From Rhodospirillales bacterium (GTDB lineage: Bacteria; Pseudomonadota; Alphaproteobacteria; Rhodospirillales; UBA2165): a stretch of DNA of 32,668 bases. Below are positions 1-32,668 of the stretch, one piece after another. The notes beneath the pieces are model-generated. The model was not told where the DNA came from, ran no database searches, and saw nothing but the letters and a program-made list of their open reading frames with translations. The translations under genes were made by a program, and so were the position numbers. Position 1 is the stretch's first letter. The number at the start of each line of letters is the position of its first letter. The stretch is taken from the NCBI GenBank assembly GCA_012960465.1, contig DUBF01000058.1, positions 97,627-130,294 on the forward strand, given 5' to 3'.

Positions 1-207
1 CGTCGACGCAAAACGTGCCCCTTTTCAGGATCAAACGCTCCAAAAATTGATTACAAAGACACCAAGACGCTAATCCGCTATATTTCTGAGCGCGGTAAAA
101 TCGTTCCAAGCCGTATTACGGCTGTTTCCTCAAAGAAACAACGCGAACTCGCTCGGGCAATAAAACGTGCCCGTTTTCTTGCGCTAATCCCTTACGTTTC
201 TCAGTAA
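1..207 (+). CDS. rpsR: 30S ribosomal protein S18, 3' part
   Basis: The window opens inside this gene. Frame 1 is open from the first base and encodes 68 residues up to TAA at 205-207. The translation has the S18 hallmarks: a basic start with RRRKTCPF, then [19 protein letters not shown], then the conserved [19 protein letters not shown] and an RFLALIPY end. S18 is a small-subunit protein that binds 16S rRNA next to S6 in the platform. S18 is usually 70-90 residues, so only a short N-terminal part lies outside the window. Upstream rpsF is expected but not visible. The order rpsR, DUF2232, rplI is typical of alphaproteobacteria and supports the call. Confidence 0.96.
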
Positions 208-288
208 AATCAAAGCTCTCAGCAACTGGAATGGGATTAACCAACTAAAAGAAGATAGTGCAGATAGTAGTTAAGGGATGCACCTATA

Positions 289-1239
289 ATGCCAAGGGAG
301 ACTATCATTGTTATTGGTGCTGGCCTAGTTAGTGCCCTATTATCCATAGCTGCAACGTTTGGTTCTGGTTTGGGACTTCTTTTAGCTTACTTTGCCCTAT
401 TACCAATCATCGTAATCGGCTTAAGCCAAGGCCATCGAACGGCCACGTTTGCAACTTTATCTGGAATGTTTAGTGCTATACTCCTATCAAATATTTATCA
501 AGGAATGTTATATTGTATCTCTATTGCATTACCAGCTTGGCTGATAGTTTTTACAGCTTTAATACCTCAAACAACAAATAATACTTCGTCCCAACTGATC
601 CCGATCGGAGAGATAATTTCACGCTTAGCTGTTTTAGGTGGAATTTTTGTGGTTATAAGTTCAATTATCTTTTTTGATAAACCGGGTGATCTGCCTCACA
701 CCATTGAGGTCCTCCTAAATAAATTGATTGCCCATAACAGTCCTAATTTGAATATAACCACAAACCATCGCCTCTTAGTTGAGCAAATGGTTCCTTTGTT
801 CCCAGCAATTGCAGTTTCATCTTGGTTATTAATGTCTGTTATAAACACTGTGGTTGCTCAAGCTATCTTGATCAAAGCAGATCTCAACCTCATACCAGCG
901 TTTCAATATTCTAAAATCACAGCACCGGAATGGCTTTATTGGGCACTTGTTAGTTCAGGAGTAATTGTATTAACTGGCTCAGGTACCTTTGAATATGTGG
1001 GCCGTAATCTAGCTATAATATTTTTAATTCCGTTTTTATTTACCGGTCTAGGCGTGATACATACAGCGGCCCGCCAATTCCGCTCTCCAGTTATAGCGTT
1101 GATTATTTTTTATTTTTTCACTATAATTCTAAGCTGGCCTGCTTTTATCGCAATTCTCCTAGGTTTTTTTGAGAGATGGACCAATTTCCGGCAAAAATTC
1201 TTACCAACCATCCCAAAAGATAAATCAAAATTAGATTAA
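289..1239 (+). CDS. DUF2232 family multi-pass membrane protein
   Basis: Encodes 316 residues, almost all hydrophobic, with roughly eight likely membrane segments (about residues 5-27, 30-48, 52-75, 82-95, 108-128, 170-192, 215-235, 240-300 as two helices) and a short basic cytoplasmic tail. Size, topology and position between rpsR and rplI match the DUF2232 family (YybS-like), which sits in this spot in many alphaproteobacteria. Its molecular role is not established; the resemblance to energy-coupling transporter S-components is only a suggestion. The ATG at 289 has an AAGGGATG element about 10 bases upstream and lies 81 bases after rpsR, so it is probably cotranscribed with rpsR. In the usual arrangement rplI follows directly; here about 1.36 kb of degraded sequence intervenes. 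Confidence 0.85.
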   Translation: MPRETIIVIGAGLVSALLSIAATFGSGLGLLLAYFALLPIIVIGLSQGHRTATFATLSGMFSAILLSNIYQGMLYCISIALPAWLIVFTALIPQTTNNTSSQLIPIGEIISRLAVLGGIFVVISSIIFFDKPGDLPHTIEVLLNKLIAHNSPNLNITTNHRLLVEQMVPLFPAIAVSSWLLMSVINTVVAQAILIKADLNLIPAFQYSKITAPEWLYWALVSSGVIVLTGSGTFEYVGRNLAIIFLIPFLFTGLGVIHTAARQFRSPVIALIIFYFFTIILSWPAFIAILLGFFERWTNFRQKFLPTIPKDKSKLD

Positions 1240-1498
1240 ACTAGCATATAATCGTCAAACTAATTGCTTCAAATGATATTTGGGTTGCCATCTGTCTTAT
1301 ACAATAGTAGGTTCCCGCCCTTATTAACTCATAAAAACATCGGTTTATTGAGATCTAAAATTCAGGTGTTGTATTTTAATAAATAGAATTGGCGCTGCAA
1401 TGCCAACGGCCTGAATTGATGTTTTAAACTGCACCTTATTTATCAAATTTTCATCAAACTCAGGCGAGTTTATTTAAACGGCCTCGTCGCGTTGCAGC
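1240..1498. other. Intergenic sequence before a degraded insertion
   Basis: About 260 AT-rich bases follow the DUF2232 stop. No open frame with coding character was found on either strand, and no convincing terminator hairpin or RNA gene. An imperfect match between the two sides of this insertion region, which would mark attachment sites, was looked for by eye and not found. It may be the outer part of the decayed element that continues to about 2434. Confidence 0.4.
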
Positions 1499-1648
1499 AT
1501 GGCGGGGCATTATTTTGGAAGCTTAATGAATGAACAACTTAAGAAACTTGATGAGATACATTTAAAATTTGCTGACAAACCTGAGACGGCAATTCCCCAA
1601 GAGATGCCAAAGAAGGAGCCAGACCATCCGCTCTTTAAATTAAAATAA
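1499..1648 (+). CDS. Possible small hypothetical protein (40-49 aa)
   Basis: A short open frame runs from ATG 1499 (49 residues) or ATG 1526 (40 residues, preceded by TTGGAAG at a fair spacing) to TAA at 1646-1648. The predicted peptide is charged, beginning MNEQLKKLDEIHLKFADK and ending with Lys/Pro-rich PKKEPDHPLFKLK. I do not recognise a family. It slightly overlaps the open frame of the broken gene that follows, in another frame. It may be a genuine small accessory gene of the decayed element, or chance. The peptide composition looks protein-like, but there is no independent support. Confidence 0.3.
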   Translation: MAGHYFGSLMNEQLKKLDEIHLKFADKPETAIPQEMPKKEPDHPLFKLK

Positions 1649-2070
1649 GAGAAAAGCCGCAATGGCTTCGACATAAGGACTTTCAAAAGTCTGAGCTAAA
1701 TCACCGAAAAAGAACACTGCAGTATCTGGCGAAAGATACGCGAGATGAAATATCACTAGATATCGCCTACAAAATTCATACCTGTAAAAAGTCAGCTCCC
1801 TGCAAAAGTATGTTCTGCCCTTATTGCCGGGATGAAGTTCAAACGAATGCGGTCATTAAAGCAAAGCAGATATTTGCTAATACACCAGCAGACCAGTTAG
1901 CGTTTTTAACTCTCCTGCTCCCGGTAACTTATTTGCCAGAGCGAGATGCTAAAGAACTCATCGACGATCGCCGCAGTAAAAACCGCGATATGTTTAACTA
2001 CCACAATTTTACTGACGTAAAGCTATTTGGCACCTTTGAGATTGATGTGAAAACTGGAAAGATGCCATGA
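1639..2070 (+). pseudogene. Truncated Cys-motif protein, likely mobile-element remnant
   Basis: An uninterrupted frame runs from 1639 (just after an in-frame TAA) to TGA at 2068-2070, 143 codons. The only ATG is at 1810, giving 86 residues, yet the upstream part also reads like protein (for example HRKRTLQYLAKDTRDEISLD and IAYKIHTCKKSAPCKSMFCPYC). The cluster C-x5-C-x4-C-x2-C spans the ATG, so translation from 1810 would cut a probable zinc-binding motif. This layout recalls integrase-linked hypothetical proteins of alphaproteobacteria that carry a similar Cys cluster and resemble replication-initiator N-termini; that link is from memory and tentative. The frame ends at GTFEIDVKTGKMP, where sequence continuous with a truncated integrase begins on the other strand. 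I read it as a gene that has lost both its start and its 3' part. Confidence 0.5.
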
Positions 2071-2434
2071 GGCAACCATTCATTTCACCAAAATAAGGTC
2101 TAAAATAAAGGCGGTGATGTTTTTGAATATCCGATTTGCGCCCAGCGTTTTTATGCTTTCCAATAGCGGCAAACCACTTTGTATAAAGTTCGTGATAGTT
2201 CAAATCTATTTCGGGAACATTGTTCCGCACGTTGTCGCGCATTTGATCTAGCGTGTCCTCTGCAATACGTGCAGCTTCGCCTATGGCGCTGGTTTTAGTT
2301 GATTGAAAATGATATCCGCCATTAGGTTTTAGCACCCGCATATGCCATATGCCTTTGGTGTTGCCCTTTCTGTTATAAAGCAGTAGTTTCCCGTCCCGTA
2401 ACCGTTGGGCGTTTAAATATGCTTTCTTGGTCAT
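2009..2434 (-). pseudogene. Truncated phage-type tyrosine integrase (N-terminal part)
   Basis: The minus-strand frame starts at ATG 2434 and encodes 141 residues. Residues 1 to about 118 look like the N-terminal part of alphaproteobacterial phage or island integrases: KKAYLNAQRLRDGKLLLYNR, a short beta-rich arm-binding region (IWHMRVLKPNGGYHFQSTKT), then the helical core-binding start ending in HRLYFRPYFGEM. The remaining 23 residues lie antisense to the 3' end of the preceding fragment and do not resemble integrase. The catalytic domain with the R...HxxR...Y residues is absent; intact members are roughly 350-450 residues. It cannot be an active recombinase. The breakpoint lies near 2065-2090. 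It marks a former integration between DUF2232 and rplI. Confidence 0.75.
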
Positions 2435-2604
2435 ACCAATAAACTTTTTTTTTCGTTAGCTACTTGGGATTTAGGTGTTAGCTAATGCTTTTACAGTGGT
2501 ATAGTACGAAGAACAAGGTTAACATTTATGCACAAAACATGCACAAGTCGAAGCTAGTCGCCTTAACTGCTTGTTTTTAAACGATTTTTAGAGGTGTTAA
2601 GTTA

Positions 2605-3294
2605 ATGGAAGTTATTCTTTTAGAAAGAATTGATAAGCTTGGGCAAATGGGCGATTTGGTTGTTGTCAAACCTGGCTTTGCACGTAATTTTTTATTACCC
2701 CAACAAAAGGCTGTCACAGCGACGGAAGAGCACAAGGCTCAATTTGAAAGTCAGCGAATCCACCTGGAGGCTCAAAACCTGGAGCAAAAAACCGAAGCTG
2801 AAAAAATAGGAAAAAAGCTTGAAGGTCAAAAAATCGTTATGGTACGCCAAGCTGGTGACGCGGGACAACTATACGGCTCGGTAAGTGCCAGCAATATTTC
2901 TGATGGAATAACTGAAGCCGGGTTTTTAATTAATCGCAATCAAGTTAAACTTGGAGATCCAATTAAATCTATCGGAATGCACCCTGTTGCAGTTACTCTA
3001 CATCCAGAAGTCAGCGTTTTTGTCACAATTAATGTTGCTCGTTCAATTGAAGAAGCCAAAATTCAAGAAAAGACAGGAACTATAGTAATAAGTGATGAGG
3101 TAGAGACCAACTCAATTGATGAATTAATTGAGGAGTTAGATAGTGTCGAAGCCAATATGCCTTCGGAAACGGAAGCAGACGATCAAGCCCGAGCTGCTAA
3201 AACAGTAACAGAATCTGATGCACCTTCCATCGACGATATCTCAGACGGTGCTTCTAAAGACAGTCCTAAACCAGGGACTAAGGAATCAGAATAA
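2605..3294 (+). CDS. rplI: 50S ribosomal protein L9 with acidic C-terminal extension
   Basis: Encodes 229 residues. The first 50 or so carry the L9 N-domain signature (MEVILLERIDKLGQMGDLV, then KPGFARNFLLPQQKA), followed by the connecting helix (about 50-78) and the C-domain (about 80-150, with GQLYGSVSASNISDGI and HPEVSVFVTINV). L9 binds domain V of 23S rRNA near the L1 stalk and influences frame maintenance and collision between ribosomes. The usual length is about 150; here residues 155-229 form an acidic, Ser/Thr/Pro-containing, probably disordered tail with no Cys or hydrophobic core. Extended L9 proteins are known in alphaproteobacteria. ATG 2605 has GAGGTG upstream. Its separation from rpsR by the degraded insertion may mean it now uses its own promoter. 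Confidence 0.97.
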   Translation: MEVILLERIDKLGQMGDLVVVKPGFARNFLLPQQKAVTATEEHKAQFESQRIHLEAQNLEQKTEAEKIGKKLEGQKIVMVRQAGDAGQLYGSVSASNISDGITEAGFLINRNQVKLGDPIKSIGMHPVAVTLHPEVSVFVTINVARSIEEAKIQEKTGTIVISDEVETNSIDELIEELDSVEANMPSETEADDQARAAKTVTESDAPSIDDISDGASKDSPKPGTKESE

Positions 3295-3536
3295 AACCTC
3301 TCCTATCTTTATAAATCTATAAAGAATATATTTTGAGAATTTGAATTATCATATTTTGATATTTATTTGAATTTTATATATACTTATATTTAGTTGACTG
3401 ACCAGTATGACTAGTAACTTGTTGGATTGTAATCACGGGAAAACAATTGATTTTTGGAAATCAATTTTTTAGAATAATAAATCAAATACGATGCGGTAAT
3501 AGAAAAGGTATGTAAGGCCGTAGATTGGGAGAAATT
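3295..3536. other. AT-rich intergenic region between rplI and cfa
   Basis: About 240 very AT-rich bases without coding character. It contains a terminator-like hairpin (listed separately) and probably the promoter of the downstream cyclopropane synthase gene; several AT-rich hexamers could serve as -10 elements, so none is singled out. Confidence 0.5.
3445..3470 (+). terminator. Candidate Rho-independent terminator after rplI
   Basis: A perfect 9-bp inverted repeat, AATTGATTT at 3445-3453 and AAATCAATT at 3458-3466, encloses a TTGG loop and runs into TTTTT ending at 3470. The stem is AT-rich and therefore weak. Its position 150 bases beyond rplI and just ahead of the next gene fits a terminator of the ribosomal-protein unit. 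Confidence 0.4.
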
Positions 3537-4787
3537 ATGTATTTATTACAATCAATTCTCAGTCGAATGATAAAATTCGGAACCTTAAAAATAATTAATG
3601 CCAATGGAAGAATTTATAAATTCTCGGGGCAAAGTAACAATCGTATACCAAAAGAAGTATGCGTCCAATTTCATGATAATTTATTTGCAAGCTTTCTTGC
3701 ACTATCTCCAAGCATGGCACTAGGCAAAGGTTATATGGATAACCGAATTTCAGTCAAAGATGGCACAATCTATGATTTTCTGCAAATTCTTGCTGTAAAT
3801 GTGGAGAACGATAACTACCATTGGCTCCACCTATTTTTCAGGTCATTGGATAAACTTAGAAAACCCTTTCAGCAATTTAATATTAGACGAAAATCCCAAA
3901 AAAATGTGGCCCACCATTATGATCTATCAGGCGAACTTTATAAACTTTTTCTCGACGAAGACCGGCAATATTCCTGTGCTTATTTTACTGATAGAACTAA
4001 TTGTTTAAATACGGCGCAAATCCATAAAAAAGATCATATAGCAGCAAAGTTATTACTGAATAAGAACAGTAAAGTTCTGGACATTGGTTCTGGCTGGGGA
4101 GGAATGGGGATTTATATTGCACGTAAATTTGGTGCAAATGTGCGTGGCATTACACTTTCTGAAGAACAGCTAAAAGAATCAAATCTAAGGGCGGTAGCTG
4201 ACAATTTAGATAGTTTAGTAGAATTTGATTTATTAGATTATAGAATGATTGATGATCAATTTGACCGTATAGTTTCTATTGGGATGTTCGAACACGTTGG
4301 AATTAACCACTTTAATCAATTCTTTAAAAAAATTTACGATAGCTTAACATCCGATGGAATAGCCCTAATCCATACGATAGGAAGAACCGGCTCACCTTCG
4401 GTAACTGATCCTTGGATTAGAAAATATATTTTCCCAGGTGGCTATATACCTTCGCTGTCAGAAATCACTCCGGCTATTGAAAAATCTGGGCTCATAGTTT
4501 CAGATATTGAATTTTTAGGACAACACTATGCAGAAACATTGAAACATTGGCAACAATGCTTTCATTCCAATCGAGCCAAGGTAAAGCAAATATACGACGA
4601 AAATTTTTGCAGAATGTGGGAATATTATTTGGCTTGTAGCGAAATTTCTTTTCGACACTTAGATTCTACTGTCTTTCAAATACAACTCGTTAAAGAACGC
4701 TATAACATTCCGATGACACGAGATTACATGACAAACCAAGACGCAGATTTGAAAATCTCCACGACAAAACGGATCCAAGCCGCGTAA
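3537..4787 (+). CDS. cfa: Cyclopropane-fatty-acyl-phospholipid synthase
   Basis: Encodes 416 residues from ATG 3537, which has GGGAGAA four bases before it; the same frame also offers TTG 3525, less likely because it overlaps that Shine-Dalgarno sequence. The product transfers a methylene from S-adenosylmethionine to unsaturated acyl chains of membrane phospholipids. The N-terminal lipid-facing region is followed by the family signature HYDLSGELYKLFLD and QYSCAYF (about 127-150), the SAM loop VLDIGSGWGGMG (about 180-191), GITLSEEQ (about 204-211), and FEHVG (about 251-255), whose glutamate corresponds to a conserved active-site residue. The C-terminal WEYYLACSEISFR is also typical. Length is normal for the family (about 380-430). 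The gene sits alone between rplI and dnaB, which is not part of the usual conserved order. Confidence 0.93.
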   Translation: MYLLQSILSRMIKFGTLKIINANGRIYKFSGQSNNRIPKEVCVQFHDNLFASFLALSPSMALGKGYMDNRISVKDGTIYDFLQILAVNVENDNYHWLHLFFRSLDKLRKPFQQFNIRRKSQKNVAHHYDLSGELYKLFLDEDRQYSCAYFTDRTNCLNTAQIHKKDHIAAKLLLNKNSKVLDIGSGWGGMGIYIARKFGANVRGITLSEEQLKESNLRAVADNLDSLVEFDLLDYRMIDDQFDRIVSIGMFEHVGINHFNQFFKKIYDSLTSDGIALIHTIGRTGSPSVTDPWIRKYIFPGGYIPSLSEITPAIEKSGLIVSDIEFLGQHYAETLKHWQQCFHSNRAKVKQIYDENFCRMWEYYLACSEISFRHLDSTVFQIQLVKERYNIPMTRDYMTNQDADLKISTTKRIQAA

Positions 4788-4904
4788 TTTAAATTTCTGT
4801 CAAGTTTTTTATTTCTTTTTTTTTGCTAGTTATCCCCATCTCCCACAGGGCTGTGTACCTTTTCCTTCTTCTCATTGGTTTCCGTTCGGGGTAGTTTCTT
4901 AGAT

Positions 4905-6422
4905 ATGGTAACAGCGATTAAAAATATTAACGGATCCACAGAAAGTTTGAAAACTAATGAACCTAACTTTCCACAATTTCGTTCCTTGCCCCATAATTTT
5001 GAGGCTGAAAAAGCATTACTGGGAGCAATTTTTGCTAATAACAATGCTTATGACAGAGTAGCTGGTTATCTCCGACCAGAGTGCTTTGCTGATCCTGTCC
5101 ACGGTAAAATATTTGACGCAACATCAAAACTAATAGAACGTGGTCAAATTGCAGATCCAATCACTCTACATAATTTTTTTGAAACAAACGACTCCGTTAA
5201 AGATGTTGGTGGCTCTCATTATTTAGCAGAAATAGCAGGCTCCATGGTCAGCGTTATAAATTCTGCTGAGTATGGTAGATCTATTTATGATTTACATTTA
5301 AAGCGGCAATTGATCACACTGGGTGAGCAAGTAGTTAATCGTGCGTATACTCCTGAAGTTGATGACCCCGCAACAATACAGATAGAGAACGCTGAACAAA
5401 CACTATACGAATTAGCAACCACAGGAGAGATTGAGGGCGGTTTTCAAGACTTTAAGTCAACTCTAATTTCAGCAATAGAAATGGCAGAGATCGCACATAA
5501 ACGTGACGGCCAACTTAGTGGAGTTTCAACTGGCTTACGCGACCTTGATCAAATTATGGGAGGCCTTCATCCATCGGATTTAGTGATTTTAGCTGCTCGT
5601 CCTTCTATGGGAAAGACTGCGCTGGCTACCAACATCGCCTTCAATGCTGCGTATGATTATAAATTAGAGACAGATGCGAACGGCAAAAAGAAAGTAACAG
5701 ACGGGGCCGTTGTTGGCTTTTTTTCATTGGAGATGTCGGCAGAACAACTAGCCGCGCGTATTCTTTCTGAACAGGCACAAATTGCTTCAGATAAAATGCG
5801 CCGAGGCACCTTAACCAATATTGAGTTTGATAAACTTGTGGTAGCATCACAGCAGTTACATCAGTTACCGATATTTATTGACGACACGCCAGCACTATCT
5901 GTCTCTGCTTTAAGAACCCGCGCTCGCCGTTTGAAACGAAATGAGGGGCTTGGTCTCGTCGTTGTCGATTACCTACAGCTAATGGAAGGGTCTTCCAGGA
6001 CCGATAATCGGGTGCAAGAAATTAGCGAAATCACGCGTGGACTCAAAACACTTGCTAAGGAATTAGACGTACCAGTGCTAGCCCTCTCCCAATTATCTCG
6101 TGCCGTTGAACAAAGGGAAGATAAAAGGCCCCAATTATCGGATCTTCGGGAATCGGGTACGATTGAGCAGGATGCTGACGTAGTTTGCTTTATATTTCGA
6201 CAAGCATATTACGATGAACGTAGCGAGCCTGTTCAACGCCCCGAAGAATCACTAGACAAGTTTGCTGCCCGGCACTCCGATTGGGAAGAGCGAAGTGAAC
6301 AAAACCGTTTTGTCGCTGAATTAATCATTGGGAAGCAGCGGCACGGCCCCACAGGTACCACAAAACTCCATTTCAACGGAATGTATACTCGCTTCGGTGA
6401 TCTTGATACACAGCACACTTAA
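4905..6422 (+). CDS. dnaB: Replicative DNA helicase DnaB
   Basis: Encodes 505 residues from ATG 4905. A TTG at 4875 is in frame but lacks a ribosome-binding site; GGGG at 4888-4891 is the nearest purine stretch to ATG 4905. The hexameric helicase unwinds DNA at the fork and binds primase. The N-terminal DnaB domain (about 28-125: LPHNFEAEKALLGAIF) is followed by a linker and the RecA-like motor: ARPSMGKT Walker A (about 231-238), GFFSLEMS (about 271-278), VVVDYLQLM Walker B (about 352-360), LALSQLSRAVE (about 392-402), LRESGTIEQDAD (about 414-425). All motor motifs are intact and no intein is present. It precedes alr and radA, a common alphaproteobacterial order. Confidence 0.96.
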   Translation: MVTAIKNINGSTESLKTNEPNFPQFRSLPHNFEAEKALLGAIFANNNAYDRVAGYLRPECFADPVHGKIFDATSKLIERGQIADPITLHNFFETNDSVKDVGGSHYLAEIAGSMVSVINSAEYGRSIYDLHLKRQLITLGEQVVNRAYTPEVDDPATIQIENAEQTLYELATTGEIEGGFQDFKSTLISAIEMAEIAHKRDGQLSGVSTGLRDLDQIMGGLHPSDLVILAARPSMGKTALATNIAFNAAYDYKLETDANGKKKVTDGAVVGFFSLEMSAEQLAARILSEQAQIASDKMRRGTLTNIEFDKLVVASQQLHQLPIFIDDTPALSVSALRTRARRLKRNEGLGLVVVDYLQLMEGSSRTDNRVQEISEITRGLKTLAKELDVPVLALSQLSRAVEQREDKRPQLSDLRESGTIEQDADVVCFIFRQAYYDERSEPVQRPEESLDKFAARHSDWEERSEQNRFVAELIIGKQRHGPTGTTKLHFNGMYTRFGDLDTQHT

Positions 6423-6601
6423 TCCTTTTAACTAAATCTATGCCCAACCCTTTGCCAACGAGGAGAGCACCTGACCGCTCAATCCAGCTCAGCGACCGAA
6501 AAAGCATAGAAAATCAAACACTTTCTTTAATTATAAATAAATATAGCCTTTCTTTTTAATTGTTGTATCTATAAAAAAGTAATAAGAAGGAAGGCGTTAA
6601 A

Positions 6602-7681
6602 ATGGGTATTTTCGCAAATACAGGGGCTAGTCTGACCATTGATCTGGCTGCTTTAGGAAAAAATTATAGGACTTTAACTAACGAATTATCGTCTGCTGAG
6701 CTAGCAGCAGTAGTTAAAGCTAACGCTTATGGGCTTGGCATAAAAGAGGTGGCTACCGCACTGTCAAACTTAGGCTGTATAAATTTCTTCGTTGCCACAA
6801 TAGATGAAGGCATTGAACTAAGACAGATCTTACCTAATGTAAAAATTTATATCTTTCATGGCGTCCTGCCTGGAACTGCAGATGAGTTGGTTAACAATTC
6901 TTTGATTCCGGTCCTTAACAGCTTAGAGCAAATCGAAAATTGGCTACCTTACGCCGAGTACGCCGCCGCTCTCCATATTGATACGGGAATGTCACGACTT
7001 GGCTTAACACCGCAAGAATGCGCCCAAATACAATATTTACCATCGTACAACATTGATCTTATAATGAGCCACCTCTCATGTGCTGAAGACAAAAACCATC
7101 CAAAGAATAGAGAACAAGTCTCTTTGTTTGAAAAACTTCGGAAATCTATACCATCAAATTATGCTAGTTTAGCGGCCAGTTCCGGTATTTTTTTAGGTCC
7201 AAATTTCCATTTCGATCTTTGTCGGGCTGGAGTATCCCTTTATGGAATAAATCCAACGCCATTGTTCCAGAATCCATTTGCACAAGTGGTTCGCCTACGG
7301 GCAAAAATCCTACAAATCCGTTCCGTTGACACTCCCCAGACCGTTGGTTATGGTGCAACACATCGGGTGAGAAAACCAACAAAGATAGCCACTCTTGCGA
7401 TTGGTTATGCAGACGGGTATATGCGGAGCCTAGGGAATTCGGGCGTAGCCTTCATTGAAGATTATAAAGTACCTGTGGTGGGACATGTTTCTATGGATTT
7501 AACTACGGTCGACGTTACAAATGTTCCAGACACTCTATTTTCAAGTAAAACTACCGTTGACCTAATAGGCCCTAACAATCCAATCGATCAAATAGCTAGA
7601 CAAGCTGGCACAATTAGCTATGAACTCTTGACTGGCTTAGGTGATCGTGTTGAACGCCATTACCATTATGGAGAGGGATAG
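6602..7681 (+). CDS. alr: Alanine racemase
   Basis: Encodes 359 residues. The enzyme interconverts L- and D-alanine with pyridoxal phosphate and supplies D-Ala for peptidoglycan. The PLP lysine is in AVVKANAYGLG (K39). The second catalytic base is Y250 in TVGYGATHRV. HIDTGMSRLGL (125-135), the phosphate-binding CRAGVSLYGINP (about 207-218), IGYADGYMR and GHVSMDLTTVDVT are also present. ATG 6602 follows AAGAAGGAAGG at good spacing. A 179-base spacer after dnaB suggests its own promoter, which could not be pinned down in the AT-rich sequence around 6530-6580. Confidence 0.95.
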   Translation: MGIFANTGASLTIDLAALGKNYRTLTNELSSAELAAVVKANAYGLGIKEVATALSNLGCINFFVATIDEGIELRQILPNVKIYIFHGVLPGTADELVNNSLIPVLNSLEQIENWLPYAEYAAALHIDTGMSRLGLTPQECAQIQYLPSYNIDLIMSHLSCAEDKNHPKNREQVSLFEKLRKSIPSNYASLAASSGIFLGPNFHFDLCRAGVSLYGINPTPLFQNPFAQVVRLRAKILQIRSVDTPQTVGYGATHRVRKPTKIATLAIGYADGYMRSLGNSGVAFIEDYKVPVVGHVSMDLTTVDVTNVPDTLFSSKTTVDLIGPNNPIDQIARQAGTISYELLTGLGDRVERHYHYGEG

Positions 7682-7691
7682 AGTTTAATGA

Positions 7692-7820
7692 ACTTCCGCA
7701 AAATTTAAGATTATTTGGACAGGCCCAGCAAAAGATATTGGTGCCTCAGATAACGACTTTGTGCCGCAATTTATCCATGGACAGATTGACGGCCCAATTG
7801 ATTATAAAATGCAAGTCTAG
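7692..7820 (+). pseudogene. Orphan coding-like fragment between alr and radA
   Basis: A frame opens straight after TGA 7689-7691 and runs to TAG 7818-7820, 42 codons with no usable start near its beginning (the only ATG is three codons from the end). The translation is protein-like and varied, with FKIIWTGPAKDIGASDNDF followed by VPQFIHGQIDGPIDY. I do not recognise the family. The likeliest reading is the C-terminal remnant of a lost gene between alr and radA; chance cannot be excluded at this length. Confidence 0.3.
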
Positions 7821-7834
7821 TTACAGGAATAATA

Positions 7835-9259
7835 ATGGCAAAATCTAACGTTATTTATGTTTGCCAAGAATGTGGCTCCAGCCAAGCAAAATGGGGCGGC
7901 CAGTGCGGCTCTTGTGGCGAATGGAATTCAATTATCGAAGAGGCGAGTGGAGAGGTAACGCCTAAAGGACTGTCGAATAAACGGGGCCGCAAAATCAATT
8001 TTGTCGAACTTAAAGGCATAGAGAAACCCCGTCCCCGCATGTTCTCAAAAATTGCAGAATTTGACCGCGTCTGTGGAGGGGGACTAGTGCCAGGATCAGC
8101 CATCCTAGTTGGTGGCGATCCAGGAATAGGTAAATCAACTATTTTGTTACAAGTTTGCGTGGCTCTTTCATATATCAAAGATGCACGTTGCATTTATATC
8201 TCTGGCGAAGAATCTATTGATCAAGTTCGCATGCGAGCGAAGCGTTTGGGGCTTTCAGATGCTAACGTAGAACTCGCATCAGCGACCAGTGTTCGCGATA
8301 TTATGACTACCCTAGGTGAGAATAACCCACCAACGGTTGTCGTAGCTGATTCCATACAAACTTTATATGTAGATAATTTAGATTCGGCACCTGGCACCGT
8401 GACGCAAGTCCGCACCTCGGCCCAAGAACTCATAGGCCTCGCCAAACGACGGGGCTTCGCATTATTCTTGGTCGGCCACGTAACGAAAGAAGGCAATATC
8501 GCGGGTCCTAAAGTCCTCGAACATATGGTCGATTGTGTACTTTATTTTGAAGGTGAGCGTGGTCATCAGTTCCGTATCCTACGAGCTGTTAAAAATCGTT
8601 TCGGCTCAGCCGACGAAATTGGTGTTTTTGAAATGACAGATATAGGTTTATCGCAAGTGCAGAACCCCTCTGCACTGTTTATAGGGGATCGGGAAAATGG
8701 GGTTAGCGGCGCCAGTGTCTTTGCCGGTATAGAGGGTAGCCGACCAATGTTGGTAGAAATCCAAGCTTTAACAGCTCCAACAACATTTAGCACGCCCCGA
8801 CGGGCAGTGATTGGCTGGGATTCCAACCGATTATCTATGGTACTAGCGGTCCTAGAAGCAAGATGTGGCCTTTCAATTGGCGGTCATGATATCTACCTAA
8901 ATGTAGCGGGCGGATTACGCATCAGCGAACCGGCAGCTGATTTAGCAGTTGCAGCAGCCTTGGTTTCATCTATTACCGACGTTCCAGTTCCTGCAAAATT
9001 AGTTGTATTTGGTGAAATAGGCCTTTCTGGTGAAGTCCGACGGGTGAGCCAAAGTAGCGCCCGCTTAAAAGAAGCTCAAAAGCTTGGATTTAATGGCGCA
9101 ATAACCCCCCAAACACACCCGGGACTAGCTCCTAACAAAAACGAAACCTCCTCCAGTTTAAACGTGATAAGAATTAAACATTTAGAACAGTTACTCGACT
9201 TTATCCGTATTGAAGGTGAAAAGAATTTGTCTATAAACGCAACAGCTAATAAAAGTTAG
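7835..9259 (+). CDS. radA: DNA repair protein RadA
   Basis: Encodes 474 residues. RadA (Sms) is a RecA-like ATPase that drives branch migration of recombination intermediates. The zinc finger C10-x2-C13...C24-x2-C27 opens the protein, Walker A GGDPGIGKST lies at 93-102, ISGEES at 122-127, VVVADSIQT at 168-176, and the RadA-specific KNRFG at 253-257. The C-terminal part (about 290-450) is the Lon-protease-like domain, with GGLRISEPAADLAVAAAL and FGEIGLSGEVR. Length matches the family (about 450-480). ATG 7835 has GGAAT upstream. It is followed after 13 bases by cvpA, so the two are likely one transcript with purF. Confidence 0.96.
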   Translation: MAKSNVIYVCQECGSSQAKWGGQCGSCGEWNSIIEEASGEVTPKGLSNKRGRKINFVELKGIEKPRPRMFSKIAEFDRVCGGGLVPGSAILVGGDPGIGKSTILLQVCVALSYIKDARCIYISGEESIDQVRMRAKRLGLSDANVELASATSVRDIMTTLGENNPPTVVVADSIQTLYVDNLDSAPGTVTQVRTSAQELIGLAKRRGFALFLVGHVTKEGNIAGPKVLEHMVDCVLYFEGERGHQFRILRAVKNRFGSADEIGVFEMTDIGLSQVQNPSALFIGDRENGVSGASVFAGIEGSRPMLVEIQALTAPTTFSTPRRAVIGWDSNRLSMVLAVLEARCGLSIGGHDIYLNVAGGLRISEPAADLAVAAALVSSITDVPVPAKLVVFGEIGLSGEVRRVSQSSARLKEAQKLGFNGAITPQTHPGLAPNKNETSSSLNVIRIKHLEQLLDFIRIEGEKNLSINATANKS

Positions 9260-9272
9260 GGTGTAGATATTG

Positions 9273-9941
9273 ATGGAAAATTTTCCCATAAACATCCTTG
9301 ATATAGGTGTGATCGTATTAGTAATCTTAGGCGCAATAACAGGATTAATTCTAGGATTTATTCGAAGCGGACTTTTTATAATATCATGGTTAGGCTCGGC
9401 CATCATCACTTTCATTTCCTTTCCTTACGTAAAACCCTTTGCACGTCAACATATCGAACGTGATTTCTTTGCAGATATTACTGCGGGATTTGTTGTATTT
9501 ATAATATCCCTAATTATTCTTTTTTTACTAAGTTCCGTAGTTGGTAGCTGGGTGCGTAATTCTCGCCTCAACGCTCTTGATCGATCTCTAGGGATGCTAG
9601 CTGGGATTATTACTACAAGTATTCTTTTAGCTGGGAGCTATATAGTCGCCGAAAAAATTTGGCCCCCCAAAAAACAACCTGATTGGTTGGTAACAGCAAA
9701 AGTGCTTCCTTTGATCCGCAATGGAGCTCAAGCTCTGCACAAATTAATACCTGAGAATTTTCAGAGTAAAGCTACCAAAGTAATAGGGGCTGAAACATCT
9801 AAAACCCGCAAGTTAATTGAAAGAGAAGCTTATGACAGACTTATCCGTCCAAATAACAAAAAATCAAACGTCCAAGATCGCTCTGGATATGATAGGAAGG
9901 AAAGACGTGGAATTGAAAATTTACTCGATAGAACACAATAA
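9273..9941 (+). CDS. cvpA: CvpA family membrane protein
   Basis: Encodes 222 residues from ATG 9273 (a TTG one codon earlier is in frame). Four hydrophobic segments (about residues 6-27, 29-50, 65-87 and 105-124) are followed by a polar, basic C-terminal tail. FPINILDIGVIVLVILGAI and GLILGFIRSGLFIISWLGSA match the CvpA family, first named from colicin V production in E. coli and linked to envelope integrity; its biochemical role is not settled. It lies 9 bases ahead of purF, the same pairing as in E. coli and many alphaproteobacteria, which supports the assignment. Confidence 0.88.
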   Translation: MENFPINILDIGVIVLVILGAITGLILGFIRSGLFIISWLGSAIITFISFPYVKPFARQHIERDFFADITAGFVVFIISLIILFLLSSVVGSWVRNSRLNALDRSLGMLAGIITTSILLAGSYIVAEKIWPPKKQPDWLVTAKVLPLIRNGAQALHKLIPENFQSKATKVIGAETSKTRKLIEREAYDRLIRPNNKKSNVQDRSGYDRKERRGIENLLDRTQ

Positions 9942-9950
9942 AGTCAGCCA

Positions 9951-11414
9951 ATGAGAAAGATCAAATCAATACCCGCTGAAGATGATAGATTACGCGAAGA
10001 ATGCGGGGTATTTGGTGTGTTTGGACACCCAGATGCGGCTGCAATTTCAGCGCTAGGCCTACACGCTTTACAACACCGTGGACAGGAAGCGGCAGGCATT
10101 GTGAGCTTTGATGGAAATCATTTTTATGCTGAGCGTCGATTAGGATTAGTTAGCGAACATTTCACCAAAGCCAGCGTGCTCAATAAATTGGTCGGCACTG
10201 CTGCTGTTGGTCACGTTCGCTATTCTACTACAGGCGAGACAATACTGCGCAATGTACAACCTCTTTTTGCAGATTTGGCAGGCGGTGGCTTTGCAATTGC
10301 CCATAATGGGAATCTAACAAATGCGATGGGCCTGCGTAACGAGTTGGTCAATCAAGGTGCCATTTTTCAATCAACCTCAGACACCGAAACAATTTTACAA
10401 CTAGTTGCGCGATCTCAAAGAATTGATACCCTTTCAAAACTCGTTGATGCACTTTTTCAAATTGAAGGCGCATATGCACTAGTGATAATGACCAATAAGA
10501 AACTTATTGGTGTTCGTGACCCACTCGGTATTCGCCCCCTCGTTTTAGGCCAATTGGATGGTCATTTTATTTTAGTTTCTGAGACCTGTGCTTTAGATAT
10601 TATAGGAGCAACTTTTATCCGCGAAGTGGAGAATGGTGAAATAGTTATAATAACGGACAAAGGACTTGAAAGCATCAAACCGTTTCCACCTCTTAAAGCG
10701 CGACCCTGCGTTTTCGAATATATTTATTTTGCCCGACCCGATAGCACAGTTGGCGGACTTAGTGTTTATAAATGCCGCAAGGCCTTTGGTGTTCAACTAG
10801 CTTTAGAGTCAAGTATTGATGCAGATATAGTTGTTCCCGTTCCAGATTCGGGGGTCCCTGCAGCGATTGGTTATGCTGAACAAGCTTCAATTCCCTTCGA
10901 GCTTGGTATTATTCGCAACCATTATGTTGGCCGTACATTTATCGAGCCAAGTGATACAATTCGTCACCTAGGAGTTAAGCTAAAACACAACGCCAATCGA
11001 GGTCTTGTCAATGGTAAAAGAGTTATATTAATTGATGATTCGATTGTACGCGGTACAACTTCTATTAAGATAATTCAGATGATGCGTGATGCTGGTGCCG
11101 CCGAAGTGCATATGCGAATAGGAGCGCCTCCCATCACACATCCCGATTTTTACGGTATCGATACACCCCACCAAAAGCAATTGCTAGCGGCGAATTATTC
11201 TCTTGATGAAATGTGCGCACATATAGGCGCAGATAGCTTAGCTTTTCTAAGCATTGACGGCCTATATAAAGCCATGGGCCATACGAAAGGACGTGATCCT
11301 ATTAATCCATCGTATACAGACCATTGTTTCACAGGTGATTATCCTACGCAATTAAGAGACCATAAAAACGACGCCCACATCCGCCAACTATCATTTCTTT
11401 CAGAACAGGGTTAA
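9951..11414 (+). CDS. purF: Amidophosphoribosyltransferase
   Basis: Encodes 487 residues. It catalyses the first committed step of purine synthesis, making phosphoribosylamine from PRPP and glutamine. The catalytic N-terminal cysteine is C18 in EECGVFGVFG, exposed after removal of a 17-residue propeptide. The Ntn glutaminase domain continues with LQHRGQEAAG, GHVRYSTTG and AHNGNL. The phosphoribosyltransferase domain has VVPVPDSGVPAAIGYA and the PRPP loop VILIDDSIVRGTTS. The ATG at 9951 has no strong Shine-Dalgarno sequence; translation may be coupled to cvpA, 9 bases upstream. Confidence 0.96.
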   Translation: MRKIKSIPAEDDRLREECGVFGVFGHPDAAAISALGLHALQHRGQEAAGIVSFDGNHFYAERRLGLVSEHFTKASVLNKLVGTAAVGHVRYSTTGETILRNVQPLFADLAGGGFAIAHNGNLTNAMGLRNELVNQGAIFQSTSDTETILQLVARSQRIDTLSKLVDALFQIEGAYALVIMTNKKLIGVRDPLGIRPLVLGQLDGHFILVSETCALDIIGATFIREVENGEIVIITDKGLESIKPFPPLKARPCVFEYIYFARPDSTVGGLSVYKCRKAFGVQLALESSIDADIVVPVPDSGVPAAIGYAEQASIPFELGIIRNHYVGRTFIEPSDTIRHLGVKLKHNANRGLVNGKRVILIDDSIVRGTTSIKIIQMMRDAGAAEVHMRIGAPPITHPDFYGIDTPHQKQLLAANYSLDEMCAHIGADSLAFLSIDGLYKAMGHTKGRDPINPSYTDHCFTGDYPTQLRDHKNDAHIRQLSFLSEQG

Positions 11415-11436
11415 AACTATGAAATCAAATAATTAG

Positions 11437-12165
11437 ATGTCACCAGATAACACACCAGGAAAATTGGAAGACCGCTTGGCTGTTATTACAGGTGCGTCAC
11501 GCGGAATCGGTGCTGCTACAGCAAAACTCTTCGCTGCGGAAGGTGCTCATGTAATTTTGGTTGCTAAAACTCTGGGTGGACTTGAAGAAATCGATGATGA
11601 GATTCGGACTGAAGGTGGAATGGCTACACTGGTACCTATGGATCTGGCAGATTATAATAAAATAGATGAAATGGGCTCAACTATCTTCCAACGCTTTGGA
11701 AAACTAGATATTTTAGTTGCAAATGCTGGACTACTTGGAACAGTGGGGCCACTTAACCATATTGACCCAAAAATTTGGGAACAGACTATCGCCGTTAATG
11801 TGACAGCTAACTGGAGATTAATCCGAAGCCTAGATCCTCTTTTGAGATTATCTGATGCCGGACGCGCTATATTTTTAACATCTGCTGCGGCTAAATATCA
11901 CCGAGCTTTTTGGGGTCTCTATGCAACCAGTAAAGCAGCACTTGAAATGATTGTATGTACTTATGCAAAAGAAATCTTAAAAACAAATGTGACAGCCAAT
12001 TTATTTAATCCAGGACCAACACGAACGAAAATGAGAGCGGAAGCTTACCCTGGCGAAGACCCTAATAAAATTAAAGCACCAGAATCGATAGCGCGGCAAG
12101 TTATTGATTTAGTTCAGCCGACTTGTAATTTAAATGGTGAAACTATTACAGCAGACGAACCCTGA
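11437..12165 (+). CDS. Short-chain dehydrogenase/reductase
   Basis: Encodes 242 residues with a classical Rossmann SDR fold. The cofactor loop TGASRGIG is at 18-25, NAG at 96-98, the catalytic serine in FLTSAAA (S149), and Y162-x3-K166 in GLYATSKAAL. All catalytic residues are present, so it should be active, but the substrate cannot be told from sequence. An SDR directly after purF is conserved in many alphaproteobacteria, including some annotated as an unnamed oxidoreductase. It lies 22 bases after purF and is probably cotranscribed. No good Shine-Dalgarno sequence precedes ATG 11437. Confidence 0.9.
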   Translation: MSPDNTPGKLEDRLAVITGASRGIGAATAKLFAAEGAHVILVAKTLGGLEEIDDEIRTEGGMATLVPMDLADYNKIDEMGSTIFQRFGKLDILVANAGLLGTVGPLNHIDPKIWEQTIAVNVTANWRLIRSLDPLLRLSDAGRAIFLTSAAAKYHRAFWGLYATSKAALEMIVCTYAKEILKTNVTANLFNPGPTRTKMRAEAYPGEDPNKIKAPESIARQVIDLVQPTCNLNGETITADEP

Positions 12166-12191
12166 AGTTAGATTAAAAAGGGAGCTTAAAA

Positions 12192-12866
12192 ATGAAAGAA
12201 TGCAGTAAATCAATAATACGGCGTATGCATGAGCCTAACTTTTCTAATCGTTACTTTGTAGGCCATGGTCTAGATATAGGCGGAGGCCCAGACCCTCTTG
12301 GCCTTTATATCGAGCTGTTTCCGCGTATGCTAGGCGTTAAAGCTTGGGATAAAGAGGACGGTGATGCGGAAATACTTGAAGGTATTAAAGACGCACAATT
12401 TAACTTCGTACACTCAAGTCACTGTCTAGAACATATAGACAATCCAATTATTGGCTTACGAAATTGGTTTCGTGCGTTAAAACCGGGAGGACATTTAATA
12501 ATTACTGTTCCAGATGAGGATATGTATGAGCAAGGACAGTTTCCTAGCACTTGGAATGGTGATCATAAATTCACTTTCACTATTTCTAAATCCAATTCAT
12601 GGAGCCCAAAATCCATAAACATATTAGATTTAATAGCGAAACTTGGTAAAGAATCGGAACTAATAAAACTCCATAAGCTTAATGAGAGCTTTCGCTACAC
12701 ATTGCCGCGATTTGACCAAACTCTTACACCGATTGGCGAATGCGGTATCGAAATAATCCTGCGCAAAAGGACAGAAGAGGAAATAAAAGATGGAGGCCGG
12801 ATTCCACCCAAGGGTATTGTAAGCAAAATAGAAGCTTTCTTACTTACAGGCTATCAGTTGGAATAA
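12192..12866 (+). CDS. Class I SAM-dependent methyltransferase-like protein
   Basis: Encodes 224 residues. The SAM-binding glycine motif LDIGGGPDPLG (about 27-37) is followed by NFVHSSHCLEHI (motif with the conserved His-x-x-Glu-His, about 70-81), then LRNWFRALKPGGHLIITVPDE (about 89-110), the pattern of the Methyltransf_11/23 group. The first strand acidic residue after the loop is replaced by a less usual KAWDKEDGDAE stretch, which may still bind the SAM ribose. Substrate unknown. ATG 12192 follows AAAAGGGAGC, a strong ribosome-binding site, 26 bases after the SDR gene, so it may form the end of the purF transcript. Similar small proteins are often near glycan genes, but nothing here shows that. 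Confidence 0.75.
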   Translation: MKECSKSIIRRMHEPNFSNRYFVGHGLDIGGGPDPLGLYIELFPRMLGVKAWDKEDGDAEILEGIKDAQFNFVHSSHCLEHIDNPIIGLRNWFRALKPGGHLIITVPDEDMYEQGQFPSTWNGDHKFTFTISKSNSWSPKSINILDLIAKLGKESELIKLHKLNESFRYTLPRFDQTLTPIGECGIEIILRKRTEEEIKDGGRIPPKGIVSKIEAFLLTGYQLE

Positions 12867-12968
12867 TCAATCTTTAACTAAAACTAGTAACAATTAAGAA
12901 AGCCAATCCCGATGGTCGAGGTGATGGTGTAATCAGGGGGAAAATTTGTGTTATTAGGAGTATCAGGT

Positions 12969-13319
12969 TTATCTTATCAGACCGCCGTCACCTGACACGT
13001 GACCAATCGTTTTGTTCCCCTGGCCGAAGGGTTGTGGCGTAGCAAAGCAATTCACGTCACCTAAAGACTTATAACAATAAATTTCTTCAGGTTCAGATAA
13101 ATCATCCTCCTCACAGAAATTTTGGCCAATTTGACGTCTAACTGTTGAACAATTCTTACCAGTAGTATAGGAAACAAAATGATCTGAAATAGTTTTTCCT
13201 GTTGTGGCTATAGTAATACCATCAACTGCCATCATTCCTTGCGTATTCACCGGGGAATTAGTGGCAAGGGAACATCCCCCAATTAATATCGACAAAAAGA
13301 AGAAAATCCTTACCTGCAC
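12969..13319 (-). CDS. Small cysteine-containing lipoprotein of unknown function
   Basis: On the minus strand, GTG 13319 is preferred because GGTGGAG lies nine bases upstream; GTG 13334 is in frame and would add five residues. The product (116 residues) begins with QVRIFFFLSILIGGC: a basic residue, a hydrophobic core and lipobox IGGC, so it should be lipidated. The mature part has TTGKTISDHFVSYTTGKNCS, then FCEEDD, IYCYKSLGDVNCF, with four further cysteines that could form two disulfides in the periplasm. I recall similar uncharacterised lipoproteins in Rhodospirillales-type genomes with this ISDH...TGKNCS...CYxxLGDVxC pattern. It is transcribed against both neighbours and likely has its own promoter in the AT-rich gap to its right. 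Confidence 0.78.
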   Translation of the reverse strand: MQVRIFFFLSILIGGCSLATNSPVNTQGMMAVDGITIATTGKTISDHFVSYTTGKNCSTVRRQIGQNFCEEDDLSEPEEIYCYKSLGDVNCFATPQPFGQGNKTIGHVSGDGGLIR

Positions 13320-13793
13320 AAGCTTATACTCCACCTATTTTCATAACAATGATCTCTACGTTATCATTCGTACACTTAAAAAAAAATTAATGATTATAAA
13401 ATATTAACCGTACTTTAAAATTGTCATACGAATATATCATGTAATAAATTCCTAAATTAAGAGTTGCCAAACGTCTATTCATCACTCGAGCAGTCAATAA
13501 TCAGACCACTCCAGTTATCAAATAAAATCGATTTTTTTGAAGTTTCTATTAGCTATTTACAGTCAAATTTAATTATGAATATTAATTTTTAAAATCATAA
13601 TTAGTGTTTAATATAAATTTTACTATTAACTGCAAAAATAAAATTTAACCAGATGTTTGCAACTCGCGTGAATTCATAGACGCTTAAACTTTAGACAAGT
13701 ATTGATTCACGACGTTTTCCGGGATATACGGCGTTCTATGAATCCAATGGAGAATTCCTGCGGATGGCTTTATCCTAGACCATAGGTATTTAA
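13320..13793. other. Long AT-rich divergent intergenic region
   Basis: About 470 bases separate the minus-strand lipoprotein gene from the plus-strand yfgM-like gene. It is very AT-rich and should hold promoters for both directions. Two inverted repeats were seen: AATTATGA at 13571-13578 with TCATAATT at 13595-13602, and a longer structured pair at 13670-13745 described separately. No coding frame with protein-like composition was found on either strand. Confidence 0.5.
13670..13745 (+). promoter_or_regulatory. Imperfect long inverted repeat upstream of the yfgM-like gene
   Basis: TTCATAGACGC at 13673-13683 pairs with GCGTTCTATGAA at 13731-13742, 11 base pairs with one bulged T (13734) and a loop of about 47 bases. 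The pair lies 50-120 bases before the start of the yfgM-like gene, in the place expected for a 5' leader. It may be an RNA leader structure or an operator; nothing further can be said from one sequence. Confidence 0.3.
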
Positions 13794-14465
13794 ATGGCAG
13801 ATCGTAATGCAGAACAAGATAATTTATTTAAAGAAATCGACGAAGATCTGCGGCAGCAGAAATACGCAGATCTCTGGAATAAATATGGAAAAGTTCTAAT
13901 TGGAGCTTCAATCGCATTGGTCTTAGGCGTTGCATCAATCAAAGGCTGGGAAGCGTATGACATAAATCGCAGGGCAACAGACAGTAATTTACTGTCCTCT
14001 GCACTCAAGTCAATCGACCGCGCCAATCCAGAAAATGCAGTAGCCGTGCTAGATAGTCTTATTAAAAATGGAACTGCTGGATACTCACTATTAGCGCAAT
14101 TTAATCGGGCCGCAATCCTTGCCAAGAAAGGAGAGAGAGAAAGAGCTATAGAGAATTATTTATTGATCGCTGAAGATATGCGTATTGAAAAAATTCTACG
14201 AGACATGGCCTTAATTATGTCAGCCCACCTTGGCCTTGCAGGTACGGATTCGAATATATTTCCAGGAAAGCTTTCAAAGCTCATAAATGCTGAGAATGCT
14301 TGGCGTCATAGCGCTAAAGAATTATCTGCTTTGTTTGCACACAAATCAGGTAATGAAATAAAGGCCCATAAACTATATAAGGAATTATCAGATGATGCGA
14401 CAGCGCCATCTGGTATTAGATCACGTGCAGCAGAAATGGCTACACTTCTTAGTAATAGAAACTAA
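13794..14465 (+). CDS. YfgM-like tetratricopeptide membrane protein
   Basis: Encodes 223 residues. A charged cytoplasmic start (EQDNLFKEIDEDLRQQKYADLWNKYG, quoted in parts: LFKEIDEDLRQQ and ADLWNKYG) precedes one membrane segment (about 33-48, VLIGASIALVLGVASI) and a helical repeat domain. This is the layout of the TPR_21 family, whose E. coli member YfgM is an inner-membrane protein associated with SecYEG and periplasmic chaperones. Repeats include AQFNRAAILAKKGERERAI and a final LYKELSDDATAPSGIRSRA. It lies directly before bamB and der, as yfgM does in E. coli, which strongly supports the assignment. ATG 13794 has AGGT seven bases before it. Confidence 0.87.
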   Translation: MADRNAEQDNLFKEIDEDLRQQKYADLWNKYGKVLIGASIALVLGVASIKGWEAYDINRRATDSNLLSSALKSIDRANPENAVAVLDSLIKNGTAGYSLLAQFNRAAILAKKGERERAIENYLLIAEDMRIEKILRDMALIMSAHLGLAGTDSNIFPGKLSKLINAENAWRHSAKELSALFAHKSGNEIKAHKLYKELSDDATAPSGIRSRAAEMATLLSNRN

Positions 14466-14498
14466 CAAATTAGCAGCCTTACTCTCAGGACACATTAA

Positions 14499-15875
14499 AT
14501 GTCGCAAATAATTAAAATTAAAGTTTATTCTCCTTTATTAAAAGTAATTTTGCAATTCATCATAATTATAACATTAACAAGCTGCGATACCATAAAAGAG
14601 ACTTTTGACGGTACTTACCTAGGGTCCTTAGAAAATAAAGAACGCTTACCTGGCAAACGGATCTCTATTTTAGTTCAACAACGTTCAATAGAACCAGATA
14701 TAGCGGCACGCGGACATCAAATCATTCTTCCAGCACCAGCATACAACAAAGACTGGCCGCAAACTGGTGGTTACGCTAATCACGCTATGCACCATCTACG
14801 CGTGGGTCAAACCCTCCAGAAAAAATGGAGTATTAGCGTTGGTAGCGGGACTGATGGTAGTGAGCGCCTTATGGCACAACCAATAATCGCACAAGATCGT
14901 CTTTTTACCATGGATGCTGAAACCACGATAAATGCCTACAACATAAATAATGGAGAAAAAATCTGGAGTACTGAGATCACCCCAGAAAATGAAGAGGATG
15001 ACCATATCAATGGTGGATTAGCATTTGAGAACGGCACAATTTACGCTTCAACGGGCTTTGGCCAAGTCGTAGCTTTGGCAGCAAAAACAGGAAAGGTTCT
15101 ATGGCGTCAGGAGGTTGGGATCCCATTTCGGACAGCTCCAACGGCAAGAGGTAATCGCATTTTTGCAATTTCTATAACGAACAAATTATTTGCACTCAAT
15201 GGCCAAACTGGTTCTATTTTATGGACGCATTCTGGTATCGAAGAATCTACTAATCTCTTAGGTGGCGGCAGTCCTGCTATTGACAATGGTGTCGTTGTTG
15301 CACCTTATTCATCAGGAGAATTAGTAGCCTTAAAAGTACAAAATGGTCAAGAGCTATGGACGGATTCTTTAGCGGGAGGTCGGCGCAGTCTCGGAACCAC
15401 GACACTATCGAGTATACGCGGGCGTCCAATAATTGATCAAAATATTGTTTTTGCGGTCAGTAATAGTGGTCAGCTTACGGCGATTAACCTTCGTACCGGA
15501 CGTCGTATATGGGAGCGGAACATAGGCGGCGTAGAGAGCCCTTGGATAGCTGGAAATTATTTATTTTTAATATCCAATAATACAGACCTAATTGCAGTAG
15601 GGAAACAAAATGGCCAAATATACTGGGTAACGGCTCTACCCGAGTGGAAAAATCCGAAAAGGCACAAAGGAAAAATAACCTGGACGGGACCAGTTTTAGG
15701 GAGCGATCGCCTCATTGTGGCGGGTTCGAATGGTGAAGCTATGTCGATTTCGCCTTATTCAGGAAAAATACTTAGTAAAGTAGATATGCCAGATGGTGTA
15801 ACTATTAGCCCTATTATTGCTCAAGATACAATAATGTTTCTATCCGATGAAGCAGAATTAGTCACCTATCGTTAA
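14499..15875 (+). CDS. bamB: Outer membrane assembly lipoprotein BamB
   Basis: Encodes 458 residues. A hydrophobic stretch (about 14-27) ends in lipobox TLTSC with the lipidated C29. The mature part is an eight-bladed PQQ-type beta-propeller with repeated units such as ALAAKTGKVLWRQEVG, ALNGQTGSILWTH, ALKVQNGQELWTD and AINLRTGRRIWERNIGG. BamB binds BamA at the inner face of the outer membrane and aids beta-barrel insertion. It is longer than E. coli BamB (392 residues) mostly because of residues 30-100, as is common in alphaproteobacteria. AGGA lies nine bases before ATG 14499. It is 33 bases after the yfgM-like gene and 25 before der, so one operon is likely. Confidence 0.93.
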   Translation: MSQIIKIKVYSPLLKVILQFIIIITLTSCDTIKETFDGTYLGSLENKERLPGKRISILVQQRSIEPDIAARGHQIILPAPAYNKDWPQTGGYANHAMHHLRVGQTLQKKWSISVGSGTDGSERLMAQPIIAQDRLFTMDAETTINAYNINNGEKIWSTEITPENEEDDHINGGLAFENGTIYASTGFGQVVALAAKTGKVLWRQEVGIPFRTAPTARGNRIFAISITNKLFALNGQTGSILWTHSGIEESTNLLGGGSPAIDNGVVVAPYSSGELVALKVQNGQELWTDSLAGGRRSLGTTTLSSIRGRPIIDQNIVFAVSNSGQLTAINLRTGRRIWERNIGGVESPWIAGNYLFLISNNTDLIAVGKQNGQIYWVTALPEWKNPKRHKGKITWTGPVLGSDRLIVAGSNGEAMSISPYSGKILSKVDMPDGVTISPIIAQDTIMFLSDEAELVTYR

Positions 15876-15900
15876 ACCTTCTAACTAGTATGATCTTGCT

Positions 15901-17277
15901 ATGAACATAACATTAGCAATTCTTGGCAGACCAAATGTCGGAAAATCCACCTTATTCAATCGTTTGGCGGGTAAACGCATTGCAATCGTCGACGATACCC
16001 CCGGTGTCACCCGAGACCGTCGTGTAGCCTCCGGCCGAATTGGAGACCTTAATATAAACATAATTGATACGGCAGGATTGGAAGATGTACACGATGAAAG
16101 TTTAGAAGCGAGAATGCGCCAACAAACTGATCAATCGATCAAAATAGCAGATGTTGCCCTTTTTCTTATCGATGCCCGTGTGGGCATTATGCCGCTCGAT
16201 AATTTTTTTGCCAACTGGATTAGAGCTCAAAATATTCCAGTAATTTTAGTAGCCAATAAGTGTGAAGGGAAAGCTGGCGCATCAGGATTATATGAATCGT
16301 TCACGCTTGGCTTGGGCAATCCGATCCCCATTTCTGCAGAACATGGTGAGGGCTTAGCTGATCTATATAAGGCACTATTACCGTATGCTGGGCAAAGTTC
16401 ATTAGATAAAATACCCTTACCTATTGACAATATATCCGCTGATCATGATACACAAAATAAAGACTTTTCGGGTGTAATCCAAATGGCAATTGTCGGCCGG
16501 CCAAACGTTGGTAAATCAACTCTGATAAACACAATTGTCGGCGAAGAACGACTTCTAACCGGACCGGAAGCCGGTATCACCCGTGACTCAATTACAGTTG
16601 AATGGAACTATAATGGAAGGAGTATTAGGCTTATTGATACGGCGGGCCTTCGCCGAAGATCAAAGATTCAAGATAGAGTTGAGAGTTTATCGGCTAAAGA
16701 ATCATTCCGCGTTATACAGTATGCTCAAATAGTTGTTCTCGTACTCGACGGAAATTTAATGATCGAAAAACAGGATCTTACCATTGCTCGCCAAGTAATT
16801 GAAGAGGGACGCATCCTTATGATTGCTGTTAATAAATGGGATATTGTAAAGAACCCCATGCAAGCAATGCAAGCCTTAGGTGATCGGTTACAAACCTCAC
16901 TCCCACAAGTGCGGGGCATTCCGATCATTCAGCTTTCAGCCCTGACGGGACAAAATATCAACAAACTCATACCAGCTGCATTTAAAATCTTTGAAGTTTG
17001 GAATCAACGTATCTCGACTGGAAAGCTTAATCAGTGGCTCACGATGATGACCGAACGCCATCCTCCCCCCATAAAGAGCGGGCGACGTATTCGTATCCGC
17101 TATATAACCCAAGCTAAAACACGACCCCCAACTTTTATAATTTTTTCAAGCAAAGGTACTGAGCTTCCAGAAGCATATAAACGTTTTTTGGTAAATGGCA
17201 TTCGAGAAGATTTTAACCTATTAGGCGTACCAATTCGAATTTTAGCTCGTAAGGGTAATAACCCTTACGTTGATTAA
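15901..17277 (+). CDS. der: Ribosome-associated GTPase Der
   Basis: Encodes 458 residues with the tandem GTPase arrangement unique to Der (EngA). First domain: P-loop GRPNVGKST at 9-17, DTPGVTRD at 32-39, DTAG at 56-59, NKCEG at 119-123. Second domain: GRPNVGKST at 199-207, ITRDSI, DTAGLRRRSK and NKWD. A KH-like C-terminal domain follows (about 350-458). Der is essential for 50S assembly. The start at ATG 15901 has no evident Shine-Dalgarno sequence, so translation may depend on bamB. The last codons overlap a perfect hairpin listed separately. Confidence 0.97.
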   Translation: MNITLAILGRPNVGKSTLFNRLAGKRIAIVDDTPGVTRDRRVASGRIGDLNINIIDTAGLEDVHDESLEARMRQQTDQSIKIADVALFLIDARVGIMPLDNFFANWIRAQNIPVILVANKCEGKAGASGLYESFTLGLGNPIPISAEHGEGLADLYKALLPYAGQSSLDKIPLPIDNISADHDTQNKDFSGVIQMAIVGRPNVGKSTLINTIVGEERLLTGPEAGITRDSITVEWNYNGRSIRLIDTAGLRRRSKIQDRVESLSAKESFRVIQYAQIVVLVLDGNLMIEKQDLTIARQVIEEGRILMIAVNKWDIVKNPMQAMQALGDRLQTSLPQVRGIPIIQLSALTGQNINKLIPAAFKIFEVWNQRISTGKLNQWLTMMTERHPPPIKSGRRIRIRYITQAKTRPPTFIIFSSKGTELPEAYKRFLVNGIREDFNLLGVPIRILARKGNNPYVD

Positions 17278-17287
17278 TCTTTTTTTC
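17248..17287 (+). terminator. Hairpin overlapping the der stop, possible terminator
   Basis: CGTAAGGGT at 17248-17256 and ACCCTTACG at 17261-17269 form a perfect 9-bp stem with an AATA loop. It lies within the last codons of der. A run of T residues follows at 17280-17286, 10 bases beyond the stem, so it is not a classical intrinsic terminator. A terminator is expected here because der and the VWA gene converge. Confidence 0.35.
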
Positions 17288-17367
17288 CTAATCTTATCAT
17301 TTTAAGGTATTATCATAGATGAAAAGCTTTACCTCAAATATCCGATTTGTTCAGTATATACCATCGA

Positions 17368-18624
17368 CTAAGCGGCCTGATCCATCGAATAAGAACTATA
17401 CTGACTTCTATCAGCCTGCAAAATACTTACTAAATCTTTAAAGCTATTAATATTATGTATTGTTCTAAAGTCATCGACATGCGGCAACATAGCTTTAATC
17501 CCAATGGATTTAGGCTCAAATTCTTCATACCGAAGTAGGGGATTTAACCAAATCAAACGACGACACGACTTATGGAGACGTTGCATTTCATAAGTAAGGC
17601 CATCACCGTCATCACGATCTAAACCGTCAGAAATTAAGATCACAATTGCCCCCTGCGTTAAAACACGACGGGACCAAGATTTATTGAAATCATTAAGACT
17701 ATGGCCAATACGGGTTCCACCTGACCAATCAGTTGCCGCTTCGCCTACTTTTTCAAGAGCTTCATCAACGTCTTTATAACGCAAATAACGTGTGACGTTT
17801 GTCAAACGAGTGCCAAATAAAAATGTATGAACTCGATCTCGATCATTTGACACTGTATGCATAAAATGAAGTAACATCCTAGAGTAACGTTCCATCGATC
17901 CGGAGATATCACAAATAACAACCAAAGGTGGTCGGCGCATACGACGTTTGCATTTCATCAGTGGTATAAAATCAGTGCCTGACCGCAGTGCTGCTCGCAT
18001 GGTTCGGCGCATATCAATTTTGGTTCCGCTATTAGAAGCTTTAAACCTACGAGTTAATGCGTAATTGAGCGGTAACTTCATGCGATGTACAGCTGAAATA
18101 GCGAGTTGAATTTCTTCCGCCGACATTTTTTCGAAATCCTTTTCAACAAGTAACTCATTTGAACTCCATGTTAACGATGCGTCAAATTCCACTTCCTTCT
18201 CTTTTTCTATATCAAGTTGATTGCTCTGACCGGATGACAAAGCTTCGGCTACACGTCTCAAAATATCTTTTGATTCCGCAGGGTTATTATTAGGATTAGA
18301 TATATCCGGTAAATTCAGTTCCATCATACGCTCCAAAATCTCTGGATTACGCCAAAATATATGAAAAGCTTGATCAAATATCTCACGTTGAGAAAGACGC
18401 TTCACAAACACGGAGTGCAAAGTCCAGTAGAAATCATTTCTTTTGGATAGACCAACTTTTGTGACTGCTCTAAGAGCATCTAAAACTTGACCAGGACCAA
18501 CAGGCAGGCCCGCCCGCCTTAAAACTCGGGCAAAGTGCATTATATTCTCGCTTAAAATCCCGCCAGAATTAATTTTAGCCTCTAAATCCGATGCACTTGA
18601 TAAGCTTGATTTACCTTTTTCCAC
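17368..18624 (-). CDS. VWA-domain protein, CoxE-like
   Basis: Encodes 418 residues from GTG 18624, with GAGG five bases upstream. An N-terminal helical region (about 25-130, FARVLRRAGLPVGPGQVLDA) matches the CoxE-like VWA family. The MIDAS motif D239-I-S241-G-S243 (VVICDISGSMERYSRML) and a later VILISDGLDRDDG form the metal site of the von Willebrand A domain. Such proteins partner with MoxR-type AAA ATPases in metal insertion or protein remodelling; the CoxD/CoxE pair acts on CO dehydrogenase. Here no CO dehydrogenase gene is nearby, so the client is unknown. It follows the AAA gene by 11 bases and surely forms an operon with it. Confidence 0.88.
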   Translation of the reverse strand: MEKGKSSLSSASDLEAKINSGGILSENIMHFARVLRRAGLPVGPGQVLDALRAVTKVGLSKRNDFYWTLHSVFVKRLSQREIFDQAFHIFWRNPEILERMMELNLPDISNPNNNPAESKDILRRVAEALSSGQSNQLDIEKEKEVEFDASLTWSSNELLVEKDFEKMSAEEIQLAISAVHRMKLPLNYALTRRFKASNSGTKIDMRRTMRAALRSGTDFIPLMKCKRRMRRPPLVVICDISGSMERYSRMLLHFMHTVSNDRDRVHTFLFGTRLTNVTRYLRYKDVDEALEKVGEAATDWSGGTRIGHSLNDFNKSWSRRVLTQGAIVILISDGLDRDDGDGLTYEMQRLHKSCRRLIWLNPLLRYEEFEPKSIGIKAMLPHVDDFRTIHNINSFKDLVSILQADRSQYSSYSMDQAA

Positions 18625-18635
18625 GATTACCTCAA

Positions 18636-19553
18636 TTAGGAACTAACACTTGCTAGTTCCATCTTAACTTCATTCAAAATGCGGCTAGCCTCACTTCCCT
18701 GTATTTTTGCAATATCGTCTTGGTATTTCAATATAGTTCCTAATGTATCATTAAGTAGGTCTGGATCGAGTGACGAACAATCCAATTGAATCAGTGCATG
18801 TGCCCAATCAATTGTCTCCGCCACACCCGGAACTTTAAACAAATCCATCTCGCGTAATTTCTGTACAAAACCAACGACCTGATTTGAGAGCGTTCTATCC
18901 GCTGTAGGTGCCTTTACCCTTAAAATTTCAAGCTCTCTCTCGGCACTTGGATAATCGACCCAATGATAAAAACAACGCCGTTTTAGAGCATCATGAATTT
19001 CACGTGTACGGTTAGACGTAATAATGACTAAAGGTGGTTCCGATGCAGACATGGTTCCAAGTTCAGGTATGGTAATTTGATAATCAGAAAGAACCTCTAA
19101 CAGATAAGCTTCAAAAGGCTCATCGGTTCGATCCAATTCATCAATAAGCAATACTGGGGGCCCACTTGGATCTTGCTCCAAAGCTTGTAAAAGAGGTCGC
19201 TTTATCAAAAAGGTATCATTAAAAATATCAGATTCTAACGTATCACGATCCCTATTTTCAATAGCCTCTGCCATCCGTATTTCAATCATTTGCCTTGCAT
19301 AATTCCACTCATACACCGCAGTTGTTACATCAAGGCCTTCGTAACATTGTAATCGAAGGAGCTTCCGACCAAGCATAGTTGATAAAACTTTAGCAATCTC
19401 AGTTTTGCCAACACCTGCTTCTCCTTCCATAAACAGTGGCCTATTCAAACTAATCGAGAGGTATAATGCCGTTGCAAGACTTCGGTCAGCTAGGTAATTG
19501 CCTTCCTTTAGCAGCTCTAAGGTTGCATCAACATCTTTCGGCAAAGAGGTCAT
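18636..19553 (-). CDS. MoxR-family AAA ATPase
   Basis: Encodes 305 residues. Walker A GEAGVGKTE spans 44-52, Walker B VLLIDELDR 134-142, and a sensor 1 region IITSNRTREIHDALKRR follows, with YHWVDYPSAERE in the lid, all typical of the MoxR/CoxD group. These ATPases act with VWA proteins as chaperones for metalloenzymes or multi-subunit complexes. The VWA partner lies immediately downstream. ATG 19553 is 60 bases beyond the serA stop. The ATPase and VWA proteins are a conserved stand-alone pair in many alphaproteobacteria. Confidence 0.9.
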   Translation of the reverse strand: MTSLPKDVDATLELLKEGNYLADRSLATALYLSISLNRPLFMEGEAGVGKTEIAKVLSTMLGRKLLRLQCYEGLDVTTAVYEWNYARQMIEIRMAEAIENRDRDTLESDIFNDTFLIKRPLLQALEQDPSGPPVLLIDELDRTDEPFEAYLLEVLSDYQITIPELGTMSASEPPLVIITSNRTREIHDALKRRCFYHWVDYPSAERELEILRVKAPTADRTLSNQVVGFVQKLREMDLFKVPGVAETIDWAHALIQLDCSSLDPDLLNDTLGTILKYQDDIAKIQGSEASRILNEVKMELASVSS

Positions 19554-19612
19554 TAAAAATTCCTATAATTTAGATAAAAAAATGAATTTGATGGTAACAT
19601 ATTTTCAGATTA

Positions 19613-21190
19613 TCAAAAGCTGAGGGAAGTTGCTCTTACAACATGAGGAATACCCCTTACTTTATCAGTTATCCCTTCTGAAATAGGCCCATCAATTTCA
19701 ATAAGAGCAATAGCGTCACCTCCCTCTTTATTTCTTCCAAGATTAAAAGTAGCAATGTTAATATTATTTTCACCAAGCGTAGTTCCGAGCGCACCGATGA
19801 ATCCAGGCTCATCTTCATTTGTGATATAAAGCATGTTCGGCCCCAACTCAGCGTCGATAGCAATACCTTTAATTTCAACAATACGAGGTTTATCACCGGC
19901 AAACAGTGTGCCCGATAAAGCACGCGTCTGAGCCTCAGTGGTAACTGTCAGCGTAATTTTGGTTTGGTACTCATCCAACACATCACAGGTAACTTCCGAA
20001 ATTTCAATGTTACGTTCCCTAGCTATACTCCGAGCAGAAACCATATTTACAGACTCCAAAAGCGGGGTTAACAGACCTTTTAACACTACGGCGGTCAGCG
20101 GCTTAGTATTTAAATCAGCTGCTTGACCACAATACTCAATCTGTACTTTCTTTATCGCCGTTTCTGTTACTTGCCCTGCAAAGCTGCCAATTTGTTCCGC
20201 CAACTTTAAATATGGAGCAAGTTTAGTTGCATCTTCTGCACTGACGGAAGGCATATTTATTGAGTTCACAACCGTACTATCCAGTAAATAATCTGAAATT
20301 TGTTCTGCTACCTGCATTGCAACATTAACCTGGGCCTCATCCGTAGACGCTCCTAAATGAGGAGTTACTATAACTTTATCCATTCCGAAAAGGATATTTT
20401 CTCGAGCTGGCTCAACTTCAAAAACGTCAATACCTGCGCCCACGACCTTCCCCATTTCAATAGCTACCTTAAGATCGGCCTCGACGATTAAGCCCCCTCG
20501 AGCGCAGTTTATAATACGAACTCCGTCTTTCATTTTCGCAAATGACTCTGCATTGATAATACCCCTTGTGGCATCAGTCATTGGTGTATGGAGAGAAATA
20601 AAATCAGCCCGCGGAAATAATTCATCTAATTCAACTTTTTCAACACCGAGGTCATTAGCGCGCTCTCCCGATAAATAAGGATCATAGGCAATGACCTTCA
20701 TTTTTAAACCGAGTGCTCGATCGGCGACAATAGCTCCAATATTTCCACAACCGATGATGCCAAGTGTTTTTGCAGTTAACTCAACGCCCATAAAATTGGC
20801 TTTCTCCCATTTCCCAGCATGAGTTGAAGTATTGGCAAGTGGAATATCGCGAGCCAACGAGAAGATCATAGCAATCGCATGTTCTGCGGTGGTAATTGAA
20901 TTACCAAATGGCGTATTCATAACCACAATCCCTTTAGTCGAAGCCGCCGAGACATCAATATTATCAACGCCAATACCTGCGCGGCCAATCACCTTCAAAT
21001 TAACAGCCGCTGTAATAATTTCCGAATTCACCTGCGTAGAAGATCGGACGGCTAAGCCGTCATATTCACCGATACAACCTTTTAATTCTTCTGGTCGCAT
21101 ACCAGTTATAACATCAACTTCTAAACCGCGTTCTTTAAATATAGCTTCAGCTCGTGAACTCATTTTGTCTGAAATTAAAACCTTCGGCAT
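19613..21190 (-). CDS. serA: D-3-phosphoglycerate dehydrogenase
   Basis: Encodes 525 residues. It oxidises 3-phosphoglycerate to 3-phosphohydroxypyruvate with NAD, the first step of serine synthesis. The NAD loop is GIIGCGNIG (144-152). Active-site arginine lies in NCARGGLI, glutamate in VFEVEPA and histidine in TPHLGAST. An intervening domain (about 320-450) and a C-terminal ACT domain (about 453-525, MLYITNEDEPGFIGALG) make this the long form, which is often serine-regulated. It lies 38 bases after serC, and its initiation region AAGGTAGGAGTAAA duplicates that of serC. Confidence 0.96.
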   Translation of the reverse strand: MPKVLISDKMSSRAEAIFKERGLEVDVITGMRPEELKGCIGEYDGLAVRSSTQVNSEIITAAVNLKVIGRAGIGVDNIDVSAASTKGIVVMNTPFGNSITTAEHAIAMIFSLARDIPLANTSTHAGKWEKANFMGVELTAKTLGIIGCGNIGAIVADRALGLKMKVIAYDPYLSGERANDLGVEKVELDELFPRADFISLHTPMTDATRGIINAESFAKMKDGVRIINCARGGLIVEADLKVAIEMGKVVGAGIDVFEVEPARENILFGMDKVIVTPHLGASTDEAQVNVAMQVAEQISDYLLDSTVVNSINMPSVSAEDATKLAPYLKLAEQIGSFAGQVTETAIKKVQIEYCGQAADLNTKPLTAVVLKGLLTPLLESVNMVSARSIARERNIEISEVTCDVLDEYQTKITLTVTTEAQTRALSGTLFAGDKPRIVEIKGIAIDAELGPNMLYITNEDEPGFIGALGTTLGENNINIATFNLGRNKEGGDAIALIEIDGPISEGITDKVRGIPHVVRATSLSF

Positions 21191-21228
21191 CGGTTTACTC
21201 CTACCTTACTTGATATAAATAATTAAAA

Positions 21229-22398
21229 TTACGCAGCGTATTCTATTGCGACTTCTGCAATCGCCCAGTCAATCCATGACGTTAATGATTTAAGATCATC
21301 TGCCTCAATCGTAGCTCCAGACCAAATACGCAATCCCGGTGGCGCGTCGCGATAAGAATCGATGTCATACGCGACACCTTCTTGATCAAGTAATGCACCA
21401 ATTCGTTTTGCAGCTTCTACTTTTTTTTCGTTACTAAGATTGAAAAACCAATCAGCAGTAATCTTCAAACATACAGATGTACAGGATTGAGTTTTAGTGT
21501 CTTCAGCTAAAAAATCTACATTTCTGGTATTTTTAACCCACCGTGCAATCTCGGCAAAATTGGTTTCAGATCTCTTGATTAGCGATTTAAGACCACCAAT
21601 ACTGATTGCCCAATTGAGGCCGTCTAAAGCATCTTCGACACAAAGCATGGAAGGTGTATTAATGGTAGAAGCTTTAAATATCGACTCATTCAATTTTCCA
21701 TCTGACGTAAGGCGAAAAATTTTTGGCAAAGGCCAAGCGGGCTTATAACTTTCAAGGCGTTCTACTGCGCGCGGACTCAACACCAGTACGCCGTGCTGAG
21801 CTTCACCGCCCATTACTTTTTGCCACGAGTAGGTTGTAACATCGAGCTTTTCCCATACTAAATTCATAGCAAAAACTGCAGAAGTCGCATCACAAAATGT
21901 TAATCCTTTACGATCATCAGGTATCCAATCCGCATTAGGTACACGAACACCCGACGTGGTTCCATTCCAAGTAAAAACAACGTCGTTTGAAAAATTAATA
22001 TCGTTTAAATCGGGTAATTTACCGTACTCAGCTGTAAGCTCTCTAACGTCATCAAGTTTAAGTTGATTAATAACATCATCGACCCAACCCTTACCAAAAC
22101 TCTCCCACTGCACCATATCGACACCGCGCGCACCCAACATAGACCATAAAGCCATTTCAACTGCGCCAGTATCTGAGCCAGCGACAATACCAATCCTATA
22201 TTTATCAGGGATTCCAAGAACCAAACGTGTCTTATCTAGTACTTCTTGAATTCTTTTCTTACCAGGCTTAGATCGATGCGACCTACCCACTAATGCATCG
22301 CTCAAAACTTCGGGCGCCCACCCGGGGCGTTTAGCACAAGGTCCAGAAGAAAAATTAGAATTACGAGGCCGATGGTTCGGCTTATTAACACTTGGCAT
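21229..22398 (-). CDS. serC: Phosphoserine aminotransferase
   Basis: Encodes 389 residues of the alphaproteobacterial-type SerC. It transfers an amino group from glutamate to 3-phosphohydroxypyruvate, the second step of serine synthesis; the B6 pathway uses the same enzyme. [15 protein letters not shown] (about 13-27) binds the substrate end, [13 protein letters not shown] (about 73-85) is the phosphate region, and the PLP lysine is K194 in [16 protein letters not shown] 22398 is preceded by GGTAGGAG and a structured leader. It is followed by serA, so the two serine genes form one unit. Confidence 0.94.
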
Positions 22399-22570
22399 CT
22401 GTTTTACTCCTACCTTTACAGATAGGGTGCTAAAAAAGTACGTCTCTACATAATCAGATTTATTGAATATTTAACAATAAAATCATTGCCGTAATTTATT
22501 AACAATCCTATCTTAACACAGATAGGCTTATTACCCGTTGGGGGATAATGGCCCGGCGCCGGTTTTATAC
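22399..22570 (-). promoter_or_regulatory. Structured 5' leader of serC, candidate serC RNA motif
   Basis: On the minus strand, hairpin CCTATCT-GTAA-AGGTAGG (22426-22409) is a 7-bp stem (one U-G pair) with a GNRA-type loop whose 3' arm is part of the Shine-Dalgarno region; it ends 10 bases before the serC ATG. Farther upstream are CCTATCT-GTGTTA-AGATAGG (22526-22507), a stem ATTA-CCC/GGG-TAAT with one bulge (22549-22530), and the palindrome CCGGCGCCGG (22562-22553). A serC leader RNA motif is known upstream of serC in alphaproteobacteria; position and hairpin over the ribosome-binding site fit, but a covariance search is needed. A TTGACA (22589-22584) and TATAAA (22569-22564) 14 bases apart may be the promoter, although the spacing is short. 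Confidence 0.5.
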
Positions 22571-22676
22571 GGTTTTGTCTCAATGTCAATTAGTTTTAAT
22601 GGTAATAATTTTACCAAGTTACTAACCAACTTAATTTTATTATAAATTGAAATACGAAACCAAAAGATCAAATAAT

Positions 22677-23735
22677 TTATAGAGCACTCTCTAATTCCTT
22701 ACCTAAATCCATAGTACTCGCTGTACCACCCATATCAGGTGTCATACAAGAACCATCTGCAAGTACTGTTTCAATCGCAGATAAAATGTCTCTAGCCGCT
22801 GCCGTTTCACCAAAATGATCTAGCATCATTGCACCTGACCAAATTTGCCCGATTGGATTGGCGATACCCTTACCTGAAATATCAGGAGCAGACCCATGAA
22901 CCGGCTCGAACATTGATGGGAAAAGGCGCTCTGGGTTGATGTTACCTGAAGGAGCTATTCCAATTGTACCGGTAACCGCTGGACCCAAATCGGATAAAAT
23001 ATCCCCAAAAAGATTTGACCCGACAACCACATCAAACCAATCTGGATTGCGCACAAAATGGGCTGTTAATATGTCAATATGAAATTTTTCGACCTTGATA
23101 TCTGGGAACTGTTTATGCATCTCAACCACCCGCTCATCCCAATAAGGCATGGTGTGAATGATACCATTCGACTTAGTAGCAGATGTCAGGTGTCTATTTG
23201 GGCGTGTTTGTGCCAATTCAAAGGCATATTTTAAAATTCGATCAACGCCTTTGCGTGTAAAGTTGGATTGCTGTGTCACGAACTCTTCATCTGTACCGGC
23301 GTAGAGCTTTCCGCCAATCTCCGAGTATTCACCTTCGACATTCTCGCGTACCACGTAAAAATCAATATCCCCCGGTTTTCGATTGGCTAGCGGACTTGGA
23401 ACACCTTTGAATAAACGCACAGGACGTAAGTTCACATATTGTTGGTACTCCCGTCGAAATGGTATTAACAATCCCCAGAGTGAAATATGATCTGGTACAC
23501 CTGGAAAACCAACCGCACCAAGATAAATCGCATCATGTTCACTGGTCTGATAAATGCCATCTTCCGGCATCATCTGCCCGGTCTTTTTGTAAGTTTCACA
23601 AGACCAATCAAACATATCCCACTGGAATTTTAAATTATGTTTACGACCAACGGCATCCAAAACCCTAATACCCTCAGGCACGACCTCTTTACCAATTCCG
23701 TCACCTGGGATCGTGGCTATTTTATAAGTATTCAT
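22677..23735 (-). CDS. Tartrate/D-malate dehydrogenase family protein
   Basis: Encodes 352 residues of the isocitrate/isopropylmalate dehydrogenase superfamily. IPGDGIGKEVVPEG opens the protein. VNLRPVRLFKGVPSPL and ENVEGEYSEIGG are the substrate-binding parts characteristic of tartrate dehydrogenase or decarboxylating D-malate dehydrogenase (TtuC/DmlA) rather than LeuB. The metal-binding aspartates are in GSNLFGDILSDLG and the NAD region in EPVHGSAPDISGKGIANPIG. Likely NAD- and divalent-metal-dependent oxidation of D-malate or tartrate; related proteins vary in substrate. It stands apart from serC (278-base gap) and thiD (142-base gap), so it is probably transcribed alone. Confidence 0.85.
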   Translation of the reverse strand: MNTYKIATIPGDGIGKEVVPEGIRVLDAVGRKHNLKFQWDMFDWSCETYKKTGQMMPEDGIYQTSEHDAIYLGAVGFPGVPDHISLWGLLIPFRREYQQYVNLRPVRLFKGVPSPLANRKPGDIDFYVVRENVEGEYSEIGGKLYAGTDEEFVTQQSNFTRKGVDRILKYAFELAQTRPNRHLTSATKSNGIIHTMPYWDERVVEMHKQFPDIKVEKFHIDILTAHFVRNPDWFDVVVGSNLFGDILSDLGPAVTGTIGIAPSGNINPERLFPSMFEPVHGSAPDISGKGIANPIGQIWSGAMMLDHFGETAAARDILSAIETVLADGSCMTPDMGGTASTMDLGKELESAL

Positions 23736-23782
23736 GAAATAAAACTTCCTCAGACCGATTAGTTTCCAAATTTTAATTTTCT

Positions 23783-23809
23783 TTAGATAATTATCTTAAT
23801 ATTATCTAA
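23783..23809 (-). promoter_or_regulatory. Inverted repeat upstream of the dehydrogenase gene
   Basis: TTAGATAAT at 23783-23791 and ATTATCTAA at 23801-23809 are a perfect 9-bp inverted repeat with a nine-base spacer, 48-74 bases before the dehydrogenase ATG. No U-run follows the stem, which argues against a terminator for thiD. An operator for a dimeric regulator is possible; D-malate dehydrogenase genes are often under a LysR-type activator, but no regulator gene is nearby. Confidence 0.35.
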
Positions 23810-23877
23810 TACATACAAACTTAAATTCACAATGAATATTGGGCTAAATACCGCAGTCCTTAATAAAAGAAACTAAT

Positions 23878-24678
23878 TTAGGTTTTGATAAATGTGTGGG
23901 CGTGATTCAGTGGACCATGACCCCCACCATAAGCTGGCGCAGTACGGATAGCCTCCTGTACATATTCTCTGGCCCGTTCGACAGAACCACTCAAAGTTAG
24001 TCCTTGGGCTATCCCTATAGCCAACGCTGAGGAAAGAGTGCAACCGGTACCATGAGTATGAACGGTGTTAATGCGAGGACTTTTATAGACCTCTACGACA
24101 CGATCTCCTTCCATTAAAAGATCCACGACCTCTTCTCCATCACGATGCCCACCTTTTAACAAAATCGCCTGTGGTCCTAACGTAGAAAGCGCTAAGGCAA
24201 GGTCTTCTGCCTCCTCAACTCTTGGGGCCACTATCCCGGCCAGGGTCTCTGCTTCAGGTATATTAGGTGTAAGAACTAGGGCACGTGGCACCATTAGTGT
24301 TTTGAGAGCATCTACCGCCTCCTCAGCAAGTAACGAAGCCCCACCTTTAGCCACCATCACTGGGTCAACAATAATTGGCACTTCTGGTGCCTCCTGGGTT
24401 AAAGTATCACAAACAACTTTAATAATTTCTGGATGACTTAGCATACCTACTTTTATAGAATCCGCTCCTATATCCCTTAGCACTACTTTTATTTGCTCAG
24501 CGACAAACGAAGTCGGTACATTGTATATTTGATATACGCCTTGAGTATTTTGTGCTGTTAGTGCGGTGATCGCTGTCATCGCAAAGCCGCCAAGCGCTGT
24601 AACGGTTTTAATATCGGCTTGAATACCTGCGCCACCTCCAGAATCTGATCCGGCAATACTGAGAACCCTACCTTGCAA
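23878..24678 (-). CDS. thiD: Hydroxymethylpyrimidine/phosphomethylpyrimidine kinase
   Basis: Encodes 266 residues. It phosphorylates HMP and HMP-phosphate for thiamine synthesis. VLSIAGSDSGGGAGIQADIK (about 5-24) is the substrate-binding signature, VDPVMVAKGGASLL and HTHGTGCTLSSALA (about 207-220) form the ribokinase-type catalytic site. The start is TTG 24678: family members begin only a few residues before IAGSDS, there is no nearby ATG, and GGAGA lies nine bases upstream. No other thiamine gene is in the window. Confidence 0.94.
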   Translation of the reverse strand: MQGRVLSIAGSDSGGGAGIQADIKTVTALGGFAMTAITALTAQNTQGVYQIYNVPTSFVAEQIKVVLRDIGADSIKVGMLSHPEIIKVVCDTLTQEAPEVPIIVDPVMVAKGGASLLAEEAVDALKTLMVPRALVLTPNIPEAETLAGIVAPRVEEAEDLALALSTLGPQAILLKGGHRDGEEVVDLLMEGDRVVEVYKSPRINTVHTHGTGCTLSSALAIGIAQGLTLSGSVERAREYVQEAIRTAPAYGGGHGPLNHAHTFIKT

Positions 24679-24815
24679 TTATTTATTTCTCCCCACTACT
24701 AGTATTTCGCTATCCTTAACCCAATCCTTTTGTTTACGGATCTGAATATTAGTAAGCACCACATTTAGTTATACAAAAAACAGAGGATTACCACGATTAA
24801 CTTATCTCTTTATCC

Positions 24816-26162
24816 CTAGGGACGAACATTTTGTTCGATTTCAAATGTAATATCATCAACAATTTGACTAATCACAGCGTAATCATTACCTTCAGCCATG
24901 ATGCGAACTAATGGTTCTGTTCCTGAGATACGCACAAGAATACGCCCAATATCTTTTAATTTATTCTCACCCGCTGCGATTGCTTTCTTAACACGGTCGG
25001 TTTCCCACTTCGCTGATTTCTCTATTTTAATATTTCTAATTAATTGAGGAACAGGTTCAAATACGTTGCAAACCTCACTAACAGGTCGTTGGACCCGCTG
25101 TATAACGGCCAGAACCTGTAAGACAGCAATCAAACCATCGCCAGTCGTACTATAATCAGATAATACAATATGACCAGATTGCTCGCCGCCGAGATTAAAA
25201 TTATTCGTCCGCATTTGCTCCATGACATAACGATCACCCACATCTGTTCTAATTAATGCTAAATTCAAACCTTTGATAAAGCGTTCAAATCCAAGATTCG
25301 ACATTACTGTAGCTACTACACCACCGGTAAGCTTACCTTCCCTAGACCAGTAATCAGCGATCAACCCCATAATTTGATCACCATCAACCATCTCACCAAT
25401 TTCATTAGAAATTAAAACTCGATCGGCATCACCATCAAGCGCAATACCAATATCAGCACCATGCACCGCGACTTGAGCTTGCATAAGTTCTGTGGAAGTA
25501 GATCCACAACTGGAATTAATATTATAACCATCAGGATCAACACCAAGAGGAATTACTTCAGCTCCTAATTCCATCAATACAGTTGGTGCCACTTTATAAG
25601 CAGCCCCATTAGCGCAATCCATTACAACCTTTAGACCATCTAAGGTAAGTCCACGGGGAAAGGTTTGCTTAACAAACTCAATATAACGACCTTGCGCATC
25701 TTCAAGTCGAAGCGCCTTCCCAAGCTGCTCTGGCTTAGCAAGTTCAGTAGTCATTTTACCTTCAATACGAGTTTCAATTCCAAGCTCTGCAGATTCTGAT
25801 AATTTATAGCCATCCGGACCAAATAACTTGATACCATTATCTTGGAAAGGATTATGGGATGCAGAGATCATAACGCCTAGATCTGCGCGCAGACTGCGCG
25901 TTAACATCGCAACTGCTGGTGTGGGAATTGGGCCCACTAAAATTGGATCCATACCGACAGCAACGAACCCTGCGGTAAGAGCCGGCTCGATTAAATAACC
26001 CGAAAGTCGTGTGTCCTTGCCAATCACAACTCGGTGACGATAATTACCGCGAATAGCATGAAGACCTGCAGCCATTCCAACTTTTAAAGCTGTCTCTGCT
26101 GTCATCGGCTCTATATTTGCGGTACCACGGATTCCATCTGTACCAAAAATTTTACGGATCAT
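24816..26162 (-). CDS. glmM: Phosphoglucosamine mutase
   Basis: Encodes 448 residues. It converts glucosamine-6-phosphate to glucosamine-1-phosphate for UDP-GlcNAc, and so for peptidoglycan and lipid [14 protein letters not shown] starts the protein; the phosphoserine is S102 in [13 protein letters not shown]; the metal loop is ALDGDADR (about 241-248); the sugar loop is GGEQSGH; the phosphate loop is [15 protein letters not shown]. The start and length are standard. Position after folP and ftsH matches the E. coli ftsH–folP–glmM order. A 99-base spacer separates it from folP. Confidence 0.96.
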
Positions 26163-26261
26163 AATTATATTCTATAAGGAAATTTCTAATTCTAATAATT
26201 TCACACATTGAGTTGTATTATAATATCTATGGGCCGTCACTTAACTTTTTATTACCGTATT

Positions 26262-27062
26262 TTACGATTTATGATACTGAATAGCCGCCAAAGCATCACA
26301 CGTTTCAGCAACATCATGCACTCGAACAATATTTGCACCGTTAATAACAGATTTAACTGCTACTGCAAGTGATTCAGGTAAACGCCTTTCTGCAGGCTTA
26401 TGGTTGCCGAATTTCCGCGAAAGCCCAACTAAAATTGGGCACTGATGTTTATTCAAAAAATCCAAATTGTTAATGAGTTCCATATTCTGCTCTCGCGTTT
26501 TACCAAAACCAAAGCCCGGATCTATAGCAATACGCTCTAGCCCTATACCAGCTTCTAGGCACGCGGCGATGCGGAGGCCTAAATAATCACTGACCTCGGA
26601 AATTAAATTATCGTATCTCGTATCATTCATCATTGTCTGTGGTGTACCCTTCATGTGCATAAGCACGATCGAAGCATTACTTTTGGCAACAACATGTAGC
26701 GAGCCCTTACCCTCTAAAGCAGTTATATCATTAATAATAGCCGCTCCAGCTTCTAACGCTTTTTCCATCACAGTTGAATGGCGCGTATCTACTGAAACTA
26801 GTGCGCCTTTTTTAACCAATTCCGTTATTACCGGTAAAACTCTCCGTATTTCCTCATCTGGATTAACTGAGGATGCTCCAGGACGAGTCGACTCACCCCC
26901 TAGATCTAGGATGTCAGCTCCATCTTCAAGTAATTTTTGACCATGCGCAATTGCATGTTCTTGATTAAAATACGTTCCACCATCAGTAAAACTATCTGGG
27001 GTAACATTAATAATACCCATAACAAGCGGCCGTTCGAGAGATAAATTGGCAAAACTACGCAA
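26262..27062 (-). CDS. folP: Dihydropteroate synthase
   Basis: Encodes 266 residues. It condenses p-aminobenzoate with dihydropterin pyrophosphate in folate synthesis and is the sulfonamide target. MGIINVTPDSFTDGG (about 15-29), DLGGESTRPGA (about 57-67), DTRHS, INDITALEG and IDPGFGFGKT are the pterin and phosphate motifs; KSVINGANIVRVHDVAET closes the barrel. The start is TTG 27062, one base after the ftsH stop, with GAAGG inside the ftsH end serving as ribosome-binding site; translation is probably coupled to ftsH. Confidence 0.95.
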   Translation of the reverse strand: MRSFANLSLERPLVMGIINVTPDSFTDGGTYFNQEHAIAHGQKLLEDGADILDLGGESTRPGASSVNPDEEIRRVLPVITELVKKGALVSVDTRHSTVMEKALEAGAAIINDITALEGKGSLHVVAKSNASIVLMHMKGTPQTMMNDTRYDNLISEVSDYLGLRIAACLEAGIGLERIAIDPGFGFGKTREQNMELINNLDFLNKHQCPILVGLSRKFGNHKPAERRLPESLAVAVKSVINGANIVRVHDVAETCDALAAIQYHKS

Positions 27063-27063
27063 G

Positions 27064-28995
27064 TCAACCTTCAGGTTGAGGGCTCAAACCACCTTCATAG
27101 CCTTTACTCGTATCTTTTCCCCCGCCCTTGCCACTAGCCGGCACCGATGATTTTATATTATTATCGGAACCACCTTCTTTTAAATCAGGTCGAAAGACGC
27201 CGTCCCCCCTCAAAAGAGAGTCAACTTCTTTACCACTTAGTGTTTCATATTCCAACAAAGCCTGTGCCAGCATCTCAAGATCATCTGCTTTATCTGTTAG
27301 AACCTTTCGCGCTCTATTTTCAGCCTCTTCAATCAAACGACGAACTTCTTCATCGATCAATTTTGCTGTTGCATCAGAGACATTCTTATGTCGTGCCACA
27401 GAATGACCTAGAAAAACTTCCTCATCATTATCCGTGTAGCGCAACCGACCAAGTTTGTCACTAAAGCCATATTCGGTGACCATACGACGCGCCATGCTAG
27501 TTGCCTGTTGTATATCGTTCCCTGCGCCTGTAGTAACATTCTCCATGCCAAAAATCAACTCTTCGGCTAATCGACCACCAAACATAACCGCTAGTTTTGA
27601 CTCCAGTTCAAGCTTGGAGTAGCTATATTTATCACGTTCCGGTAACGACATTGTTACCCCCAAAGCTCGACCACGTGGAATAATTGTAACCTTATGAAGA
27701 GGATCATGTTTAGGGACGTTAATACCAACAATAGCGTGACCGGCCTCATGGTACGCTGTTAAAGCCTTCTCATCATCGGTCATCACCATTGAACGGCGTT
27801 CAGATCCCATCATGACTTTATCCTTGGCATCTTCAAAATTTGACATAGTGACCATGCGCCCCCCTGTCCTAGCTGCTAATAAAGCTGCCTCATTAACCAA
27901 GTTAGCAAGGTCAGCCCCGGAAAAACCTGGTGTACCGCGTGCGATTATCTTAGCATTAACATCTGGTGCGATTGGTACATTACGCATGTGAACTTTGAGA
28001 ATTTTTTCTCGACCAATAATATCAGGATTGGGAACGGTAACCTGACGATCAAAACGACCAGGACGCAACAACGCTGGATCAAGTACATCGGGGCGGTTTG
28101 TCGCAGCAATTAATATAACACCTTCATTAGATTCAAAACCATCCATCTCAACCAACATCTGGTTCAGGGTTTGCTCCCGCTCATCATTACCACCACCGAG
28201 CCCCGCACCACGATGACGACCAACCGCATCAAGCTCATCTATAAAAATAATACAAGGTGCGTTTTTTTTACCCTGTTCAAACATATCACGAACGCGACTT
28301 GCACCAACACCAACGAACATCTCAACAAAATCAGAGCCAGAGATTGTAAAAAATGGCACATTTGCCTCACCAGCGATTGCGCGCGCCAATAGTGTCTTAC
28401 CTGTGCCGGGAGGGCCGACAAGAAGGCAGCCTTTAGGGAGTTTGCCACCAAGGCGTTGATACTTAGCAGGATCTTTAAGGAATTCAACAATCTCTTCAAG
28501 CTCTTGTTTAGCTTCATCTATCCCAGCAACATCTTCAAATGTGACACGGCCTGTTTTTTCTGTGAGCAATTTAGCCTTTGACTTACCAAAGCCCATGGCT
28601 TTGCCTCCCCCTCCTTGCATCTGACGCATAAAAAATATCCATACACCAATCAACAAAAGCATCGGGAACCAGGAAATAAGGATGCCAAACAATGACAATT
28701 CATCTTCAACGGGTACGGCTTTTATGTGAATACCTTTTTTACTTAAATTTGGGATGAGGGTTGGGTCTTCCGGTAAAAAAGTTTTAAACTCACGCCCGTC
28801 TCCATAATGACCAGTAGCACTTTGGCCTTGTATGGTTACATCTCGCACATCACCGCTATCAACTGCACCGAGAAAATCAGAAAATGCTAGTGACATATGT
28901 GGCCCCTGTTTGGAGGAACCCTGAAACATATTAAATAACGTAAACACCAATAGGCCTATAATGACCCAAAGGGCTATATTTTTGCGAAAATTCAA
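27064..28995 (-). CDS. ftsH: ATP-dependent zinc metalloprotease FtsH
   Basis: Encodes 643 residues. FtsH is a hexameric membrane protease that degrades damaged membrane proteins and, in several species, LpxC and sigma-32. Two membrane segments (about 6-23 and 103-122) flank a periplasmic domain. Walker A GPPGTGKT 194-201, Walker [10 protein letters not shown] 249-257, second region of homology [19 protein letters not shown] 298-316, zinc site HEAGH 416-420. The tail (about 605-643) is Gly/Lys/Ser-rich. The start is TTG 28995: GGAAGG lies eight bases upstream and the nearest ATG is followed at once by TAA in another frame. A candidate promoter is listed separately. Confidence 0.97.
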
Positions 28996-29033
28996 ATTAC
29001 ATACCTTCCTTAATCGTATAACAGCATAGACCC

Positions 29034-29062
29034 ATTATAAACATAGTTAAATGCTACTTTAA
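29034..29062 (-). promoter_or_regulatory. Candidate ftsH promoter
   Basis: On the minus strand a perfect -10 TATAAT (29039-29034) is preceded by TTAAAG (29062-29057) with 17 bases between. It would start transcription about 30 bases before the ftsH ribosome-binding site. The -35 match is poor. No clear sigma-32 type sequence was noted, although ftsH is heat-inducible in many bacteria. Confidence 0.4.
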
Positions 29063-29135
29063 CAGCCTTCTGTAAGATAGCCCAAAACGTGAGTTTAGCA
29101 ACCTGTGTGTAATATTAAATATACCATTTACAACA

Positions 29136-29162
29136 GGCTATCTAGGCTATCTAGATTATCTA
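29136..29162 (+). repeat. Three tandem 9-base units
   Basis: GGCTATCTA at 29136-29144 and 29145-29153 is followed by GATTATCTA at 29154-29162, just beyond the tilS stop. It may be replication slippage; no function is implied. Confidence 0.5.
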
Positions 29163-29168
29163 ATCCAC

Positions 29169-30545
29169 TTAGACCTTAATTGGCCTAAACTGATGGTTTT
29201 CGATCGACAAAATCAATTTGCCGTGGTCAGGACAGCGATATTTCAGGCTAGGAACTTCGACAACCCCATAATCGTCAAACAATGTGGGTAGTGTAATTTT
29301 AACAAAATAAGGTATTGGAGTATATTTTAATTCTGGGCTTTTCTGAACAATTTCAATCCAACCTTTTTTGCCCAACGCACCCAATTTACCTTTTACACCC
29401 TCCGGTCCAGAAATCACGACATCAAATAAGCCATCCCAAATAAAACTATCACCGGCAACGACTTGTTTTACCGAAATCGACCGTCGGTCTCGACAGACGA
29501 TGACCGTAGAACCTTTAAAAATAAAATGGCACCCCCCTAAGGTAAAGTTTGATATTTCAGCAGATTTAATATTTTCCATAGAATACTTTATACGTTGACG
29601 ACGTGGCGGATAAAACTTCCCACTCAATTCAGAAATAATTTGAACTAGAACACGCTCCAAAATTGGATCTGGCAAAAGTTTTAAAGCTTCCAAGTGCACA
29701 ACCCCATAGGCCTCGGGCAAAATGCGCACGGCCCGTTCAAAAAATACAGCAACTACTTCAGCAAACTGTTGACGAAGATTTCTAAAATGATTTATCAACC
29801 CAAGAATTCTCTCAGAAATTAATCCGCGTTGCTTTAGCCTCCCGACAAGTTGTCGTATTCCAGTTCGTTGAAAAGCCAGATTTTGATTTGAAGGGTCTTC
29901 GATCCAGAGTTGCTGTCTGTCAATTAAAAATTCACGTAAGAGAACCTTAGACACGCTTAAAAGTGGCCTGACCAAAGCTATACCTTCAAGACTAGTGACA
30001 GCACACATCGAAGCCAAACCATCCAAGCCACTGCCACGTTCTGCTCGCAATAAAAAAGTCTCCACCTGATCCTCAAGATGGTGGGCTGTCATTAACACGG
30101 TAAAATTATTTTCATGACACCAGTGCGCCATAAGGCGATATCTGGCATTTCGAGCTGCTGCTTGTATGCCGGTGGTAGGTTTTTCCCCCTCCCAGTATAA
30201 AATCTCATGACTAATATCCAAAACCGCCAGCCAATTTGAGACTTTTAGAACTTCCTCTGCTGCACCCTGGCGTAATCCGTGATCTACCGTAAGCGCCACA
30301 ACTTTCTGTTGATTAAGCTTTGCCCACTCAGCTAGAAGCAAACATAGCGCCATACTATCAGCACCACCCGAGACAGCCACTGCAATGGAAGTTTTTTTAG
30401 AGAGAAGGTTGCGGAAAGGCTCAAATAACGCATTCACTTTTTCAATAGAGATCGCTTGCTCTAACGCCGAGTTTAAGGTTGTATCAGTTACAACTTGATC
30501 GCTTAAACTCTCGGTTGAGATGCTTTTTGATATTTTCCGAGGCAT
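29169..30545 (-). CDS. tilS: tRNA(Ile)-lysidine synthase
   Basis: Encodes 458 residues from ATG 30545, which has AAGGA eight bases upstream; an in-frame ATG at 30587 would add 14 residues but has no such site. TilS converts C34 of tRNA-Ile(CAU) to lysidine so that it reads AUA. The ATP pyrophosphatase loop SGGADSMAL lies at about 59-67, VDHGLRQGA at about 109-117, and MTAHHLEDQVETFLLR with GLDGLASM in the middle. A substrate-binding and C-terminal region follows. The gene overlaps the end of cpoB by 62 bases in another frame. cpoB–tilS–ftsH is the standard alphaproteobacterial order. Confidence 0.94.
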   Translation of the reverse strand: MPRKISKSISTESLSDQVVTDTTLNSALEQAISIEKVNALFEPFRNLLSKKTSIAVAVSGGADSMALCLLLAEWAKLNQQKVVALTVDHGLRQGAAEEVLKVSNWLAVLDISHEILYWEGEKPTTGIQAAARNARYRLMAHWCHENNFTVLMTAHHLEDQVETFLLRAERGSGLDGLASMCAVTSLEGIALVRPLLSVSKVLLREFLIDRQQLWIEDPSNQNLAFQRTGIRQLVGRLKQRGLISERILGLINHFRNLRQQFAEVVAVFFERAVRILPEAYGVVHLEALKLLPDPILERVLVQIISELSGKFYPPRRQRIKYSMENIKSAEISNFTLGGCHFIFKGSTVIVCRDRRSISVKQVVAGDSFIWDGLFDVVISGPEGVKGKLGALGKKGWIEIVQKSPELKYTPIPYFVKITLPTLFDDYGVVEVPSLKYRCPDHGKLILSIENHQFRPIKV

Positions 30546-31521
30546 CAGGATAATCCTTAGCAAGCTTGCTAAAAGTCGCACATGCATCTTGTTTTTTCTT
30601 CAAATTTGCGAGCGACATTCCAAGCTTCAACAAAGAGCTAGGTGCTTTAATTCCTTTTGGCGCTTGTTGGTAGCTTCGCAAGAACGCTTCAGCGGCGGAT
30701 CTATAATTTTTTCTCACATAAAATGACTCACCCAGCCAATAACGGGCATTTGGCGTTAGCTCATCTTTTGGATACCTTTGGATAAATTCCGCAAAAGCTA
30801 ATTCGGCATTACTATATTCAGTTTTTCGCAGAATTGATAACGCATAACGATACTGAACCTCCGGCGTACCTTTTGGTAGTATAAATTTCTGCTGCACTTC
30901 TTTATCAAGTAATGCAGTATTTACAGGTACTTTATCTTGCGCACCGTTATTTATTTGACGTTTAACCGCGCTTAAATTCGTTTCACTAATCTTACCCAGA
31001 ATGCCTGGTTTACTTGATGAAATTATCGGCCCTCCGGTCGACGGACCAATTTGTTTTACACCCGCCGCTCGAGGTGCGGCGAAAAGAGTTGGCTCCTTAA
31101 CCGCAGCGTCTCTCCCGTCATTTCCGCCGGCAACACTTTCTAAACGTGTAAGACGAAAATCAATATCACTTACCAGCTTATCGAGCCGACCCTTAATCCC
31201 GTCTACATTATGGCCTATACTTTCAATACGATTAGTTGAGTTTTGCAGCTCGGTTTTTACCTCGGCTAGGCGATCCTCCAAACGAATAATATAGGCGGGA
31301 CCAACGCCAGCCTGGGGCGTGCCTACTGAAGGTCCTTGTCCAGAAGCATTTGGAGCCGCTCCTCCTTTATAAACCCGACGACTTAGCACCTGGATATCTC
31401 GTTCTAATCGACCAAGCCGTTCAACAATATTATCAAGATCTAAAAATTGAGCGTAAGCACCACTCGTATCCGCAGCCAAGGCTAGACTAATTATGAAAAA
31501 AAATTTTACATGTTTATTCAT
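30484..31521 (-). CDS. cpoB: Cell division coordinator CpoB (YbgF)
   Basis: Encodes 345 residues. A signal peptide (about 1-24, cleavage after AYA) is followed by a coiled-coil part (about 28-55 and 80-125) and a C-terminal TPR domain (about 220-340): VQYRYALSILRKTEYSNAE, ARYWLGESFYVRKNYRSAA, LLKLGMSLANLKKKQDACA. CpoB is periplasmic, binds TolA, and links outer-membrane constriction with peptidoglycan synthesis. Residues 55-80 and 130-215 are low in structure and Gly/Pro-rich. It lies after pal, as in the Tol-Pal cluster. No strong Shine-Dalgarno sequence precedes ATG 31521. Confidence 0.93.
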   Translation of the reverse strand: MNKHVKFFFIISLALAADTSGAYAQFLDLDNIVERLGRLERDIQVLSRRVYKGGAAPNASGQGPSVGTPQAGVGPAYIIRLEDRLAEVKTELQNSTNRIESIGHNVDGIKGRLDKLVSDIDFRLTRLESVAGGNDGRDAAVKEPTLFAAPRAAGVKQIGPSTGGPIISSSKPGILGKISETNLSAVKRQINNGAQDKVPVNTALLDKEVQQKFILPKGTPEVQYRYALSILRKTEYSNAELAFAEFIQRYPKDELTPNARYWLGESFYVRKNYRSAAEAFLRSYQQAPKGIKAPSSLLKLGMSLANLKKKQDACATFSKLAKDYPDASENIKKHLNREFKRSSCN

Positions 31522-31628
31522 CGGACATAATGCTTTTTTTGTTTTGCTTCAAACAAATTTAACTGTCGAGCATTTTTATGCACAAAATTGGCTAAATAAA
31601 GGCAATGCTTCGCATACTTGAGCCATGC

Positions 31629-31698
31629 TTGGGTAGTTTAACTCTTTACCCAAATATCACGACGCCCGCCTTCCCGCTTGTCCGGGATGACGAGCGTC
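31629..31698. repeat. Palindromic intergenic element between pal and cpoB
   Basis: Two hairpins sit side by side. TTGGGTA (31629-31635) pairs with TACCCAA (31647-31653). Then GACGC (31661-31665) pairs with GCGTC (31694-31698) and, inside it, TCCCG (31672-31676) with CGGGA (31683-31687), leaving a symmetric six-by-six internal loop. The core CGTCATCCCGGAC on the minus strand is like the palindromic CGTCATCCC... repeats dispersed in several alphaproteobacterial genomes. The stretch is visibly more GC-rich than its surroundings, as expected for an inserted mini-element. Confidence 0.45.
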
Positions 31699-31720
31699 AA
31701 AACGCTTCGATCAGTATATC

Positions 31721-32233
31721 TTATCTGGCTACTGTCGTTACACTGCGGCGATTTTGCGACCATGATGCGTCATCGTGGCCAAGCGCTACTGGTCGCTCCT
31801 TACCATAAGAAATCGTTTTTACACGGTTGGGACTAATCCCCAAAGCTATCAAAAAGTCTTTAGCCGAATTTGCCCGGCGGTCGCCCAGAGCTAGGTTATA
31901 TTCCCGCGTCCCGCGTTCATCGGCGTGACCTTCTATCATTACCTTAACGCCTCCATATTTTTTTAACCAAGCGGCCTGTTTTTCCAAAGTCGCCCGTGCC
32001 CCAGCATTTAAATTAGATTTGTTTAAAGCATAAAAAACCCGGTCACCAACATTTACAACTAAATCTTGGGAGGAACCTGGAGCGATTGAAAATCCTTTTG
32101 GGGAAGTTTTCTTTTTACCTTTCTTAGACACATCACCGCCACCAGTGGCTTTACCGGTTTCCGTTGAAGTCGATTCACATGCTGCAACAAGAAATAATGC
32201 CGCAAACAAAACTACTAAATTCTTTAAATTCAT
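31721..32233 (-). CDS. pal: Peptidoglycan-associated lipoprotein Pal
   Basis: Encodes 170 residues from ATG 32233, chosen because it gives a proper lipoprotein signal (MNLKNLVVLFAALFLVAAC, lipid-bearing C19) and has AGAGGG upstream; an ATG at 32281 in frame would put 16 polar residues before the signal. A Gly/Lys-rich linker (about 20-55) leads to the OmpA-like domain with FYALNKSNLNAGARATL, IEGHADERGTREYNLALGDRRA and SYGKERPVALG. Pal anchors the outer membrane to peptidoglycan and works with TolB. tolB is normally directly upstream, but it is not seen in the remaining 435 bases. Confidence 0.95.
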   Translation of the reverse strand: MNLKNLVVLFAALFLVAACESTSTETGKATGGGDVSKKGKKKTSPKGFSIAPGSSQDLVVNVGDRVFYALNKSNLNAGARATLEKQAAWLKKYGGVKVMIEGHADERGTREYNLALGDRRANSAKDFLIALGISPNRVKTISYGKERPVALGHDDASWSQNRRSVTTVAR

Positions 32234-32295
32234 ATCTTGGACCCTCTGATCGAAACATTTATTAAAAAAACCAAACCGCACATCGGCACGAATTG

Positions 32296-32323
32296 ATTAT
32301 GCCATCCAAATAGCTTAACACAA
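32296..32323 (-). promoter_or_regulatory. Candidate pal promoter
   Basis: On the minus strand TTGTGT (32323-32318) and CATAAT (32301-32296) are 16 bases apart, about 63 bases before the pal ATG. Both hexamers are imperfect. If real, pal would be transcribed independently of tolB. Confidence 0.3.
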
Positions 32324-32360
32324 GCCATACAAAGTCACTCTTTATCACAATAATCAAAAA

Positions 32361-32525
32361 TTACGACACAAAAATGCATAAATACACGAAAAAATTGCAA
32401 ATATGTGCAAAAAAGGGAATAGAATGACCAACAACAACACCAAATTTAACTACTGCAGGAACAGCCATTCCACCAGTAAATCCTAATTTAGTATATCCAT
32501 CTTTAACAGCAGCGTATCCACCTTT
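32361..32525 (-). pseudogene. Orphan coding-like fragment upstream of pal
   Basis: A minus-strand frame opens after TAG (32528-32526) and runs 54 codons to TAA 32363-32361 without a start codon near its beginning. The first two thirds look like protein (GGYAAVKDGYTKLGFTGG, then MAVPAVVKFGVVVGHSIPF), with codons mostly ending in A or T; the last part looks like random translation. I do not recognise the family, and it does not match TolB as far as I can tell. Probably a gene remnant. Confidence 0.3.
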
Positions 32526-32668
32526 CTAGATTGAGAGTAAAATTGTTTGAAATCTTTTTAAACTATTTTTCTCACGATATGATATAACAATTATCCAAAA
32601 TAAAACATTGCACAATACAACAGGGGATATGATCTACCCAAATTCAGAACAGTATTACAGACATGGCT

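Follow-up and report, generated by a model that had tools for sequence, protein, structure and literature searches.

The serC element was described in 2005 (Corbino et al., PMC1273637). According to the accessible text of that report, the ordinary element consists of two stems, the second of which hides the ribosome-binding site and has the start codon no more than 11 nt beyond it; serine, threonine and vitamin-B6 compounds were tested and caused no change in the ordinary serC RNA (PMC1273637). According to PMC7266159, conserved sequence and structure were added to the motif by Greenlee et al. in 2018. No signal for the serC element is named in the portions of the literature available to us. 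Because one hairpin does both, sensing and output are indistinguishable in ordinary leaders.

Two other kinds of RNA control resemble the leader described here. In trp-type attenuators, strands exchange as 1:2, 2:3 and 3:4, and the middle pairing excludes both outer hairpins. In riboswitch expression platforms, one strand of the sensor stem also belongs to an anti-sequestor or an antiterminator.

Here, we analysed the leader of a serC-serA gene pair in a window of 32,668 nucleotides, the whole stretch of Rhodospirillales DNA under study. The leader has a real and conserved structure, and it is a variant of the serC leader that recurs within one order. We call it an extended serC leader, related to RF00517 rather than a member of this family.

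Layout of the leader and its relation to RF00517

The leader occupies about 22560-22399 on the minus strand and folds as a first-pass annotation of the sequence had described. It precedes serC (phosphoserine transaminase, 389 aa, 21229-22398, minus strand) and, downstream of it in the same direction, serA (phosphoglycerate dehydrogenase, 525 aa, 19613-21190, minus strand), both of which pass their NCBIfam cut-offs. The conserved core of the serC element comes first, namely GGGCCA and hairpin 1 (22530-22554, with the stem-loop itself at 22549-22530), in which AUUAUCC and GGGUAAU enclose the loop CCCAAC. Across a linker, AAG, it is adjoined by hairpin A (22507-22526), formed by the arms a5 (CCUAUCU, 22526-22520) and a3 (AGAUAGG, 22513-22507) around the loop GUGUUA. 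A spacer follows at 22428-22504. In constrained folds, its ends can pair (UGUUAA at 22504-22499 with UUAGCA at 22433-22428), which would place the strands on its two sides next to each other. Hairpin B (22409-22426) lies 80 nt downstream of hairpin A and is built from b5 (CCUAUCU, 22426-22420), a GUAA loop (22419-22416) and b3 (AGGUAGG, 22415-22409). Its seven pairs include one U-G, it is GNRA-capped, and it masks AGG, the first three bases of the Shine-Dalgarno sequence AGGAG (22407-22411), which stands 8 nt before the AUG (22398-22396). The annotation had thus correctly recognized a GNRA-capped 7-bp hairpin over part of the serC Shine-Dalgarno sequence (hairpin B), three structured elements upstream of it (hairpin 1, hairpin A and the spacer with its pairable ends) and an arm CCTATCT common to two hairpins, which is the 5' arm of both A and B.

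Directly before the leader, we noted by eye the promoter-like boxes TTGACA (22589-22584) and TATAAA (22569-22564) on the minus strand, separated by 14 nt and together spanning 22564-22589. In many relatives, TTGACN- and TATANA-like boxes, also identified by eye, are found at a similar distance from GGGCC. The pair in the window is absent from the output of a consensus promoter scan, which allowed spacers of 16-18 nt only. Further upstream, at 22677-23735 on the minus strand, a tartrate dehydrogenase gene (TIGR02089, 558 bits, cut-off 470) points in the same direction as serC. A terminator scan of the window reported hairpin A as terminator-like; with only ATTGTTAATA after it, this was not accepted.

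RF00517 matched the leader at 22558-22503 over all 52 model positions (1-52), scoring 23.0 bits against a gathering score of 35. The E value was 0.011 in a 901-base search around the leader and is about 36 times larger for the whole window. At the gathering threshold there was no match anywhere in the window, and the site was reported neither by the RF00517 search of its own genome nor by that of 150 genomes of the order. A broader model, R1, did report it. R1 was built from 40 hand-chosen hairpin-1 regions (39 of 71 listed plus L140), ten of them from extended leaders; its structure carried four wrong hairpin-2 pairs, two of which survived, and it was used only to locate sites.

The leader shares with RF00517 GGGCC(A), hairpin 1 with its CCCAAC loop, a second hairpin with UCUG right after it (A), a GNRA-capped hairpin over the Shine-Dalgarno sequence and serC-serA downstream. 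The boxes seen by eye immediately ahead of it may be the counterpart of the promoter elements that ordinary serC leaders have in this place. It differs in that the second hairpin is present twice and the start codon lies 108 nt past the first copy, leaving hairpin A without a start codon at the usual spacing. Two features of the family are therefore lacking, i.e., a score above the gathering threshold and a second hairpin that hides the Shine-Dalgarno sequence with the AUG at most 11 nt beyond, the latter being provided only by the added hairpin B; hence our term extended serC leader. The suggestion of the first-pass annotation that this could be a divergent or extended serC motif is supported by the full-length, sub-threshold RF00517 match, covariation in hairpin 1, the same gene pair and bridging relatives. 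The family match (below the curated cut-off) and the covariation were the two signs by which the annotation had proposed to check this suggestion, and both were found. The duplicated-hairpin layout is not described in the accessible text of the literature found on the serC motif; Greenlee et al. (2018) may already note extended forms.

Conservation, distribution and origins

Covariation in hairpin 1 was assessed for its 6 inner pairs in a set of 40 sequences that includes the window's. Of 239 cells, 97.9% pair, with far lower values in slid controls, and 61 cells are changed on both sides, compared to an average of 15.9 in shuffles. One of the five covariation measures, the number of pairs showing any double change (5), was reached by 350 of 500 shuffles and does not exceed them; the other four were reached by none of the shuffles. 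A pseudoknot could form between the GGG that precedes hairpin 1 and the CCC in its loop; both triplets hardly vary, which speaks neither for nor against such a pairing. The folding energy of the whole leader was discarded as proof of structure (z -1.57, 12 of 200 shuffles as good, not significant).

To place the extended leader within the order, we relied on R1, which matches 192 of 317 genomes at an E value of 0.01. We inspected 129 of these R1-positive genomes (22 from the window's family, 14 from the Magnetovibrio family and 93 from other families) and found extended leaders in 20, including the window's own genome. They fall in two families, with 6/22 genomes in the window's family, 14/14 in the Magnetovibrio family, where they span five genera, and 0/93 in the others. 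Of the 24 genomes in the window's family, 22 gave a serC match and 22 an R1 match, and their leaders divide into 16 ordinary and 6 extended ones. Five of the latter belong to the window's genus (G000, the window's own genome, G157, G159, G144 and G124) and the sixth, G081, to another. Among the 93 other-family genomes, no clear motif could be seen in G115 (25.6 bits). Five loci (L187, L195, L312, L313 and L322), in which the loop or the 5' part varies or the protein match starts late, were assigned by visual inspection to the ordinary form. Beyond the order, R1 has matches in 123 genomes (125 of the 385 in the class sample, minus two that belong to the order). No extended leader was found in the 80 of these that were inspected, which include one or more from every matching family; 74 are ordinary by distance and 6 on reading, including L254 with a different second hairpin.

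In total, 21 extended leaders from 20 genomes were analysed, 15 from the Magnetovibrio family and 6 from the window's family. Hairpins 1, A and B recur in the same layout in these relatives, and the four arms of A and B are mutually complementary within each leader. The arms differ between lineages (CCUAUC, CCAUCUG and CCCUUC); those that stay constant within a lineage yield no covariation signal there. The leaders are related, so the counts given here are not independent. The motif UCUG, present in 111/120 ordinary leaders, has been retained by hairpin A in 19/21 extended leaders, compared to 4/21 for hairpin B. Since UCUG is kept in A far more often than in B, A looks like a constrained sensor copy. 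The frequency in ordinary leaders was taken from the 120-leader set; an earlier set of 138 leaders had been picked by a pattern that itself required CTG.

In a SerC protein tree restricted to the window's family, four extended members (G000, G157, G144 and G124) group together with a support of 0.82. G159, also extended, falls with the ordinary G156, G069 and G158 (support 0.92; 0.59 within the group), and G081 falls with the ordinary G040 and G056 (support 1.0), so that a genome with an extended leader stands next to close relatives whose leaders are ordinary. The row labelled G016out in this tree is locus L014 of genome G065. Given these scattered positions, gain, loss or exchange of the layout happened several times. 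The Magnetovibrio-family leaders carry a different hairpin A, CCCUUCUGCCGnnnGGCGAAGGG, in 12/15 cases and CUG for CCG in the other three. This difference in detail suggests that their form may have a separate origin.

The sporadic distribution in the window's family would also fit another history, in which a palindrome was inserted into the loop of the ordinary hairpin 2 and tolerated since a5 could still pair with b3 and mask the Shine-Dalgarno sequence, with little or no new function. An a5:b3 helix of 6-8 bp is indeed possible in all 21 leaders, and G081 has a hairpin B that, flank included, is the same as the ordinary hairpin of its close relatives G040 and G056. Against such a history, all 14 inspected genomes of the Magnetovibrio family, from five genera, are extended, with a U-tract added. 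There is also no sign of a repeat element in the window's genus, where a search of its nine genomes for hairpin A plus spacer returned the window itself, the homologous leader of G157, the start of the G124 leader and four short weak matches. We regard an insertion with little or no new function as quite unlikely. A mobile-element origin of the spacer was rejected, there being no repeat family among those matches.

Several further loci deserve mention. Hairpin 1 and linker of G081 (locus L059; UUACCC CCCAAC GGGUAGCAAG) are nearer to the window's clade (window 22549-22527) than to its own close relatives; its promoter and hairpin B resemble those of its own genus, which points to convergence or exchange of leaders. 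G151 has two serC genes about 3 kb apart (C51, 39780 and 43031; locus L201), each with its own ordinary leader. In G158, a second strong R1 match (L202, contig C209, 187-236) lies near a contig end, and no serC was found in the fetched stretch, whose downstream side is cut off. By eye, L083 shows at about 1372-1500 a serC-type element, after which a short frame, MHRSILHLPLFIRLLF, ends at the serC Shine-Dalgarno sequence. This record is labelled Myxococcales; its serC-type element suggests an alphaproteobacterial contig.

Alternative pairing of the four arms

Because a3 can also pair with b5, which excludes both hairpins A and B, the layout resembles that of an attenuator. The longest contiguous a3:b5 helices, with G-U pairs allowed, are 7, 7, 10, 8, 8 and 8 bp in the six leaders of the window's family, and in the Magnetovibrio family 9 bp in 13/15 leaders and 8 and 6 bp in the other two. 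As a control, 80 ordinary 5' arms were paired with six of the a3 strands, the window's included, giving averages of 5.0-5.5 bp. The observed a3:b5 length was reached by 10/80 ordinary arms for the window, and by 0, 0, 1, 0 and 0 for the other five. The window alone is thus weak evidence, its 7 bp being matched by 10 of 80 ordinary arms, and the relatives carry the argument. In the Magnetovibrio family, GGC before a3 (15/15 leaders) and GYY after b5 (13/15) lengthen the a3:b5 helix past the shared arm.

The predicted energies of a transcript cut before b3 point in the same direction. In such RNAs, a3:b5 is predicted over hairpin A in 19 of the 21 leaders, including G093 with a near tie at -0.1, and hairpin A is favoured in two. 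The window favours a3:b5 by 3.0 kcal/mol. Compared to dinucleotide-shuffled spacers in this cut transcript, the natural spacer was better than the shuffled mean in 21/21 leaders and ranked within the top 5 of 100 in 11/21, with the window ranking 3 of 100. In full-length RNA, natural spacers were favoured in all six leaders of the window's family, and Magnetovibrio-family leaders gave an inconsistent effect (z -1.42 to +1.70). The spacer helix was left out of the covariation counts because its register differs between leaders and MAFFT does not align it.

In the finished RNA, the balance is less simple. For the full window leader, the fold with hairpins A and B is predicted at -44.4 kcal/mol, compared to -42.8 for a nested fold with a5:b3 and a3:b5. 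As a5:b3 can form alongside a3:b5, the Shine-Dalgarno sequence is hidden in both of these main predicted folds. The best folds in which it is free lie at -39.2 kcal/mol with a3:b5 and at -39.1 with hairpin A. Since a5 can take b3 in the finished RNA, access to the Shine-Dalgarno sequence may depend on timing while the RNA is being transcribed, or on whether hairpin 1 or a partner retains a5. The first-pass annotation had proposed that the upstream CCTATCT competes with the downstream copy for AGGTAGG as a possible switch. This pairing, a5:b3, is possible with 7 bp in the window, but the Shine-Dalgarno sequence would stay hidden by it, and the exchange that the relatives support better is a3:b5.

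Hairpins A and B are each stable and occur together in the window's lowest-energy fold, and the Shine-Dalgarno sequence is paired in both main folds, as would also be expected if no strands were exchanged. Hairpin A would then be the old sensor and hairpin B a default mask of the Shine-Dalgarno sequence, opened by a separate factor, and the spacer would merely keep them apart. Neither the spacers that favour a3:b5 relative to the shuffled mean in every leader nor the GYY after b5 in most Magnetovibrio-family leaders are explained in this way, and we consider such an arrangement unlikely.

Proposed control in the two families

Our preferred reading, which we hold to be probable, is that hairpins 1 and A of the extended leader sense and hairpin B acts, and that the two parts are linked by exchange among a5:a3, a3:b5 and b5:b3. 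Hairpins 1 and A, whose geometry is that of the ordinary serC element, would do the sensing, and hairpin B, the duplicate of the Shine-Dalgarno hairpin, would be the output. The strand a3 would have two possible partners, a5 in hairpin A and b5, with the spacer aiding the latter pairing by folding on itself. As long as the sensed signal held hairpin A closed, b5 would be free for b3, hiding the Shine-Dalgarno sequence and keeping serC-serA off. When hairpin A opens, a3 would take b5 and b3 would become reachable by the ribosome. We infer that this exchange takes place in cells; a signal to be sensed is likewise presumed to exist. The presumed direction of control would be the same in both forms, because closing the ordinary second hairpin also hides the Shine-Dalgarno sequence.

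With regard to known systems, the extended leader is like a trp-type attenuator in having four strands and a middle pairing that excludes the outer hairpins, and Magnetovibrio-family leaders also share the U-tract that follows 3:4. It differs in that its 1:2 pair belongs to a conserved structured element, that no conserved leader peptide was seen in the extended leaders and that the last hairpin in the window hides the Shine-Dalgarno sequence rather than stopping transcription. As in riboswitch expression platforms, its sensor stem would share a strand with an anti-sequestor or antiterminator.

A leader peptide could nevertheless be imagined to take part, with hairpin A hiding the start of a short upstream frame whose translation decides the fold of B. 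Consistent with this, 13/15 Magnetovibrio-family leaders have a TTG (12) or ATG (G082) with a Shine-Dalgarno-like stretch just after a3; these starts sit just after GAAGGG of hairpin A (L171-L186). The encoded peptides range from 4 to over 30 residues and have no evident sequence in common, however, and frames preceded by a Shine-Dalgarno-like stretch are absent from all six leaders of the window's family, the window offering only an ATG that lacks one (MILLLNIQ). The frames of all 21 leaders, inspected by eye, had no peptide in common, nor was any of them serine-rich. Leader-peptide attenuation was rejected for want of a common frame, and control by such a peptide in general appears very improbable to us.

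In the Magnetovibrio family, the strand exchange that we favour may act at a different level. All 15 leaders carry a run of six or seven T within 17 nt before the ATG, compared to 1/120 ordinary leaders within 15 nt and 2/138 within 17 nt. The resulting U6-U7 after hairpin B is like a terminator, and hairpin B is probably a terminator that also holds the Shine-Dalgarno sequence; together they would stop transcription instead. A terminator scan of L180, the only Magnetovibrio-family locus scanned, reported none. The hairpin was missed because the scan limited loops to 8 nt and these loops measure 11-14.

Taken further, the serC element may be a modular sensor, more than just a Shine-Dalgarno hairpin, that in several lineages of one alphaproteobacterial order was cut from the Shine-Dalgarno sequence and rewired more than once to a new output by four-strand exchange, in a translational form in the window's family and a transcriptional form in the Magnetovibrio family. 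We put this wider view forward tentatively, with chances slightly under even. If it is true, the sensed state is predicted to close hairpin A and turn serC-serA off. Extended leaders separate sensor from output, and they suggest both the sensor bases (hairpins 1 and A, UCUG) and the direction of control. Magnetovibrio blakemorei may offer a transcription read-out usable to screen for the signal.

The leader of Magnetovibrio blakemorei MV-1 (L124) is identical to that of G021 (L175). Another genome of this family, G237, has two serC loci (L180 and L200, on contigs C52 and C65), both with extended leaders and with different spacers.
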